A stretch of DNA of 64,000 nt, taken from positions 1 to 64,000 of the forward strand of contig NZ_SEWE01000025.1 of the NCBI RefSeq assembly GCF_004167665.1, in the 5' to 3' direction. The position numbers and the translations under genes were made by a program. This document shows, in pieces, positions 1 through 64,000 of this stretch. How positions within the stretch are numbered: the stretch's first letter is position 1; each line of letters opens with the position of its first letter. Below the pieces are notes generated by a model, which saw nothing but the letters and a program-made list of their open reading frames with translations, was not told the origin of the DNA and made no database searches. The stretch is from Hymenobacter persicinus. Its GTDB lineage: Bacteria; Bacteroidota; Bacteroidia; Cytophagales; Hymenobacteraceae.

Positions 1-2
1 TG

Positions 3-920
3 CAGCGGGCCGTCGACTGCGTGGGCAACGCGGCTGGGCCCGTTACGTCGACTACTTTTGCCCTGCCCACGGCGGCCGTAGCCAATGACGTAGTTATCAA
101 CGAAATCCTATTCAATCCGCGCACCGGCGGCGTCGATTTTGTGGAGCTGCTCAACCGGTCGGGCAAGTATCTGAACGTGCAGGGCTGGCAGCTGGGCAAT
201 GAAAAGGCCGATGGCTCGGTGGACGGCAACACCATCAGCCTGGGGCCCGTGGTGCTGGCACCGGGGCAACTGCTGGTGCTCACCACCCGCCCCGACATTG
301 TGCAGAGCAGCTACCCGACCAACGACCCCGCCGCTTTTCTGACCATGCCGAGCTTCCCCACCTTTCCCGACGACGCGGGCATCGTGGTGGTGTTTGACGC
401 GCTGGGCCGGCCCCTCGACCGGGTAGTGTACTCGGCCAAGCAGCACCTGGCCCTGTTGCGCGACGTGAACGGGGTATCGTTGGAGCGCATCCGCACCGAC
501 GGGCCCAGCACGGCGGCCAACTTCCATTCGGCGGCCAGCACCGTGGGCTACGCCACGCCCGGCCGGCCCAACTCCCAGTACCAGGAAGACCCGGGCGGGG
601 ACCGGCTGTTTCGCCTCGAGCCCGAAGTCTTCACCCCCGACGAAGACGGCCAGCAGGACTTCACTACCCTGAACTACACCCTCGACAAGCCCGGCTACGC
701 GGCTAGCATCACCGTGTACGACGCCCAGGGCCGCCGCACCCGCCAGCTGGTACGCAACGAGACGATGGCCACCCAGGGTTTTTTCCAGTGGGACGGCCTC
801 AACGACCAGGGGCAGAAAGCACCGGTGGGCTACTACGTGCTGCATATTCAGCTATTTGAGCCCAACGGCGGCGGCCGGCAGGAATACAAAAAAACGGTGG
901 TGCTGGGAGCCCGCTTTTAG
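3..920 (+). CDS. Lamin-tail domain surface protein, C-terminal part (5' end outside window)
   Basis: The frame is open to the left edge, so the GTG at 21 is internal and this is the C-terminal part of a larger protein. An early stretch (VVINEILFNPRTGGVDFVEL) is the typical opening of a lamin-tail beta-sandwich domain, covering roughly the first 165 residues seen. After a short linker, the last 100 residues (from LEPEVFTPDEDGQQDF) look like a FlgD-type Ig domain with the usual WDGLNDQGQ...PVGYYVL signature. In Bacteroidota such proteins are large exported surface proteins, and the FlgD-like end often sits where a type IX sorting domain would be. The role is unknown. It lies 53 bases upstream of the DUF1800 gene on the same strand and may share its transcript. 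Confidence 0.8.
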   Translation, partial: QRAVDCVGNAAGPVTSTTFALPTAAVANDVVINEILFNPRTGGVDFVELLNRSGKYLNVQGWQLGNEKADGSVDGNTISLGPVVLAPGQLLVLTTRPDIVQSSYPTNDPAAFLTMPSFPTFPDDAGIVVVFDALGRPLDRVVYSAKQHLALLRDVNGVSLERIRTDGPSTAANFHSAASTVGYATPGRPNSQYQEDPGGDRLFRLEPEVFTPDEDGQQDFTTLNYTLDKPGYAASITVYDAQGRRTRQLVRNETMATQGFFQWDGLNDQGQKAPVGYYVLHIQLFEPNGGGRQEYKKTVVLGARF

Positions 921-973
921 CTCGCGCCACGCTGCCGGGTTAAACCCTGGGTGCCGGCCGCCGTCCAACCCCC

Positions 974-2431
974 ATGACGACCCAACAGCAACTGCAGCAC
1001 CTGTACTGGCGGGCGGGCTTCGGGCCCCGGCCGGCCGACGTAGCCGCCGGCCCGAGCCCGCGCAAAGCCCTGCGGCAGCTTTTTCGGGACTCGGAGAAGG
1101 TGGATCCCCTGTACTCGGAACAGATGCACTTCGCCGAAACGGCCGCGGTGAGTCCGCCGACTCCAGCCCCGATGGCAACGGAGGCAACGGCGGGCGCGGG
1201 GGCCCGGGCGGGCCTGACGGCCGCGCAGCGCAAGCAGCAGAACCAGCAGATCCGGGCGGCTTTCTACAGCATGAACACCGGCTGGCTCGACCGGATGGCC
1301 ACGTCGCCGGCCCAGTTGCGCGAGAAGCTGACTTTCTTCTGGCACGGCCATTTCGCCTGCCGAGTACGCCGCCCCGACGCGGCCCTGCAGCTCAACAACA
1401 CCCTGCGCGCGGGCGCCCTGGGCAAGTTTGGCGACCTGCTGCTGGCCGTGAGCAAGCAGCCGGCCATGCTGCAGTTTCTCAACAACCAGCAAAACCGCAA
1501 GCAGCACCCCAACGAGAACTTCGCCCGCGAGGTCATGGAGCTCTTCACCATCGGACGCGGGCATTACTCGGAGCAGGACGTGAAGGAGGCCGCCCGGGCC
1601 TTCACCGGCTGGGGCTACAATGCCGGCGGCCAGTACGTGTTCCGGGAAAAGCAGCACGACGCGGGCGCCAAAACCTTCCTGGGCCGCACCGGCAACTTCG
1701 GCGGCGAGGATATCCTACGCATCATCCTGGAGCAGCCCCAGACGGCCGAGTTTCTGACCACGAAATTCTACCGCTTCTTCGTCAACGACACGCCTGACCC
1801 GGCCCACGTGCAGCCCCTGGCCCGGGCGTTTTTCCAGAGCGGCTACGACATTCGGGACCTGGTGGAGCGGCTGTTTTCGGCGCCCTGGTTTTACGAGGCC
1901 GCCAACGTGGGCACCCGCATCAAGTCCCCGATTGAGCTGCTAGCCGGGCTGCGGCGCACCCTGGGGCTAGAGCTGGAAAATCAGCAGCCCCTGATTGTGT
2001 TTCAGAAGGCGCTGGGGCAAACGCTGTTTGAGCCGCCAAACGTGGCCGGCTGGGCCGGGGGACGCAGCTGGATCGATTCCTCGTCGTTGGTGCTGCGGCT
2101 CCAACTGCCGCAGGTGCTGCTCAAAAATGCCGAGTTCAGCATTGCCCTTAAGGAAGACGAAAACGACATTGCCCCCTCCGTTTCCCGTGCCGACCGCACG
2201 TTTCGGCAGCAGGTGAAAACGCGGGTGCAGCTGACCCCCATCAGTCAGTTGCTGGCGGCGGCCCCGCCCGCCGCCCAGGCTGCTCAGCTCAGTGCCTTTC
2301 TGCTCCAGGCCCCCATTCGGCCCGAAAACCTGGCCCTGATTCAGCAGGCCGCCGCGGCCGGGCCCACCGATGGCCGCCTGCGCACCATGCTCACGAGCAT
2401 GCTGAGCCTGCCCGAGTATCAATTGATGTAA
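974..2431 (+). CDS. DUF1800 domain-containing protein
   Basis: 485 residues matching the DUF1800 family in length and motifs. The N-terminal segment (LYWRAGFGPRP) and the block REKLTFFWHGHFACR are characteristic, as are NENFAREVMELFTIGRGHYSEQDVKEAARAFTGW (central motif) and the C-terminal FEPPNVAGWAGGRSWI. No obvious N-terminal signal peptide is present, although the family is usually thought to act outside the cytoplasm. The biochemical function is not established. Across many bacteria DUF1800 genes sit next to DUF1501 genes, as here, which implies a shared role. The start at ATG 974 fits the family N-terminus. Confidence 0.9.
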   Translation: MTTQQQLQHLYWRAGFGPRPADVAAGPSPRKALRQLFRDSEKVDPLYSEQMHFAETAAVSPPTPAPMATEATAGAGARAGLTAAQRKQQNQQIRAAFYSMNTGWLDRMATSPAQLREKLTFFWHGHFACRVRRPDAALQLNNTLRAGALGKFGDLLLAVSKQPAMLQFLNNQQNRKQHPNENFAREVMELFTIGRGHYSEQDVKEAARAFTGWGYNAGGQYVFREKQHDAGAKTFLGRTGNFGGEDILRIILEQPQTAEFLTTKFYRFFVNDTPDPAHVQPLARAFFQSGYDIRDLVERLFSAPWFYEAANVGTRIKSPIELLAGLRRTLGLELENQQPLIVFQKALGQTLFEPPNVAGWAGGRSWIDSSSLVLRLQLPQVLLKNAEFSIALKEDENDIAPSVSRADRTFRQQVKTRVQLTPISQLLAAAPPAAQAAQLSAFLLQAPIRPENLALIQQAAAAGPTDGRLRTMLTSMLSLPEYQLM

Positions 2432-2531
2432 CTGCCGTAAAGCTTAGAGGGGGGAACTCAGAAGCATTCTGTAGGCCGAACTCCAAGCGTTGAAATCTAA
2501 GCTCTAGGCTCTCATATCTAAGCTCACCACT

Positions 2532-3743
2532 ATGCCTACTACCCGCCGCGACTTTCTGAAGACTTCCGTGCTGGCCAGCAGCCTGCTGTTTGTGCCCCGG
2601 TTTCTGCACGCCCTCGACCGGCAGGGGCTGGCCGCTTTGCGCGATGCCGGCGGCCGCCGCCTGGTGGTGGTCCAGCTCGGCGGCGGCAACGACGGGCTCA
2701 ATACCGTTATTCCCTACCAAAACGACCTCTACTACAAGGCCCGGCCCACGCTCGGCATCCGGCCCCAGAGCGGAATTCTAACCCTGAATGACGAGCTGGG
2801 TTTTCACCCGGCCATGACTCGCCTCAAGGGGATGTTCGACCAGGGCCAGTTAGCCGTGCTCAATAGCGTAGGCTACCCCAACCCCGACCGGTCGCACTTC
2901 CGCTCGATGGACATCTGGCAGAGTGCTTCGGCCGCCGACCAGTACGTGACGACCGGCTGGCTCGGCCGCTACCTCGATTCAAGCTGCGCCACCTGCCCGC
3001 AGCCCTACAACGGCCTAGAGGTGGACGACACGCTGAGCCTGGCCATGAAGGGCGCGGCCCGCAAGGGGCTGGCCCTGAAGAACCCCGCCAAGTTTCACCA
3101 GGTCACCCAAAACCACTTTCTGGCCCAGGTAAGCAAGGAAACCGGCCCGGCCGGTGGCTCCGAAATGGACTACCTGTACAAGACCCTAGCCGAAACGGCT
3201 TCCTCCGCCGACTACCTCTATCAGACGTCCAAGGTCTACAAATCGGCCATCACGTACCCGAATACCGAGTTTGGTAAAAACCTGAAAACCACGGCTGAAC
3301 TCATCAACTCCGGCGTCGACTCCCGGGTGTTTTACGTCTCGCTCACCGGCTTCGACACCCACGTGCGCCAGCAGGAGCAGCAGGGCAAGCTGCTCGGCGA
3401 CCTGTCGGAAGGGCTGAGTTCCTTTGCCGAAGACCTGCAGAAAAGCGGGGAGTTTCAGAACACGCTGGTGCTGGTTTTTTCCGAGTTTGGGCGCCGCGTA
3501 AGCCAGAATGCCAGCAACGGCACCGACCATGGCACGGCCAACAACGTGCTGCTGCTCGGCGGCGGTCTGCGCCGGCCCGGCGTCGGGAATGCCGCCCCCG
3601 ACCTGCTCAACCTCGACCAGGGCGACCTGCGCCACCAGCTCGACTTTCGCAGTATCTACGCCACCGTGCTCCGCGACTGGCTGGGCGCCGACGACCAGGC
3701 CATCCTGGGCAGCCAGTTTGAGCGGCTCAGCGAGCTAGTGTAG
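2532..3743 (+). CDS. DUF1501 domain-containing protein with Tat-like signal
   Basis: 403 residues. The N-terminus TTRRDFLKTSVLASSLLFVPRFLHA has a twin-arginine motif and hydrophobic core, so export by Tat is likely. The body carries DUF1501 hallmarks: LVVVQLGGGNDGLNTVIPY near residue 45, HFRSMDIWQ near 120, FDTHVRQQ near 275 and FSEFGRRVSQNASNGTDHGTAN near 315. The family is distantly related to alkaline phosphatase/sulfatase-type folds, and those conserved Asp/His residues could bind metal, but no substrate is known. It is the usual partner of DUF1800, which ends 100 bases upstream. It is followed by a large inverted repeat that could end the transcript. Confidence 0.9.
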   Translation: MPTTRRDFLKTSVLASSLLFVPRFLHALDRQGLAALRDAGGRRLVVVQLGGGNDGLNTVIPYQNDLYYKARPTLGIRPQSGILTLNDELGFHPAMTRLKGMFDQGQLAVLNSVGYPNPDRSHFRSMDIWQSASAADQYVTTGWLGRYLDSSCATCPQPYNGLEVDDTLSLAMKGAARKGLALKNPAKFHQVTQNHFLAQVSKETGPAGGSEMDYLYKTLAETASSADYLYQTSKVYKSAITYPNTEFGKNLKTTAELINSGVDSRVFYVSLTGFDTHVRQQEQQGKLLGDLSEGLSSFAEDLQKSGEFQNTLVLVFSEFGRRVSQNASNGTDHGTANNVLLLGGGLRRPGVGNAAPDLLNLDQGDLRHQLDFRSIYATVLRDWLGADDQAILGSQFERLSELV

Positions 3744-3746
3744 CCG

Positions 3747-3836
3747 TTAGTTGTCCGTTGTTGGTTGTCCGTTGTTAGAGCTTGGAGTTATGGAGCAGTT
3801 GCCCCCATACCCTGACAACGAACAACGGACAACTAA
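3747..3836. repeat. Long inverted repeat with tandem 14-mers, possible terminator
   Basis: Arms at 3747-3769 and 3814-3836 are 23 bases long and complementary at 22 positions, separated by 44 bases. The left arm runs through two tandem near-copies of TTGTCCGTTGTTRG (3751-3764 and 3765-3778). It lies between convergent genes, the DUF1501 gene (+) and the barrel protein gene (-). It has no long T-run, so a role as terminator is uncertain; an interspersed repeat element is an alternative. Confidence 0.7.
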
Positions 3837-3842
3837 ACGACC

Positions 3843-4712
3843 CTACCGCCGCACCACGAGGCCGACGAAATACTCCCGCTCCGCTTCGCGGGTCAGAGCG
3901 AAGTGGCGGCCGAAGTCGAGCTGGACGTTTTTACCCACGAAGAATACCGGACCCAGGTTGACGGCTTCCTCCCAGCGGGCCTCGCGGAAATCGTGGACGG
4001 CCACGGCCTCCGCGAAGCCAGTCAGCCAGGGGGTGAAGGAGTGGTCCACGTTGAGCGAAGGCGCCATTTCAAGGTAGTGCTGCCCTGCCTTGCGGTCGTA
4101 GTTGAGCCGCGTGGCCAGCTGCCCGCTCAGATTCCAGCTCTCGGTCAGGGCGCAGGTAGCGGGCACCAGCAGACCATATTCGAAGCCACCTTCCCCGATT
4201 CGGTTGCCGGTGGGCAGCAGCGCGTAGCCCAGCAGGGCCACGGCCAGCGGGCCCCGGGTCGAGTCGTTGCCAATCAGGTTGCGCTTTACCCGCAGCGTGA
4301 GGTCGCCGAAGCCGGCCCGGCGTTCGGGGGGCCCGCCTTCGGCCGGCCATTCCTTTTCTATCACGTACGGGTCCACGAAGAGCTGCACGTCGGTGCGGTC
4401 AGTCAGGCCCAGCTTGAGGGCCAGCGCGTCGAGGCGGTAGGCGCGGGAGCGGGAGCTGGCCTTGGGGCGGCTGCCCACGTACCGCGCCAGGTCCGATTCA
4501 ACCATAAAATGCCCGGCATCGAGCGTGAATGGGCTTTCCGTCACGCCGGGTCGGTCGGGGCTGAGCGGGCGCAGCTGGCTGCGGGGCACGGGGTTGGTAA
4601 GCGTGTAGCGGGGTCGGGGCGTGGGCGCGGGACCGGAAATGGGCTGTTGAGCGGCCAGCGGCAGGGGCAGCAGCAAGCTCAGCAGCCAGCAACGGGCGGA
4701 AAATGACAGCAT
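3843..4712 (-). CDS. Outer-membrane beta-barrel transporter (phenol-degradation MetA-like)
   Basis: 289 residues with a signal peptide (LLSLLLPLPLAAQQ). After a proline-rich linker, the motif LSPDRPGVTESPFTLDAGHFMVESD resembles the start of the putative MetA-like outer-membrane channel family. The rest alternates polar and hydrophobic residues as barrel strands do and ends in VRR. It follows the TonB receptor gene on the same strand after 54 bases, so the two are probably cotranscribed from the operator-controlled promoter near 7290. A role as an accessory porin for metal or chelate uptake is inferred only from that context. Confidence 0.7.
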   Translation of the reverse strand: MLSFSARCWLLSLLLPLPLAAQQPISGPAPTPRPRYTLTNPVPRSQLRPLSPDRPGVTESPFTLDAGHFMVESDLARYVGSRPKASSRSRAYRLDALALKLGLTDRTDVQLFVDPYVIEKEWPAEGGPPERRAGFGDLTLRVKRNLIGNDSTRGPLAVALLGYALLPTGNRIGEGGFEYGLLVPATCALTESWNLSGQLATRLNYDRKAGQHYLEMAPSLNVDHSFTPWLTGFAEAVAVHDFREARWEEAVNLGPVFFVGKNVQLDFGRHFALTREAEREYFVGLVVRR

Positions 4713-4766
4713 AAACGTAGGGCAAGGAAAGGATGCAGCCGCATACGCAAAACCACCGCGCGCGGC

Positions 4767-7259
4767 CTAAAATGGTACCGTCAGTTTCACGCTCAAATTG
4801 CGGCCGAGGTTGTAGATGCCGCGGCGGCCGTCGGGGGAGGCAGCGTAGTACTCGAAGTACTTCAGCCGGTTCAGGTGCGACTGGTAGCTGGTGTTGAACA
4901 CGTTGTCGAGCTGCACAAACACCTGGCAAAACTCCCGCTGCTGTGGCCCCGCCGTGATACTGGTGCCCGCGCCCAGCCCCAGCAGGGCGTAGCCGGCCGT
5001 CCGGGTTTCGGTGTTATCGACGGCGTAAAAGTGGTTTTGGGCGGCGCTGTAGTCGAGCACCACGCGGCCATAGAGGCGCGTCAGGGTGCCCAGTACGGGC
5101 TGCGGGCTGGTGAAGCGCACTTCCGAGCGGGTGCGCAGGGGCGGAATAAACGGCAGGTAGAGGGCTGCCGGGCCGTGGGCTTCGAGCAGAGCGGGCTCCT
5201 TGTTGAGGCCCGTCACGTAGGCTAGGCTGTTGTTGAACTCTAGCCCCAGCACGGCCTGCGGGTGCACGTTCACGGTCAGCTCGGCCCCGTAGAGCTGGGC
5301 GCGGCCCTGCTGGTACTGGTAGGTGACGTTGCCGGGCACAATTACCACGGGCTGGCCGTCGGCATCGGTGAGGCGGGCCTGGTAGATGTAGTTGGTGAGA
5401 TGATTGTTGAAGCCGCTCACGCTAACTTCCGCATCGGGCAGGTAGGCACTCAGGCCCAGGTCTTCCTGCAAGCTGAACTCGGGCCCGAAGCGGCGGTTGC
5501 CCAAATACACGATGTGGGCGCCGGGGTCGAGGCCGTTGGAGCCGACTTCAGTGATGTTGGGGGCGCGGTAGCCCCGGGCCACGTTGGCGCGCAGCAGTAG
5601 CCGGTCCGAGAGGTTGTAGGCCGCCCCCACGCTTGCCGACAAGCCCCGGTAATGGGTGCGGAACGCCGCAAACTGGGGGGGGAGCCCGGCGGCCGTGGCG
5701 GCGCGGCCCCGGCGGGCAAAGCCGGTGGTGGGGTTGGTTTCCACGTAGAAGTCGGGCCACTGCAGGGTGCGGACGTCGAAGCGCAGACCGCCGGAAAGGT
5801 CGAGCTTACCGAAGGTGCGCTTCAAAAAAGCGTAGCCTCCGATGTCGAATAGCGTGTAGTCGGGGATGGGGAAGTCGGTGGCGTCGCGGTTGGTGTTAGT
5901 CTGGCGCATACCGTTGATTCCCAGCGTAGTCTCGAGGCCCAGCCAGGTCGGGGCGGCGTAGCGCAGGTCGTAGTTGAGGGTGGCAAGGTCCACAAACAGC
6001 CCGGCCTGCTGCGGGGCCGTGGGGTGGTTATACTCGCGGCGGCGGTTTTGCTGGGCCCCCAGCAGGGCGTTGAGCTCCCCGCGGCCCAGACGCAGGTGGG
6101 TACGACTCAGCAGCCGGTAGTGCTGAATGTGCTGGTGCAGGTCGTTGAGGCGGTAGGTGGCCAGCGCTCCGGCGGGCACGATGGGGCGGCGCGGCACGTC
6201 GTCCTGGCTGCCCTCGAAAATCTGGCGGGTAAACCGGCGGGAAAGGGAGTCGCGGCTGCCGTCCGGTATTTCTTGGCCGTTGTCGTAGAGCGTGGCGTAG
6301 AGCTGGGTGGAGCCCCAGGGTTTTTCCAACCCGGCCATCGTGGTCAGGTTCAGCTCCCGGAAAGCCGTGCCGTACACCCGGCCATCGGCGGCGTTGCGGT
6401 AAGCCTGGGCCAGCCGGTAAGAGCCCCGGGCCGCGTACTGCCAGCCGTGCTGCTGGTAGTGCAGGCCCACCGACGAGCCTCCGAGGTTGTTGTTGGTCTG
6501 GTATTCGGTCAGGACTTCGCCGTGAAGCTGGCCGGCGGGCCCACTGGGCAGGCGCGGCAGCATATTGATAACCCCAGCCACGGCATCGGAGCCGTAAATC
6601 AGGCTGGCCGGGCCTTTCACTACTTCAATCCGGTCAATGTCGTACTGGTCGATTTCGATGCCGTGCTCGTCGCCCCACTGCTGGCCTTCCTGGCGCAGGC
6701 CGTTGTAAAGCGTCAGCACCCGGTTGTAGCCCAGGCCCCGGATAAAGGGCTTGGAGATATTGGGCCCGGTCGTGACGGCACTCAGCCCCGGCACGCCCTG
6801 CACGGCCGCGTCAATGACGTTGCCGCTGCTGTTGAGGCTGAGGTCGCGGCGGCTCAGCACGGCTATGGGCACGGGGCTGCGCCGGATTTCAGTGGCCCGC
6901 GACACACCCGTGACGACCACTTCCCGCAGGCTGGCGGCTGTGGGTTGCAGCGTGGCGTTGAGCAGCGTGGGCTGGCCGGTACGGGTCACGGCCGACAGCT
7001 TGCGGGTGCCGTAGCCCACGAAGGAAAAGACTACCTCGTAGGAGCCCGGCTCGGCCCGCAGCTCGTAACGGCCGGCCGCGTCGGTGGTGGTGCCAAGGCT
7101 GGTGCCGGCCAGGGCCACGCTTACCAGCTCCAGCGGCTGCCCCCCAGTGGCCGTCACCCGGCCCCGCAACATAGCCGTTTGGGCCGCGGTCGGCTGCGCC
7201 AGTAACAGCCCCGCCAGCAGTATCAGCCCCGCCCGAAGTAAGAGTCGAAGTAGTTGCAT
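4767..7259 (-). CDS. TonB-dependent receptor, probably for metal or metal-chelate uptake
   Basis: 830 residues. A signal peptide is followed by a carboxypeptidase-like regulatory domain (about 28-110, LRGRVTATGGQPLELVSVAL) and a plug domain (about 125-235, with SPVPIAVLSRRDL and VVKGPASLIYGSDAVAGVIN). A 22-strand-type barrel follows, ending LSVKLTVPF. These are outer-membrane active transporters driven by TonB/ExbBD. The ligand cannot be read from the sequence. A perfect 18-bp palindrome 22 bases upstream of the ATG, matched by one in front of the Nramp gene, suggests control by a metal-responsive repressor and hence a metal-related substrate. The ATG at 7259 gives a proper signal peptide. 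Confidence 0.9.
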   Translation of the reverse strand: MQLLRLLLRAGLILLAGLLLAQPTAAQTAMLRGRVTATGGQPLELVSVALAGTSLGTTTDAAGRYELRAEPGSYEVVFSFVGYGTRKLSAVTRTGQPTLLNATLQPTAASLREVVVTGVSRATEIRRSPVPIAVLSRRDLSLNSSGNVIDAAVQGVPGLSAVTTGPNISKPFIRGLGYNRVLTLYNGLRQEGQQWGDEHGIEIDQYDIDRIEVVKGPASLIYGSDAVAGVINMLPRLPSGPAGQLHGEVLTEYQTNNNLGGSSVGLHYQQHGWQYAARGSYRLAQAYRNAADGRVYGTAFRELNLTTMAGLEKPWGSTQLYATLYDNGQEIPDGSRDSLSRRFTRQIFEGSQDDVPRRPIVPAGALATYRLNDLHQHIQHYRLLSRTHLRLGRGELNALLGAQQNRRREYNHPTAPQQAGLFVDLATLNYDLRYAAPTWLGLETTLGINGMRQTNTNRDATDFPIPDYTLFDIGGYAFLKRTFGKLDLSGGLRFDVRTLQWPDFYVETNPTTGFARRGRAATAAGLPPQFAAFRTHYRGLSASVGAAYNLSDRLLLRANVARGYRAPNITEVGSNGLDPGAHIVYLGNRRFGPEFSLQEDLGLSAYLPDAEVSVSGFNNHLTNYIYQARLTDADGQPVVIVPGNVTYQYQQGRAQLYGAELTVNVHPQAVLGLEFNNSLAYVTGLNKEPALLEAHGPAALYLPFIPPLRTRSEVRFTSPQPVLGTLTRLYGRVVLDYSAAQNHFYAVDNTETRTAGYALLGLGAGTSITAGPQQREFCQVFVQLDNVFNTSYQSHLNRLKYFEYYAASPDGRRGIYNLGRNLSVKLTVPF

Positions 7260-7281
7260 TTTAAGCCGAGTTTAAAATTAT

Positions 7282-7299
7282 TTTTAGATTAATCTAAAA
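7282..7299. promoter_or_regulatory. Palindromic operator upstream of the TonB receptor gene (MntR/DtxR-like)
   Basis: TTTTAGATTAATCTAAAA is a perfect 18-bp palindrome centred between 7290 and 7291. Toward the gene, the minus strand reads TAATTTTA at 7280-7273, one mismatch from the Bacteroidota -7 element. The palindrome would therefore sit in the promoter spacer, a typical repressor position. The same TTTAGA(N4)TCTAAA pattern occurs in front of mntH at 8757-8772. The shape resembles binding sites of DtxR/MntR-family metalloregulators; the regulator itself is not in this window. Confidence 0.75.
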
Positions 7300-7315
7300 G
7301 TGTTTTCGCAAAAAA

Positions 7316-7342
7316 GCGCAACGACTTGGTCAATCGTTGCGC
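7316..7342 (-). terminator. Rho-independent terminator of the Nramp gene
   Basis: Stem GCGCAACGA (7316-7324) pairs with TCGTTGCGC (7334-7342) around a 9-base loop. On the minus strand the stem is followed by a run of T (complement of the A-run 7310-7315). It lies 9 bases after the mntH stop codon and separates that gene from the TonB receptor promoter. Confidence 0.8.
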
Positions 7343-7351
7343 GCGAAAAAA

Positions 7352-8719
7352 TCAGCCGAAGAACGTGCGGAACATCAAGTAGGCGTTCAGCAGAATGATG
7401 ATGCCCGAAACAAACCAGGCCAGCCCTTGCACCACCGGCCGGTTGCGGAAAACGCCCATTTTGGCTTTGTCGCCAGTAAACAAGACCAACGGCACCACGG
7501 CAAAGCTCAGTTGCAAGGACAGGATGACCTGGCTCAAAACCAGCAGCTCGCTCGTGCCTTTCTCCCCGTAAAGGATAGCCACAATCAGGGCCGGCACCAC
7601 GGCAATGGCCCGGGTAATGAGGCGGCGCAGCCAGGGCTTGAGCTTCAGGTTCAGGAAGCCTTCCATCACAATCTGCCCGGCCAGGGTGCCGGTCAGCGTC
7701 GAGTTTTGGCCCGAGGCCAGCAACGCCACGGCAAACAGGGCGCTGGCCGCTCCCGCGCCAAGCACCGGAGCCAGCAGCTTGTGCGCATCACTGATGTCGG
7801 CCACGTGAAACAGGCCGTTGCGGTGAAAGGCGGCGGCGGCCGTCACGAGGATGGCGGCATTGACGAAAAAGGCCAGAAACAGCGCCACTGTGGAGTCGAT
7901 GGTGGCAAACTTGATGGCCATGCGCTTGCCGCTCTCGGTTTGCTCAATGGCCCGAGTCTGCACGATGCTCGAGTGCAGATACAGGTTGTGGGGCATCACG
8001 GTGGCGCCCAGAATCCCGATGGCAATATAGAGCATGCCCGGGTCCGTGACCACCTTGGGCTGGGGCACAAGGCCCTGCAGAATACCGAAATAGTCGGGAT
8101 GGGAGACGATTATTTCGTACAGGAAGCAGCCGAAAATCACGACCGTAAGCCCGGCTACGATGCTTTCAATAACCCGAAAGCCCCGGCTCTGAAACAACAG
8201 CACCACGAACACGTCGAGGATGGTCAGGGCCACGCCCCAGGCCAGGGGCAGGCCGAAAAGCAGATTCAGGGCAATGGCCGAGCCGATTACTTCGGCCAGG
8301 TCGCAGGCGGCAATGGCAATTTCGCACAGCACCCAGAGCATCATTGACACGGGCCGGGAAAAATGGTCCCGGCAGGCCTGGGCCAGGTCGCGGCCCGTAA
8401 CGATGCCAAGCTTGGCGGCCAGGTGCTGAAGCAGCATGGCGAAGAGGTTGGAAATCAGCACTACCGACAGCAGGGTGTAGCCGTAGCGGGCTCCGCCGGC
8501 AATGTCGGTGGCCCAGTTGCCGGGGTCCATGTAGCCCACGGCCACCATCAGGCCCGGGCCCCAGAATGCCAGCAGCTTGCGCCAGAACGAAGCGCTGGCA
8601 GCCGGCACCTTGATGGTTGCGTATACCTCGCTCAATGACGGAGCGTGCCGGGCCTGCCGCCAGCCGGGTTCAGCGGCGGGCGGAGTGGGGGCGGGGGCTG
8701 GTTCAACTACCGGCGGCAT
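7352..8719 (-). CDS. mntH: Nramp-family divalent metal (Mn/Fe) transporter
   Basis: 455 residues from the ATG at 8719; an upstream TTG at 8755 would give an unlikely extension overlapping the promoter. The Nramp metal-site motifs are present: DPGNW in TM1 (in VGYMDPGNWATDIAGG) and MPHNLYLHSSIVQTR in TM6. About eleven membrane segments follow the family pattern. The protein imports Mn2+ or Fe2+ with protons across the inner membrane. The N-terminal 40 residues are proline/alanine rich and probably cytosolic. A palindromic operator lies 38 bases upstream and overlaps the likely -7 box, so repression by metal is expected. The gene is divergent from a CDF exporter. Confidence 0.95.
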   Translation of the reverse strand: MPPVVEPAPAPTPPAAEPGWRQARHAPSLSEVYATIKVPAASASFWRKLLAFWGPGLMVAVGYMDPGNWATDIAGGARYGYTLLSVVLISNLFAMLLQHLAAKLGIVTGRDLAQACRDHFSRPVSMMLWVLCEIAIAACDLAEVIGSAIALNLLFGLPLAWGVALTILDVFVVLLFQSRGFRVIESIVAGLTVVIFGCFLYEIIVSHPDYFGILQGLVPQPKVVTDPGMLYIAIGILGATVMPHNLYLHSSIVQTRAIEQTESGKRMAIKFATIDSTVALFLAFFVNAAILVTAAAAFHRNGLFHVADISDAHKLLAPVLGAGAASALFAVALLASGQNSTLTGTLAGQIVMEGFLNLKLKPWLRRLITRAIAVVPALIVAILYGEKGTSELLVLSQVILSLQLSFAVVPLVLFTGDKAKMGVFRNRPVVQGLAWFVSGIIILLNAYLMFRTFFG

Positions 8720-8752
8720 GGCATCAGGAAGAAACGTATGCACAAAGGAAAA

Positions 8753-8772
8753 CAAATTTAGAGTAGTCTAAA
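8753..8772 (-). promoter_or_regulatory. mntH promoter -7 box overlapping a palindromic operator
   Basis: TTTAGAGTAGTCTAAA (8757-8772) has complementary 6-base arms around GTAG and matches the operator at 7282-7299. On the minus strand TAAATTTG (8760-8753) fits the Bacteroidota -7 element TAnnTTTG exactly and shares four bases with the operator. A bound repressor would block this promoter. The CDF gene starts on the other strand at 8886 and could also be affected, but no clear promoter for it was found. Confidence 0.75.
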
Positions 8773-8885
8773 TATATTTTTAAACTACTTGAAATACCGA
8801 TTTATCAGAAAAAGGTTTTGCCGTAGGTCGTCCCGATTTTTTTTTGCCGGATTTTTACAGGCTTTTTCCGCCAGCTCCAGCTTCC

Positions 8886-9878
8886 ATGTCCGTTACCAAA
8901 ACCAAGAACCGTCTCGCCCTACTGTCCCTGGTAGTCAGCGTGGGCCTGGTGACCATCAAGTTCTACGCCTACTACCTGACCCGGTCGCAGGCCGTGCTGA
9001 CGGATGCGCTGGAGTCGATTATCAACGTTTTCACCAGCGGCTTCGCTTTCTACAGCATCTACCTATCGAGTTTGCCCAAGGACGAAAACCACCCCTACGG
9101 CCACGGCAAAATCGAGTATCTGTCCATCGGCTTCGAGGGCGCCCTGATTCTGATTGCGGGCGTGTATATTTTCTACAGCGCCATTGTGGCCATCTTGCAC
9201 CCGCACGCGGTGGGGCGGCTCGACGTGGGCATGGTGCTGCTAGCCCTGACGGCCCTCATCAACCTGGGCGTGGGGTTTGTGCTACTGCGGGCCGGCAAGC
9301 GGCTTAACTCGGTGGCCCTGGTCGGCGACGGACAGCACCTGTACCTCGACGCGCTAAGTACGCTCGTTTCGTGCCTGGCGCTGGTGCTGGTGCTCGTGAC
9401 GGGCAACGTGCTCTTCGACGCCGGCGCGGCGCTAGTGCTGGGCGTGTTCATCGTCGTCAATGGCTTTCGGATGGTGCGCCGTTCGGTGTCGGGGCTGATG
9501 GACGAGTCGGACGTGACGACTGTGGAGCAGGTAATTGCGGAGCTGCAACGCCACCGCCGGCCCGCCTGGATCGACGTGCACAACCTGCGCGTGCTGCGCT
9601 ACGGGGCCAACCTGCACATCGACTGCCACATGCAGATGCCCTACTACTTCAGCCTGGAGGAAACCCACAACGAGCTCAACGCCATCGAAAGCCTGATCAA
9701 GCACCGCTTCGACGTGGAAGTGGAAATGTTTGTGCACGCCGACCCCTGCACGTTCGCGGCCTGCTCGCTCTGCTGCATGCCCGACTGTCCCGTGCGCCAG
9801 CACGCCTTCCGGCACGAAGTCAACTGGACGGCCACCAACGCCGTGAAAAACGAGCGGCACCACCTGCCCACAGGCTAA
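8886..9878 (+). CDS. Cation diffusion facilitator family metal exporter
   Basis: 330 residues from the ATG at 8886 (MSVTKTKNRLALLSL). Six membrane segments and a cytosolic C-terminal domain follow the CDF plan. TM2 carries LTDALESIIN with Asp40. TM5 carries GDGQHLYLDALST, an HxxxD site seen in zinc/iron-type members rather than Mn-type members. The loop DENHPYGHGK is the usual one after TM2. The tail adds an unusual Cys cluster (PCTFAACSLCCMPDCP) that could bind metal. The protein would export divalent metal by proton exchange. It is divergent from mntH across a 166-base region with a metal-type operator, suggesting linked import and export control. Confidence 0.9.
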   Translation: MSVTKTKNRLALLSLVVSVGLVTIKFYAYYLTRSQAVLTDALESIINVFTSGFAFYSIYLSSLPKDENHPYGHGKIEYLSIGFEGALILIAGVYIFYSAIVAILHPHAVGRLDVGMVLLALTALINLGVGFVLLRAGKRLNSVALVGDGQHLYLDALSTLVSCLALVLVLVTGNVLFDAGAALVLGVFIVVNGFRMVRRSVSGLMDESDVTTVEQVIAELQRHRRPAWIDVHNLRVLRYGANLHIDCHMQMPYYFSLEETHNELNAIESLIKHRFDVEVEMFVHADPCTFAACSLCCMPDCPVRQHAFRHEVNWTATNAVKNERHHLPTG

Positions 9879-9906
9879 GGGGGCAATCCGCAAGGCCACA
9901 AAAAAA

Positions 9907-9930
9907 GGCGCTGCCCGGGTGGGCAGCGCC
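9907..9930. terminator. Bidirectional terminator between convergent genes
   Basis: A perfect 10-bp stem, GGCGCTGCCC and GGGCAGCGCC, has loop GGGT, flanked by six or seven A on the left and six T on the right. It serves the CDF gene (+) and the type IX cargo gene ending at 9956 (-). Confidence 0.9.
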
Positions 9931-9955
9931 TTTTTTGCGGCGGAATAAAGCTGGC

Positions 9956-12280
9956 CTAACGGGCCAATTCTACCCAGCCTTTGGAAGTAGTGCCGTTCTT
10001 GTCGGTCACGAGGTAGTAGTAAACACCGCTGGGCTGCTCGGCGCCGTCCCACTCGTTGCGGTAGTTGTCGTACTGCTTGATCAGGCGACCCCAGCGGTTG
10101 AAGATCTGGACTTTGCCAGCGCCTTCGCTTTCCGCCGATAGCACGAACGTGTCGTTCAGGCCGTCCTTGTTGGGCGTAAACACGTTGGGAACCTCCAGGT
10201 CGGGTACTACCACGGTCTGCACCTTGGCCACGGTGGCGCACTGGGTGGTGCCGGCCTTGTTGGAGATGCGCAGAATAACGCGGTAAGTGCCGGTACCTTC
10301 GGGGAAGGTCAGCTCTTTCGGATCAAACTGGTCGGAGAAGGTTACTTCCGTGGAGTCGGCGGTTGGGTTGCCCTTGCCGTCCTTCACGCGCTTATACGAC
10401 CAGACGAACGTGTCAATATCCGTGCGCTTCACCGACGTGTTGGTGATGGTGAAGGCGCGCTTGGGCAGGTTCGGTCCGCCCACCTGGGCTACCGAGCGGC
10501 CGGTGATGTTGAAGTTAGCCGTAATGGCGGGCCGAACTTTCACCAGTACCGAAGCTGTATCGAAGCAGGTGATGGTGGGCGACATGCGGAAGTCGAGGCC
10601 CACGATACGCACTTTGTAGCGGGTGGTCTGGGTTGGGCGCACCGAGGCGGTCTGCTTGGCCGTGTCAGCCAGGGTGAAGCCTGGGCCCGGGGTCCAGCGG
10701 TAGCCGTAGCGGGCTACGTTCTGGCCCACGGAGTCGGGCCGGAAAGGCTCGGCTTTCAGGTTGACCGACGAGCCTTCGCAGATGAAGGGGCTGGCCGAGC
10801 TGGCTACCACTTTGGCGAAGTTGCCCTTGGCTACGCGCAGCACGATGGTCCGGTAGGTGATGCCTTTGATGGGGCAGCCGTTGTCCTCGATTTTAACCGG
10901 AATGCGGAACGTGCGGCCGACAAACGAGACGTCGGGCTTGATGCGCAAAATGGCCGTCGGGGTCTTGGTTTCGTTGCCCAACAGCTGGAACGTGGCTACG
11001 TCTTCGGGCAGGTACGTGGGGTTTGCTATCGTCGGAACGGCCGGATCCAACTCGGGGTAGGTCACCTTCAGCAGGTCGGTCGGGTTTGGGTCGCTGAACT
11101 TCACCCGTACTTCAGTGTAGTTGCAGGTGTAAGCCGTGATGAAGGTTGAGTCGCGGGAATTGACAATCTGCACGCCGGTTTTTACGCCGCCCGTAGCCAC
11201 GGGTGGACCGGGGGTGAGGTTGTTGCCACAGTCGATAACGATAACCAGCATGTCGCGGCGTACCGAGCCGATTTTGTAAGCCGTAACCGTCCCGTTGGGG
11301 TTGCGGACCCGACGCCACTCCGTTACTTTACCCACCACGGCATACTTGTTTTCGGGCATGTTGTTACCCGGCGTGAAGAAGGCCGGGTTGAAGGTCATCG
11401 TGCCCAGGGTTGGGTTGAACAGGAAGCTCGGGGTAGCAATCTTCGTGGGGCAGGTGCCGGTGAAGGCGAAGGAGGCAATCGGAAACGTAGGCTTGTAGGT
11501 ACCCGTAGCGCCGGTCGGAATGAAGGCGGCGCAGAAGTTCGTGGTACCGGGGGGAGTCAGGTTGATAATCCCTGCCGTGGCGTAGGGCTGGTAGGTCACC
11601 GTGTCGCCGCAGTTTTCCAGGGACTGAGCGAGGCTATATACCAAGGAGTCGCCGTCGGGCTCGGTGGTGGCAAACGACAGCTGGGTGTCCTGGCGCCAGC
11701 ACACGAATGGAATGGCCGCGTTGAGCGGGTCGTACTGGGCCGAGGTATTTTCAATTGCGCGCGTACCGCCTACTGCGGCGCTGCCAATCAGGTTGTTGAG
11801 CGTGGCTTCGTAGTAGCAGTTGCCGGAGGCCGTATCGATGTTGCCCAGGGTTGGGCGGGCATTCAGCGACACGCTCAGCGTCCATTCCACTGCTGGGGGC
11901 AGGGTGACGATGGTCTCAAACTGGCCGGTTTCGAAGTTGGTGGGGCGGGGGCTGGCACCGCAGGGACTGGGTCCGTATTGGGCGGTGGCGCAGTAGGGGT
12001 CGCCGATGCGCCGCGAGCCGGGCACCAGCGTCATCGTCGACTTCGGCCACGGGCCACCCGAGCAGCCGGTGGTGCGGTATTCCAGGTCGGCCGTGGTGGG
12101 AAACGTGGCGCCACCGCAGTCCCGGAATACGGTCAGCGTCACCTTGTAGCGGTTCGCGCCCAGCGAAACGTAGGTAAGCTGACCGCCCTGAATGTGACTG
12201 GCTTGGGCGCTTTGCATTCCTGCCAACGACAAGCACCAGGCGACGACAAGAATGTAAGCAATGCGTAAGGTTTTCTTCAT
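9956..12280 (-). CDS. Type IX secretion cargo with gliding-motility-associated (type B) C-terminal domain
   Basis: 774 residues. Signal peptide MKKTLRIAYILVVAWCLSLAGMQSAQASH. The mature protein consists of predicted beta-sandwich modules. One region near 540-620 (RYGYRWTPGPGFTLADTAKQ) looks PKD-like. The last 80 residues begin VPNVFTPNKDGLNDTFVL and include QIFNRWGRLIKQYDNYRNEWDG and SGVYYYLVT, which define the type B sorting domain (gliding-motility C-terminal family). The protein is therefore expected to cross the outer membrane by the type IX system and stay at the surface. Its role may be adhesion or sheath formation; no catalytic motif was seen. Confidence 0.9.
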   Translation of the reverse strand: MKKTLRIAYILVVAWCLSLAGMQSAQASHIQGGQLTYVSLGANRYKVTLTVFRDCGGATFPTTADLEYRTTGCSGGPWPKSTMTLVPGSRRIGDPYCATAQYGPSPCGASPRPTNFETGQFETIVTLPPAVEWTLSVSLNARPTLGNIDTASGNCYYEATLNNLIGSAAVGGTRAIENTSAQYDPLNAAIPFVCWRQDTQLSFATTEPDGDSLVYSLAQSLENCGDTVTYQPYATAGIINLTPPGTTNFCAAFIPTGATGTYKPTFPIASFAFTGTCPTKIATPSFLFNPTLGTMTFNPAFFTPGNNMPENKYAVVGKVTEWRRVRNPNGTVTAYKIGSVRRDMLVIVIDCGNNLTPGPPVATGGVKTGVQIVNSRDSTFITAYTCNYTEVRVKFSDPNPTDLLKVTYPELDPAVPTIANPTYLPEDVATFQLLGNETKTPTAILRIKPDVSFVGRTFRIPVKIEDNGCPIKGITYRTIVLRVAKGNFAKVVASSASPFICEGSSVNLKAEPFRPDSVGQNVARYGYRWTPGPGFTLADTAKQTASVRPTQTTRYKVRIVGLDFRMSPTITCFDTASVLVKVRPAITANFNITGRSVAQVGGPNLPKRAFTITNTSVKRTDIDTFVWSYKRVKDGKGNPTADSTEVTFSDQFDPKELTFPEGTGTYRVILRISNKAGTTQCATVAKVQTVVVPDLEVPNVFTPNKDGLNDTFVLSAESEGAGKVQIFNRWGRLIKQYDNYRNEWDGAEQPSGVYYYLVTDKNGTTSKGWVELAR

Positions 12281-12584
12281 GCGATGAGAAGATTGTGGTG
12301 GATGATGATGAGCGGGCGGTGGGAAAAACGTAGCCGTAATATATAAACGTTTTAGATTTCGTGGATTAAAAAAAGTTGTCCAACGCCCAGGAGTGGCCTA
12401 ATTGGAGTTTTTTTAGCCTCGGCAAAATCTAAATTCATAGGTATACTTCCATAATTATAACCAGAGTCATAGCTTTAGGACCATGCTAACTCCCCTGCCC
12501 ATGCCCGACGGTCAGCCCGCCGGGTTTCCTCCCACGGAGCTAGCTACGCCCTCTTCATTTTTCCACCTTTTCCCCCTTTAGTAC
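12281..12584. other. 304-base intergenic region between divergent type IX cargo genes
   Basis: No gene is visible here. It must hold promoters for both flanking genes. On the minus strand TACGTTTT (12332-12325) is one mismatch from the -7 consensus, 45 bases before the 12280 start. Two inverted 9-mers, TTTAGATTT (12351-12359) and AAATCTAAA (12425-12433), sit 65 bases apart. They resemble half-sites of the metal operator, but the spacing is wrong for one dimer. The centre is AT-rich compared with its neighbours. Confidence 0.5.
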
Positions 12585-15500
12585 ATGATGAAAAAATCTT
12601 TACTTACTTCTACCGGCCGTGCGCAGTGCCTGCCCATCCTGACCCCAGGCAGGTGGCGGACGCTGGGCGTACTGCTGCTGAGCCTGTGGCTGGGGTTGCA
12701 GTCCGCCGCGGCCCAGGTCGACACCTACACCTTCTCTTCCCGGCAGGATACCTTCACTCCCCTGAGTGGCGCGACTCCCATAACGGGCATGAATGCCGAC
12801 TCTTACCTGTCGCCGGCCATTGGTCTGGGCTTTACCTTCGTCTTCGACGGAACTCCCTACACCAGCGTGAAAGCTTCGTCGGATGGCTACCTCACTTTCG
12901 GTACGGCCACCTCTACCTCCCTGACCAACGCCCTGGCCACGACGGCTGCCGGCAACCGTCCGCTGGTAGCCCCGCTCTGGGATGATATGGATGGCCGCCC
13001 CGCGGGTGCCACGGCTTCGGGTTCCTACCTGGTGCAGGGCACGGCTCCCAACCGGGTGTTCGTATTCGAGTGGCTGAATTGGGAGTGGAACTATAACGCT
13101 ACCGGCCCCGTCATTTCCTTTCAGGCCAAGCTGTACGAAGGCACGAACAAAATTGAATTTTTCTACCGCGGCGAAAGCGCACCCGTCAACTCGGGCAGCG
13201 CTTCTATCGGCATTGCCGGCGTCGGCACGGGCGCGGGCTCGTACCTGTCGCTGAACAACACCTCGGCCACTCCCTCGGCCAGTTCCACGACGGAAACCAC
13301 GACGCTCAACACCAAGCCCGCCGACGGCCAGGTGTACACGTTTGCTCCCGCTCCGCCCGCGGCCTGCCCCGCCCCGCGCAACCTGACGGCTACTAACCTC
13401 ACGGCTACCACCGCTGACCTGACCTGGACGGTTTCCGGCGGCGGCGGCACTTTCCGCATCGAGTACGGCCTGCAGGGCTTCACCCTCGGCCAGGGCATGA
13501 CTGTGACTTCCTCTACTCCGGCCGTCACGCTGACCAACCTGACCACCAACACGGGCTACCAGTTCTACGTGACCCAGCTCTGCGGCGGCACCAACGGCAG
13601 CAGCACCACCAGCGGCCCAGTTGCGTTTACTACCCGCGTAACGGCCCCGGCAAACGACGCCTGCACCACTGCGGTTTCGCTGACGCCGGCTGCTATTAAC
13701 GCGGCCTGCACCAACGCCACTTCCGGCACGCTGGAAGGCGCCACGGCTACACCGGGCCTGGCAACGCCGGTTGGTACGGCCGACGATGACGTCTGGTATT
13801 CGTTTGTGGCTACCTCCACAGCTCATACCGTTACGCTGACCGGTTCCGGCGACTACGTGCAGCAGCTCCTGTCGGGTACTTGCGCCAACCTCACCTCGGT
13901 TGGGTACTCGGATCCGAACGTGAAGCTCTACTCGGGCCTGACCGTTGGCACCACGTATTATGTACGCGTGTACTCCTACTCGGCCACGTTGCCTACGCCA
14001 GCTGCCGCGGCGTTCACCATCTGCGTCACCACGCCCACGCCGCCGCCAACCAACGATGACCCTTGCGGCGCCATCCAGGTGCCCATCACGGCCGACTGCG
14101 TTTCCCCAACCCAGGGCTCTAACATCAACGCTACTACCACCACGGTGAACGGCTACACGAACCCGGGCTGCGGCATTGCCTCAACCCCTATCGACGTGTG
14201 GTTTAAATTCACCACGCCGGCCACCGGCCCCAGCAGCCAGGCGGCGTTTATCACCGTAACCGGCACCGTTGCCGGCCAGCTGCGCGTGTTCTCGGCCGCT
14301 ACCTGCGCCGGTCCGTTCACCCAGATTGGTTGCAAAGCCGGCACGACCAACAACACCTCGGCTGGTACGCTGGAAGTGTCGGGCTTGTCGCCTAATACCA
14401 CGTACTACGTGTTTGTATCGGGCTACGGCTCCGGCGACGCTACCGGCACCTTCACCATCTGCGTGACTCCGCCCGATGCCTGTTCGGCGCCGCGCAACCT
14501 GGCTACTACCAACCTGACGGCTACCAGCGCCACGCTGAACTGGGTGGTGAGCTCCGGCAGCAACGTGTTTACCATCAACTACGGCCTGGCTGGCTTCACG
14601 CCCGGCACCCAGGGCACCACGGTCACGTCCAACACCACGTCGTTGAACGTGACCAACCTGACCCCGAACACGGCCTACGAATTCTACGTGACGCAAAACT
14701 GCGGTGGCACCAGCGGCAACAGCACGCGCACGGGACCGTTTGCCTTCCAGACGCTGGCTCTGCCGCCGGCCAACGATGAGTGCACCACGGCTACTACGCT
14801 GCCCGTGCCCCGGGGCGCCAGCTGCGTCACCTCGCTCATTGGCACCAACGTCGGCGCCACCGGCTCGACGGGAGCCAGCACCCCAACCTGCTCGAGCGAC
14901 CTCGGCGGCGACGTGTGGTATTCCCTGACCGTGCCGTCTAACGGTATCGTGACCATCGAAACGGACTCGGTCGGCGGCAGCCCCGTCACCGACACGGGTA
15001 TTGCTGTTTACAGCGGTAGCTGCGGCACCCTCACGCAAGTAGGCTGCGACGACGACAGCTCGCCCAATGGCCTGTTCTCGCTGCTGCGCCTGACCGGCCA
15101 GACGCCGGGCAGCACGCTCTACGTGCGCGTATTTGAATACGGCAACAACGCCTTCGGTCGTTTCCGCATCTGCGCCCACACGCCGTCGGATTGCCCCGAG
15201 CCTACGGGCCTGACCGCCACGGGCATCACGGCAACTACGGCCACGCTGGGCTGGACCACGCCCGGCGGGGGCGGCACGTTCACCGTCGATTACGGTCCTC
15301 AAGGCTTTGTGCCGGGTTCGGCTGCCGGCACGCGCGTGACTGGCATCACGGGCACCAGCCTGCCGCTGACGGGGCTGAACCCAACCACGGCCTACCAGTT
15401 CTACGTGACCCAGGTTTGCGGGGGCACGACGGGCAACAGCACGCCGGTTGGTCCATTCAACTTCTCCACCACGCCAGTTAACGACAACCCCACCGGGGCC

Positions 15501-16898
15501 ATTGCTCTGACGCTGGTGACGGAGTGCACCAATCCCCAGACCGGCACCAACGGCGGCGCCAGCACGACTTCGCCGGTCGGCTACGCCAACCCCGGTACGG
15601 GCTGCGGCACGACCACCACGCCCCGCGACGTCTGGTTCCGCTTCACGACGCTGGCTTCGGGCCGGGGTTCGGGCGAGGCCACGCTCACGGTAACGGGTGC
15701 GGCCAGCATGGTGCGCGTATTCTCGGCTCCTAGCAACGCGGGTCCGTTCACGCAGGTTGGCTGCTCGGCTTCGGCCACGTCCGGCGCTGCTCCTTCCCTG
15801 ACCATCCGCACGCTCACGCCGAGCACGACCTACTATGTGATGGTGGCCAACGCCCGCACCACCGACGCGCTGGGAGCCTTCACCATCTGCCTGACGGCGC
15901 CGAGCGACTGCCCAGTGCCCGCCGGCCTGACCACGACGAGCATTTCGGCCACCTCGGCCTCGCTGATCTGGTCGGTAACGGCTCCTGCCCCGAGCGGGAC
16001 GTTTGATCTGGAATACGGTCCGCAGGGCTTCACGCTGGGCCAGGGCACGAAAGTGTCGAACCTGACCACCAACACGGCTACCATCACCGGTCTGACGGCC
16101 GACACGGACTACTGCTTCTACGTGCGGCAGAGCTGCGGCGGCACCAGTGGCAACAGCGCCTATACTGGCCCAGCCTGCTTCCGCACGGCTTTGGCCCCGG
16201 CTACCAACGATGAGCCCTGCAATGCCATCGTGCTGCCAACGACCGGCGTACCGCTGTCGGTCAACAACCTGGGCGCTACCACTACCACGCCAAACGGCTA
16301 CGTAAACCCGGGCTGCACCACGTCGAATAACCCGAAAGACGTGTGGTTTAAGTTTACCACCCCGGCTGGTGCCACCGGCACTACGGCCTCGTTCACGACC
16401 ACCGGCAACCCCGCCGGCCAGGCCCGCGTGTTCTCGGCCGCCTCGTGCTCGGGTCCGTTCACGCAGGTTGCCTGCAAAGCCAGCGCCGGCAACAACCAGA
16501 CGGTTGGTACCTTCTCCGTGCCCGGTCTGCAGCCAAACACCACTTACTATATGATGGTGGCTGGCTACGGCTCTAACGACGGCACCGGGGCCTTCACTGT
16601 GGCGGCCTCGTTTATCACGGCTGCGCGCACGGAGTTGCCGGGCGGCGAAGTGAGCGTGTTCCCGAACCCGAGCAACACGGGCCAGGTCACGCTGCAGCTG
16701 CGCGGTGCCACGGGTGCCTCGGCCGTCACGGCGGAGCTGTTCAACACCCTGGGGCAGCAAGTCCGCCGGCAGCAGCTGCCGCTGGCTGGTGGCGCCCTCG
16801 ACGCGCCGCTGGCCGTGCAGGGGCTGAGCCACGGCGTGTACACGCTGCGCCTGCAGGTTGGTGACTACATCATCACCCGCAAGCTCGTGCTGGAGTAA
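12585..16898 (+). CDS. Giant multidomain adhesin-like protein, four fibronectin III domains and a type IX (type A) tail
   Basis: 1437 residues. After a signal peptide ending about residue 43 (SAAAQ), a beta-rich head of about 210 residues includes SYLSPAIGLGFTFVFDG. Four fibronectin III-like domains start at C-P-x-P (PAPRNLTATNLTATTADLTW and relatives). They alternate with five jelly-roll-like modules that share NDxxC...DVWFKFTTP...GPFTQ...TYYV. The end (VSVFPNPSNTGQVTLQLRG...GVYTLRLQVGDYIITRKLVLE) is a type A sorting domain. The protein is probably exported by type IX secretion and anchored at the surface, where it may mediate adhesion. ATG 12588 is an equally good start. Confidence 0.9.
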   Translation: MMKKSLLTSTGRAQCLPILTPGRWRTLGVLLLSLWLGLQSAAAQVDTYTFSSRQDTFTPLSGATPITGMNADSYLSPAIGLGFTFVFDGTPYTSVKASSDGYLTFGTATSTSLTNALATTAAGNRPLVAPLWDDMDGRPAGATASGSYLVQGTAPNRVFVFEWLNWEWNYNATGPVISFQAKLYEGTNKIEFFYRGESAPVNSGSASIGIAGVGTGAGSYLSLNNTSATPSASSTTETTTLNTKPADGQVYTFAPAPPAACPAPRNLTATNLTATTADLTWTVSGGGGTFRIEYGLQGFTLGQGMTVTSSTPAVTLTNLTTNTGYQFYVTQLCGGTNGSSTTSGPVAFTTRVTAPANDACTTAVSLTPAAINAACTNATSGTLEGATATPGLATPVGTADDDVWYSFVATSTAHTVTLTGSGDYVQQLLSGTCANLTSVGYSDPNVKLYSGLTVGTTYYVRVYSYSATLPTPAAAAFTICVTTPTPPPTNDDPCGAIQVPITADCVSPTQGSNINATTTTVNGYTNPGCGIASTPIDVWFKFTTPATGPSSQAAFITVTGTVAGQLRVFSAATCAGPFTQIGCKAGTTNNTSAGTLEVSGLSPNTTYYVFVSGYGSGDATGTFTICVTPPDACSAPRNLATTNLTATSATLNWVVSSGSNVFTINYGLAGFTPGTQGTTVTSNTTSLNVTNLTPNTAYEFYVTQNCGGTSGNSTRTGPFAFQTLALPPANDECTTATTLPVPRGASCVTSLIGTNVGATGSTGASTPTCSSDLGGDVWYSLTVPSNGIVTIETDSVGGSPVTDTGIAVYSGSCGTLTQVGCDDDSSPNGLFSLLRLTGQTPGSTLYVRVFEYGNNAFGRFRICAHTPSDCPEPTGLTATGITATTATLGWTTPGGGGTFTVDYGPQGFVPGSAAGTRVTGITGTSLPLTGLNPTTAYQFYVTQVCGGTTGNSTPVGPFNFSTTPVNDNPTGAIALTLVTECTNPQTGTNGGASTTSPVGYANPGTGCGTTTTPRDVWFRFTTLASGRGSGEATLTVTGAASMVRVFSAPSNAGPFTQVGCSASATSGAAPSLTIRTLTPSTTYYVMVANARTTDALGAFTICLTAPSDCPVPAGLTTTSISATSASLIWSVTAPAPSGTFDLEYGPQGFTLGQGTKVSNLTTNTATITGLTADTDYCFYVRQSCGGTSGNSAYTGPACFRTALAPATNDEPCNAIVLPTTGVPLSVNNLGATTTTPNGYVNPGCTTSNNPKDVWFKFTTPAGATGTTASFTTTGNPAGQARVFSAASCSGPFTQVACKASAGNNQTVGTFSVPGLQPNTTYYMMVAGYGSNDGTGAFTVAASFITAARTELPGGEVSVFPNPSNTGQVTLQLRGATGASAVTAELFNTLGQQVRRQQLPLAGGALDAPLAVQGLSHGVYTLRLQVGDYIITRKLVLE

Positions 16899-16925
16899 TC
16901 CGGAACGTAGTACCACGTAAAAAAA

Positions 16926-16949
16926 GGGGCCGCGGATATCCGCGGCCCC
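16926..16949. terminator. Bidirectional terminator, perfect 24-base palindrome
   Basis: Each arm is 12 bases (GGGGCCGCGGAT and its complement) with no fixed loop. A-tracts lie on the left and T-tracts on the right, between the adhesin-like gene (+) and the sugar dehydrogenase gene (-). Confidence 0.85.
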
Positions 16950-16972
16950 TTTTTGCGTTTCAGCCCGGCGCC

Positions 16973-18373
16973 TTACTCAACCACCAGCCGCTGGGCGTAA
17001 GCCTGGCTGCCGAGCTGGGTGCGCACCACGTAGAGGCCCGCCCGCAGCCCGGCCAGGCTTACGGCTGCGTCGGTCTGGCCAGCGGCCAGTGGCGCCGATG
17101 CCACGAGCCGGCCTACCGCGTCGTGCACGGTGATGGTGGTAGCCGTGGCCGCGGCCGTGGGCAGGTGCAGTTCAACTCGCTGCCGGGCTGGGTTTGGCCA
17201 CAGACGCAGGGAAATTGCCTGGGCCGAAGCGGCTTTCGTGGGCTGGAAAGCCCGGTTTTCGAGCACCAGAATCCGGTCATCGGTGGCGGCGGGGTTGCCG
17301 CGGCCGTCCTGGTTGCTGGTGCCCACGTACACGCGTCCCTGCGGCGAGACGCACACCGACCGGAGCCGGCCGAACGATGTTAGGTAGTCGTTCTGGCCCG
17401 TGGTGGCGTCGCCGGCGGCGTTGAGCCGAAGCTGCACCAGCTTGGAGGCCTTGAGTGTGGTCAGCAGCAGGCTGCCCTGCCAATCGGGAATGGCCGGAGA
17501 GGTGTAGTAGGTCAGGCCCGCCACGGCCAGCGTGGGCGTCCAGGCCGTGAGGGGCTCCCGCACGGTGTTGGCCGCGCAGAACGTCTGCTCGTTGGGCAGG
17601 TTGCAGAAGCCTTCCACGTTGGGCCAGCCGTAGTTGCGCCCGGCTTCAATCAGGTTCAGCTCGTCGTCGTTGTTAGGACCGTGCTCGGAGCTGTAGAGCT
17701 TACCGTTAGCCGCCAGGACCAAGCCCTGGGGATTGCGGTGGCCCAGCGTGTACACGGGGCTGCCGGGAGTAGGGTTGGTGGCCGGAATAGTGCCGTCGAG
17801 GTTGAGGCGCAGGATTTTGCCGTTGAGCGAGGCGCGGTTCTGGGCCTCGGGGTCCTGCACGGCGTCGCCGGTGGTCATGAGCAGCGTCAGGTCGGGCAGG
17901 ATCAGCAGGCGGGAGCCGCTGTGGTTGGTCGTGGCCGTGATATTGCCGAGCAGAATCAGCGGGCTACTCAGTGAATTGGCCGTCGGGGAATACGTGTAGC
18001 GCACCAGCTTTTCCTTGATGGCTGTGCCCTCGGCGTAGTTGTAGACCACGTACACGTAGGGGTTGGCGGTGAACTGCGGGTGCAGCGCCAAGCCCAGCAG
18101 GCCGCTTTCACTAACCTCGCGCACGTCGGGCAGCGTGAGCAGCAACTGCACCTGCCCGGTGGTGGGATTTACCCGGCTGATGCGCCCGTTGCGCTCCGTC
18201 ATCCAGATAAAGTTGTCGGGGCCCCATACCAGCTCCCAGGGCACGTGCAGGCCCGTAACCAGCGGCGTGACGGATACGGTGGTGGTGCCGACCTGAAATG
18301 TGGTGGTTTGGGCCCGGGCCGCCGAGGCCAGGCTCAGCGCGGCAAGCAGTAGGGGAGTAGCAAAGCGTTTCAT
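16973..18373 (-). CDS. Secreted PQQ-dependent sugar dehydrogenase with type IX (type A) tail
   Basis: 466 residues from ATG 18373, which gives the signal peptide MKRFATPLLLAALSLASAARAQ; the longer open frame has no signal at its N-terminus. The glucose/sorbosone dehydrogenase six-bladed propeller is indicated by GLHVPWELVWGPDNFIWMTE, GLLGLALHPQF, NHSGSRLLILPD, LGHRNPQGLVLAANGKLYSSEHGPNNDDELN and NYGWPNVEG. Family members oxidise aldoses using bound PQQ and calcium. The last 80 residues (RLWPNPARQRVELHLP...GLYVVRTQLGSQAYAQRLVVE) are a type A sorting signal, so this enzyme should be secreted or surface bound. Confidence 0.9.
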   Translation of the reverse strand: MKRFATPLLLAALSLASAARAQTTTFQVGTTTVSVTPLVTGLHVPWELVWGPDNFIWMTERNGRISRVNPTTGQVQLLLTLPDVREVSESGLLGLALHPQFTANPYVYVVYNYAEGTAIKEKLVRYTYSPTANSLSSPLILLGNITATTNHSGSRLLILPDLTLLMTTGDAVQDPEAQNRASLNGKILRLNLDGTIPATNPTPGSPVYTLGHRNPQGLVLAANGKLYSSEHGPNNDDELNLIEAGRNYGWPNVEGFCNLPNEQTFCAANTVREPLTAWTPTLAVAGLTYYTSPAIPDWQGSLLLTTLKASKLVQLRLNAAGDATTGQNDYLTSFGRLRSVCVSPQGRVYVGTSNQDGRGNPAATDDRILVLENRAFQPTKAASAQAISLRLWPNPARQRVELHLPTAAATATTITVHDAVGRLVASAPLAAGQTDAAVSLAGLRAGLYVVRTQLGSQAYAQRLVVE

Positions 18374-18555
18374 AGACAGGTGGTTGGAAGTGAAGGGATG
18401 CCGTTCAGAAGCTAACGAAAGAAAGCCGGGTTCGGATGTAGGTATTCGGCTCCCGCGGCGGGCTGGGTTGCCTGCGGCGGGCACATTCATTTGCGGAGCA
18501 AACTATTTCTGCCAGCTTTGACAAAGCAATCAGCCCACTCCGGGCTTCCGTTAGC

Positions 18556-19017
18556 ATGACGTACTCCGCCACCAGCCCCGAAGGCTTCACTATCAGCACC
18601 GACCCGGCCCGCCTCGACGTGGGAGCTATTCACGCCTACCTGGCCCAGGAGTCGTACTGGGCCAAGGGAATTCAGCGCGACACTCTGGAGCGGGCCATCA
18701 GCCACTCGCTCAACTTCGGCCTGTACGCCCCCGATGGCCGGCTGGCCGGGTTTGCCCGCGTCGTAACCGATACGGCCACCTTCGCCTGGCTCTGCGACGT
18801 GTTTGTGCTGGCCGAATTCCGCGGGCGGGGCTTGTCGAAGTGGCTGATGGCCGAGGTGTGGGCCCACCCCGACCTGCAGGGCCTGCGCCGCCGCCTGCTG
18901 GCTACCCTCGACGCCCACGGCCTCTACACCCAGTTCGGCTTTACCCCCCTGGAAGCCCCCGACCGGTACCTGGAAAGCCGCCGGCCCAACCCCTACGGCG
19001 CCGCAACGGCCAACTAA
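18556..19017 (+). CDS. GNAT-family N-acetyltransferase
   Basis: 153 residues with the GNAT fold. It shows LAGFARVVTDTATFAWLCDVFVLAEFRGRGLSKWLM, where EFRGRGLSKWLM is the acetyl-CoA pyrophosphate-binding loop (Q/RxxGxG/A). The end KKxNPYG-like segment (ESRRPNPYG) is common in a subgroup with no known substrate. It is cytosolic and single-domain. The gap to the sugar dehydrogenase gene (divergent) is 182 bases, and to the peptidase gene downstream about 100 bases. Confidence 0.88.
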   Translation: MTYSATSPEGFTISTDPARLDVGAIHAYLAQESYWAKGIQRDTLERAISHSLNFGLYAPDGRLAGFARVVTDTATFAWLCDVFVLAEFRGRGLSKWLMAEVWAHPDLQGLRRRLLATLDAHGLYTQFGFTPLEAPDRYLESRRPNPYGAATAN

Positions 19018-19116
19018 GCCCCGCCGCTCCCTTGCCGGCCGGCTGCAACGCGGGCCGGGTGCGGCCGTCCTTGCCGGGCGGCGCGCCGCTTTCCACACTT
19101 TAGCTGCTCTACTTTG

Positions 19117-21576
19117 ATGCGTGTTTCCTCTTTTGCCTGGGTGCTGCCCTGTTTGCTGCCGTTTGCGGGCGTTGTGGCCCAGTCCCGGCCGGCGCCCTCC
19201 GCGGCGCTGGGGGCGTTGACGGTCGAGAAAATCATGCGCGACCCGGCCCAGTGGCTTGGCTCGTCGCCCACCAACATCGGCTGGAGTGAGGACAGCAAGC
19301 TGATTTACTTCAACTGGAACCCCGAAAAGGCCCGCCGCGACTCGCTCTACGTGACCACGCCGGCCGGCCGCGCCCCGCGCAAGGTGAGCCCGGCCGAACA
19401 GCGCGCCCTGCCCACCACCGCCGGGGAGTACGACCGCGCCTACGCCCGTAAGGTGTACGAGAAGAACGGCGACATCTTTTTGCTCGACCTGAAGACTAAC
19501 CGGACCCGGCGCGTGACCAACACCGCCGACCGGGAAACCAGCCCCGCCTTTGCGCTGGGCGGCAAGCTCATCAGTTATACCCGGGCCGGCAACCTCTACA
19601 CCTGGGACCCCGCCACCGGCGAAACCGTGCAGCGCACCGACTTCCGCCGCGGCACCCGTCCCGGCAGCGGGCAGCCCACCGACCCGGCCGAAAAGTACCT
19701 GCGGGCCCAGCAGCTGGCCTTGTTTGAGGTAATCCGGCAGAAAGACCAGGACGCCAAAGCCCGGGTGCGCACCCAGAAAGCCCTGGCCCGCCTGAGTCCG
19801 AAGGCTATTTATCTGGGCCCGAAAACCGTGGAAAGCATCCAGCTCAGCCCCGACGGCCGCCTGGTAACCTACCGGCTGGTGCAGGAACCCGCCAACGATA
19901 AGACGGCCATCGTGCCCAGCTTCGTCACGGCGTCGGGCTTCACGGAGGATATTTCGACCCGCACCAAAGTGGGCGCCCCGCAGACGGCCTACGAGATGGG
20001 GCTCTACGACGTGGCCCGCGACACGACTTTCGCCCTCGGCTACAAAGACTTGCAGGGCCTCGACGAGCTGCCCGCCTACCGCAAGGAGTACCAGCTCAAG
20101 GCCAAGCCCCCCGTGCCCGCCGACTCCGCGAAAGCCAAGCAAAAGCCCGCCACCGAACTGCGCCGGGTGGTGCCCTACGGCCCGTTTTGGTCCGACGACG
20201 GGCAGCGTGCCTTTCTGGTGGTGCGCTCCGCCGACAACAAGGACCGCTGGATTGTGAGCCTGGATCCAGCCACCCGCAACATCAAATTGCTCGACCGCCA
20301 GCACGACGAAGCCTGGATCAACGGCCCCGGCATTGGCTACGACGAAAGTGAGGCGACCGTGGGCTGGCTGCCCGACAACCGCCGCATCTGGTTTCAGAGC
20401 GAGGAAACCGGCTACAGCCACCTCTACACCCTGGACGTGACCACGGGCCAGAAAAAGGCGCTGACCAGCGGCAAGTTTGAGGTGCAGAAAACCCGCCTCA
20501 GCCGGGACCGGAAAACCTGGTATATCTCGGCCAACAAAACCCACCCCGGCGAGCAGCAATTTTACCGCCTGCCCGTGGAAGGTGGCGCCCTCACCCAGAT
20601 TACGACGTTGCCCGGGGCCAGTGAGGTCACGCTTTCCCCCGACGAAAAGATGCTGGCCGTGCGCTACAGCACTGCCACCAAGCCCTGGGAGCTGTACGTG
20701 ATGGACAACAAGCCCGGCGCCAAAGCCCGCCCGCTCACCCACAGCACCACGCCCGAGTTTGAAAGCTACGCCTGGCGGGAGCCCGAAATCATCACCATCC
20801 GGGCCCGCGACGGCGCCGACGTGTACGCCCGCCTGTACCGCCCCACAACGGCCACAACTCAGGGTCCAGCGGTGATTTTTGTGCACGGGGCCGGGTATTT
20901 GCAGAACGCGCACAAGTGGTGGAGCCAGTACTTCCGCGAGTACATGTTCAACAACCTGCTGGTGGAACAAGGCTACACGGTGCTCGACATCGACTACCGC
21001 GGCTCCAGCGGCTACGGGCGCGACGTGCGCACGGGCATCTACCGCAGCATGGGTGGCAAAGACCTCACCGACCACGTCGACGGGGCCAAGCTGCTGGTAG
21101 ACAAATATGGCGTCAGTCCCCAGCGCATCGGTATTTACGGGGGCTCTTACGGCGGCTTTATCACGCTCATGGCCATGTTTACCCAGCCCGACGTATTCCG
21201 GGCCGGAGCCGCCCTGCGCTCCGTCACGGACTGGGCTCACTACAACCACGGCTACACCGACAACATCCTCAACGAGCCCTACAACGACTCCCTGGCCTAC
21301 GTGCGCTCCTCGCCGATTTACTACGCCGCGGGCCTCAAAGGCGCCCTGCTCATGTGCCACGGCATGGTCGACACGAACGTGCACTTCCAGGACATCGTGC
21401 GCCTGAGTCAGCGCCTGATTGAGCTGCACAAGGACAACTGGGAGCTGGCCGTATATCCTGTCGAAGACCACGGCTTCGTGGAGCCCTCTTCCTGGACCGA
21501 CGAGTACAAGCGCATTCTGAAGCTGTTTGAAACCAACCTGAAGCCGGCCCCAGACGCCCCCGCCGGCGGGCAGTAG
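19117..21576 (+). CDS. S9-family prolyl oligopeptidase / dipeptidyl peptidase IV-like
   Basis: 819 residues from ATG 19117 (a TTG three bases earlier is ignored). A signal peptide (WVLPCLLPFAGVVAQ) predicts export to the periplasm. The first 560 residues form a seven- or eight-bladed propeller with repeated blades such as WSDDGQRAFLVV. The last 260 are an alpha/beta hydrolase with nucleophile GGSYGG (GIYGGSYGGFITL), acid DTNVHFQD and His in VEDHGFVEP. These peptidases cleave after proline or similar residues from peptide N-termini. It is well conserved in Bacteroidota and probably helps digest external peptides. Confidence 0.93.
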   Translation: MRVSSFAWVLPCLLPFAGVVAQSRPAPSAALGALTVEKIMRDPAQWLGSSPTNIGWSEDSKLIYFNWNPEKARRDSLYVTTPAGRAPRKVSPAEQRALPTTAGEYDRAYARKVYEKNGDIFLLDLKTNRTRRVTNTADRETSPAFALGGKLISYTRAGNLYTWDPATGETVQRTDFRRGTRPGSGQPTDPAEKYLRAQQLALFEVIRQKDQDAKARVRTQKALARLSPKAIYLGPKTVESIQLSPDGRLVTYRLVQEPANDKTAIVPSFVTASGFTEDISTRTKVGAPQTAYEMGLYDVARDTTFALGYKDLQGLDELPAYRKEYQLKAKPPVPADSAKAKQKPATELRRVVPYGPFWSDDGQRAFLVVRSADNKDRWIVSLDPATRNIKLLDRQHDEAWINGPGIGYDESEATVGWLPDNRRIWFQSEETGYSHLYTLDVTTGQKKALTSGKFEVQKTRLSRDRKTWYISANKTHPGEQQFYRLPVEGGALTQITTLPGASEVTLSPDEKMLAVRYSTATKPWELYVMDNKPGAKARPLTHSTTPEFESYAWREPEIITIRARDGADVYARLYRPTTATTQGPAVIFVHGAGYLQNAHKWWSQYFREYMFNNLLVEQGYTVLDIDYRGSSGYGRDVRTGIYRSMGGKDLTDHVDGAKLLVDKYGVSPQRIGIYGGSYGGFITLMAMFTQPDVFRAGAALRSVTDWAHYNHGYTDNILNEPYNDSLAYVRSSPIYYAAGLKGALLMCHGMVDTNVHFQDIVRLSQRLIELHKDNWELAVYPVEDHGFVEPSSWTDEYKRILKLFETNLKPAPDAPAGGQ

Positions 21577-21613
21577 CCCCGATCAGGAAGCGGAAAACTC
21601 CGCTTACAAAAAA

Positions 21614-21637
21614 GCCTGACTCCGCGCGGAGCCAGGC
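21614..21637. terminator. Bidirectional terminator between convergent genes
   Basis: GCCTG-A-CTCCGC pairs with GCGGAG-C-CAGGC, with one A/C mismatch. It is flanked by A6 and T6, between the peptidase gene (+) and the barrel protein gene (-). Confidence 0.85.
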
Positions 21638-21662
21638 TTTTTTAGTGAAATGGGGGGGCAGT

Positions 21663-23069
21663 TTATTTGGGCGCCGTCTGGCGGTCGGAGTTGCCGTTGA
21701 GCTGGAAGCCCAGGCTCAGCGCCACGCTGACCGTGCGCCCACTGTAGCGGTAGCCCTGGTAGGACGGGGCCGGCGGATTGGCGCTGTAGGAGGCTACCAC
21801 CAGCGGGTCGGAGTAGCTTTCCTTGCGGTAGGTGCGGGCGTAGAGCAGCAGCGTGAGCCGGTCCCGGCGCAGGCCCGCTTCCAGGTAGGGCAGGGCCGTG
21901 CCGCTGAACCCATACAGCGGATAATAGCTGCGGGTGCTGATACTGAAGTTGTTTATCACCGGGCGGGTGCCTTCAGTGGTGCCGTAGCGCAGCTCCTGCG
22001 TTTTGATGTGGAGGAAGGGCGGAAAGCAAAACCCGGTGCCGACCACAAGCTGGTACTTGGCGCCCAGCGGCCGCAGAGCCCGCACACCTACTTCGAAGGT
22101 GGTGATGGAGCCGGTCCGGTCCAGGCGACCCTGCCAGGCGGCGTCCCCGTTGGGGGAGGCCACGGTCCGGCTGCCGCCGTAGGCGGAGCGGGTAATGGCC
22201 GTATGAGCCGCAAACCGGCGGCCGCCAAACAACACGTCGAAGAACAAGCCGAGCTGGGGGTGCACCCGGCCGTCGGTTTGCAGGCCGTCCAGAGTCCGGG
22301 CTTCCAGACCGGGCGAGCTTTCCGCGTGCAGGCGCAGGGAGTTGTAGCGCAGGCCCACCGTGGGGCCCACCAGCAGGCGGGCCCGGAGCCCCGGCTTCGT
22401 CACGGCTACTTCCCGCCCCAGCTGCCGGGTTGCCGAGCACTCACGGTTGTAAAGCTGCACCAGGTTGCTGAGCGCGACGCCGGTGAAAGCCGTTTTCTCC
22501 ACCGCCTCCAGCACGGCCACGCAGTCGCCGAAGTACTGCTTGAGCTGGCCGCGGTAGTTGTTGCCATCCACAATCTGCTGGCGGCCTTCGCGGGTGGTCT
22601 GCTGGTAGAGTCGCTCACTCAGCTCCAGGTAGGGCTGCTGCTCCCGGCGCACGAAAAAGTGCTTGACCTCACCCAGGCGGATACCCAGCAGAGAGGCCGG
22701 CCCGTCGACGAGCACGTCGGCCAGCACGGTGTCGGGGCGCTGCTGAAGCAGAAGCTGGTTCGGGAGTTGGTGGGGGTTGGTGGTGGCGGCGTAGTCAATC
22801 AGCAGGGGCTCACGCCGCAGCTGCCGGCCGCTGTTTAGGCCCACGGCCCGCAGCTGTCGGGCCGGGTAGGTGGTGGGGGCAGCGGTGGGGCTGGTGCGAA
22901 ACCGGATTTCGGTGGGCGGAGCCGCCCAGAAGTTATTCTCCACTTCGCCCCGGAGCGTGTCGCCGGAACTAACGACCAGGTAGCCGGGCTCCAGGCGTTG
23001 GGCTGAGGCGGCCGTAGTTAGGCCCAGCAGCAGCAAAATGAATAGTGGTAAGCGGGTAGATGAATGCAT
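21663..23069 (-). CDS. Hypothetical exported protein, probable outer-membrane beta-barrel
   Basis: 468 residues from ATG 23069, which starts a signal peptide (MHSSTRLPLFILLLLGLTTAASAQ). The first 150 mature residues (LVVSSGDTLRGEVENNFW) recur in Bacteroidota exported proteins of unknown role. The middle has a Gln/Arg-rich helical part. The second half has alternating strands (LLVGPTVGLRYNSL, TITTFEVGVRALRPL, KYQLVVGTGFCFPPFLHI) and ends VSVALSLGFQLNGNSDRQTAPK, in keeping with an outer-membrane barrel. No named family could be assigned. It is alone on its strand with its own terminator. Confidence 0.7.
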   Translation of the reverse strand: MHSSTRLPLFILLLLGLTTAASAQRLEPGYLVVSSGDTLRGEVENNFWAAPPTEIRFRTSPTAAPTTYPARQLRAVGLNSGRQLRREPLLIDYAATTNPHQLPNQLLLQQRPDTVLADVLVDGPASLLGIRLGEVKHFFVRREQQPYLELSERLYQQTTREGRQQIVDGNNYRGQLKQYFGDCVAVLEAVEKTAFTGVALSNLVQLYNRECSATRQLGREVAVTKPGLRARLLVGPTVGLRYNSLRLHAESSPGLEARTLDGLQTDGRVHPQLGLFFDVLFGGRRFAAHTAITRSAYGGSRTVASPNGDAAWQGRLDRTGSITTFEVGVRALRPLGAKYQLVVGTGFCFPPFLHIKTQELRYGTTEGTRPVINNFSISTRSYYPLYGFSGTALPYLEAGLRRDRLTLLLYARTYRKESYSDPLVVASYSANPPAPSYQGYRYSGRTVSVALSLGFQLNGNSDRQTAPK

Positions 23070-23279
23070 GGGTGAATAAATAAGTGAGTAAAATGATAGA
23101 GGCGGTAAAGATAGAGAACCCGCCCACGCCATTGTAGCCCCGCCCGCCGTACAGCCCGGCTTTTTTCAGGGCTGCCGGCCGGCCCGGCGCAGGCGGGGGA
23201 CCGTGAAGGCGTCGTATACTTGCCGGCGCAAAGCTGGCGGGGCTGCGGAGGATTCCCGGCGGGCGGCTTTTATCGTCTT

Positions 23280-24491
23280 ATGAAACTTCTACTACCCATC
23301 CTGCTGCTGCTGGCCTGCGTGAGCTTTTGGCTGTCGCCGGCCCCGGCGGGGGGCTCCGATGAGTACTGGGGTACCTACGCCCGGCTGAGTCCGCGGCTGG
23401 GCTTTGTCATCAACGGCGACTCGCGCGAATACCTGACCGATGCCCGGGAGCCCGACCGGCTGCTGCTGGCCCAGGAGGTGCGCCAGTCCCGGCCGCTGTA
23501 TATCATGGCGGGGGCGGCCGTGGGCCGCGTGCTGCGCCCGGTGCTGGGCTCGGCCTACGCGGCGGCCGGCTGGGGCGGAATTGCTGCCGAAACACCGGAC
23601 TTTCTGCCCTACTACGCCGCCTACGTGCTGCTCAACTTCGCGGTGCTGCTGGCCAGCCTATTCTTGTTTCGGCGCGTGTACCAACTGCTCACGCCCGGCC
23701 GCGGCGACTTGGTCGTGCTGCTGGAACTGAGCGTATTTCTGGTGTCGAACCCGGTCACGAAGGCATTTTTCTGGACCGCCCACCAGCAGATGTTCACCTT
23801 TTTCACCCCGCTGCTGATTCTCTACGGGCTGCTGCGCTACCGCGGCCGGGCGCTGACCACCCGCCAAAGCAGCTTCGGGGCGCTGGCGCTGGGAGTGCTG
23901 CCGCTGGTCTACGGCAATTTCGTGCTGCTGCTGCCCGCCCTGTTTTACCACCTGCTGAGCTCCCGCGCCGGCCGCCGCGGGTGGGTAATCGGGCTGCAAC
24001 TGCTGCTGGCCGCAATCTGTTTCGTGCTCCCGACCCTGGCCTGGATTGGGCTGCTGAAAAGCCAGGGCGTGACGTACTATAACCACGAGGCGGAGCGCTT
24101 TCACCAGTTCACTTGGCTGCTCGAAGCGTGGCAGGAGTCGGCCGGGGCCTTTTTTACGGCCCTCGGCACCAACCTGCTCACGTTTGGGCTTAACCTGCGC
24201 ACCATCGGACTGTTTTTGGTAGCCGTGCTGGGGCTGGGCGCAGTGCCGGACCGCCGGGCCGCCCTGCCGCCGGGTAGCTGGCCGGTGCTGGGGTTCGTAT
24301 TCGGACTGTTTCTGGCGTTTTACGCCCTGCTGGGCTACTATCCCGAGCGGCTCACTTTCACGCTGGTGCCCGTGCTGCTGGCCATGCTGGCCGGACTGCT
24401 GCCCCCCGGGCGTCTGAGCCGGCTGGCGGTGCTGCTCACGGCCGTGGGCTGGCATCTCTACCAAGTAATTTCCTACGGCCCGTTTTCCTGA
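23280..24491 (+). CDS. Multi-pass inner-membrane protein, GT-C-like topology, function unknown
   Basis: 403 residues from ATG 23280 (MKLLLPILLLLACVSFWLSPA). A first membrane helix is followed by a periplasmic loop with charged motifs (YLTDAREPDR) of about 80 residues, then about nine more hydrophobic segments. This plan, with a large first external loop, resembles GT-C-type glycosyltransferases acting on lipid-linked sugars, but no catalytic DD/DE motif was recognised. A protein of similar style is encoded at 41085. A candidate promoter TATACTTG lies at 23214-23221 (one mismatch from TAnnTTTG). Confidence 0.65.
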   Translation: MKLLLPILLLLACVSFWLSPAPAGGSDEYWGTYARLSPRLGFVINGDSREYLTDAREPDRLLLAQEVRQSRPLYIMAGAAVGRVLRPVLGSAYAAAGWGGIAAETPDFLPYYAAYVLLNFAVLLASLFLFRRVYQLLTPGRGDLVVLLELSVFLVSNPVTKAFFWTAHQQMFTFFTPLLILYGLLRYRGRALTTRQSSFGALALGVLPLVYGNFVLLLPALFYHLLSSRAGRRGWVIGLQLLLAAICFVLPTLAWIGLLKSQGVTYYNHEAERFHQFTWLLEAWQESAGAFFTALGTNLLTFGLNLRTIGLFLVAVLGLGAVPDRRAALPPGSWPVLGFVFGLFLAFYALLGYYPERLTFTLVPVLLAMLAGLLPPGRLSRLAVLLTAVGWHLYQVISYGPFS

Positions 24492-24505
24492 TGCCCCGCC
24501 CGCCG

Positions 24506-24742
24506 CTAGCCGGGCTCGGTTTCAGAGTCGGGTGCGGAATCGGGGGCGTACTCGAGCAGGTCGCCGGGCTGGCACTGCAGGGCGCGGCAGATGGCTTCCA
24601 GGGTGCTGAAGCGGACCGCCTTGGCCTTGCCGCTCTTCAGGATGGAAAGGTTGGCCAGCGTGATGTCCACGGCGGCAGCCAGGGTGCTCAGCGACATTTT
24701 GCGCCGGGCCAGCATAACATCCAGATTCACGATGATAGGCAT
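24506..24742 (-). CDS. Cro/C1-type helix-turn-helix regulator (YozG-like)
   Basis: 78 residues, essentially one HTH domain: MPIIVNLDVMLARRKMSLSTL, recognition-helix area ITLANLSILKSGKAKAVRFST, then LEAICRALQCQPGDLLEY. The family is small DNA-binding proteins usually paired with a DUF2975 membrane protein, and that is so here. The preceding DUF2975 stop codon and this ATG are one base apart, so translation is probably coupled. It may bind the inverted and direct repeats upstream of the pair near 25473-25528 and regulate itself; that is inferred. Confidence 0.9.
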   Translation of the reverse strand: MPIIVNLDVMLARRKMSLSTLAAAVDITLANLSILKSGKAKAVRFSTLEAICRALQCQPGDLLEYAPDSAPDSETEPG

Positions 24743-24743
24743 A

Positions 24744-25436
24744 CTAGACAGTCAGTTCGGCCTCCCGCGCCATCTCGACGCCCCGTTGGTACACGGCCGC
24801 AATGACCAGCAAAACTAAGCCGAATTTCCAGGCCCCGATTTTCCCGGCCGGGTCCAGGATAACATACTGACTGGCCAGATACAACTTGCCGGGCACGTTG
24901 ATGTTGGGAATGGTGGCTTTCAGGTAGAAATACGCTACGTACTGGTACACGTCTAGGCCGATGGTGAGCAGGCCCAGCCAGCGGATACGCCGGGCATTTT
25001 CTTCCGTGAAAGGAGATTCCAGGCTCAAACCCCGCAGGATACGATACAGCAGCAGGCCCGTCAGCATCGAATACAGCACGAGGGGCAGGGAAGACCGGCC
25101 CCCGGCCTTGTTCATCACGCCCAGCAAATTCAGTCCGGCCCGCTTGGCAAAGTTGTCTTCCCGGTACACCAAAGCCAGCTTTTCGCTTTTGGGTATCAAC
25201 TGGTAGGGATGGGTCTGCTTGCTCACCAGCAGGGAGTCGTAGCCGGCGCTGGTCACCTGCCCGTTGCGAGCGTGTTCCAGCTCCAGGGTTACGGCAGCCG
25301 TATTGAGGCCGTCCATCAGTGCTTTGGCATCGGCACTCAGGTAAAAGATTACACCGATGGCCGAAAGCACGAATTGCAGGTAAGCCAAGCTACGAATAGT
25401 CCGCAGCAGCCAGGGTAGGCGAGTAGTAGTGTTCAT
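24744..25436 (-). CDS. DUF2975 membrane protein
   Basis: 230 residues with four predicted membrane segments: near 12-34, around 113-133 (SLPLVLYSMLTGLLLYRIL), near 148-170 and near 203-220 (KFGLVLLVIAAVYQRGVEM). The C-terminal GLELAREAELTV-like ending is the DUF2975 signature, next to a long loop between TM1 and TM2. The function is unknown, but in many Gram-positive and Bacteroidota genomes DUF2975 and the HTH partner form a two-gene unit. One idea is a membrane sensor that modulates its HTH protein. The ATG at 25436 is well placed. Confidence 0.88.
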   Translation of the reverse strand: MNTTTRLPWLLRTIRSLAYLQFVLSAIGVIFYLSADAKALMDGLNTAAVTLELEHARNGQVTSAGYDSLLVSKQTHPYQLIPKSEKLALVYREDNFAKRAGLNLLGVMNKAGGRSSLPLVLYSMLTGLLLYRILRGLSLESPFTEENARRIRWLGLLTIGLDVYQYVAYFYLKATIPNINVPGKLYLASQYVILDPAGKIGAWKFGLVLLVIAAVYQRGVEMAREAELTV

Positions 25437-25472
25437 AACATAGAAGGTTTAGAATAGGCCTAAGGAAAAGGT

Positions 25473-25528
25473 TTATTTATTGATAAACAATAAATAATAG
25501 CTGTTTTGCGGAAATAAAATATTGATAA
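25473..25528. promoter_or_regulatory. Inverted repeat plus 42-base-spaced direct repeat, candidate operator
   Basis: TTATTTATTG (25473-25482) and CAATAAATAA (25488-25497) are perfect inverted arms around ATAAA. The 9-mer TATTGATAA occurs at 25478-25486 and 25520-25528, exactly 42 bases apart, about four helical turns. The region is much more AT-rich than its surroundings and lies between the DUF2975/HTH pair (-) and the SDR gene (+). The HTH protein is the natural candidate to bind here. Confidence 0.6.
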
Positions 25529-25668
25529 CCGTAAAAGCATTGCCTGCTTCTAGGGATTTGCTCAAGTGGCTTCGGCCCACATCTTCATTCGGACTCCATT
25601 TATCCGGCCTCTCTTCGTCTGCGTACAACGCCACCATAGCCCAGCTTTTACCCTCTTTCCCGGTACGC

Positions 25669-26397
25669 ATGCGTTTTCAAGATAAAGTCTGCCTCGTCAC
25701 CGGCGGCGCCTCCGGCATTGGCCGCGCCACTTGCGTGCGCCTGGCGGCCGAGGGCGGCCAGGTCGTCGTGCTGGACCGCGACGCCGACGCCGGGGCCGCC
25801 ACCGTGCAGCTCATCACCGTCGCCCAGGGCCGCGCCCTATTCATCGGTTGCGACTTGAGCCAGCCCGCCGCCATTGCCGCTGCCGTGGAGCAGGTGCTTG
25901 CCGCCTACGGCCGCGTCGACGTGCTGGTCAGCAATGCCGCCATGATGACCTTCCAGCACCTCGTGGATCTGCCCCTGGAAAAGTGGGACCTGCTGATGAG
26001 CGTGAACCTGCGGGCCCTGGCGCAGCTCTGCCAGCTGTGCTTGCCCCACATGCAGGGCGGCGCCATCGTGGCCATCAGCTCGGTGCACGCCCACCAGACC
26101 ACGCCCAACGTGGTGCCCTACGCGGCCAGCAAGGGCGCCATGGAAGCCTTCGTGCGGGGCATGAGCCGCGAAATTGCCATGACCCAGGCCCGCATCAATG
26201 CCGTGGCACCCGGCGCCGTGGATACGCCCATGCTCTGGAGCAACCCCAATGTGCAGAGCGGCCTCGAAAAGATTGAGGGCCCCGTGGGCAAGCCTGAGGA
26301 ACTGGCCGCCGCCATTTGCTTTCTGGCCTCATCCGAAGCCAGCTTCATTCACGGTACCACCCTGGCCGTCGACGGTGGCCGCCTGGCCGCTTTATAA
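25669..26397 (+). CDS. SDR-family NAD(P)-dependent oxidoreductase
   Basis: 242 residues from ATG 25669 (MRFQDKVCLVTGG); a 49-residue upstream extension has no family support. The nucleotide site is TGGASGIGR. A structural motif VSNAA replaces the common NNAG. The catalytic set is ISS...(Y)AASK, and the C-terminal FIHGTTLAVDGG is typical. The cofactor-binding Asp after the second strand (VLDRD) suggests NAD+ use. The substrate is unknown. The glycoside hydrolase 1 gene begins 116 bases downstream on the same strand, and the two may act together on a sugar or glycoside. Confidence 0.9.
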   Translation: MRFQDKVCLVTGGASGIGRATCVRLAAEGGQVVVLDRDADAGAATVQLITVAQGRALFIGCDLSQPAAIAAAVEQVLAAYGRVDVLVSNAAMMTFQHLVDLPLEKWDLLMSVNLRALAQLCQLCLPHMQGGAIVAISSVHAHQTTPNVVPYAASKGAMEAFVRGMSREIAMTQARINAVAPGAVDTPMLWSNPNVQSGLEKIEGPVGKPEELAAAICFLASSEASFIHGTTLAVDGGRLAAL

Positions 26398-26513
26398 ATA
26401 GTGAGAGGGTGCAATGGCGAGTTGTCGTCCGGGCGGCGCAAGCGGCGCGGAACCGCAACCTCATGGCATCAAACTCACCGTTTCACAAACTCACCACCTC
26501 ACCATTTCACTTT

Positions 26514-27722
26514 ATGGCTACGAACAAGTTCATGTTTGCCACCGGCATCGAAAACAGCTACCCCACCATTCTGCTGCCCAACGGCCAGGAAAAGCGGGTG
26601 GATGAAATGGAGAAATCCGGCCATTACGAGCACTGGCAGCGCGACTTTGAACTGGTCAAGGAAATGGGCATCGAGTTTTTGCGCTACGGCCCACCCTACT
26701 ACAAAACCCACCTCGGCCCGGGCCAGTACGACTGGGAATTCACCGATAAAACCTTTGGGGCCTTGCGCGAGATGGACATCACGCCCATCGTGGACCTGTG
26801 CCACTTCGGCGTGCCCGACTGGATTGGCAGCTTCCAGAACCCGGATTTTCCGCGCCTGTTTGCCGAGTACTGCCGCGCCTTCGCTGAGCGGTTTCCCTAC
26901 GTTCAGCTCTACACGCCGGTCAACGAGATTTACATCACGGCCTTTTTCTCGGCCCAGCTGGGGTGGTGGAACGAGCGCAAAGCCTCGGACCGGGACTTCG
27001 TGACCACCCTCAAAAACGTGTGCAAGGCCAACGTTATGGCCATGATGGCCATTCTCGAAGTGCAGCCCGAGGCCACCTTTATTCAGAGCGAAAGCACCGA
27101 GTACTACCACCCCGAAGCCCCGGAACTGTTCGATAAGGCCCGGTTCATGAACGAGAAGCGGTTTTTGTCGCTCGACCTGACCTACGGCTATCCCGTGTCG
27201 GTGACCATGTACGAGTACCTGATGGACAACGGCATGACCCGTGACGAGTACCACTGGTTTGGGCAGTCCGACATTATGGCCCGCTGCATCATGGGCAACG
27301 ACTACTACGAAACAAACGAGCACCTGCTCAAGCTCGACGGCAGCATCGTACCCAGCGGGGACATTTTTGGCTACTACGTGGTGACCAAGCAGTACTTCGA
27401 CCGCTACCACCTGCCCGTGATGCACACCGAAACCAACATCCGGGAGCCGCTGGCCGTGAACTGGCTGTGGCGGCAGTGGGCCAACGCCCACCGCCTCAAG
27501 CAGGACGGCGTGCCGCTGGTGGGCTTCACTTGGTATTCGCTCACCGACCAGATTGACTGGGACACGGCCCTGCGCGAAGACAACAACCGCGTCAACCCCC
27601 TGGGCCTCTACGATCTGGACCGCAATATCCGCCCCGTGGGCAAGGCTTACAAAAAGCTCATTGCGCAGTGGAAAGACGTGCTGGCCAAGGAAAGCTACGG
27701 CATCCACCTCAATTACTACTAA
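26514..27722 (+). CDS. Family 1 glycosyl hydrolase-like protein
   Basis: 402 residues from ATG 26514 (MATNKFMFATGIENSYPTIL). The glycoside hydrolase 1 barrel is recognisable by FATGIENS, YDWEFTDKTFGALREMDITPIVDLCHFGVPDW, the acid/base region YTPVNEI (Glu138; family consensus TxNEP) and MHTETN (Glu306; family consensus TENG). Both glutamates remain, but their surroundings differ from classical beta-glucosidases and the chain is shorter than the usual 440-480 residues. Without a signal peptide it should be cytosolic. Substrate and even hydrolase activity are uncertain. It may partner the SDR gene upstream. Confidence 0.82.
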   Translation: MATNKFMFATGIENSYPTILLPNGQEKRVDEMEKSGHYEHWQRDFELVKEMGIEFLRYGPPYYKTHLGPGQYDWEFTDKTFGALREMDITPIVDLCHFGVPDWIGSFQNPDFPRLFAEYCRAFAERFPYVQLYTPVNEIYITAFFSAQLGWWNERKASDRDFVTTLKNVCKANVMAMMAILEVQPEATFIQSESTEYYHPEAPELFDKARFMNEKRFLSLDLTYGYPVSVTMYEYLMDNGMTRDEYHWFGQSDIMARCIMGNDYYETNEHLLKLDGSIVPSGDIFGYYVVTKQYFDRYHLPVMHTETNIREPLAVNWLWRQWANAHRLKQDGVPLVGFTWYSLTDQIDWDTALREDNNRVNPLGLYDLDRNIRPVGKAYKKLIAQWKDVLAKESYGIHLNYY

Positions 27723-27762
27723 GCCCGCCGGCCACTTGGACGGGGCGCGGGGCCTGTTTACC

Positions 27763-27789
27763 TTGCTTCGTGTTTTTCAGTTAGCTTTG
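27763..27789 (+). promoter_or_regulatory. Candidate metK promoter
   Basis: TTG (27763-27765), 16 bases, then TAGCTTTG (27782-27789), an exact TAnnTTTG -7 element. Transcription would start near 27796 and give a leader of about 64 bases. No SAM riboswitch was recognised in that leader. Confidence 0.6.
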
Positions 27790-27859
27790 CGACCCGCCTT
27801 GCGCGTTGGCGCGTAAGCTGGCTTTTGTTTTACTGACTGCAGCTGATATCCCGTACCTG

Positions 27860-29122
27860 ATGCCTTACCTGTTCACTTCAGAATCCGTTTCGGAAGGCCA
27901 CCCCGATAAAGTAGCCGACCAGATTTCCGATGCCATCCTCGACGAATATCTGCGGCAGGACCCCGCCTCCAAAGTAGCCTGCGAGACCCTGGTCACCACC
28001 GACTTTGCGCTGGTAGCCGGCGAAATCAAGTCCACGGCCCACGTCGATGCCGAGCCGATTGTGCGGGGCGTTATCAGCCAGATTGGGTACAACAAGCCCG
28101 AGTACCTGTTCAATGCCGACACCTGCGAGGTAATGAACCGCCTGCACGAACAGTCGCCCGACATCAACCAGGGCGTGGAGCGCGCTTCCGATGAGGAGCA
28201 GGGCGCCGGCGACCAGGGCATGATGTTCGGCTACGCCACCAAGGAAACGGCCAACTACATGCCCCTGGCCCTCGACTTGTCGCACCGCCTGCTCGACGAG
28301 CTGGCCAAGATCCGCAAGGCCGGGAAGGAAATGACCTACCTGCGCCCCGACGCCAAAAGCCAGGTAACCATCCGCTACGCCGACGACAACACGCCCGAGG
28401 GCATCGATACCATCGTCGTCAGCACCCAGCACGATGACTTCGATGCTTCCGAAGAGACCATGCTGGCCCGCATCAAGGAGGATATCATCAACATCCTCGT
28501 GCCCCGGGTGAAAGCCGGCCTCGACGCCGCCACGCAGGCTCTGTTCACCGACCAGATTACCTACCACATCAACCCGACTGGCAAGTTCGTTATCGGTGGC
28601 CCCCACGGCGACTCCGGCCTGACCGGCCGCAAGATCATCGTGGACACCTACGGGGGCAAGGGCGCCCACGGCGGCGGCGCTTTCTCGGGTAAGGACTCCA
28701 GCAAAGTAGACCGCTCGGCAGCGTACGCCACCCGCCACATTGCCAAAAACCTGGTGGCCGCCGGCGTCGCGGACCAGGCTCTGGTGCAGGTGGCCTACGC
28801 CATCGGCGTGGCCCAGCCCGTGGGACTGTACGTGACGACCTACGGCACCACCAAGGCCAAGGGCGCCAACGGCCAGCTGCTCACCGACGGTGAAATTGCC
28901 GAGAAGGTGAACAAGCTCTTCGACATGCGCCCTTACGCCATTGTGCAGCGCTTCGGCCTGCGCAACCCCATCTTCGCCGAAACGGCCGCCTACGGCCACA
29001 TGGGTCGTCCTCCGGGCACCAAGCAGGTGAAGATGAGCAACGGCGAAACCAAGACGTTCGAAACCTTCACCTGGGAAAAGCTTGACTACGTCGATAAGAT
29101 TAAAGCCGAGTTCAGCCTGTAA
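27860..29122 (+). CDS. metK: S-adenosylmethionine synthase
   Basis: 420 residues from ATG 27860 ([17 protein letters not shown]); an earlier ATG-less extension is ignored. The enzyme makes S-adenosylmethionine from methionine and ATP in the cytosol. Diagnostic motifs are [30 protein letters not shown] (active-site loop) and [19 protein letters not shown] (phosphate loop), all intact. The length is slightly above the 380-400 of E. coli MetK, as in other Bacteroidota. It is monocistronic with a strong terminator. Confidence 0.98.
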
Positions 29123-29155
29123 GCCTCGCTTCTAGCTGCCCCCACTACCTGAAAA

Positions 29156-29181
29156 GGCCCCGCCGGTTATCCGGCGGGGCC
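29156..29181. terminator. Bidirectional terminator between metK and hpf
   Basis: GGCCCCGCCGG and CCGGCGGGGCC form an 11-bp stem with loop TTAT, with AAAA on the left and TTTT on the right. Confidence 0.9.
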
Positions 29182-29217
29182 TTTTCTATGATTATGGTCG
29201 GTTAGAGCCTCGGCTCC

Positions 29218-29517
29218 TTAGTGACTCATTACTTTCTCATTGTGCTTGGTAATCTGCCGACGCAGGTTTTCCGTGGCTGCATCCGCCGCCGCTTCGAAAG
29301 AAGCCGCATCTTCCTGGCTAAACAGGGTGGTGCCGGGAATGTAAAGCTTGATTTCGACCGTCTTGTTGTCGATACCGTCTTTGTTGTTCAGCTTCAGAAT
29401 TACTTCCCCGTTGGTTACACGGTCATAAAACGTTTCGAGCTTATCGAGGCGCTTCTGGATGAAGTCAAGTAGTTTTTGGTCGGCGTCAAAGTGTACCGAA
29501 TGCATCTGTACTTTCAT
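29218..29517 (-). CDS. hpf: Ribosome hibernation-promoting factor, short form
   Basis: 99 residues. The HPF/RaiA fold is seen in MKVQMHSVHFDADQKLLDFI, the helix QKRLDKLETFYDRV, and the tail ASFEAAADAATENLRRQITKHNEK. It binds the decoding centre of idle 30S subunits in stationary phase. There is no C-terminal dimerisation domain, so this is the short type. It follows xerC by 48 bases on the minus strand in the order rpsU-xerC-hpf typical of the phylum. Confidence 0.95.
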   Translation of the reverse strand: MKVQMHSVHFDADQKLLDFIQKRLDKLETFYDRVTNGEVILKLNNKDGIDNKTVEIKLYIPGTTLFSQEDAASFEAAADAATENLRRQITKHNEKVMSH

Positions 29518-29565
29518 CGGTCGGAGGGGTTTGGGGGTAGAAAAAAGGAAAACGCAACTACAACA

Positions 29566-30465
29566 TCAGGCCTTCGGATGGGCCTTTTCAAATACCGCTT
29601 TCAGCTTGTCAATCGACAAGTGGGTGTAGACTTGGGTGGCAGCCAAATTGGCGTGGCCCAGCAGCTCCTTAATGGCATTCAGGTCGGCGCCTTTGCTGAG
29701 CAGATGCGTGGCAAAGGAGTGTCGCAGCACGTGAGGGTGCTGCTGGGAAGTCGCCGTCGTTATTTGCCCTAAATAGTGCTTCACGGTCCGATACACGAAC
29801 TTTTCGTAGAGAGGTTCGAGCTTATCTGTAACGAGGAGCGTGGTGCGGGCGTTGTCGGCGGTGCCAAATTCCGCCCCCTTCAGCCCTATATAGCGCTCAA
29901 GCACTATAAGCAGGGTGGGGTTCAGCGGCACGAGGCGCTGCTTGTTGCCTTTGCCGGTCACGCGCACCGTGCGGGCGCTCAAGCTCAGGTCGTCGTGGCG
30001 GATGCCGATGAGCTCGGAAAGGCGGATGCCGGTGCCGTAGAGCAGCTCCAGAATCAGCTGGTCGCGGCGGCCGGCCAGGGTATCGGGAAACTCGAAGGAG
30101 TTGAGCAGGCCGTTGAGCGAATCCTCGGGCACGAAGTCGGGAAGCTTCTTGGCCACCTTCGGGGAGGTGATGCGCAGCATCGGGTTTTTGCCGATGACGT
30201 TGGTGCGCAGCAAAAACTTGAAGTAGGACCGCAGGCAGGCAATCTTGCGGTTGACGGTGCGCGGATCCAGCTTCTGCTGCATGAGTTCCACCACCCAGGA
30301 CCGGATCAGCGTGTGGTCGGCCTGGGCGGGATTGTCGAGCTCGTACGCGGTTTTGAGGTAGTCCGAAAACTGCCTGAGGTCGGTCTGGTACGACAAAACG
30401 GTATGGGGGCTGTAGCGCCGCTCAAACCGGAGGTAGTCAAAAAATAATTCCATACGCTGAGCCAT
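29566..30465 (-). CDS. xerC: Tyrosine recombinase of the XerC/XerD type
   Basis: 299 residues. The N-terminal SAM-like domain starts FFDYLRFERRYSPHTV. The catalytic set is complete: Arg in GTGIRLSELIGIRHDD, Lys in VTGKGNKQRLVPL, His/Arg in HVLRHSFATHLL, and His and Tyr in GHANLAATQVYTHLS. Enzymes of this type resolve chromosome dimers at dif sites. Which Xer of the pair it is cannot be fixed without comparison. It lies between rpsU and hpf, a conserved position in Bacteroidota, which argues for the housekeeping recombinase and against a mobile integrase. Confidence 0.9.
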   Translation of the reverse strand: MAQRMELFFDYLRFERRYSPHTVLSYQTDLRQFSDYLKTAYELDNPAQADHTLIRSWVVELMQQKLDPRTVNRKIACLRSYFKFLLRTNVIGKNPMLRITSPKVAKKLPDFVPEDSLNGLLNSFEFPDTLAGRRDQLILELLYGTGIRLSELIGIRHDDLSLSARTVRVTGKGNKQRLVPLNPTLLIVLERYIGLKGAEFGTADNARTTLLVTDKLEPLYEKFVYRTVKHYLGQITTATSQQHPHVLRHSFATHLLSKGADLNAIKELLGHANLAATQVYTHLSIDKLKAVFEKAHPKA

Positions 30466-30524
30466 TACGGCCGGGGCCGGATACCCAATGTATGGAATTA
30501 AATCGGAAAGATAATACGCGAAAA

Positions 30525-30562
30525 AACCGGCTGATTCGCTTGGAAAAGCAATTCAGCCGGTT
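30525..30562 (-). terminator. Terminator after rpsU
   Basis: AACCGGCTGA (30525-30534) pairs with TCAGCCGGTT (30553-30562). On the minus strand the stem is followed by a T-run (complement of A-run 30521-30526). It lies between rpsU and xerC, so xerC may be transcribed by read-through or from its own promoter. Confidence 0.75.
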
Positions 30563-30587
30563 GGGACTCTTCGCCGGGAGCTACGGG

Positions 30588-30782
30588 CTAGTAGTTCTCC
30601 GTAGCGTACATCGTCTGCTTGTAAACAGCTTTGATTTTCTGCTTACGCTTGGTGATGGAAGGCTTCTGGAAGAAGGTGCGACGACGCAGCTCTTTCAGAA
30701 CGCCGGTGCGCTCAAATTTTTTCTTGAAACGCTTCAGGGCACGGTCAACGGACTCGTTATCCTTAATCTGGACGATGATCAT
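30588..30782 (-). CDS. rpsU: 30S ribosomal protein S21
   Basis: 64 residues from ATG 30782 ([20 protein letters not shown]); the longer frame starts at a TTG inside the -7 element. The body [18 protein letters not shown] matches S21, a small basic protein on the 30S platform near the anti-Shine-Dalgarno end of 16S rRNA. The start is confirmed by length and by the upstream promoter. Confidence 0.96.
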
Positions 30783-30821
30783 ATGCTCAGTGAAATTGAA
30801 AACTTCTTCTTTTAGGGGTTG

Positions 30822-30852
30822 CAAAGGTAACAGGCTGTTTCATACTACGCAA
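30822..30852 (-). promoter_or_regulatory. rpsU promoter
   Basis: On the minus strand TTG (30852-30850) is followed, 20 bases on, by TACCTTTG (30829-30822), an exact match to TAnnTTTG. Transcription would start near 30815 and give a leader of about 33 bases. Confidence 0.65.
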
Positions 30853-30872
30853 GCCCCCGCTTAGTTACGTGC

Positions 30873-32012
30873 TTATTTGAGCAGATTCCGGGCAATAACC
30901 AGCTTCTGAATTTCGGAAGTGCCTTCGCCAATGGTGCATAGCTTGGAATCCCGGTAGTATTTCTCGGCCGGATAATCCTTGGTGTAACCGTAGCCGCCAA
31001 AGATCTGCACGCCCTCGGTAGCGCAGCGCACGCTCACCTCGGAAGCGTAGAGCTTGGCCATGGCCGATTCCTGGGTCACGTTCAGGCCGCGGTCCTTCAT
31101 GTCGGCGGCGCGGTAGGTGAGCAGGCTGGCGGCTTCGATTTCCGTGGCCATGTCGGCCAGCTTGAAGCTGATGCCCTGGAAGCTCGAAATCGGCTTGTTG
31201 AACTGGTGGCGCTCCTGCGAGTAGGCCAAGGCGGCCTCGAAGGCGCCCTGGGCAATACCCAGGCTCAGGGCCGCAATGGAAATGCGGCCGCCGTCGAGCA
31301 CCTTCATCGACTGGATGAAGCCCTCGCCGACCTTGCCCAGGATGTTAGCCTTGGGTACGCGGCAGTCGGTGAAGATCAGCTCGGTGGTTTCGGAGGCCCG
31401 CATGCCGAGCTTGTCTTCCTTGCGGCCGGCGGCGAAGCCCTCAGTGGGTTTCTCAATGACGAAGGCCGTCATGCCGTGGGAGTCGCCGACTTCGCCGGTG
31501 CGGGCAATGACGACGGCAATGTTGCTGCTCTTGCCGTGGGTTATAAAGTTTTTGGCCCCGTTGAGCACGTAGTAGTCACCGTCTTCCACGGCCACGGTGC
31601 GCATGTTGCCGGCGTCGGAGCCGGTGTTGGGCTCCGTCAGGCCCCAGGCGCCGATCCACTCGGCCGAGGCCAGCTTGGGCAGCCACTTGCTTTTCTGCTC
31701 CTCGGAGCCAAACTGCAGAATATGACCCGTGCAAAGCGAGTTGTGGGCCGCCATGCTCAGGCCGATGCTGCCGTCAATCTTGGACAGCTCAGCAATGGCC
31801 GTCACGTATTCCACGTAGCCGAACCCGGAGCCGCCGTACTGCTGGGGCACCAGCACGCCCATCAGGCCCAGCTCGCCGAGCTTCTTGAATACCTCGACGG
31901 GAAACTCCTGGCTCTCATCCCACTTCATCATGTCGGGCTTGATGTGGGTGGCGCCGAAGTCGCGCACCATCTGGGCAATCATGGTCTGGTTTTCAGTGGC
32001 TACTAATTCCAT
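30873..32012 (-). CDS. Acyl-CoA dehydrogenase
   Basis: 379 residues, the family norm. FAD and substrate motifs are clear: [15 protein letters not shown] (flavin contact), [17 protein letters not shown], and the C-terminal [40 protein letters not shown]. The Glu in the latter region or near RDSKL provides the catalytic base in short/medium-chain enzymes. It oxidises acyl-CoA to enoyl-CoA in beta-oxidation or branched-chain amino acid breakdown; chain length cannot be told. On the minus strand TACTTTCG at 32095-32088 could be its -7 element. Confidence 0.93.
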
Positions 32013-32148
32013 GGGAAACGGAAGGATTGGGGTGGGGAAGGGGATAGTTCGGTCGGCGCCAACGGGGCGGGGCCCAGTTTGGGTCTGCGAAAGTACGCTT
32101 TTGCCACCAGAGAAGCCAGCTGCCGGCCGAAGCGGGACGGACCCGATT

Positions 32149-32178
32149 TTGAAAGGGCGCGCTAATTCGGTTACTTTG
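32149..32178 (+). promoter_or_regulatory. Candidate promoter of the polysaccharide export operon
   Basis: TTTTG ends at 32151 and TACTTTG at 32172-32178 lies 20 bases on. The -7 element has one spacer base fewer than TAnnTTTG, so support is moderate. Confidence 0.45.
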
Positions 32179-32263
32179 AAGGTTTTTTAGAGGGAAATGG
32201 CTGGTTTTAAGCCGCTATTTCCCGAGGATTCTCCACATGACCCCCCCGGCTTTTCCAGCCTGC

Positions 32264-33208
32264 ATGCAACAACCTGCTATTTCCCGCCTTCTGCGCCTCT
32301 GGCTGCTGTGTGTGCCGCTTGCGGTGCTGTTTTCGTCCTGCGCCTCGTCCCGCTACTACCGGCAAAGCATCATGTTTCAGACGCCCACGGGGCAAGGAGT
32401 TGATACGATGAAGCTGCGCGCGGCCGTCAACCGCACCGCCCGCAATTACCTGATTCAGCCCAACGACTACCTGCAGGTGCAGGTCTATACCAACAAAGGG
32501 GAGCGGATTCTGGACCCCAACGGGGAACTGCGCTTCGGCGCCCCGGGCATCGGCACTAATGGCGGCAGTAGCACCGGCACCAGCCGCATTTCCCAGGCCA
32601 TGGGCGGGCAGGGCGGCCTCGGCGGCCAGCCCGCCCAAACCAACCAGCAGAATCTGGGCGCTAATGAGTTTCTGGTGCAAAGCAACGGCCGCGTGAAGCT
32701 GCCGATGGTGGACATGGTGAGCGTGGCAGGCCTCTCGCTGTTGCAGGCCGACAGTCTGCTCCAAGTACGCTACAGCGCTTACTATAAGGACGTGTTTGTG
32801 GCCACGCGGGTGACCAACAACCGGGTCTTCGTGCTGGGCTCCCCCGGGGGGCGCATCGTGACGCTGGCCAACGATAACATGAACCTGTTGGAAGTGCTGG
32901 CGGCCGTAGGCGGCCTCAACGGCGGCGTCAATGGTGGGATACAAAGTACCTCGCTTTCGGGCGGCCGCTCCTACAACATCCGCCTGATCCGGGGAGATTT
33001 GAAAAACCCGCAGGTGCAGATCATCGATTTGTCGACCATCGACGGCATGCGCCGGGCCAATCTGCAGGTGGAGCCCAACGATGTGGTCTATATCGAGCCC
33101 ATCAATCGGCCCTTCTTCCAGGCCCTGACCGATGCCGGCGCCGTATTTGGCCTGATTGGTGGTCTGACGAGTCTGCTGACGACCTATCTGTTGATCTCGA
33201 AACTTTAA
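32264..33208 (+). CDS. Polysaccharide export lipoprotein, Wza-like
   Basis: 314 residues from ATG 32264 (MQQPAISRLLRLWLLC); ATG 32237 would add nine residues. The lipobox LFSSC predicts a lipoprotein. The polysaccharide export domain starts YLIQPNDYLQVQVYTNKGE and the later SLBB-like part is VFVLGSPGGRIVTLANDNMNLLEVLAAVGG. A C-terminal hydrophobic helix (AVFGLIGGLTSLLTTYLLIS) could span the outer membrane as the Wza ring does. It forms the outer-membrane channel for exopolysaccharide. A glycine/asparagine/glutamine-rich insert near residues 98-140 is not typical. The Wzc-like kinase follows after 75 bases. Confidence 0.9.
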   Translation: MQQPAISRLLRLWLLCVPLAVLFSSCASSRYYRQSIMFQTPTGQGVDTMKLRAAVNRTARNYLIQPNDYLQVQVYTNKGERILDPNGELRFGAPGIGTNGGSSTGTSRISQAMGGQGGLGGQPAQTNQQNLGANEFLVQSNGRVKLPMVDMVSVAGLSLLQADSLLQVRYSAYYKDVFVATRVTNNRVFVLGSPGGRIVTLANDNMNLLEVLAAVGGLNGGVNGGIQSTSLSGGRSYNIRLIRGDLKNPQVQIIDLSTIDGMRRANLQVEPNDVVYIEPINRPFFQALTDAGAVFGLIGGLTSLLTTYLLISKL

Positions 33209-33283
33209 TTATTCGCTTAAGATTAGGTATCGGAGCCGTAGCTCAAGGCGCTACGTTCTGAAAACTAACTTGCTAACGACCGA

Positions 33284-35752
33284 ATGGCAGTAAACGAAAA
33301 CGCTGAACTGGAGGACCTGATCCGCAACGCGGGCGGTGGAGACGTGGAAGCTGAAGGCGAAGACGACCCCGGATTCGATATTGCGACGCTGCTGCTGGTT
33401 GCCCGCCGGAGCCTGATCTGGATAGTTCTGCTCATCGCCCTGGGGCTGACGGCTTCCTGGCTGTTTTTGCGCTACACCAAGCCGGTCTACAAGTCCACTT
33501 CCCTGCTCAAGATTGACGAGAAGACCGAAGCCGGCGCCCTGGGCCTGGCCGGCCCGCTCGGCAAGGGCATTGAGGAGCAGCAAACCCTGAACAAGCTCTC
33601 GGGGGAAGTGGAGCTCATCAAATCCAACATCATCTACCGCCGCCTCAAGGATTCGCTGGATCTGGACGTGAACTACTACGTGGAGGGCACGGTGCTGGAA
33701 AACGAGCTCTACGGCACCTCTCCGTTTAAGGTAGAGTACAACATCAAGGACCCCGGCCTCTACAACACCAAGTTCAACCTCATCTTCACTGGGCCCCAGC
33801 GCATCCGCCTCAATTACCTCTACGGGGGTCAGGAGCAGAGCGGGGAGTACAGCCTGGGCCAGCCCATCGTGATTCCGGGCATGGAAATGCGGATTCTGGC
33901 CACGCCCTTGCTGAATGCCGAGGCCCAGGACAAAAAGTACCACTTCGTCATCAACGACGACGGCGGGCTGAATGCCTACCTGAGCAACAACCTGAGCGTG
34001 GAAATCGTGAATGCCGATGCCAACACGATTCAGATTGCCTTCACCGACTTCAACCCCGCCAAAGCCCAGGACATCGTCAACAAGATTGACACGGTGTACC
34101 TGCAGGAAAAGCTGGCCAAAAAGCAACAGGCCACGGCCCAGACCCTGCAGTTTCTGGAGCAGACCCTGGCCGAAAACCGCACCCAGCTGCAGAACGCGGA
34201 GGAGAACCTGCAGTCGTTTGTGCGCAACAACAAGACCTACGACGTGAAGGCCGACGTGGCCGCCATCAGCGAGAAGCTCGCCGAGCAGGAAGAGGAGCGG
34301 CTCAAGCTGACCGAAAAGGCCCGCCTGCTGGGCGAGGTAACCCGGCTCGTGGAGCAGGACCGCCTCGTGGCCAGCGAAGAAGCCACCCTGGAAGAAAGCA
34401 TTCCGGGCCTGGCCACGCTGGAAGACTCGCCCCTGACCCAACAGCTCGAAGAGCTGAACCAACTGCAGCAGAACCTGCGGCGCATCCTGCGTTCCTACAC
34501 GCCCGCTACCGAAGCTGTCAAGCAGCAGCAGTCGGCCATTACCTACCTCAAAAACAGCGTGCGCCGGCAGCTGCAGCAAAACCGCAAGCTGCTGCAGGAC
34601 CAGATCAGCCGCATGAACCAGCTGCGGGCGCAGTTCAACTCCGACCTGCAGTCGTTGCCGCAGAAGGAAACCGAGCTAGCTCGCCTGAAGCGTCCCTTTG
34701 AGCTCTACGAGAAGACGTACCTCATGCTGATGGACAAAATCGTGGAATTCAACATGGCCAAGGCCGGCACCACGGCCGACTTCCAGATTCTGTCGCCGGC
34801 CAGCCGGCCCGGGGCACCTATTTCGCCCATCCGCATGATGGTGTACGCCATCGGCCTGGCTGCGGGCATCGTGCTGGGCTTGCTGCTGGTAGCGGTGCGC
34901 TTCTTCATGCACAACACCGTGACGAGCGTGCGGGAACTGGAGCGCGCCACTTCGGCCTCGGTGCTGGGCGTGATTCCGAACTACGACAAGGAAAAAATGT
35001 CCGTCTCGAAGCTGGTGGTGGACAAAAGCCCCAAGTCGGCTATTTCCGAGGCCATTCGTTCGATCCGGACCAACCTGGACTTTATCAGCTCATCGAAGAA
35101 GAAGCGGCTGATTTCGGTGACCTCCACCATTTCGGGGGAAGGCAAAACCTTCGTTACCGTGAACCTGGGCGGCATCATTGCCCTTTCGGGGCAGCGCGTG
35201 GTGATTCTGGACCTTGACATGCGCAAGCCCAAGGTGAACCTGGCCTTCAGCGCCGAAAACGTGAAGGGCGTCAGCACCATTCTCATCGAGAAGCATACCG
35301 TGCTCGAGTGCGTGCAGCACACCACCATCCCGACGCTGGACTTCATCTCGGCCGGCCCGACGCCGCCTAACCCGTCAGAGCTGATTCTGAATGCGAAGTT
35401 CGACGATATGCTCACCGAGCTCTACGAGCACTACGACGTGATTCTGATTGACACCCCGCCGGTAGGGCTGGTGACGGATGGCATTCTGATTATGCGCAAG
35501 GCCGATATTCCGCTGTATATCGTGCGGGCCAACTACTCGAAGAAAACCTTCCTCAAAAACATCAACAAGCTCATGCGGGCCAACAACTTCACCCGCCTGT
35601 GCGCCATCCTCAACGATGCCAACGCCAGCGGCGTGTACGGCTACGGCTACGGGTATGGCTACGGCTACGGCTACGGTTACGGCCAGGGCTACTACGAGGA
35701 AACCAAGCCGACGGGCAGCGCCCTGTCCCGCCTGCGCAAGCGGTTTACCTAA
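33284..35752 (+). CDS. Polysaccharide co-polymerase with tyrosine autokinase domain, Wzc-like
   Basis: 822 residues. A first membrane helix near 46-64 (LIWIVLLIALGLTASWLFL) opens the Wzz domain; a long coiled coil spans about 265-480, and the second helix is near 520-540. The cytosolic BY-kinase has Walker A STISGEGKTF near 618, Walker A' VVILDLDMRKP and Walker B VILIDTPPVG. The C-terminus has eight consecutive Tyr-Gly pairs (785-800) followed by QGYYEE, the phosphorylation cluster. It controls polymer length and export through cycles of autophosphorylation. The lipoprotein channel precedes it and the phosphatase follows 24 bases later. Confidence 0.95.
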   Translation: MAVNENAELEDLIRNAGGGDVEAEGEDDPGFDIATLLLVARRSLIWIVLLIALGLTASWLFLRYTKPVYKSTSLLKIDEKTEAGALGLAGPLGKGIEEQQTLNKLSGEVELIKSNIIYRRLKDSLDLDVNYYVEGTVLENELYGTSPFKVEYNIKDPGLYNTKFNLIFTGPQRIRLNYLYGGQEQSGEYSLGQPIVIPGMEMRILATPLLNAEAQDKKYHFVINDDGGLNAYLSNNLSVEIVNADANTIQIAFTDFNPAKAQDIVNKIDTVYLQEKLAKKQQATAQTLQFLEQTLAENRTQLQNAEENLQSFVRNNKTYDVKADVAAISEKLAEQEEERLKLTEKARLLGEVTRLVEQDRLVASEEATLEESIPGLATLEDSPLTQQLEELNQLQQNLRRILRSYTPATEAVKQQQSAITYLKNSVRRQLQQNRKLLQDQISRMNQLRAQFNSDLQSLPQKETELARLKRPFELYEKTYLMLMDKIVEFNMAKAGTTADFQILSPASRPGAPISPIRMMVYAIGLAAGIVLGLLLVAVRFFMHNTVTSVRELERATSASVLGVIPNYDKEKMSVSKLVVDKSPKSAISEAIRSIRTNLDFISSSKKKRLISVTSTISGEGKTFVTVNLGGIIALSGQRVVILDLDMRKPKVNLAFSAENVKGVSTILIEKHTVLECVQHTTIPTLDFISAGPTPPNPSELILNAKFDDMLTELYEHYDVILIDTPPVGLVTDGILIMRKADIPLYIVRANYSKKTFLKNINKLMRANNFTRLCAILNDANASGVYGYGYGYGYGYGYGYGQGYYEETKPTGSALSRLRKRFT
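35636..35683 (+). repeat. Hexanucleotide repeat coding for (Tyr-Gly)8
   Basis: Eight tandem TAC/TAT-GGN units encode the tyrosine-rich tail of the kinase. Several units are identical TACGGC, so slippage by whole units would change tyrosine number without a frameshift. Confidence 0.9.
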
Positions 35753-35776
35753 CCTTTCGCCTTTCTTCCCTCTCGC

Positions 35777-36544
35777 GTGGCGTCATTCTTTCAGAAGCTT
35801 TTTGGCCGCTCGGCGCCGCCGGTCGTCGATGCCGCGGCCCTGGCCGGGCTCGGTGCCGACATGCATTCCCACCTGCTGCCCGGCCTCGACGACGGGGCCG
35901 AAACCGTGGAGCAGTCGGTGGAGCTGCTGCTGGCTTTGCAGGGGCTGGGTTACCGCAAGCTCATCATGACGCCCCACATTATGGGCGACTTTTACAAGAA
36001 TACGCCCGCCGGTATTCGCGCGGCCCTGGCCCGTCTGCAGGAAGCGGCCACTGCCGCCGGAGTCACGGACATGACGCTCGAGTGCGCCGCCGAATATTAC
36101 CTCGACGAGTGGTTTCAGCAGAAGCTCGACAGCGGGGAGCCCCTGCTCAGCTTCGGCGGCGACAAAAAGTACCTGCTCTTCGAGACGTCCTACATCAACG
36201 AGCCTTTCAACTTCCGCGAAACGGTTTTCAACCTGAAGTCGGCCGGTTACCAGCCCGTGCTGGCCCACCCGGAGCGCTACACCTACTTCTACGGCCGCTT
36301 CGAGGATATTGAGAAAGTGCGGGCGGAAGGCGTGCTGCTCCAGCTGAACCTGAATTCGCTGTGCGGCTACTACTCGGCCGGGGCCCGCAAAATTGCTGAG
36401 CGGCTGGTCGATGCGGGCCTTGTGGACATGGTGGGCACCGACACGCATAATCTCAAGCACACCGAAACCCTGCGCCACAAGGTGCTGCCTACCGAGTACC
36501 TGCGCAAAGTGCTGGCCCTGCCGCTGCTCAACAATAGCCTGTAG
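35777..36544 (+). CDS. PHP-type protein tyrosine phosphatase (CpsB/CapC-like)
   Basis: 255 residues from GTG 35777 (no ATG precedes the first motif). The metal ligands of the PHP fold are visible: DMHSHLLPGLDDG, TPHIMGDFY, ETSYINEPF, LAHPERYTYF and GTDTHNL. The enzyme is a Mn-dependent phosphatase that dephosphorylates the tyrosine autokinase of the same operon, here 24 bases upstream. The three-gene order of channel, kinase and phosphatase supports the assignment. The sugar-transferase genes needed to make the polymer are not in the window. Confidence 0.9.
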   Translation: MASFFQKLFGRSAPPVVDAAALAGLGADMHSHLLPGLDDGAETVEQSVELLLALQGLGYRKLIMTPHIMGDFYKNTPAGIRAALARLQEAATAAGVTDMTLECAAEYYLDEWFQQKLDSGEPLLSFGGDKKYLLFETSYINEPFNFRETVFNLKSAGYQPVLAHPERYTYFYGRFEDIEKVRAEGVLLQLNLNSLCGYYSAGARKIAERLVDAGLVDMVGTDTHNLKHTETLRHKVLPTEYLRKVLALPLLNNSL

Positions 36545-36597
36545 GCCCCGGCTTCACCTCCCGGCTTTCGTAACCGCGGACCCTTTTCGTTTACCTT

Positions 36598-37614
36598 ATG
36601 ATCTTCGTCACCGGCGGCAGCGGCCTGATTGGCAGTTTTCTGATTCCGGCGCTGCTGGCGCAGGGACACGCCGTGCGCGCCCTCTACCGCCAGCGGGTGC
36701 CGGCCATTTCGGGAGCCGAGCGGGTGGAGTGGGTGCAGGGCGACCTGCGCGACACGCTGGCCCTGCAGGCGGCCCTGGAAGGCGTGACCCACGTATTTCA
36801 CTGCGCCGGATTGGTTTCGTACGCCCCCCAGGACGAAGACGCGCTGCTGCAAACCAACGTAGAGGGCACCGCGGCCGTCGTGGATGCCTGCCTGCAGCGG
36901 CCCGGTATCCGGCTGGGCTACGTGTCGTCGGTGGCGGCGCTGGGCAGCCCGGGAGCCGAGGCGGAGGCGCAGCCGGGGCCGCGCCGCGTGGATGAGGACG
37001 CCAAGTGGGACCTCGGCGCCGAGCATCCGGCCTATGCCACCTCCAAGTACTTGGCCGAGCTCGAAGTGTGGCGCGGCGTGACGGAAGGGCTGGCTGCGGT
37101 GATGGTCAACCCCTCGGTGGTGCTGGGCCCGGCCGACTGGACGCGCAGCAGCACCCGCCTGTTTCGCTACGCCTACCAGGAACACGCTTTTTACACGCCC
37201 GGAAGCCTTAACTTTGTGGACGTGCGCGACGTGGTGACGGCGCTGCTGCAGCTCACCTTCGACACTAGCATCAGCGGGGAGCGGTTTGTGCTCAACGCCG
37301 GCACCGTGCCTTTGCGCGAGTTTCTGGCTCAGGCCGCGGCCTGCTTCGGCAAAAAGCCCCCCACGGTGGCCGTACCCGACTGGGCGGCAGAAGTTATCTG
37401 GCGTCTGGAGCACGGCCGGTCCTTGCTCACGGGGGCCCGGCCACTCATCACCAAAGACACCGCCCGCGCCGGCCGCCGGGAGGTGGTGTACGGGGCCGAA
37501 AAAGTGCAGCAGACGCTGGGAATGCGCTTCCGGCCCCTAGCCGAAACAATTCAGTGGTGCTGCGCGGGGCTGCAGCCGAACTACCCCGGGTCCGGTGCGG
37601 TTGTTGTATCTTAG
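36598..37614 (+). CDS. NAD-dependent epimerase/dehydratase family protein
   Basis: 338 residues, extended SDR type. MIFVTGGSGLIGSFLIPALL binds NAD(P). The catalytic Tyr/Lys are in HPAYATSKYLAELEVWR, and VFHCAGLVSYAPQDEDAL is the usual central part. The substrate is probably a nucleotide-sugar, or a steroid/dihydroflavonol-like compound; sequence alone does not decide. It follows the phosphatase gene by 53 bases on the same strand, so a role in polysaccharide precursor supply is possible but unproven. Confidence 0.85.
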   Translation: MIFVTGGSGLIGSFLIPALLAQGHAVRALYRQRVPAISGAERVEWVQGDLRDTLALQAALEGVTHVFHCAGLVSYAPQDEDALLQTNVEGTAAVVDACLQRPGIRLGYVSSVAALGSPGAEAEAQPGPRRVDEDAKWDLGAEHPAYATSKYLAELEVWRGVTEGLAAVMVNPSVVLGPADWTRSSTRLFRYAYQEHAFYTPGSLNFVDVRDVVTALLQLTFDTSISGERFVLNAGTVPLREFLAQAAACFGKKPPTVAVPDWAAEVIWRLEHGRSLLTGARPLITKDTARAGRREVVYGAEKVQQTLGMRFRPLAETIQWCCAGLQPNYPGSGAVVVS

Positions 37615-37698
37615 ACCAGCAGCCGGCCCACCCGGCCCCTTTTGAGTTAATACCCGCACCGCCTGCCATCTTGGCGGCCTTGCGTCGATTGTAGCAGC

Positions 37699-39102
37699 AT
37701 GAGAATGAACGAGAATTTTGAGGATCAGAACGAGGTGATGGACACGGTGCGCCGCTTTGAGCGCATGCTGGCCACCAACGAGCCGGTGTTTTTCGATCTG
37801 GCCGACTTCGAGAGTATCATTGACCACTATACCACCAATACCCAGTACGAACAGGCTCTGCAGGCGTGCGAGGCCGCTATTGCCCAGTATCCTTTCTCCA
37901 CCGAGCTGCTCATCGACCGGTCGCAGGTGCTGGCCATGAAGGGCGAGTACGTGGCCGCGGCCCAGCAGATTGAGGACGTGGCCCTGCTCGACCCTGACAA
38001 CCCCGACGTGGCCGTGACCCGCGGCATCATTGCCACCCAGAAAGGCGAGTTTGCCGAGGCTGTGGCTTTCTTCCAGCAGGCCGCCGAGCGTGCCCCCGAC
38101 CGCGACGATATCTACTTCAACCTGGGCCTAGCTTACCAGAGCTGGCAGAAGTTTAAGAGTGCCGCCAAGTTTTACAAGCAGAGCCTGCGCCTGAACCCCG
38201 ACAACGAAATTGCGGTCCAGGAGCTGCTGTACTGCCTGGAGGTGAGTGAGCGGCTGGAGAAGAACCTGGAGTTTTTCCGCCGCTTCACCGACGAGGACCC
38301 GTATTCGGTCATTGCCTGGTACAACCTGGGGCAGGCGTACTACCGCGCCGGGAAGCTCACGGAAGCCGAAGCGGCCTTCGAGTACGCCATCCTGATTGAC
38401 GCCAAGTTTTACGACGCCCACGGCTTTCTGGCCAGCACCTACGTGAGCCAGGAAAAGTACCGCGAGGCCATCGACGAGTTTCACCTCAGCTACGAGCAGG
38501 GCGCGCCCACGGCCGAGGCCCTGTGCAACGTGGGGGAGTGCTACGAAAAGCTCGGCGAGTGGGACAACGCCCGCCGCAACTACCAGAAGTCCATCGACCT
38601 CGACCCGACCATGGATGAGGCCTGGTTTGGCATCGGGGTGGTGCTGAATGCGCAGGAGCACTGGTTTGAGGCCATTCACTTCTTCCGCAAGGCCACCGAG
38701 CTCTACGACGAAAGCCCCGAGTACTGGCTGGCCCTGGCCGCCGCCGAATACCAGCTGGGCAACGTCATTAGCGCAGTGGAAGCTTACGATAAGGCCACCC
38801 AGGTGGCGCCCGACAACAAGGACGCCTGGCTGAACTGGAGCATCATTCTCTACGAGCAGGGCAACTTCGATGGCGCCATCGACTTGATGACCAACGCCGT
38901 CGAAATTCAGCCCGGGGAAGCCGAGCTGCACTACCGCCTGTGCGCCTACCTGCTGGCCGCGGGCCGCTACCGCGAAGCCTACCAGAACCTGGAAAACGCC
39001 CTGGTGCTCGATTTCGACAAGCACCGCCTGCTGTTTGAGTACTTCCCCGAGCTGGAGTCGCAGCGCGCCCTGGCCCGCCTGATTGATCAGTACCGGAAGT
39101 AA
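37699..39102 (+). CDS. Tetratricopeptide repeat protein
   Basis: 467 residues made almost wholly of TPR-like helical hairpins, about ten or more (DDIYFNLGLAYQSWQKFKSAAKFYKQSLRLNPDN is one clear unit of 34). The N-terminus (MRMNENFEDQNEVMDTVRRFERML) is acidic and there is no signal peptide, so it is cytosolic. The partner is unknown; TPR proteins act as scaffolds. ATG 37705 is an alternative start. The gene has a strong terminator at its end. Confidence 0.9.
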   Translation: MRMNENFEDQNEVMDTVRRFERMLATNEPVFFDLADFESIIDHYTTNTQYEQALQACEAAIAQYPFSTELLIDRSQVLAMKGEYVAAAQQIEDVALLDPDNPDVAVTRGIIATQKGEFAEAVAFFQQAAERAPDRDDIYFNLGLAYQSWQKFKSAAKFYKQSLRLNPDNEIAVQELLYCLEVSERLEKNLEFFRRFTDEDPYSVIAWYNLGQAYYRAGKLTEAEAAFEYAILIDAKFYDAHGFLASTYVSQEKYREAIDEFHLSYEQGAPTAEALCNVGECYEKLGEWDNARRNYQKSIDLDPTMDEAWFGIGVVLNAQEHWFEAIHFFRKATELYDESPEYWLALAAAEYQLGNVISAVEAYDKATQVAPDNKDAWLNWSIILYEQGNFDGAIDLMTNAVEIQPGEAELHYRLCAYLLAAGRYREAYQNLENALVLDFDKHRLLFEYFPELESQRALARLIDQYRK

Positions 39103-39124
39103 GTCAAGCATTAAGTCAACATTG

Positions 39125-39164
39125 AAGGCTTGAAAACCGGCGTCACGGCCAGTTTTCAAGCCTT
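39125..39164 (+). terminator. Terminator of the TPR gene
   Basis: AAGGCTTGAAAAC (39125-39137) pairs perfectly with GTTTTCAAGCCTT (39152-39164), and TT follows. The loop contains a weaker GC hairpin. Confidence 0.8.
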
Positions 39165-39196
39165 TTGGCTTTCCACGCATTTACAGAATTCGGGCG

Positions 39197-39204
39197 TACT
39201 TTTG
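39197..39204 (+). promoter_or_regulatory. Candidate -7 element for the phosphosulfolactate synthase gene
   Basis: TACTTTTG fits TAnnTTTG; the gene starts 81 bases downstream. No clear TTG was found at the normal distance upstream. Confidence 0.4.
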
Positions 39205-39284
39205 CCGCTGGGCTGGCCGGGCCGAAACCTGTTTGCGGGTTTTGGGCTCTAAGTCCTACACCCTAAGTACCTAAGACCTCCAGA

Positions 39285-40115
39285 ATGAATTACACCCTCA
39301 ACAACCTCCCCGAACGCACCGCCAAACCCCGCGAGCAAGGCTACACGATGGTTATGGACAAGGGCCTGAGCGTCCGCGAAGTCGAAGACTTCCTGGAAGT
39401 GGGCGCCTCCTACACCGACATCGTCAAGCTAGGCTGGGCCACTTCCTTCGTGACGCCCAACCTGAAGCGCAAGCTGGAAGTGTACAAGGAAGCCGGCATT
39501 CCGGTGTACTTCGGCGGAACCCTGTTCGAGGCTTTCATCATCCGCAACCAGTTCGACGACTACCGTCGCCTGCTCGAGCAGTTCGGCATGGAGTACGCTG
39601 AGGTGTCGGACGGCTCCATCGACTTGGTGCACGACCGGAAGCTGGAGTACATCCGCACCCTGGCCCAGGACGTGCAGGTGCTCAGCGAGGTGGGCTCCAA
39701 GGATGCCGAGAAAATCATTCCGCCCTACAAGTGGATTTCGCAGATGAAGTCGGAGCTGGAAGCCGGGGCCGTGAAGGTGATTGGCGAAGCCCGCGAAGCT
39801 GGCAACGTGGGCTTGTTCCGCAGCACCGGCGAGGTTCGCTCGGGTCTGGTAGAGGAAATCCTGACCCAGGTGCCGGTGGAGAAAATTCTGTGGGAAGCCC
39901 CTCAGAAGTCCCAGCAGGTGTGGTTTATCAAGATGATGGGCGCCAACGTGAACCTGGGCAACATTGCGCCCAACGAAATTGTGAGCCTGGAAACCATCCG
40001 CCTGGGCCTGCGCGGCGACACGTTCACTCACTTCCTCGACATGGAGCAGGTTGACGAGATGTTCAAGCCCGAGGTCAAGACCGGCAAGCCCGGCACCTCC
40101 ATGCCCCGGGGCTAA
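39285..40115 (+). CDS. comA: Phosphosulfolactate synthase
   Basis: 276 residues with a TIM-barrel of the ComA family: KPREQGYTMVMDKGLSVREVEDFLEV, DIVKLGWATSFV, VYFGGTLFEAF, FGMEYAEVSDGSIDL, ILWEAPQKSQQVWFIKMMGANVNLGNI. ComA joins sulfite to phosphoenolpyruvate to give phosphosulfolactate, the first step of coenzyme M synthesis in methanogens. Bacteria do not make that cofactor. In Bacteroidota this enzyme may provide sulfolactate or cysteate for sulfonolipids (capnine type). That is an inference from physiology, as no other pathway gene is in the window. Confidence 0.85.
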   Translation: MNYTLNNLPERTAKPREQGYTMVMDKGLSVREVEDFLEVGASYTDIVKLGWATSFVTPNLKRKLEVYKEAGIPVYFGGTLFEAFIIRNQFDDYRRLLEQFGMEYAEVSDGSIDLVHDRKLEYIRTLAQDVQVLSEVGSKDAEKIIPPYKWISQMKSELEAGAVKVIGEAREAGNVGLFRSTGEVRSGLVEEILTQVPVEKILWEAPQKSQQVWFIKMMGANVNLGNIAPNEIVSLETIRLGLRGDTFTHFLDMEQVDEMFKPEVKTGKPGTSMPRG

Positions 40116-40143
40116 GCCCCCGGTTGCCCTCCGGAAAACGTGC

Positions 40144-40175
40144 GCGGGCCCGATCTGGCAACAGGTCGGGCCCGC
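40144..40175 (+). terminator. Terminator of the phosphosulfolactate synthase gene
   Basis: GCGGGCCCGA and TCGGGCCCGC form a 10-bp stem, with an inner CTG/CAG pair closed by GCAA, followed by seven T. Confidence 0.9.
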
Positions 40176-40196
40176 TTTTTTCCAGGGCGGCTGTCG

Positions 40197-40204
40197 TATG
40201 TTTG
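40197..40204 (+). promoter_or_regulatory. -7 element for the type IX cargo gene
   Basis: TATGTTTG is an exact TAnnTTTG match, 34 bases before the ATG at 40238 and just after the terminator at 40144. The -33 element is weak. Confidence 0.5.
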
Positions 40205-40237
40205 CAACCCGGTATTCCCGCTTTTACTCTTACTGCC

Positions 40238-40978
40238 ATGAAACACGTTGTACTGAGCCTCGGCCTGCTGCTGTCCGCCCTTACCGGGCGCGCCCAGGTG
40301 TCCAATACGTTCTACGGTGCCCTCACCGCCACCGACCCCACCATTACCGGCAACCGCCTCAACCGGGACGGCACCTCGGCCGTGTGCGGCACCAACAAAA
40401 CCTACCCGGGCGTGCTCGCCAACTCGGCCGGCGTGCACTACGACACGTTCACGCTGACCAACCCCAGCACCACCACCTCGGCCTGCGCCACCATCACCCT
40501 GACGCCCCTGTGCTCGGAGGGTACTGCCGGCTACATCTTCGCCTCAGTGTACTCCACGGCCTTCGATAAAGCCAACCTGGCCACCAACTACCGTTCCGAC
40601 ATGGGCGCCAGCCCCACCATGTCGCCCTTGTCGATGGGCGTCACCATCTCGCCCCGGGAAGTGCTGGTCGTTGTGGTCAGCGGCGTGACGGCGGCTTCCA
40701 CCTGCAGCTCCTACGGCCTGACCATTTCGGCGCCCGTAGCCCTGGGGGTGCGCGACAGCCGCGTGGCCGCTCCGGCGCTGGTGGCCTATCCTAACCCGGT
40801 GGAGGATGTGCTGCACTTGGCGGCGCCCAAGCCCGGTAGCTACACGCTCTACAGTGCCACGGGCGAAGTCGTGAAGCAGTTTAGCGGGGCCGAAGTGTCG
40901 TTGCGCGGCTTGGCCGGCGGCGTCTATATGCTCCAGCACGACGAAACCAAGGCGGCCACCCGCGTTGTGAAGCTCTAA
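40238..40978 (+). CDS. Small type IX cargo protein, type A sorting domain
   Basis: 246 residues from ATG 40238 (MKHVVLSLGLLLSALTGRAQ); an ATG 114 bases earlier lies before the promoter. The mature part is a beta-rich domain of about 145 residues with paired cysteines (CGTNKTYPG, ACATITLTPLC). It ends in a short type A signal (LVAYPNPVEDVLHLAAPKPGSYTLYS...GGVYMLQHDETKAATRVVKL). It has no enzymatic motif. Secretion through the type IX system and surface attachment are expected. Confidence 0.85.
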   Translation: MKHVVLSLGLLLSALTGRAQVSNTFYGALTATDPTITGNRLNRDGTSAVCGTNKTYPGVLANSAGVHYDTFTLTNPSTTTSACATITLTPLCSEGTAGYIFASVYSTAFDKANLATNYRSDMGASPTMSPLSMGVTISPREVLVVVVSGVTAASTCSSYGLTISAPVALGVRDSRVAAPALVAYPNPVEDVLHLAAPKPGSYTLYSATGEVVKQFSGAEVSLRGLAGGVYMLQHDETKAATRVVKL

Positions 40979-41008
40979 CTCCGCCGTTTCTCGGTACATT
41001 TTTTACCT

Positions 41009-41047
41009 GACGCCCTGCGCCCGATAGTTCTGTCGGGGCAGGGCGTC
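41009..41047 (+). terminator. Terminator of the small cargo gene
   Basis: GACGCCCTG (41009-41017) pairs with CAGGGCGTC (41039-41047) around a loop with a further weak stem. A short C/T tract follows. Confidence 0.7.
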
Positions 41048-41084
41048 CGGCTTTTCTCCTTCGTTAGTTGTGCCCGCGCCGCGT

Positions 41085-42545
41085 ATGGTTAAGCGAAATC
41101 TGGGGTTGCTGCTGCTCGTGTTTCTGCTGCTAGACACGGCTTATTCCTTCGTGCAGCACCTGAACCTGCGCCTCGATGGCGACCTGGCCGGCATTGTGGC
41201 GCCCCACGAAATCTACCGCCAGGTGCTGCACGACCCGTTGGGCTTGGGCGTGCTGCTCCGCGACGAAGTGTACAACGCCCCCAACCGATTTTTTGCCCAC
41301 GCCACCCTCTGGGCCTACTTCCGGCGGATGCCGCTAGCCCTGCAAACGTTCTTGTCGCCCATCGACAGCGTGTATGCGGCCAGCGCCCTGCTCAAAACCC
41401 TAGTGCAGGTGGCCCTCATCGGGTTGCTGGCGGCCTACATCACCGGCGCGGGCCGGGTTTTCTCGTCCCGGTTTCTGGTGGCCGCCGTTCTGGTCGCGCC
41501 CCTGTTTCACGCTTCCGGCTACTACATGCAGCTGGGCATCATCGATAAGGCCGCCACCTACACCGTGTTCTACGCTTTGCCTATGGCGTTGCTGCTCGTG
41601 TACTTTCTGCCGTTTTACCGGGCGGCGCGGCAAGGCCGGGTGCCGCGGCCGGGCGTGGTGGGGGGGGCCTTGCTGCTGGTTCTGTCGGTGGTGCTGGCTC
41701 TGAATGGTCCGCTGGTAGGCCCCCTGACCCTGGTGATTTGCGCCGTGAGTGTAATTAGTCTGGCGGCCCGTCAGGGAAAGGGGCTGACAGCCGGCGCTTC
41801 CGGGGTGGCACGGGTAGTGGCGGGGCTGCGGCGGGTGTCGGCGGTGTACCTGAGCTTCTTTGGCTTTATCAGCTTGTGGTGCCTGTATTCATTCTACATT
41901 GGGCTCAACAATGAAGAAGGGATTCAGGGCGCTATTCCGCTGGCCGAACGCTACGCCCGGCTGCCCCTGGGCCTGTTTTACGAGCTCACCGTGAAGCTCG
42001 GCCTGCCGCTGCTGCTGCTGGCCATTGCCGGCAACGTGCTGCTGATTCGCCGGCGCGGGCTGACTGAGGCCGCCGGGCCACTGTTTTTCCGGTTGCGGTG
42101 GCTGGCAGTGGTGGCCGGACTGTATATCCTGTTGCTGCCTTTGGGTGGCTACCGCGCCTACCGGCCCTACATCATTCGCTACGACACGTTTCAGCCGGTG
42201 CTGCTGGCCGTGTTCTACGCCTTTGGGGCCACTGCCTACTTCTTGCTCGAAGCCCTGCCCGCCGAGCGCCGCCGGCCCTACGTGCTGGGGCTGGTGGCGC
42301 TGCTGACCTTCTTTACCCTGGCCGACAAGCCCACCTTCGGCGACAACGCCTGCGAACGGGCAGCCATGCTCGAAATTGCCCGCTCCCCGGACAAGGTCGT
42401 GGTGCTGCATGCGGATTGCACGCTGCTGCGCTGGGGACCCACTACCAGCACCTACGACTCCCAGGTGGCCGCCGAAATGTTGGCCCATTGGGGCATTACG
42501 AAGGAGAAAAAGCTGTTTTATCAGCCGGCAGCCCAGCCTTGGTAA
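41085..42545 (+). CDS. Multi-pass inner-membrane protein, function unknown
   Basis: 486 residues from ATG 41085 (MVKRNLGLLLLVFLLLDTAYSF); a GTG 15 bases upstream is less likely. After the first helix there is an external loop of about 70 residues, about nine further membrane segments, and a short soluble tail with two cysteines (CERAAMLEIARSPDKVVVLHADC). The layout resembles GT-C glycosyltransferases and the protein coded at 23280, but no active-site motif was recognised. It is followed by an acetyltransferase gene after 25 bases. Confidence 0.65.
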   Translation: MVKRNLGLLLLVFLLLDTAYSFVQHLNLRLDGDLAGIVAPHEIYRQVLHDPLGLGVLLRDEVYNAPNRFFAHATLWAYFRRMPLALQTFLSPIDSVYAASALLKTLVQVALIGLLAAYITGAGRVFSSRFLVAAVLVAPLFHASGYYMQLGIIDKAATYTVFYALPMALLLVYFLPFYRAARQGRVPRPGVVGGALLLVLSVVLALNGPLVGPLTLVICAVSVISLAARQGKGLTAGASGVARVVAGLRRVSAVYLSFFGFISLWCLYSFYIGLNNEEGIQGAIPLAERYARLPLGLFYELTVKLGLPLLLLAIAGNVLLIRRRGLTEAAGPLFFRLRWLAVVAGLYILLLPLGGYRAYRPYIIRYDTFQPVLLAVFYAFGATAYFLLEALPAERRRPYVLGLVALLTFFTLADKPTFGDNACERAAMLEIARSPDKVVVLHADCTLLRWGPTTSTYDSQVAAEMLAHWGITKEKKLFYQPAAQPW

Positions 42546-42570
42546 GGCAGCCGCGGCGTACCTTGGGCTT

Positions 42571-43143
42571 ATGCTTTCCCTACAACTGACTCCCTTTACC
42601 GAGCTGCGCACCCCGCGCCTGCTGCTGCGCGAACTGCGCGAAGCCGACGCGCCCACCCTGTTCATCATGCGCTCCGATGCGCGGTTCATCCGCTACCTCG
42701 ACCGGGACCCCGACGCCTCCGTGGACGAAACGCTGGCCATCATCCGGCGCATTGCCCAAAACACTGCCGACAACGCGGGTATCACCTGGGCCATCGTGCG
42801 GCCCGACCGGCCCGACGAGCTGCTGGGTACGGTGGGCCTGTGGCGCATGATGCCCGAAAAGCACCGCGCCGAAATCGGTTACGGCCTGCACTCCGACCAC
42901 TGGGGGCAGGGCCTGATGCACGAAGCCCTGGCGGCCGTGCTCGACTACGGCTTTCAGAGCCTGCACCTGCACAGCGTGGAAGCCAACGTGAATCCTTCGA
43001 ATGCGGCCTCGATTCGGGCCCTGGAAAAGCAGGGTTTCGTGCGCGAAGCCCACTTCCGCGAGGACTACTACTTCCGGGGGCAGTTTCTGGATTCCGTCAT
43101 TTATTCGCTGCTCACCCCGCTCCGCCCCGGTAGCCCGGCGTAA
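42571..43143 (+). CDS. GNAT-family acetyltransferase of the RimJ/RimL type
   Basis: 190 residues from ATG 42571. N-terminal ELRTPRLLLRELREADAPTLF is the typical opening. IGYGLHSDHWGQGLMHEAL carries the acetyl-CoA loop and VEANVNPSNAASIRALEKQGFVRE the RimJ/L C-terminal motif. Such enzymes acetylate the N-terminus of ribosomal proteins or small amines; the substrate here is unknown. It is probably cotranscribed with the membrane protein upstream. Confidence 0.9.
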   Translation: MLSLQLTPFTELRTPRLLLRELREADAPTLFIMRSDARFIRYLDRDPDASVDETLAIIRRIAQNTADNAGITWAIVRPDRPDELLGTVGLWRMMPEKHRAEIGYGLHSDHWGQGLMHEALAAVLDYGFQSLHLHSVEANVNPSNAASIRALEKQGFVREAHFREDYYFRGQFLDSVIYSLLTPLRPGSPA

Positions 43144-43192
43144 CCCTGCCCGGCCGTAGCAGTAAGCAGAACCAGCTAACCTGTTCTGCTTT

Positions 43193-44536
43193 ATGACAAA
43201 AATAACCTTTTACGTCGCCGCGCTGCTGGGCCTGGCGGCCTGTGGCGGACCAACAAAGGAAGAAAAGCGCGCGGCCCAGGCCGATACGCCCCCTGATACC
43301 GTGAACACGGCCGCCCAGGCCGTGGAGCTGCCCGCGCCGTATGCCACCAAGTCGGCTACCAAACGCAGCGAGGTAATCGGCTGGCCGGCCGGCAAGCGGC
43401 CCGTGGCCCCGGCGGGCTTCACCGTGACGGAGTACGCCGGCGACTTCGACAGCCCGCGCTGGCTCTACATTCTGCCCAACGGCGACGTGCTGGTGGCCGA
43501 ATCCAACACCGTACCGAAGGACGCCAAGGAAAAAGCGGCCGCCGCCCTGGGCCTCGACAAGTCCCGGTCCTTGAAGTCGACCAGTGCCAACCGCATTACT
43601 TTGCTGCGCGACACCAACCACGACGGCCGGCCCGACGTGCGCAAAACCTTTCTGAGCGGGCTGAATCAGCCCCTGGGTATGCTGCTCATCGGCAACAACT
43701 TCTACGTGGGCAACACCGACGGGGTGATGCGCTACGCCTACACGCCCGGGGCCACCAGCATCAGTGGGACGGGCCAGAAAATCCTGACGCTGCCTGCTGG
43801 CGGCTACAACAACCACTGGACCCGCAACCTGCTGGCCAATGCCGACGGCTCCAAAATCTACATCAGCGTGGGCTCGGCGTCGAATGTGATGGAGCACGGC
43901 GCCGGGGAGGACGTGCGGCGGGCCAACATCCTGGAAATAAACCCCGACGGCTCGGGCGAGAAAATCTACGCCAGCGGCCTGCGCAACCCCGTGGGCATGG
44001 CGTGGGCGCCCGGCACCACCACGCTCTGGACGGCCGTGAATGAGCGCGACGAGCTGGGCGACGACCTGGTGCCCGACTACCTGACCAGCGTGCGGCCCGG
44101 CGGCTTCTACGGCTGGCCCTACTCGTATTTCGGCCAGCACGAAGACCCGCGCCGGAAGGGCGAAAAGCCCGAGCTGGTGCAAAAGGCGCTGGTGCCCGAG
44201 GTGCCGCTGGGGCCGCACACGGCCTCGCTGGGCCTGGCATTTTACGACCAGGCTGCTTTCCCGAGCCAGTACCGGGGCGGGGCCTTCATCGGGCAGCACG
44301 GCTCCTGGAACCGCACGCAGTTTACGGGCTACAAAGTGGTGTTCGTGCCCTTCCAGAACGGCAAGCCCAGTGGTCCACCCAAAGATTTCCTGACCGGCTT
44401 CCAGGTCGACAAGGCCAGCAACAAGGTGTACGGCCGCCCGGTGGGTGTCTTTGCCGCGCCCGACGGCAGCCTGCTCGTGGCCGACGACGCTGGCAACAAA
44501 GTGTGGCGGGTCAGCGCGACGCCCGCCAAAAGCTAG
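43193..44536 (+). CDS. PQQ-dependent sorbosone dehydrogenase-like lipoprotein
   Basis: 447 residues. The N-terminus MTKITFYVAALLGLAACGG has a lipobox, so the mature protein is membrane anchored. The propeller carries DFDSPRWLYILPNGDVLVAESN, NHWTRNLLANADGSKIYISVGS, GLRNPVGMAWAPGTTTLWTAVNERDELGDDLVPDYLTSV and GGFYGWPYSYFG, the last being family hallmarks. It probably oxidises a sugar or a sugar-derived aldehyde in the periplasm. This is a second member of the same superfamily as the secreted enzyme at 16973, with a different anchoring mode. Confidence 0.9.
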   Translation: MTKITFYVAALLGLAACGGPTKEEKRAAQADTPPDTVNTAAQAVELPAPYATKSATKRSEVIGWPAGKRPVAPAGFTVTEYAGDFDSPRWLYILPNGDVLVAESNTVPKDAKEKAAAALGLDKSRSLKSTSANRITLLRDTNHDGRPDVRKTFLSGLNQPLGMLLIGNNFYVGNTDGVMRYAYTPGATSISGTGQKILTLPAGGYNNHWTRNLLANADGSKIYISVGSASNVMEHGAGEDVRRANILEINPDGSGEKIYASGLRNPVGMAWAPGTTTLWTAVNERDELGDDLVPDYLTSVRPGGFYGWPYSYFGQHEDPRRKGEKPELVQKALVPEVPLGPHTASLGLAFYDQAAFPSQYRGGAFIGQHGSWNRTQFTGYKVVFVPFQNGKPSGPPKDFLTGFQVDKASNKVYGRPVGVFAAPDGSLLVADDAGNKVWRVSATPAKS

Positions 44537-44655
44537 GTCTTACGGCCCGGCCCCGACTAAACATTATCCCGCAGGCTGCCACTTTCCCGGCAGCCTGTTT
44601 TCTTTGTGGGATATTTGCGTTGCCCTTCCCCGCCATTTTCTTTACCAATCCCTCA

Positions 44656-45330
44656 ATGGAGCTTATCAAGCACTTTTTCGACCTCGTTCTACACCTCGAC
44701 AAGACGCTCATTGATGTGGTGCATCAGTACGGCACGCTCACGTATCTGATTCTGTTCCTGATTATTTTCACCGAAACCGGCGTAGTCGTGTTTCCCTTTC
44801 TGCCCGGCGACTCCCTGCTGTTCGTGGCCGGCACGCTGGCGGCCCAGCAGGCCAACCCCAGCTCGCCCGAAACCCTGCTCAACTTCTGGTATCTGCTGCC
44901 GCTGCTGTTCATCGCCGCCTTTCTCGGCGACAACCTCAACTACTTTATCGGCGACTACCTCGGGCCGCGGGTGTTCCGCGAGGACTTCCGCTTCCTGAAG
45001 CGCAAGTACCTGGAGCAGACCCAGGCCTTCTATGCCAAGCACGGCGGCAAGACCATCATCATGGCGCGCTTCGTGCCCATCGTGCGCACGTTTGCGCCGT
45101 TTGTGGCCGGCGTGGGCACCATGAAGTACAGCTACTTTATCAGCTACAGCATCGCCGGGGCCCTGCTCTGGGTGATTTCGCTGACCACGTTGGGCTACCT
45201 GTTCGGCAACATTCCGGTGGTAAAAAACAACTTCACGCTGGTGATTTACCTCATCATTCTGGTGTCGGTGCTGCCGCCGGCCATCCAGTTTCTGAAAGCC
45301 AAGCTCAGCCGCAATCCTGCTGGCGCGTAA
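44656..45330 (+). CDS. DedA-family membrane protein
   Basis: 224 residues from ATG 44656 (MELIKHFFDLVLHL). Family motifs are ETGVVVFPFLPGDSLLFVAGTLA, FLGDNLNYFIGDYLG, FREDFRFLKRKYLEQTQAFYAKHGGKTIIMARFVPIVRTFAPFVAGVGTMKY. DedA proteins are inner-membrane transporters that recycle lipid carriers such as undecaprenyl phosphate or phosphatidylethanolamine in some species. The length is normal. It has its own terminator before aroE. Confidence 0.93.
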   Translation: MELIKHFFDLVLHLDKTLIDVVHQYGTLTYLILFLIIFTETGVVVFPFLPGDSLLFVAGTLAAQQANPSSPETLLNFWYLLPLLFIAAFLGDNLNYFIGDYLGPRVFREDFRFLKRKYLEQTQAFYAKHGGKTIIMARFVPIVRTFAPFVAGVGTMKYSYFISYSIAGALLWVISLTTLGYLFGNIPVVKNNFTLVIYLIILVSVLPPAIQFLKAKLSRNPAGA

Positions 45331-45360
45331 CGCGGCCGATTGACTTCTTACCGAAAAAAA

Positions 45361-45390
45361 ACCGCCTCGCTGCCGAGCAAGTGGGGCGGT
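45361..45390 (+). terminator. Terminator of the dedA gene
   Basis: ACCGCC (45361-45366) pairs with GGCGGT (45385-45390), extended by AAAAAAA and TTTTTTT on either side to a longer stem. It lies just before aroE. Confidence 0.85.
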
Positions 45391-45429
45391 TTTTTTGTTT
45401 TTTCGGGACGTTACCAGTTACGCCAGCAT

Positions 45430-46176
45430 ATGAGAGAATTCGGGCTTATCGGGCAGTCGCTCGGGCATTCCTTTTCGCAGACCTACTTCACCCAGAAGTT
45501 TCACAACCTCGGCATCGAGGACTGCCGCTACGACCTGTTTGAGCTGCCGACGATTACGCAGTTCGCCGACTTGCTGGCCCGCCTGCCGGAGCTGGCCGGG
45601 CTGAACGTGACGATTCCCTACAAGGAGCAGATCTGGCCTTTCCTGGATGACGTGGCGCCTTCCGCCGCCCGCGTGGGGGCCGTCAACGTGGTGGAATTTA
45701 CCGCCGACGGCCGCCGGATCGGCCACAACACCGACTACATCGGCTTTCGGGAGTCGGTGCGCAGCTTTTACCCTACCCGGGGCGAGGCTGCCGGGGCCCT
45801 GGTGCTGGGCACGGGCGGCGCCTCGAAAGCCGTGGAAGCCGCCCTGCGCGAGCTGGACATCCGCTACTGGCTCGTGTCGCGCAACCCGCTGGGCCGGGGC
45901 CTGACCTACGACGACCTGACGCCCGGCATCCTGGCGGCCCACCCGCTGATTATCAACTGCACGCCGCTGGGCACGGCGCCCAACGTGCACGAGTGCCCCC
46001 CAATTCCGTACGCCTACCTCACGCCCGAGCACTACCTGTTCGACCTGATTTACAACCCCAGCGAAACCGAGTTTATGCAACGGGGCCGCGAGGCCGGCGC
46101 CCAGACCAAAAACGGCTTCGAAATGCTCTGCATTCAGGCCGAGGAAGCCTGGAAAATCTGGAATGAGGGCAACTAA
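45430..46176 (+). CDS. aroE: Shikimate dehydrogenase
   Basis: 248 residues from ATG 45430 (MREFGLIGQSLGHSFSQTYF). The shikimate-binding GHSFSQ, catalytic Lys in LNVTIPYK, Asp in NTDYIGF, the NADP loop LGTGGASKAVEAAL and terminal KNGFEMLCIQAEEAW are all present. It reduces dehydroshikimate to shikimate in aromatic amino acid synthesis. The chain is somewhat shorter than in E. coli (272), as usual for Bacteroidota. Confidence 0.95.
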   Translation: MREFGLIGQSLGHSFSQTYFTQKFHNLGIEDCRYDLFELPTITQFADLLARLPELAGLNVTIPYKEQIWPFLDDVAPSAARVGAVNVVEFTADGRRIGHNTDYIGFRESVRSFYPTRGEAAGALVLGTGGASKAVEAALRELDIRYWLVSRNPLGRGLTYDDLTPGILAAHPLIINCTPLGTAPNVHECPPIPYAYLTPEHYLFDLIYNPSETEFMQRGREAGAQTKNGFEMLCIQAEEAWKIWNEGN

Positions 46177-46179
46177 AAA

Positions 46180-46197
46180 GGGGAGCTGCGGCTCCCC
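46180..46197. terminator. Bidirectional terminator between aroE and the receptor gene
   Basis: GGGGAGC and GCTCCCC with loop TGCG, flanked by an A-run and a T-run. Confidence 0.85.
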
Positions 46198-46211
46198 TTT
46201 TTTCTTCCGGA

Positions 46212-48785
46212 TTATTGTCCCTGCTGGCCGCCGCCTTCACCCTGCTTGGCGTCGTCGTTGCGGATGCTGCGCTTGGGGCGCTGCGGCTGGGTCGAGACTT
46301 TGCCGAAGCGGTAGTTAAAGGCCAGCCGCACCCCGCGCATGTAGATGTAGTTGTTGCTGACCTGGCGGAACTGGTCGGTGTCGAGCGTGGACTTCAGGTT
46401 GCGGGTGGCGCGCAGGAAGTTGTCGGCGTTCAGGGTCAGGTCGGCCTTGTCCTTGAGCAGGTTCTGGCGCAGTCCCAGCGAGTAGAACGTCCAGGCCGCC
46501 TGGGTGCCCTGGAGCTGGATGCGCCGGGAGTTCAGGCCCCCGAAAAACTGCAGGCTCAGCCCTTTCTCAAATTTGTAGCCCGAGTTGACATTCAAGCTGT
46601 ACATCATGCCCGAGTTGGTGATGGAGCCGGGCCGGCGCAGGTCTTGGGAAGGGCTTTTCAAGGACACGTAGTACACGTTCAGCGTGCCGCTCACGTCCCA
46701 CTTGGGCACGGGCTTCACCGAGCCGAACACGCTCATGCCGTAAGTGGCGTTGCGGCCGATGTTGCGGAACGTCTGGTTGTTGACGCCCAGCGAATCGATA
46801 AAGCGGTAGTTTTCGATGGCGTTGCCGGTGCGCCGGGTGTAGGCCGACAGGTTCAGCACCGAGCCCTTAATGAACGTCGTGTAGTTGAGCTCGAAGCTGT
46901 GGGTTAGCTCGGGCTTCAGGTCGGGGTTGCCGTAGCTGATGTTGAGCGAGTCGGTGGCGTTGACGAACGGGTTGAGGTAGAAAATCTGCGGGCGCTGAAT
47001 TCGGGTCGAGTAGGCCGCGCGCAGGCTCTGGCCGGGCTTTTTCGGGTTGCCGGGCTGGTAGCTCAAACTCACGTTGGGCAGCACCGAAGTGTAGCTCTGG
47101 TCCACGTTCGACTCCTGGCCCTGCCGGAAGCTGCCGTCGATGAGGGTTTGCTCCACCCGGGCACCGAGCTTGCTGCTCACTTTCTTGCTCAGGCTGAATC
47201 CGTAGGAGCCGTAGGCGGCCAGCACGTCCTGGTCGTAGCGAAAGTTGTTGGACCGGGCCGCGCTGCGCACCAGCTCCCCTTGGCCGGTTGGGTCGGTTTG
47301 CACGGTGTAGTCGCTGCTGACCCGGCGCAGGATAGCTTTGGCGCCGGTTTCGAGGGTGGCGGTTTCCGAAAACGGGTGCACGTAGTCGGTCTGCAGGGTC
47401 GTTTCCAGGTTTCTGGACAGATTCAGGCTTTGCTCCCGGTACTCCCGGGCCGCTTCCGCCCCGATTCCTTTGCCCGGGTATTGGTCGAGGCTGTAGTCCT
47501 GGTTGTTGCGGTTGCGGGTGTGCTGGGCCAGCACGCTCCACTCGCGGCGCTTCTGCTCGAAGGTGCGAGTGTAGGAGCCGCTCACGTCGTAGCTCTGGGT
47601 GCGGAACTTGCGCTCCGAGTCCCGGGTAAACTGCGAGGAAAAGGGCAGAATCAGGTTGTTGTACAGCTCATTGTCGCCGCTGTTGCGAAACAGGCTGCCC
47701 TGCACGGCCAGCGTCAGGCTGTGGTACTTGGCTGGGTCGTAGTCGAGGCCCAGGCGTCCGAAGCCGCCGCCGCCGATGGTGCGGCCCCTGCCGTACTGCT
47801 CGAGCGCCAGGCTTTCCTGGCCCTGCTCGTCTTTGAGGGAGCGGGTCAGGTTATTTTTGCCCGGGCTGTAAAAGGCGAAGCCGCTGGCCGAGCTGGTCAG
47901 CCCGACTTTGCCCTTGCGGTAGTTCAGCGCGGCGTTGCCGTTGGAACTGCGCGTGCCCGCGGCCAGCCCTACGCTGCCGTTGGTGCCCTGCAGGTTGTTT
48001 TTCTTGAGCGTGATGTTGATGATGCCGCCCGTGCCTTCCGCGTCGTACTTGGCCGAGGGCGTCGTAATCACCTCCACGCTCTTGATCTGGTCGGCTGGAA
48101 TCTGCTTCATGGCGTCGGCTACGGAGCTGGCCACAATGCCCGAGGGCTTGTTATTGATGAGCACCCGCACGTTGGAAGTGCCGCGCAGCTCCACGTTGCC
48201 ATCGGGATCCACGCTCACCAGGGGCACCTTGCGCAGCACATCGGCTGCCGTGCCGCCCGAGTTGGTGATGTCCTTCTCGGCGTTGTAAACAATCCGGTCG
48301 GGCTTGGTTTCGATAACGTCCCGCTCCCCGGTCACGGTTACCTCGCCCAGCTTCTGGGCCGTAGAGCTCAACTGCACCGTGCCCAGGTCGGTGGTGCCGT
48401 CAGTTACCGTGGCCGACTCAGTGCGGGTGGAGTAGCCCAGAAAGCTGATCTGCACGCGGTAGGTGCCCGCGGCCAGTCCTTTCAGCACAAAGCGGCCCTT
48501 TTCGTCGCACACGGTACCGTCGAGTGGGGTGGCGCCGGTGGCGGGCAGCAGGGCCACGGTGGCAAATTCCACGGGCTTTTTGGTGGCTGCATCCAGCACG
48601 AGGCCGGTGAGCCGGCCCGCTCCCCGGGGCGCGGTATTCAACTCTAGAGCCTTGGGAGCTGCGGGGACCGCCGTGGCCGGCTGTCCGGGACGGGCGGCCG
48701 AGCTGCCGGCGGGTGGGGTGGTTTGGGCCAGGGCCGGGGCAGCCAGCAGGCCACTGGAAAGGAACCAGGATAAATAGTATTTCAT
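46212..48785 (-). CDS. Outer-membrane beta-barrel receptor with carboxypeptidase-like domain (TonB-dependent type)
   Basis: 857 residues from ATG 48785 ([21 protein letters not shown]). A proline-rich linker is followed by a regulatory domain (about 58-140, [19 protein letters not shown]), a plug (about 150-250, with [30 protein letters not shown]) and a barrel. The plug lacks the usual TonB box spacing seen in siderophore receptors. Instead it has the [24 protein letters not shown]-type motif ([19 protein letters not shown]) of the larger outer-membrane beta-barrel group. The substrate is unknown. There is no nearby SusD-like gene, so it is not a glycan utilisation pair. Confidence 0.85.
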   Translation of the reverse strand: [857 protein letters not shown]

Positions 48786-49371
48786 AGAAGGTAACGTGAC
48801 TGCCGATGGAGGGATGAAAGAAGCCGGCAGGTGCTGATGACTCAGGGTCGGATAAGATGACGGGTAGGTTGCACGGCGCGAGAACAGGGCTGGCGGGAGC
48901 ATTTTGGGGCTGCAGAGGGCGTGGCGCCCCCTTCCAGCCGCCCTGCGCCGGGCTGGGCTGGTAAATCGGCCGCAAAGCTACTGTGCAGCTTTTTAATGGC
49001 CTAATCCAATTTGAAATGTTCAGGGGCCAATTGCGGGCCGCGGGGAAGCCGGGCTGGTGCGGTAAGCCGGCGGCCCAATAGCGTGTAGCTATAAACAACG
49101 ACAGCCAACCGAGGTCGGCTGGCTGTCGAAGGTGCAAGTAGATGTGCGAATGAGGGGGGGTAAGTACGCTAAAAAATTAATGATTTCTTAATTATAGAGC
49201 AGTAGTGCCTGCAAAATTATATTTTGGTAACTCGTTTAAAATAAAGCGGTTTCTGGCCGCCGCAGATTTTTTACCTCCGGAGTGCAACCCTGGCCGCCCC
49301 GGCAGTATCTTCCCTGTGTAGCCGGCTGGTAGCCGCCGCTTCGCCGATTTAGTTTATCCTACGCCCCGCAT
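48786..49371. other. Non-coding region between receptor and sigma-factor genes
   Basis: No gene was recognised in 586 bases. A hairpin at 49099-49128 (arms CGACAGCCA and TGGCTGTCG with inner CCG/CGG) could end transcription on the minus strand, where it is followed by TTGTTTATA. The stretch 49160-49250 is AT-rich compared with the rest of the window and may hold the sigma-factor promoter; TATCTTCC at 49307-49314 is a weak -7 candidate. Confidence 0.5.
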
Positions 49372-49461
49372 ATGCAGTCATTTATTCTCCTCAGCTTTCA
49401 GCTTGCTCCCCGGAGCGCAGCTGCTCACGTTAACGCCGGCCGCGCGGGCCGGACCCGGTAA
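49372..49461 (+). CDS. Possible 29-residue leader ORF coupled to the sigma-factor gene
   Basis: ATG 49372 opens a frame (MQSFILLSFQLAPRS...) of 29 codons whose TAA stop overlaps the ATG of the next gene by one base (TAATG at 49459-49463). The first half is hydrophobic. Such overlap allows translational coupling, but the peptide has no known relatives and may be chance. Confidence 0.3.
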   Translation: MQSFILLSFQLAPRSAAAHVNAGRAGRTR

Positions 49462-50150
49462 TGGGGGCTTTATCCGCAGTTTTGGGTTCTTCGGGGGGCT
49501 TGCGCAGCTTGCTGCCGGATGGAATGTCGGCCGCCAAGTCCGCTTCCTCCACCTCCTCGTCTGCTGCTGTGCGCCACCTCACCCCGCCTTCCCAGCTCAG
49601 TGAGGCCGAGCTGATTGATGGCTGCCTGGCCGGCAGTCGTCTGATGCAAAAGGACCTCTACGACCGGTTTTCCGGCAAGATGATGGCCGTGTGCCTGCGC
49701 TACGCCCAAACGACTTTCGAAGCGGAGGACGTGCTGCAGGAAGGCTTCATTACGGTGTTCAACAATCTGCACAGCTTCCGCCGGGAGTGCCCGCTCGAGT
49801 TCTGGATCCGGCGCATCATGGTCAATGCGGCCCTGCGCCAGCACCGGCGCAACGCTCCGCTGGTGGCCGTGAGTGAGGGCGAATATCCCGAGGACCTGGC
49901 CGGGGAGGAATTTACGCTGTCTAATTACGCCTTTGAGGAAATGCTCAGCATGGTGCAGGACCTGGCGCCGCGCTACCGCATGGTGTTCAACCTGTTTGCC
50001 ATCGAGGGCTACGGCCACAAGGAAATCGGGGAAATGATGGGCATCTCCGAGGGCACCAGCAAGTCCCAGTACTCCCGCGCCCGGGCCATTTTAAAGTCAA
50101 AACTGGAGCGCCTCGACGCCCACCGTCCCAATGCTACCTTCCGAAACTAA
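49461..50150 (+). CDS. ECF-type RNA polymerase sigma factor
   Basis: 229 residues from ATG 49461; the first 45 are Ser/Ala rich and variable, so ATG 49524 is also possible. Region 2 is seen in LIDGCLAGSRLMQKDLYDRF and YAQTTFEAEDVLQEGFITVFNNLHSF, with region 2.4 ECPLEFWIRRIMVNAALRQHRR. Region 4 is DLAPRYRMVFNLFAIEGYGHKEIGEMMGISEGTSKSQYSRARAILK. ECF sigma factors direct RNA polymerase to envelope or stress genes and are held by anti-sigma factors. The next gene overlaps this one by 20 bases and is the probable anti-sigma factor. Confidence 0.92.
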   Translation: MGALSAVLGSSGGLRSLLPDGMSAAKSASSTSSSAAVRHLTPPSQLSEAELIDGCLAGSRLMQKDLYDRFSGKMMAVCLRYAQTTFEAEDVLQEGFITVFNNLHSFRRECPLEFWIRRIMVNAALRQHRRNAPLVAVSEGEYPEDLAGEEFTLSNYAFEEMLSMVQDLAPRYRMVFNLFAIEGYGHKEIGEMMGISEGTSKSQYSRARAILKSKLERLDAHRPNATFRN

Positions 50151-51732
50151 GCATACTCCCTCCGGGCAGCCCACCGGCGACCTGGAGCACCTGTTCCGAC
50201 AGAAATTCGCGGAGGCCGAAGTCGCGCCCCGCGCTAATCTGTGGGAACAAATCGACCACAACCTGGTGGTCGGGCAAAACGAAACCTTCCGCCGCCGGCT
50301 GCTGGTCTACCGCTGGGTAGCCGCGGCCAGCGTGCTGCTGCTGGTTGGCTTCGGCAGCTGGTTTGGCCTGCGCTACGGCATCCTGTCCGGCGCGCCCGAG
50401 CTGGCGGCCCGTACGGCGGCTCCGGCCACCAACTCGGCTAGTCGTGCTGACGGGGCCACGCCGGCTGGCGCTTCCGAGCAGCTGGCGCTGGGTTTGAAAG
50501 CAACCGGGGCTTCGGCTGAAACGGCGGGCACTGCCCCGATTGGCTCCTCCGCCGCTGCCGGCTACAGCTCCGTGGCTGCTCAGGCAACGGGCACAACATC
50601 GGGCACCAACTCGGCCACCGCCAACGGCGCGGAGCTGACCAGCCCGGGCGCTTCTTTCCTGGATGCTGCCCTGCAGCCCGAGGCCGCCTATTCGGCGGTA
50701 GCCTACTCGGCTACGAATCAAACCATCGGCAGCAGCCGGTTCGCGTCGGCCGCGGAAAGCGCGGGGGATGCAAGCCACAATGCTTTGAATGGGCAAGGCA
50801 TGGGCGTGAATGGCCTGCTGGCTCGCGCTGCTGCCCTGCAAGGGGGCGTGGGCTACGGTCGGCCCAGTTACCTGCCCCAAACGGCGCTGGCGGTATCTGC
50901 AACGGCTACGGCCAGCCTGAACGGGGATGAGGCCCAGGAGGAAACTCCGGCCCGGCCCCGGCGCTGGCGCCTGTTGGGCTCGTATGCGGCCTCCTCGTTC
51001 TCGCCTAATATCGACTTCTCCCGTCCGGGCAGCAGTGCCGTCATGGCCCGGGGTGTCAAGTCCCTGCAGCCATCCAGCTCGGAGGTGTACGCTATGGCGG
51101 CCGACGAATACCGTCGGGAGCTGCGCGCCGGCCTGAGCCAGCGCGTGGCCCTAACGGCCAGCTACGCCGCCGGCAAGCACTGGAGCCTAGCTACCGGCTT
51201 GGAAGTGGCCGAGCAGCGCGCTTCGTCCCGTACTTCCTACTACTTCCTGGATGGTAAGTCGGCCAGTGCGGACGTGGCCTGGCCCAGCGTTGATCCGAGT
51301 TTGAATCAGCCCCGGCAGCTGCCTTCCCACCGCACCGACTACCGCTACCGCACGGCCGGCATCCCGGTGAGTGCCCGCTACGGCCAGACCAAGACCGGCC
51401 TGTCGATGTACGCCAAGGTGGGCGCGGTGGTCAACGTGCTGCTGAACTCCCGCTCGGAGCTCGAAGGCTCGCCCGAAGCAACCCGGGAATACAGCCTCAC
51501 CTCCAGCGACTCTCCTTACCGCCACCTGCAGATGGCCGTCCGCGGCGGGGCCGGCGCCCGCTACCAGCCCGCCCATGCCACCTGGAGCGTCGCCGTGGGT
51601 CCGACCGCCGAAACCGGCCTGACCACCCTCAATGCCGACCCTAACCAGTCTTTGACGCACCGCTCCCGCCCGTACTCGGTGGGTCTGGAAGCCAGCGTGG
51701 AGTTTGGCGCCAAGCCGGTGCTGGCCCCCTGA
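50131..51732 (+). CDS. Probable anti-sigma factor fused to an outer-membrane-barrel-like domain
   Basis: 533 residues. The first 65 are acidic and helical (LEHLFRQKFAEAEVAPRANLWEQIDHNL), as expected of a cytosolic anti-sigma region. One membrane helix follows near 66-85 (WVAAASVLLLVGFGSWFGLRY). A low-complexity Ala/Ser/Gly/Thr region spans about 90-260. The last 260 residues read as barrel strands (LLGSYAASSFSPNIDFSRPG, RVALTASYAAGKHWSLATGLEVAEQ, RTAGIPVSARYGQTKTGLSMYAKVGAVVNVLL, YSVGLEASVEFGAKPVLAP) like PorT-type proteins. The gene overlaps the sigma-factor gene by 20 bases, a coupling typical of sigma/anti-sigma pairs. The assignment rests on context. Confidence 0.65.
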   Translation: MLPSETKHTPSGQPTGDLEHLFRQKFAEAEVAPRANLWEQIDHNLVVGQNETFRRRLLVYRWVAAASVLLLVGFGSWFGLRYGILSGAPELAARTAAPATNSASRADGATPAGASEQLALGLKATGASAETAGTAPIGSSAAAGYSSVAAQATGTTSGTNSATANGAELTSPGASFLDAALQPEAAYSAVAYSATNQTIGSSRFASAAESAGDASHNALNGQGMGVNGLLARAAALQGGVGYGRPSYLPQTALAVSATATASLNGDEAQEETPARPRRWRLLGSYAASSFSPNIDFSRPGSSAVMARGVKSLQPSSSEVYAMAADEYRRELRAGLSQRVALTASYAAGKHWSLATGLEVAEQRASSRTSYYFLDGKSASADVAWPSVDPSLNQPRQLPSHRTDYRYRTAGIPVSARYGQTKTGLSMYAKVGAVVNVLLNSRSELEGSPEATREYSLTSSDSPYRHLQMAVRGGAGARYQPAHATWSVAVGPTAETGLTTLNADPNQSLTHRSRPYSVGLEASVEFGAKPVLAP

Positions 51733-51767
51733 GCCTGTGGCCGGCCCATTATCCTTAAGGCACATGC

Positions 51768-51971
51768 ATGATGAAAACAGTACTTTTTCTTCTGGCCGTC
51801 TGGTGCGTATTGGGGCTGTTGACGTTTCTGCAACCGGCCGATAAAACTCCCCTGGTCGGCCATGCGCCGCCAGTTGAGCTGCGGGCCCAACTACTGCCGG
51901 TAGCCGTGGCCGCGCAGCCCCGGCCCACGCCCCCAGCGGATTTGTCCACCAGGGTGCTGGATGTATTCTGA
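51768..51971 (+). CDS. Small membrane-anchored or exported protein
   Basis: 67 residues from ATG 51768. The N-terminal hydrophobic stretch (MMKTVLFLLAVWCVLGLLTFLQ) is a signal anchor; the rest is proline-rich. It follows the anti-sigma-like gene by 35 bases on the same strand and precedes a terminator, which favours a real third gene of the unit. No family was recognised. Confidence 0.4.
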   Translation: MMKTVLFLLAVWCVLGLLTFLQPADKTPLVGHAPPVELRAQLLPVAVAAQPRPTPPADLSTRVLDVF

Positions 51972-52013
51972 AAACCTCACGCTGCGGCAGAGTGCTTCGT
52001 TCTGCTGAAAAAA

Positions 52014-52035
52014 CCCGTCGGCCCGGCCGGACGGG
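52014..52035 (+). terminator. Terminator of the sigma-factor unit
   Basis: CCCGTC and GACGGG, extended by A6 and T6 to a 12-bp stem, with a 10-base GC loop. Confidence 0.85.
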
Positions 52036-52057
52036 TTTTTTCTTTTCCCGGGAAACC

Positions 52058-52065
52058 TACCTTCG
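52058..52065 (+). promoter_or_regulatory. Candidate uvrB -7 element
   Basis: TACCTTCG differs from TAnnTTTG at one base and lies 50 bases before the uvrB ATG. It is the only candidate in the gap after the terminator. Confidence 0.4.
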
Positions 52066-52115
52066 CCCATTGGAGTTATTCTTGGCTGTCTTAGCTCCCA
52101 ACTTCCCTTTCCCGC

Positions 52116-54149
<2,034 letters not shown>

Positions 54150-54189
54150 CCCGGTATCCGGCCGGGTTTCGCTCTATGCATTTGCTCCC

Positions 54190-54534
54190 ATGAAAAGATT
54201 GTTATTTGGCGTACTGCTGGCCCTGGTGGCAACCCTGGCGCACGCACAGCAGGGGCTGGTTGGCCCGTACCAGTACATGCACATCACGTATACGGCTACG
54301 GAAATTGCCTTTTTGCCGGCTTTCGATGGTAAGGAATCCATCAAGGTGGCGGATGTCCGGGAAGAAGGCAGCGACAAGCGCCGGGCCCCGCTCGAGTTGA
54401 TGAGCAAGGTGCTGACCCAGGTTTCCAACGAAGGCTGGGACGTGGTCAGCGCCGTGCCCCTCACTTCTACCGCGGCGGGTACCGGCGGTTTCTCGGGGAT
54501 GATTTACGTGCTGCGCAAACCCAGAATTCGCTAG
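54190..54534 (+). CDS. Small exported protein with DUF4177-like C-terminus
   Basis: 114 residues. A signal peptide ([20 protein letters not shown]) precedes about 94 mature residues. Near the end, [21 protein letters not shown] and YVLRKP recall the small DUF4177-type fold, but the match is weak. It starts 40 bases after uvrB on the same strand and ends before a terminator at 54645. Its position between two repair genes is probably chance. Confidence 0.75.
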
Positions 54535-54644
54535 AAGCTACGCTGCCGGCAATCGGCGCTATTACCATTCCAACAAGGTCTTTGGTCGGAAGCTGCCGGA
54601 ACAACTGTTTGGGCAAACTGCCCGTTAGCAGGAACAACCTATAA

Positions 54645-54670
54645 ATCCGCCTGATGACCGTCGGGCGGAT
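54645..54670 (+). terminator. Terminator before the UvrA-like gene
   Basis: ATCCGCC (54645-54651) pairs with GGCGGAT (54664-54670) and TTT follows. An ATG at 54654 lies in its loop and is therefore unlikely as a gene start. Confidence 0.75.
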
Positions 54671-54689
54671 TTTGCATTCCCTCTCCGCT

Positions 54690-57242
54690 ATGGCCAAGCT
54701 CCCACCCCCGCCTTTGTCCGCCTCCCACGAATTCACCGGCTTTGTAAAAGTCCGCGGGGCCCGGGAGCACAACCTCAAAAACGTGGACCTCGATATCCCG
54801 CGGGATGCGCTGGTCGTGTTTACCGGCGTGTCGGGGTCGGGCAAGTCGTCGTTGGCCTTCGGCACGCTCTACGCCGAGGCCCAGCGCCGGTACCTGGAAT
54901 CGGTGTCGCCCTACGCCCGGCGGCTGTTTCACCAGATGGCCGTGCCCGAAGTGGACCGCATCGACGGGCTGCCGCCGGCGGTGGCCTTGCAGCAGCAGCG
55001 CGGCACGCCCACTACTCGTTCGTCGGTGGGCTCGGTCACCACGCTGTCGAATCTGGTGCGGATGCTGTACTCGCGGGCCGGGCAGTACCCGCCGGGTCAG
55101 GGCATCGTGTACGCCGAAGGGTTTTCGCCCAATACGCCCGAGGGGGCTTGCCCCGGCTGCCACGGCCTGGGCCGCATTTACGAAGTCACGGAGCAGAGCA
55201 TGGTACCCGACCCCTCGCTCACCATCCGGGAGCGGGCTATTGCCGCTTGGCCCCAGGCCTGGGGCGGCCAAAATCAGCGCGACATCCTCGTCACCCTCGG
55301 CTACGATGTGGACACGCCCTGGCAAAACCTGCCGCAGAAGGACCGGGACTGGATTCTGTTTACCGACGAACAGCCCGTGGTGCCGGTGTATCCGGGCTAT
55401 TCGCCCCAGGAAACCCAGCGCGCCCTCAAGCGCCGGGAGCCGCCGAACTACATGGGCACCTTTACCGGCGTCAAGCGCCACGTGCTGCACACGTTTGCCA
55501 ACACCAACAGTCCGCTGATGAAAAAGCGGGCCCTGCAGTACATGCTCAGCAGTGAGTGCCCCGTCTGCAACGGCAAGCGGCTGCGGCCCGAGTCGTTGGC
55601 CGTAAAGTTCGCCGGCGTCGACATTGCCGACCTCTCCCGCCTGCCCCTGCAGCGGGTAGCGGCCCTGCTGCAGCCCTACGCCGCCGGCCACAGCACCGGC
55701 AGCAAAAAGCAGGACGCGGCCCACCCCGAGCAGGCCGTGGTGGCCCAGCGCATTGCCGCCGACCTCTGCGCCCGCCTCGCCGTGCTGCTCGATTTGGGCC
55801 TGGGCTACTTGGCCCTGGAGCGGAGCACGCCCACGTTGTCGCCGGGGGAGTTGCAGCGCCTGCGCCTGGCCACCCAGCTGTACTCCAACCTGTTTGGCGT
55901 GGTCTACGTGCTCGATGAGCCTTCCGCCGGCCTGCACCCGGCCGATACCGAAGCCTTGCTGGCGGCCCTGGCCGAGTTGAAGCGGGCCGGTAATTCCCTG
56001 TTTGTAGTCGAGCACGACCTTGACGTGGTGCGCCAGGCCGACTGGCTCGTGGACGTGGGCCCGGCCGCCGGCGAAAAGGGTGGGGAAGTTCTTTACAGTG
56101 GTCCGCCCGCCGGCCTGGCCCGGGTGGCAGCTTCCCAGACCCGCCGCCATCTGTTTGATCTGGAACCCCTGCCGCCCCGCACCCCGCGCCCTCCCGCGGG
56201 CTGGCTGAAGCTGCAGGGTGTCACGCGCAACAACCTGCACGGGCTGGACGTGGAATTTCCGCTCGGCGTGTTCACCACTGTGACGGGCGTGTCGGGCTCG
56301 GGCAAATCGAGTCTGGTGAGTCAGGTGCTGGTGGAACTGGTGGCGGCTCAGCTGGGCCACGAGCTGCCCGCCGAGGACGAGGAAGGCGACCCGCTGGAGC
56401 GCAGCGTGCCCGTCACCTCCGGCGGCCGTATCGTGGGCGGCATGGATACCGTGAAGCGCCTGGTGCGCGTCGACCAGAAGCCCATCGGGCGCACGCCGCG
56501 CTCCAACATGGCTACCTACACCGGGCTGTTTGACCACGTGCGCAAGCTGTTTGCGGCCACGCCCGATGCCCGCAAGCGCCGCTACGACGCCGGGCGCTTT
56601 TCCTTCAACGTGGCCAAGGGGCGCTGCGAAACCTGCCAGGGCGAAGGCTTCGTGATGGTGGAGCTGCTGTTTTTGCCCAGCGTGTACTCACCCTGCCCCA
56701 CCTGCCACGGAGCCCGCTACAATGCTAAGACCCTGGAGATTCAGTACCGCGGCAAGTCCATTGCCGACGTGCTGGGCCTGACCGTGGACGACGCCTGGGA
56801 GTTCTTTGCCGAGGAGCCCGTGGTGCAGCGTGCCCTGACGGTGCTGCGCGAAGTGGGGCTGGGCTACCTGCGGCTCGGGCAGCCCGCCACGGAGCTCAGC
56901 GGAGGGGAGGCCCAGCGCATCAAGCTGGCTACGGAGCTGCAACGGGCCCAGCGCGGCAATTCGCTCTACATTCTCGACGAGCCCACCACCGGCCTGCATC
57001 CTTCCGACGTGGAAAAGCTGCTGGCCCAGCTCGACGGGCTGGTGGAGGCCGGCAATACGGTGATTGTGGTGGAACACGACATGCGCGTGGTGGCCGGCTC
57101 CGACTGGGTGCTGGACATCGGGCCGGGAGCCGGGGAAGACGGCGGCCGGATTGTGGCCGCCGGGCCGCCTGCCGACGTGGCCCAGGCTGCGCAAAGCCGG
57201 ACGGCCCCGTATCTGGCACGCTTCCTGGCCGGCGGGCAGTAA
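54690..57242 (+). CDS. UvrA-like ATPase lacking the UvrB-binding domain (UvrA2 type)
   Basis: 850 residues from ATG 54690, about 90 fewer than E. coli UvrA. Walker [10 protein letters not shown] is at 46-54 and again in the second half ([16 protein letters not shown]). Signatures are [17 protein letters not shown], with Pro in place of the first Gly, and [18 protein letters not shown]. Zinc-type Cys pairs occur in [24 protein letters not shown] and CPTCHGARY. Between MLYSRAG and [16 protein letters not shown] there are only about a dozen residues, where canonical UvrA has some 150 including the UvrB-binding domain. UvrA2 proteins of this shape in other bacteria are linked to drug or DNA damage tolerance. 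Confidence 0.92.
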
Positions 57243-57248
57243 AGCTGA

Positions 57249-58511
57249 CTAGCCCGCGGCGGAGCCCAACTGCACCCGAAACGTCGTGCCCACCCCTTCC
57301 TGACTGTCGACTTCGATGCTCCCGCCGTTGGCCTGCACGAGGCGGTTGACCAAGAACAAGCCCACGCCCGTGCCTTCCCCGGCCTGGGGGTGAAAGCGCC
57401 GGAACAGCTGAAACAGGTCCTTGCCGTAGCGCTCCATGTTCAGGCCCAGGCCGTTGTCCTGCACCTCCAGAATGGCGTGGTTGCCTTCCCGGCGCGTCCG
57501 CACCTGCACTTGAGCGGGCCGTTCGTGGTGGCGGTATTTCAGCGCGTTGGTCAACAGGTTGAGCAGAATGGTGCGCAGGTTGCTGCGCACGTAGTGCACG
57601 GCAGGCAGGGCCGAGAAGTCGGTGCCGATGGTGGCCTCGCTGGCTATGACCTGCGGGTGCAGGGTCTGGAGCACATCAGCCGTCAGCTCATCGAGGGAAA
57701 CCAGCTCGGTGACCTGCTCGCCCGGAACGCGCTCCATCTGAATCACCATCGACAAATCGGCGATGGTCGTGGACAGGGCGCGCAACGAAGTGTCCACCAG
57801 CTGCCACATCTGCTCGGCTTCGGGGTCAGAGGTAACGGCGGAGTGCCGTAGCTCCTCAAACAGCCCCCGCAGGTTGTCGACGGGCTGGCGCAAATCGTGG
57901 GAGGCGGCGTACACGAAGTTGTCCAGGTCGGCGTTGGTGCGGGCCAAGCGCTGGTTGGAGGTGTCGAGCTGCTCGTTGCGGGCCCGGATTTCCTCGTTGG
58001 CCATCGTGAGCAGCGTGTTCTTGTGCCGAATCTGCTGGCGCACCTCCGTAAGCTCATCCACCGAGTCGCGCAGCTGCTGGTTTACGGTCTTGATTTCGGC
58101 GTGGTAGCGGGCCATATACTGCCGCCACTCGTTTTTCTCAATGGCGTGCAGTACGGTTTTGCACAGCAGCTCCTGGTCGAAGTGCTGCTTAACGAGGTAA
58201 TCGAGGGCGCCGCTGTTGAGGGCGCGCACGGCCAGGGCCTCGTTGCCGCCGCCCGTAATCATAACCACGCACAGGCTGTCGGGGGCGGCTACCTGCTTTA
58301 AGCTTTCGAGTACTTCCAGCCCGTCGGTGTCGAGCAGGTTGTAGTCGAGCAGCACGCAGTCGGGCTGCTGGGCCTGGAAAGTCGTCAGCGCGTCCTGGCC
58401 CGAGTCGGCCTCGTAGATTTCCAGCCGCTCGTGCCCGATCTGCTTGCCCAGAAAGCGCTTGTAGAGCATCCGGTCTTGCTCGTTGTCGTCAACGAGTAAA
58501 ATCTTTTTCAC
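57249..58511 (-). CDS. Receiver-histidine kinase hybrid protein
   Basis: 420 residues. A receiver domain (1-120) has acidic pocket VDDN, phospho-acceptor Asp56 in VLLDYN and Lys near 108. A coiled coil (about 135-195) leads to the dimerisation domain with His205 in YAASHDLRQP. The ATPase has NLLTNALKYR, DNGLGLNMERYGKDLFQLF, GTGVGLFLVNRLV and GVGTTFRVQL. There is no membrane segment or PAS domain, so it is a soluble kinase controlled by phosphorylation of its own receiver. It is the last gene of the phytochrome operon, 12 bases after the small response regulator. Confidence 0.93.
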   Translation of the reverse strand: MKKILLVDDNEQDRMLYKRFLGKQIGHERLEIYEADSGQDALTTFQAQQPDCVLLDYNLLDTDGLEVLESLKQVAAPDSLCVVMITGGGNEALAVRALNSGALDYLVKQHFDQELLCKTVLHAIEKNEWRQYMARYHAEIKTVNQQLRDSVDELTEVRQQIRHKNTLLTMANEEIRARNEQLDTSNQRLARTNADLDNFVYAASHDLRQPVDNLRGLFEELRHSAVTSDPEAEQMWQLVDTSLRALSTTIADLSMVIQMERVPGEQVTELVSLDELTADVLQTLHPQVIASEATIGTDFSALPAVHYVRSNLRTILLNLLTNALKYRHHERPAQVQVRTRREGNHAILEVQDNGLGLNMERYGKDLFQLFRRFHPQAGEGTGVGLFLVNRLVQANGGSIEVDSQEGVGTTFRVQLGSAAG

Positions 58512-58523
58512 GCAGTAGCTTTC

Positions 58524-58970
58524 CTAGTTGGCAAAGGGGAGTTCAGATGCATTCAGCCAGTAACGCATGGCCAGCCGAATTTTCTCCTCCAACGCAGCGT
58601 ACTCAATGGGCTTGGTCAGGTAACTGTTGGCCCCGAGTTGGTAGCAATCCTCGATGTCGCGGATGTTGGAAGAGGTACTAAAGATAATGACCGGAATGGA
58701 ATGCAGCTGCGGATCCTTCTTGAGCACGTCGAGCACAGCGCGGCCGTCGGTGCCGGGCATGTTCAGGTCGAGCAGAATAATGGCGGGCAGCACCTGGGGC
58801 CAGCCCGGCTTTTTACCGTAGCCGAGCAGGTAGTCCAGGGCCTGGTCGCCGTCTTCGCACCGCAGCACCGGGTTCAGCAGCTCGTGCTTGCGAAAAGCAC
58901 GTTCCAGCGCCATGAAGTCTTCGGCGCTGTCATCCACCACGAGGATGGGTTTCAAGGGGGATGTGCTCAC
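58524..58970 (-). CDS. Single-domain response regulator (Rcp1-like)
   Basis: 148 residues from GTG 58970; no ATG precedes the receiver motifs. Acidic pocket VVDDSAEDF, phospho-acceptor Asp68 in ILLDLNMPG, and Lys in YLTKPIEY are present. The insert LLGYGKKPGWPQVLPA before the acceptor strand is typical of Rcp1, the partner of cyanobacterial phytochrome. There is no output domain. The start codon follows the phytochrome stop codon directly (TAAGTG), suggesting coupled translation. It is the natural phosphate acceptor of the phytochrome kinase. Confidence 0.93.
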   Translation of the reverse strand: MSTSPLKPILVVDDSAEDFMALERAFRKHELLNPVLRCEDGDQALDYLLGYGKKPGWPQVLPAIILLDLNMPGTDGRAVLDVLKKDPQLHSIPVIIFSTSSNIRDIEDCYQLGANSYLTKPIEYAALEEKIRLAMRYWLNASELPFAN

Positions 58971-61268
58971 TTAGAGGTGTTTTGAAATGGTGAAATAAAA
59001 AGTGGCGCCTTGCCCACGCACTGAATCAACCCACAAGCTGCCTCCATGTTTCTCCACCATCTTCTTCACGATGGCCAAGCCGGCGCCGGTACCGCCCCCA
59101 TACTTTTCCTGGGAATGCAGCCGCTTGAAGATCTTGAAAATATTCTCGTGGTGACGCGGGTCGATGCCGATGCCGTTGTCGCGGACGTAGAACACGTGAA
59201 AGTCGTTGGGGTTCACCGGGCCTTTCGGGCTTCGTACGGTTGGAACCGTCCCGATGTGCACCGTTTTGTGCTCCCGGTCACTGTAGCGCATGGCGTTGGT
59301 GAGCAGGTTGTTGAATACTTCCCGCATCCGCACTTGGTCGCAGCGCACCAGGGGCAGGGGCTCTGCGATGGTAACGGTGGTCTGGGTTTGCTCGAGGCGG
59401 GGCGAAAGCAGATCCAGCACTTCGGCCACTAGGGCATTCATATCGGTTTCGACCAGCACCAGATCGAGGCGGCCCACCCGGGAAAGCTGCAGCAGGGACT
59501 CAATCAGGTTCTCCATGCGCTGACTTAGCCGGACCAGGGTCTGGAGCTTGCCCACGCCGTCGGCGTCGAGCTTGTCGGCGTAGTCTTCGAGCAGAAACAG
59601 CGAGTAGTTGTGAATACCGCGCAAAGGCTCCTTCAGGTCGTGGGAGGCCACGTAGGCAAAGGAGTCCAGCTCGTCGTTGCTGCGCTCGAGCTCGGTGTTG
59701 AGCTTGCTGAGGGTGGTAGCGCGGGCTTGGAGCTCGTTGAAAATCTTGAGCCGCACGTCGGAAATGTGCAGGCGAATTTCCTTGGCGGCCTCAATCTCCA
59801 TCGGCTTCCAGGGCAGGGCCGTGCTTTCCACCACCTGCTTCCACTGCTCAAACGACTGCCGGGGCGAAAGGAAAATCTGCCCGTCGGCCATTACCTCGGG
59901 CTTTTCGTCGCGGCCAGCCCAGGTGACGGTCTGCACCTGCTCGGGCCGGAACCAGAGGATGTAGTTGCCGGGGGCCTCAGCCAGGGCAATGGCCAGAATG
60001 CCGCTAGCCGTGGGCCGGATAGACAGCCCGTCCGGGTTGAGGCTGGCGTAGGAGTTGGTGTAGAAAACGTCGCCGGTGCGGTGGTGCTGGAGCCAGTCGA
60101 GCACCTTCTGAATCTGGGGTTTGGTCGGCGTGTGGCCCAGCGGAATGATGTCGTCGTCGAAGCAAATGGCCACCCCGCCGCAGTCGAACACGTCGAGCAG
60201 GCTGGGCTTGAAGCGGTAAAGGCCCTCCACGAAATTGTCGTTGCTGGTCACGCGCTCAAACAGGCGCACCTGGTTTTCGCGGATGTGCAGCTGATATTCC
60301 CGCTCATCGTGCTGCTCCTTGGACGTTATCAGGGCCGAAAACGTCTTGCCAATGAACTGGCACAGGTCGCGCAGCTCGTAGCTGACCAGCTTGGGCGTGC
60401 GGTGGTGGCAGGTTATCATGCCCCAGAGCCGCCCGTCCTGGATCAGCGAAATGGTCATGGTAGCCGCCGAGCCCATGTTGCGCAGGTACTGTAGATGAAT
60501 CGGCGACACGCTGCGCAGCACCGAGTAGGTCATGTCGGGCGGCAGGTGGGTGCTGGGGTTGAGCACCGGCAGTAGGCGGGTGGGCTCGTAGGCCACGTCG
60601 GGAATAAAGCGCAGCCAGTTTTTGAGGTACATGGCCCGGGCCTGCTTGGGAATGTCGGTGGCGGGGTAGTGCATGCCCAGCCAAGGCTCAATGTCCTCGT
60701 GCCGGGCCTCGGCAATGACTTCGCCGCTTTCATCGGGCGCAAACCGGTAGATGGCCACCCGGTCGAAGCCCGTAATGGCGCGCACCTGCTCCACGGCGTA
60801 CTGGCAAAATTCCAGCACCCGCGTGGCGCCCAGCATCTGCCCCAAAGCGTTGTTGAGGAAGGGCAGATCCAGCTGGGGCACCGCGTTTTCGTCCACGGGC
60901 TCAAACTCCAGCCACAGCAGCTGGTCGTAGCGGTGAAGAATGATCTTGTAGAAGGGCTGCCCAGCCACGTGGTCGAGGCGGGAGCCCAGCAGCCGGGCGT
61001 CGGTGGTTAGCGTGGGCAGCAGCTGCTCGATTTCGGCCAAGCGGGCGGGACCCAGCAGCTGGTCGAGGGTGCCGCCCACCAGGTCGGAGGCCGCCACGCC
61101 AATTCGCTCAAGGGTATTCTCGCTGGCTTGCACTATCCGGTGAGTGGTTTCGTGCAGGCAGAGCAAAAAGCCGTAGGGCTGAATCAGGCCGGGAATGTGG
61201 ATGGGCTCCCGGTCGCAGTTGGTCAGGTTTATTTCGGCGCCCAGCAGGCTCTCATCGGTATAGCTCAT
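58971..61268 (-). CDS. bphP: Bacteriophytochrome histidine kinase
   Basis: 765 residues: PAS (about 15-120), GAF (about 140-310), PHY (about 330-500) and kinase (about 535-765). Biliverdin-binding Cys18 is in [20 protein letters not shown]. The GAF motif is [11 protein letters not shown] (201-211; consensus PASDIP), the chromophore-contacting His258 lies in [12 protein letters not shown], and the PHY tongue has SPRQSF (469-473). The kinase has His543 in [13 protein letters not shown] and ATPase motifs [26 protein letters not shown] and [13 protein letters not shown]. It should sense red and far-red light and phosphorylate the response regulator downstream. The ATG overlaps the heme oxygenase stop by four bases. 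Confidence 0.97.
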
Positions 61269-61837
61269 GGTCGATTTAGCCAGGCGTAAAGTTTCTGGAA
61301 GGTCAGGCTGGCCGATTGCACAAGTTCATCCGGTCCCGCGGCGGGGGCGGCCTCAGTCAGCAGCTGGCAAAATAACTTCCATTGGGGGCCGGTCCGTTCC
61401 CCTGCGCCCTGGAAGAAGGTGCGGGCCGGGATGCCGGCTTTGGCCAGCTGGCGCGCAATAACCTGCCCGCCCAGCGTGGATCCTTCCAGTACGTACATGG
61501 CGCCCAGCAGTTGAGCTTGCGTATCGAGCGGCGGCATATCCGGGCACAGGGGCAAGCCGGGCGCGGCGGGGTTTCGGTGCAGATCCTGCAGAATCAGGGG
61601 CGCCCGCAGCCGCCGGGACACCTCCCACTCAGGACCGAGTGAAGCGCTCTGGAGCCGGACTTCGTAGGGTTGCAAAAACCCGTACATGTCGGCCAGAAAC
61701 TGCTCGGTGCCGGCCCGGGAAAGCGTGCCGGCCGTCAGGGCCTGATTGAAGTCGTTCTGCTCGAGGGCATCGTGGTAGGGGCGGGTTTCGGCGCGCAGCC
61801 GCGCCAGAATGCCGGGTGCTTCGGTGGGAGGGAGCAT
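61265..61837 (-). CDS. bphO: Biliverdin-producing heme oxygenase
   Basis: 190 residues from ATG 61837 (MLPPTEAPGILARLRAETRPYH). The likely proximal heme ligand His22 is in TRPYHDALEQNDF. QAQLLGAMYVLEGSTLGGQVIARQLAKAGI is the distal helix motif of the bacterial heme oxygenase family. It degrades heme to biliverdin, iron and carbon monoxide, providing the chromophore for the phytochrome encoded next. Its TGA stop and the phytochrome ATG share ATGA. Probable promoter: CATCTTTG on the minus strand at 61867-61860, one mismatch from the -7 element. Confidence 0.92.
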   Translation of the reverse strand: MLPPTEAPGILARLRAETRPYHDALEQNDFNQALTAGTLSRAGTEQFLADMYGFLQPYEVRLQSASLGPEWEVSRRLRAPLILQDLHRNPAAPGLPLCPDMPPLDTQAQLLGAMYVLEGSTLGGQVIARQLAKAGIPARTFFQGAGERTGPQWKLFCQLLTEAAPAAGPDELVQSASLTFQKLYAWLNRP

Positions 61838-62275
61838 GGACACAGGAAAATAACACGGGCAAAGATGGGGCAAGTACGCCAGCCGCGCGAGAAGGATCCG
61901 GTTTTTTGCTGGAAGCCGCTGCCGAGCTTGTTGGCGGCCATAATTCAGAGGTCAAGCTCAGTTCAACTTATGTGTCCAGAATGGCCTGGGGTAGCGGAAT
62001 TTGCTTTCCGATAAATGCCAGACCGATATTCTACCACCCCACGATATGGGTAGCGCGGGCAACGCAACTGGCGGTGGCAGTCTTGCTGGAATGGTCGGGG
62101 TGACTCACCACACCTGTTGTTTCGATGGTGGCTTCGGAGCCCAGGGTACTCATGGTAATCCTGTGGCCGTTGAGCAACCCGATTTTGGTGATACCGTTGG
62201 TTTATAGCTTCTGCACGAGCCAGAAGTGCCTCCGACCTGGCAACTAATTTGAAATTCAGGGCACAGGCCGAAAAC
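61838..62275. other. Region with no recognised gene between the phytochrome operon and the tRNA fragment
   Basis: About 440 bases hold the bphO promoter and otherwise nothing clear. On the minus strand a short frame from about 62195 to 62036 encodes about 50 residues (…GLLNGHRITMSTLGSEATIE…) that were not recognised. Base use is more even than in the genes around it, as expected for decayed or non-coding sequence. Confidence 0.4.
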
Positions 62276-62314
62276 AAAACCGCCTCCCAGACTTGGCGTC
62301 TAGGAGGCGGTTTT
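62276..62314 (-). terminator. Terminator of the interrupted tRNA-Gly gene
   Basis: AAAACCGCCTCC (62276-62287) pairs with GGAGGCGGTTTT (62303-62314), with an inner AGAC/GTCT stem. On the minus strand it follows the tRNA 3' end by six bases. Confidence 0.85.
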
Positions 62315-62320
62315 CCAATG

Positions 62321-62365
62321 AGCGAGAAACGAGGTTCGAACTCGCGACCCTCAGCTTGGGAAGCT
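62321..62365 (-). other. tRNA-Gly(CCC) 3' fragment, putative attachment site
   Basis: On the minus strand the segment reads AGC, anticodon loop TTCCCAA (anticodon CCC), GCTGA, variable bases, a T-arm GCGAG-TTCGAAC-CTCGT, acceptor strand TTCTCGC and discriminator T, as in tRNA-Gly. Nothing upstream supplies a D-arm or the matching acceptor strand GCGAGAA, so only the 3' part is present. Its terminator is kept. Integrases that target tRNA genes leave just such a fragment, running from the anticodon loop to the end, at one junction. The integrase gene begins 156 bases away on the far side. Confidence 0.8.
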
Positions 62366-62451
62366 ACACTTTGAGGGTTGTCAATAATTGTTGATATGCC
62401 TTAGCGGTAGAAAAAACCGTGTTTTTAGCGTTTTTGGCCTATCTGGACTTA

Positions 62452-62481
62452 TTGTCGTTACCCTCCTTTCTATTATATTTG
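62452..62481 (+). promoter_or_regulatory. Integrase promoter
   Basis: TTG (62452-62454), 19 bases, then TATATTTG (62474-62481), an exact TAnnTTTG. Transcription would start near 62488 inside the first of two tandem repeats. Confidence 0.7.
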
Positions 62482-62504
62482 TTTAAACCAGCGTTTAAAC
62501 CAGC
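62481..62504 (+). repeat. Two tandem 12-bp repeats at the integrase start site
   Basis: GTTTAAACCAGC occurs at 62481-62492 and again at 62493-62504, perfectly. Each copy contains the palindrome GTTTAAAC. They span the expected transcription start, so a protein bound there would repress the gene. Confidence 0.85.
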
Positions 62505-62520
62505 GTTGGGATAAGCAGAT

Positions 62521-63888
62521 ATGGCAACGACTGAACACAAGGAAGGTAAGGCCACGGTCAAGGTTGTGTACTACACCTACAAAACGCTGGCCGATGGGTC
62601 ACACCCGTTCATGGTGCGTATTACCAAAGACCGCAAGCTGAAGTACATTGCTACCGGCCAGAGTCTGCACCCAAAGTACTGGAACCCGCTTAAAAAGGAA
62701 GTACGCAAAAGCTACCCTGAAAAAGCCCGCGAAAAGCTGCTGACGAAACTGGCAGAATGGCAAGCCAAGTACAGCGGGGCCGCCGATACGCTGGCCGAAG
62801 CCGATGAGCAACACGACGCGCCGGCCGTAGCCGCCAAGGCCATTGAAGGACGCAAAGCAGCACGGCGAATAAAGCTGCTGGCCTACTGCGACGAGCTGAG
62901 CGCAGGCTACCTCAAAACCGGCCAAGCTGGCAATGCCACCGTGTACCGCGACTTGCGCAACCAGTTGGCAAAGTTCGTTGCAGCTGAGGCCAACGCGCCT
63001 GCGCCGCCCACCGGCCGGGGCCAAGCCGACGCCTGGGCTGAATGGGTAGGCCGCTACGACGTGCCCCTTGACCGGGTAAACGTGGCGTTCTGCCACGAAT
63101 GGGAGCAGGCCTTACGTGCTACTGGTATCAAGGAAATAACCTTGTCGCTGCGGTTTCGCACGTTGCGGGCCGTTCTCAATCAAGCTATTGCGGCCGGGTT
63201 GGTGAAGCCTACGGCATATCCGTTCGCCCGCACCGTGGCCGAAAAGCACAAGCTGCAAGTCGGCAAGTTTGACGTGAGCACGGGCAAACGAGCCATTAGC
63301 CGCGACGAGCTGCGCAACTTGGAAGCCTTGCCTACAGCCACCGACCGGCAGCGGCTGGCGAAGGATATCTTTTTGTTCTCGTTCTACGGGGGCGGTATCA
63401 ATTTTGTGGATTTGGCCCAACTGCGTTGGCGCGACCTGACCGGGGCCGCCGTGGATACCGGCTATGCCGACCGCCTGCACTACGTGCGCCAAAAGACAGG
63501 CGGTAAGTTCTCATTGCGGCTGCTGGCACCTGCCGCCGCCATTGTGGCTGCTTACCGGCCATTCACTTTTGCTACGCCCGATAGCTACGTATTTCCGGTG
63601 CTGGATTCTGCCAAGCACGTCAGCCCCGCTCAGGTAAGCAACCGGCTGCACAAAGTGCTGGGGCAAGTAAACAACGAGCTGAAAACACTGGGGCAACTCG
63701 CTGGCATTGCCACGCCCCTCACTACTTATGTAGCTCGTCACACTTTTGCTACTACACTCAAACAAGCTGGGACTCAGATCGCTCTCATTTCGCAAGCAAT
63801 GGGCCATAAGTCAGAAGCTGTAACCGCGGTATACCTAGATTCCTTTGCATCGGATGTGATAGATTTAGTCTATGAGCAATTATTATAA
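62521..63888 (+). CDS. Tyrosine-type site-specific integrase
   Basis: 455 residues. An N-terminal arm-binding domain (about 10-75, VYYTYKTLADGSHPFMVRIT) precedes a SAM-like core-binding domain (about 115-250). The catalytic domain has HxxR in YVARHTFATTLKQAG, the second His in AMGHKSEAVTAVY and a probable nucleophile Tyr in VYLDSF. The usual first catalytic Arg in the (Y/F)xRG region is replaced: SFYGGGINFVDLAQLRW. Some Bacteroides integrases also lack this Arg. The protein should integrate and, with a helper, excise the element at the tRNA-Gly site. Confidence 0.92.
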   Translation: MATTEHKEGKATVKVVYYTYKTLADGSHPFMVRITKDRKLKYIATGQSLHPKYWNPLKKEVRKSYPEKAREKLLTKLAEWQAKYSGAADTLAEADEQHDAPAVAAKAIEGRKAARRIKLLAYCDELSAGYLKTGQAGNATVYRDLRNQLAKFVAAEANAPAPPTGRGQADAWAEWVGRYDVPLDRVNVAFCHEWEQALRATGIKEITLSLRFRTLRAVLNQAIAAGLVKPTAYPFARTVAEKHKLQVGKFDVSTGKRAISRDELRNLEALPTATDRQRLAKDIFLFSFYGGGINFVDLAQLRWRDLTGAAVDTGYADRLHYVRQKTGGKFSLRLLAPAAAIVAAYRPFTFATPDSYVFPVLDSAKHVSPAQVSNRLHKVLGQVNNELKTLGQLAGIATPLTTYVARHTFATTLKQAGTQIALISQAMGHKSEAVTAVYLDSFASDVIDLVYEQLL

Positions 63889-63964
63889 GACTCATCAGCT
63901 TGTTAGTACATACTGTTTATTCATAGGTGGTTATCTCCATGGAATCGGCAGTTTAACATAATAG

Positions 63965-64000
63965 TGCACAATTATGCACAGTGTTGCACAGTGTTGCCTA
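63965..64000 (+). repeat. Tandem 10-bp repeats with TGCACA core
   Basis: TGCACA occurs at 63965, 63975 and 63985, with TGCCTA at 63995: a strict 10-base period, cut by the window end. One repeat per helical turn puts every copy on the same DNA face, as in iterons or operator arrays. Confidence 0.75.

Follow-up and report, generated by a model that had tools for sequence, protein, structure and literature searches.

A tRNA gene fragment beside an integrase gene raises two questions: does it mark the edge of a mobile island, and how would such an integrase tell its own island from others at the same tRNA? We addressed both in Hymenobacter persicinus, for a window of 64,000 nucleotides (positions 1-64000 of the 67,257-bp contig C25; the assembly comprises 4.8 Mb in 134 contigs). 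At 62316-62365, the minus strand of the window carries a 50-bp attachment-site copy, the displaced 3' part of tRNA-Gly(CCC), which is identical to C2:213838-213887 on another contig (E 3.6e-19 in a search of the own assembly). With this E value for an exact 50-bp match, a chance hit can be dismissed. The copy consists of positions 29-74 of the intact tRNA-Gly(CCC) gene at C2:213810-213883 (L002 1473-1546) and four additional bases; its tRNA part, window positions 62320-62365, measures 46 nt, and ARAGORN called no tRNA gene in the window. The assembly holds one intact tRNA-Gly(CCC) gene and a single 50-bp fragment, the two other matches being intact tRNA-Gly genes with other anticodons. On the host side, 3' of the fragment on the fragment's strand, a terminator-like hairpin (62276-62314, minus strand) can be read as an inverted repeat with a T-run, AAAACCGCCTCC ... 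GGAGGCGGTTTT. Toward the element, 155 bp separate the fragment from the start of a tyrosine integrase gene at 62521.

The earlier note on this DNA, made from the window alone, had described a 45-bp tRNA-Gly(CCC) 3' piece, followed by its terminator and directly next to a tyrosine integrase. This description is accurate apart from one nucleotide of length; the gap of 155 bp makes the wording on adjacency fair, and all three integrase domains score above the Pfam cut-offs. The note had also expected an intact tRNA-Gly(CCC) of given orientation at the far end of the element, which is borne out by the gene on C2, and a second copy of the fragment to the right of position 64000. The second copy exists, but its place is on C2; C25 stops at 67257.

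Inward from the two attachment-site copies, the assembly contains 8.7 kb of element DNA on C2 and 4.9 kb on C25. The C2 portion extends for 8.7 kb from the tRNA to the contig end (C2:222549), which lies inside a perfect 22-bp tandem repeat; the same repeat is reached at the end of C25, 3.4 kb beyond the integrase. This array (L005:7154-7257 and L006:19451-19550) lies between converging genes, and within the genome its unit is found only at the ends of C2 and C25. Because both contigs break in one repeat that is absent elsewhere in the genome, they most likely represent the two ends of one island and are joined through the array, a join based on the shared repeat. C2 must be reversed to be joined to C25, and the tRNA thereby takes the predicted orientation. 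The island would then span about 13.7 kb (4,942 + 8,712 bp) plus the array. At both junctions, the G+C content differs between host (62.7% and 63.2%) and element (50.3% and 48.0%). The locus thus shows the Islander signature, with an intact tRNA and a displaced fragment in the same orientation at two ends, on two contigs whose join is inferred, and with the integrase gene between them. With high confidence, we interpret the fragment in the window as the displaced end of a mobile island that has integrated here.

The 22-bp unit occurs in only 1 of 120 genomes of the genus and the array sits between converging genes, which does not support it as a replication origin with iterons or as a trait of the island family; it is treated here as a strain-specific tandem repeat. 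A 23-bp repeat in genome G052 that resembles the array was likewise discarded, since by reading it lies within a coding region.

As an element, the island is of a known and ordinary kind, integrated at a tRNA and carrying defence genes as cargo. On the window side, the gene order is integrase, HTH_17 protein, primase-helicase, DUF6371 protein and array. The integrase (62521-63888, plus strand, 455 aa) combines Arm-DNA-bind_5 (PF17293), Phage_int_SAM_5 (PF13102) and Phage_integrase (PF00589), and its arm-binding domain covers approximately residues 12-95, with a leucine at residue 40. Between the integrase and HTH genes, 10-bp repeats of the TGCACAGTGT type (63965-64000, continuing to contig position 64010), are possible regulator or excisionase sites. 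The 110-aa HTH_17 protein reaches 25.0 bits with the excisionase model TIGR01764, below the cut-off of 28.8. The 508-aa primase-helicase contains D5_N and DUF5906 and matches the 'P4 family' model TIGR01613 with 169.5 bits (cut-off 108.7), and the 349-aa DUF6371 protein carries a zinc ribbon. After the array, the order on C2 is a NucS-like protein of 347 aa (PADLOC PDC-S11, 265 bits), a 239-aa protein for which no family was matched, an HsdM-S fusion and HsdR (Pfam ResIII, HSDR_N) of a type I restriction system, an AAA ATPase, and, adjoining the tRNA, a 215-aa protein with a weak PADLOC match (E 1.4e-4).

These genes suggest how the island may work. The N-terminal domain of the integrase would bind arm sites, and its core-binding and catalytic domains would bind the sequence of the anticodon stem-loop, so that the enzyme could recombine the tRNA gene with a circular form of the element. 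Since the element would bring in a new 3' half, the tRNA would keep working. The HTH protein may direct excision and the primase-helicase may replicate the resulting circle; protection of the host against phages could come from the restriction and AAA genes.

None of the scanned island proteins matched relaxase, capsid, terminase or packaging families. Specifically, capsid-size or packaging proteins (Psu, Sid) had no match in Pfam and NCBIfam (10 proteins) or PHROGs (8 proteins), two proteins being without a Pfam family; delta is a further P4 function in capsid size and packaging. Rather than a phage-satellite-like element, the island could be an integrative mobilizable element that is moved by conjugation, a reading that we regard as tentative and rather doubtful. 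It draws on NBU1, a mobilizable element of Bacteroidetes with an IntCTnDOT-type integrase, which resides in a tRNA-Leu gene (PMC8138268). Against it, no relaxase or mobilization domain was present in the 10 proteins scanned against Pfam, and the P4-family primase weakly suggests a replicating satellite or plasmid-like element.

The presumed binding sites of the integrase can be read at both ends of the island. On the integrase side, two copies of GGTTTAAAC lie 12 bp apart on the minus strand (62481-62489 and 62493-62501), and on C2 a matching GGTTTAAAC pair begins 48 bp beyond the tRNA 3' end; the same 9-mer is therefore found on both contigs. A dead remnant, in which the tRNA fragment would be an old scar and the integrase inactive, is unlikely in our view, since both attachment-site copies, both arm pairs and the integrase reading frame are intact.

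The earlier note had also proposed a comparison with a related genome that lacks the element. No empty site was found by a protein search with the flank gene (60 relatives), a DNA search with the tRNA region (60) or a DNA search with the flank (119); the 120 genomes searched with the flank included no near relative. In 14 relatives, the flank gene (window 61265-61873) and tRNA-Gly(CCC) are located on one contig, more than 230 kb apart as judged by eye. The left flank thus looks lineage-specific. Just outside the island, about 150 bp at 62004-62159 have a 78% match on contig C1 and, among the matches listed, matches of 73-82% in many relatives; by its sequence, this stretch seems to be the degraded remains of some conserved gene.

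The integrase belongs to a family that is well represented in the genus. A protein search yielded 42 copies with at least 505 bits in 39 of the 120 genomes, the relatives being Hymenobacter according to named records, and the next scores were 316 (a broken copy) and 191. Each of the 42 adjoins the 3' fragment of a tRNA gene for Gly (CCC), Val or Arg (TCT), in the same geometry. We compared the surroundings of the 41 copies outside the own genome (G000), where the fragment derives from tRNA-Gly(CCC) in 30 cases, from tRNA-Val in 6 and from tRNA-Arg(TCT) in 5. An exact partner copy was present for 24 of the 41, which gives element lengths of 6,192-37,509 bp; 12 had an intact tRNA of the same kind without an exact partner copy, and 5 had none within the stretch compared. 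The left limit of identity varies between elements and in G031 lies at tRNA position 33, the base just before the anticodon, which places the crossover there or further 3'. These limits across the family support the integration at the anticodon loop that the earlier note had assumed. Gene content is modular (phmmer: HTH in 36 of 41, D5 protein in 4, DUF6371 in 10) with variable cargo, and some other members carry a DUF3987 or AAA protein in the position of the primase.

Several features of individual family members were recorded alongside. Broken integrase copies occur at G015:C7:535-1843 and G003:C1:2223624-2224932, in genomes that also possess an intact copy. Upstream of the integrase in L127, L134, L143 and L151, a second arm-like pair follows past the displaced fragment, which suggests tandem islands at the same tRNA. 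ARAGORN called a tRNA-Ser(GCT) in L158 (G114) and a tRNA-Leu(GAG) in L163 (G013) shortly after the integrase gene; both calls overlap the HTH frame and are probably false. The element in L159 (G050) includes a complete tRNA-Val(CAC) near its tRNA-Val(TAC) end, a second one is located immediately outside the displaced fragment, and the stretch behind the attachment core seems to be duplicated at both ends. Beyond the genus, the related integrases L219-L256 (Spirosoma, Larkinella, Fibrella and others; 39-60% identity) adjoin 3' parts of various tRNA genes, by eye apparently Val, Gly, Pro, Cys, Asp, Arg, Lys, and Met or Ile. With such varied neighbours, the family seems to retarget between tRNAs.

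Arm sites follow a common layout throughout the genus. On the integrase side, a 9-mer is present as two direct copies spaced 12 bp apart, frequently accompanied by one in inverted orientation, and in most elements a pair of the same 9-mer is positioned 48-49 bp past the tRNA end on the tRNA side. Among the 42 copies, the arm is GGTTTACAC in 14 and GGTTTAAAC in 12, with rarer forms in the remainder and one arm that was not found. Base 7 is A in GGTTTAAAC, C in GGTTTACAC and T in GGTTTATAC. When the far end was tested at a fixed offset (49 bp; 48 bp in three elements), the arms of the two ends agreed in 33 of 36 elements, compared with 228 of 1022 cross comparisons with different-arm elements. 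Even the pairs that failed this two-copy test (G100, G075 and G034) retain the expected base 7 in the second copy. A cruder count of 8-mers gave two-end agreement in 18 of 23 elements, against a shuffled mean of 9.0 and a maximum of 16. For G055, we used the tRNA-side arm; the copies on the integrase side, TAATTACAC and GGATTACAC, leave base 2 uncertain and base 7 unaffected. The arm of G034 is the first copy, the second being AGTTTAAAC, again without effect on base 7.

The covariation between an integrase residue and an arm base is the result worth following. Residue tables contain 41 aligned integrases, numbered as in G000 and excluding G003b with its broken start. In all 41, residue 40 is consistent with arm base 7: a C is accompanied by R in 17 of 17 cases and a T by Q in 11 of 11, and the 13 integrases with A have L (12) or H (1). 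The far-end second arm copy, 3-37 kb away from the integrase gene, obeys the same rule without exception in 36 of 36 elements: R is paired with C in 14, L (11) or H (1) with A in 12, and Q with T in 10. Residue 18 behaves similarly toward base 4, being K whenever this base is G (6 cases) and Y or F whenever it is T (35 cases). In the AlphaFold model of the arm domain (mean pLDDT 78.5), three beta strands (12-17, 28-36 and 39-49) and a helix (67-95) form a beta-beta-beta-alpha arrangement, in which residue 40 lies near the start of strand 3 and residue 18 just after strand 1. A fold search with the predicted N-domain returned no solved arm-binding domain among the matches listed; the best were a Foldseek hit with E 0.27 and, in VIA, a baculovirus protein with Z 5.4.

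The rule was fixed before we inspected the DNA upstream of integrase genes in Spirosoma, Larkinella, Fibrella and other sources. This blind set comprised 34 of 93 loci (31 of 80, and 3 of 13 viral loci), including three from Hymenobacter (L209, L227 and L244). From the 80 loci, we left out 24 Hymenobacter loci taken as genomes already used and 25 distant ones (<40% identity); from the 13 viral loci, 10 that were distant or had no upstream DNA, among them L283 and L291. The partial match G124 was not used, and L282 appears to duplicate L239. By the stated rule, an arm was found in 26 of the 34 loci and none in 8. Residue 40 allowed a prediction in 15 cases, of which 14 were right: all 12 from outside Hymenobacter (R with C in 11, L with A in 1) and 2 of the 3 additional Hymenobacter loci; this count should be read with the fact that 11 of the 14 hits are R with C. 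The other 11 rows, with N, S, V or K at residue 40, all have A at base 7. The single failure, Q with A, came from Hymenobacter gummosus (L227), where the integrase lies beside an intact tRNA-Gly, and this is perhaps a partly lost island. Inspected by eye afterwards, 7 of the 8 rows without an arm fit the rule, with C in L245-L248 and L255 (all R) and A in L220 and L238; L228 is mixed.

Residue 20 agreed with arm base 5 in 41 of 41 integrases of the genus and was rejected, as the blind set gave 12 right and 11 wrong predictions. Residue 21 predicted base 2 in 22 of 22 blind cases, which says little since 21 of the 22 are K with G. Residue 18 was right in 18 of 18, of which 16 are Y or F with T. 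In leave-one-out prediction of C versus not C over 66 rows (41 + 25), residue 40 was correct in 66 of 66; the next best column reached 55 and the median was 38.

A link between neighbouring protein and DNA positions could reflect only the shared ancestry of integrase blocks and adjacent DNA. Arm and N-domain do adjoin each other and seem to be exchanged together: in integrase pairs whose remainder is 85-100% identical, N-domain identity is 0.89 with the same arm (n=5) and 0.71 with different arms (n=4), which fits an exchange of N-domain and arms as a block. Ancestry alone nevertheless appears quite improbable to us. Trees built after removal of the arm domain require, for base 7 and residue 40 alike, a minimum of 15 changes among the 41 rows and of 24 among the 66 rows (the latter tree excludes L284); R with C is upheld by 11 of 11 independent pairs (p 0.00098), and the rule is kept by all 36 far-end arms at a distance of 3-37 kb. 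In the case of Q with T (5 of 6, p 0.0625), and likewise of K18 with G4 (4 of 4, p 0.125), there are too few supported pairs to reach significance. Arginine prefers G and glutamine prefers A, and G and A are the bases opposite the arm C and T; this chemistry, too, speaks against ancestry as the sole cause.

The covariation thus suggests a natural DNA-recognition code, for which we hold the following reading to be probable, with moderate confidence. Residue 40 on the third beta strand would read arm base 7, with R for C, Q for T, and L and most other residues for A, and residue 18 would read base 4, with K for G and Y or F for T. By this code, arm sequences would diversify among islands with a common tRNA core site. 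In the circular attP, a stretch of a few hundred bases would contain the core and the two arm pairs, so that one exchange could replace both arm pairs together with the N-domain. Islands at the same tRNA should consequently ignore each other's arms, and neighbours would not act on one another.

That the ends of C2 and C25 belong to two different elements or copies, whose true partners are absent from the assembly, is very improbable: the join does cross a repeat at which the assembly breaks, and relatives seem to carry islands in tandem at this tRNA, with second arm-like pairs past the fragment, but the assembly has a single intact tRNA-Gly(CCC) and a single 50-bp fragment, the 22-bp unit is restricted to these two contig ends and to 1 of 120 genomes, and the arm 9-mer is identical at both ends.

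The integrase family represents a natural experiment, in which one core site is combined with arms that have changed on many occasions and can be read at either end of each element. If confirmed at the bench, the code would point to the way in which islands at one tRNA avoid cross-talk, make arm sites and island ends predictable from the integrase sequence, and could provide orthogonal integrase/att pairs for genome engineering in Bacteroidota. In the openly licensed literature, as represented by titles and the beginnings of abstracts, we found no description of an arm-site code or of such Hymenobacter islands.

P4-like satellites and PICIs have a characteristic gene order, which the island resembles with its integrase at one end, small HTH protein, P4-family primase (TIGR01613) and defence cargo. 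Satellites are described in PMC11389934; the island differs from them in that no packaging, capsid-size or terminase gene was detected in it, and some members of its family have a DUF3987 or AAA protein instead of the primase. Its cargo resembles type I restriction-modification in having HsdR and HsdM-S, but M and S are fused, and the 239-aa protein without a family and the NucS-like PDC-S11 protein follow. Islander-type islands are characterized by an intact tRNA, a displaced 3' fragment and an integrase inside, and include an anticodon-centred attP class, site A (PMC4383910); the present island shares these features and the crossover in the anticodon loop, but is split over two contigs, and its arm sites are readable at both ends. 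Arm binding is documented for lambda Int (PMC4880445); PMC8138268 covers arm-binding domains, with their beta-beta-beta-alpha secondary structure, and the IntCTnDOT subgroup with CTnDOT and NBU1. As judged by domain content, the present enzyme is similar to the IntCTnDOT subgroup as a Bacteroidota integrase with arm-binding, core-binding and catalytic domains, whereas its own family targets the anticodon loops of several tRNAs and uses pairs of 9-mer arms spaced 12 bp apart.
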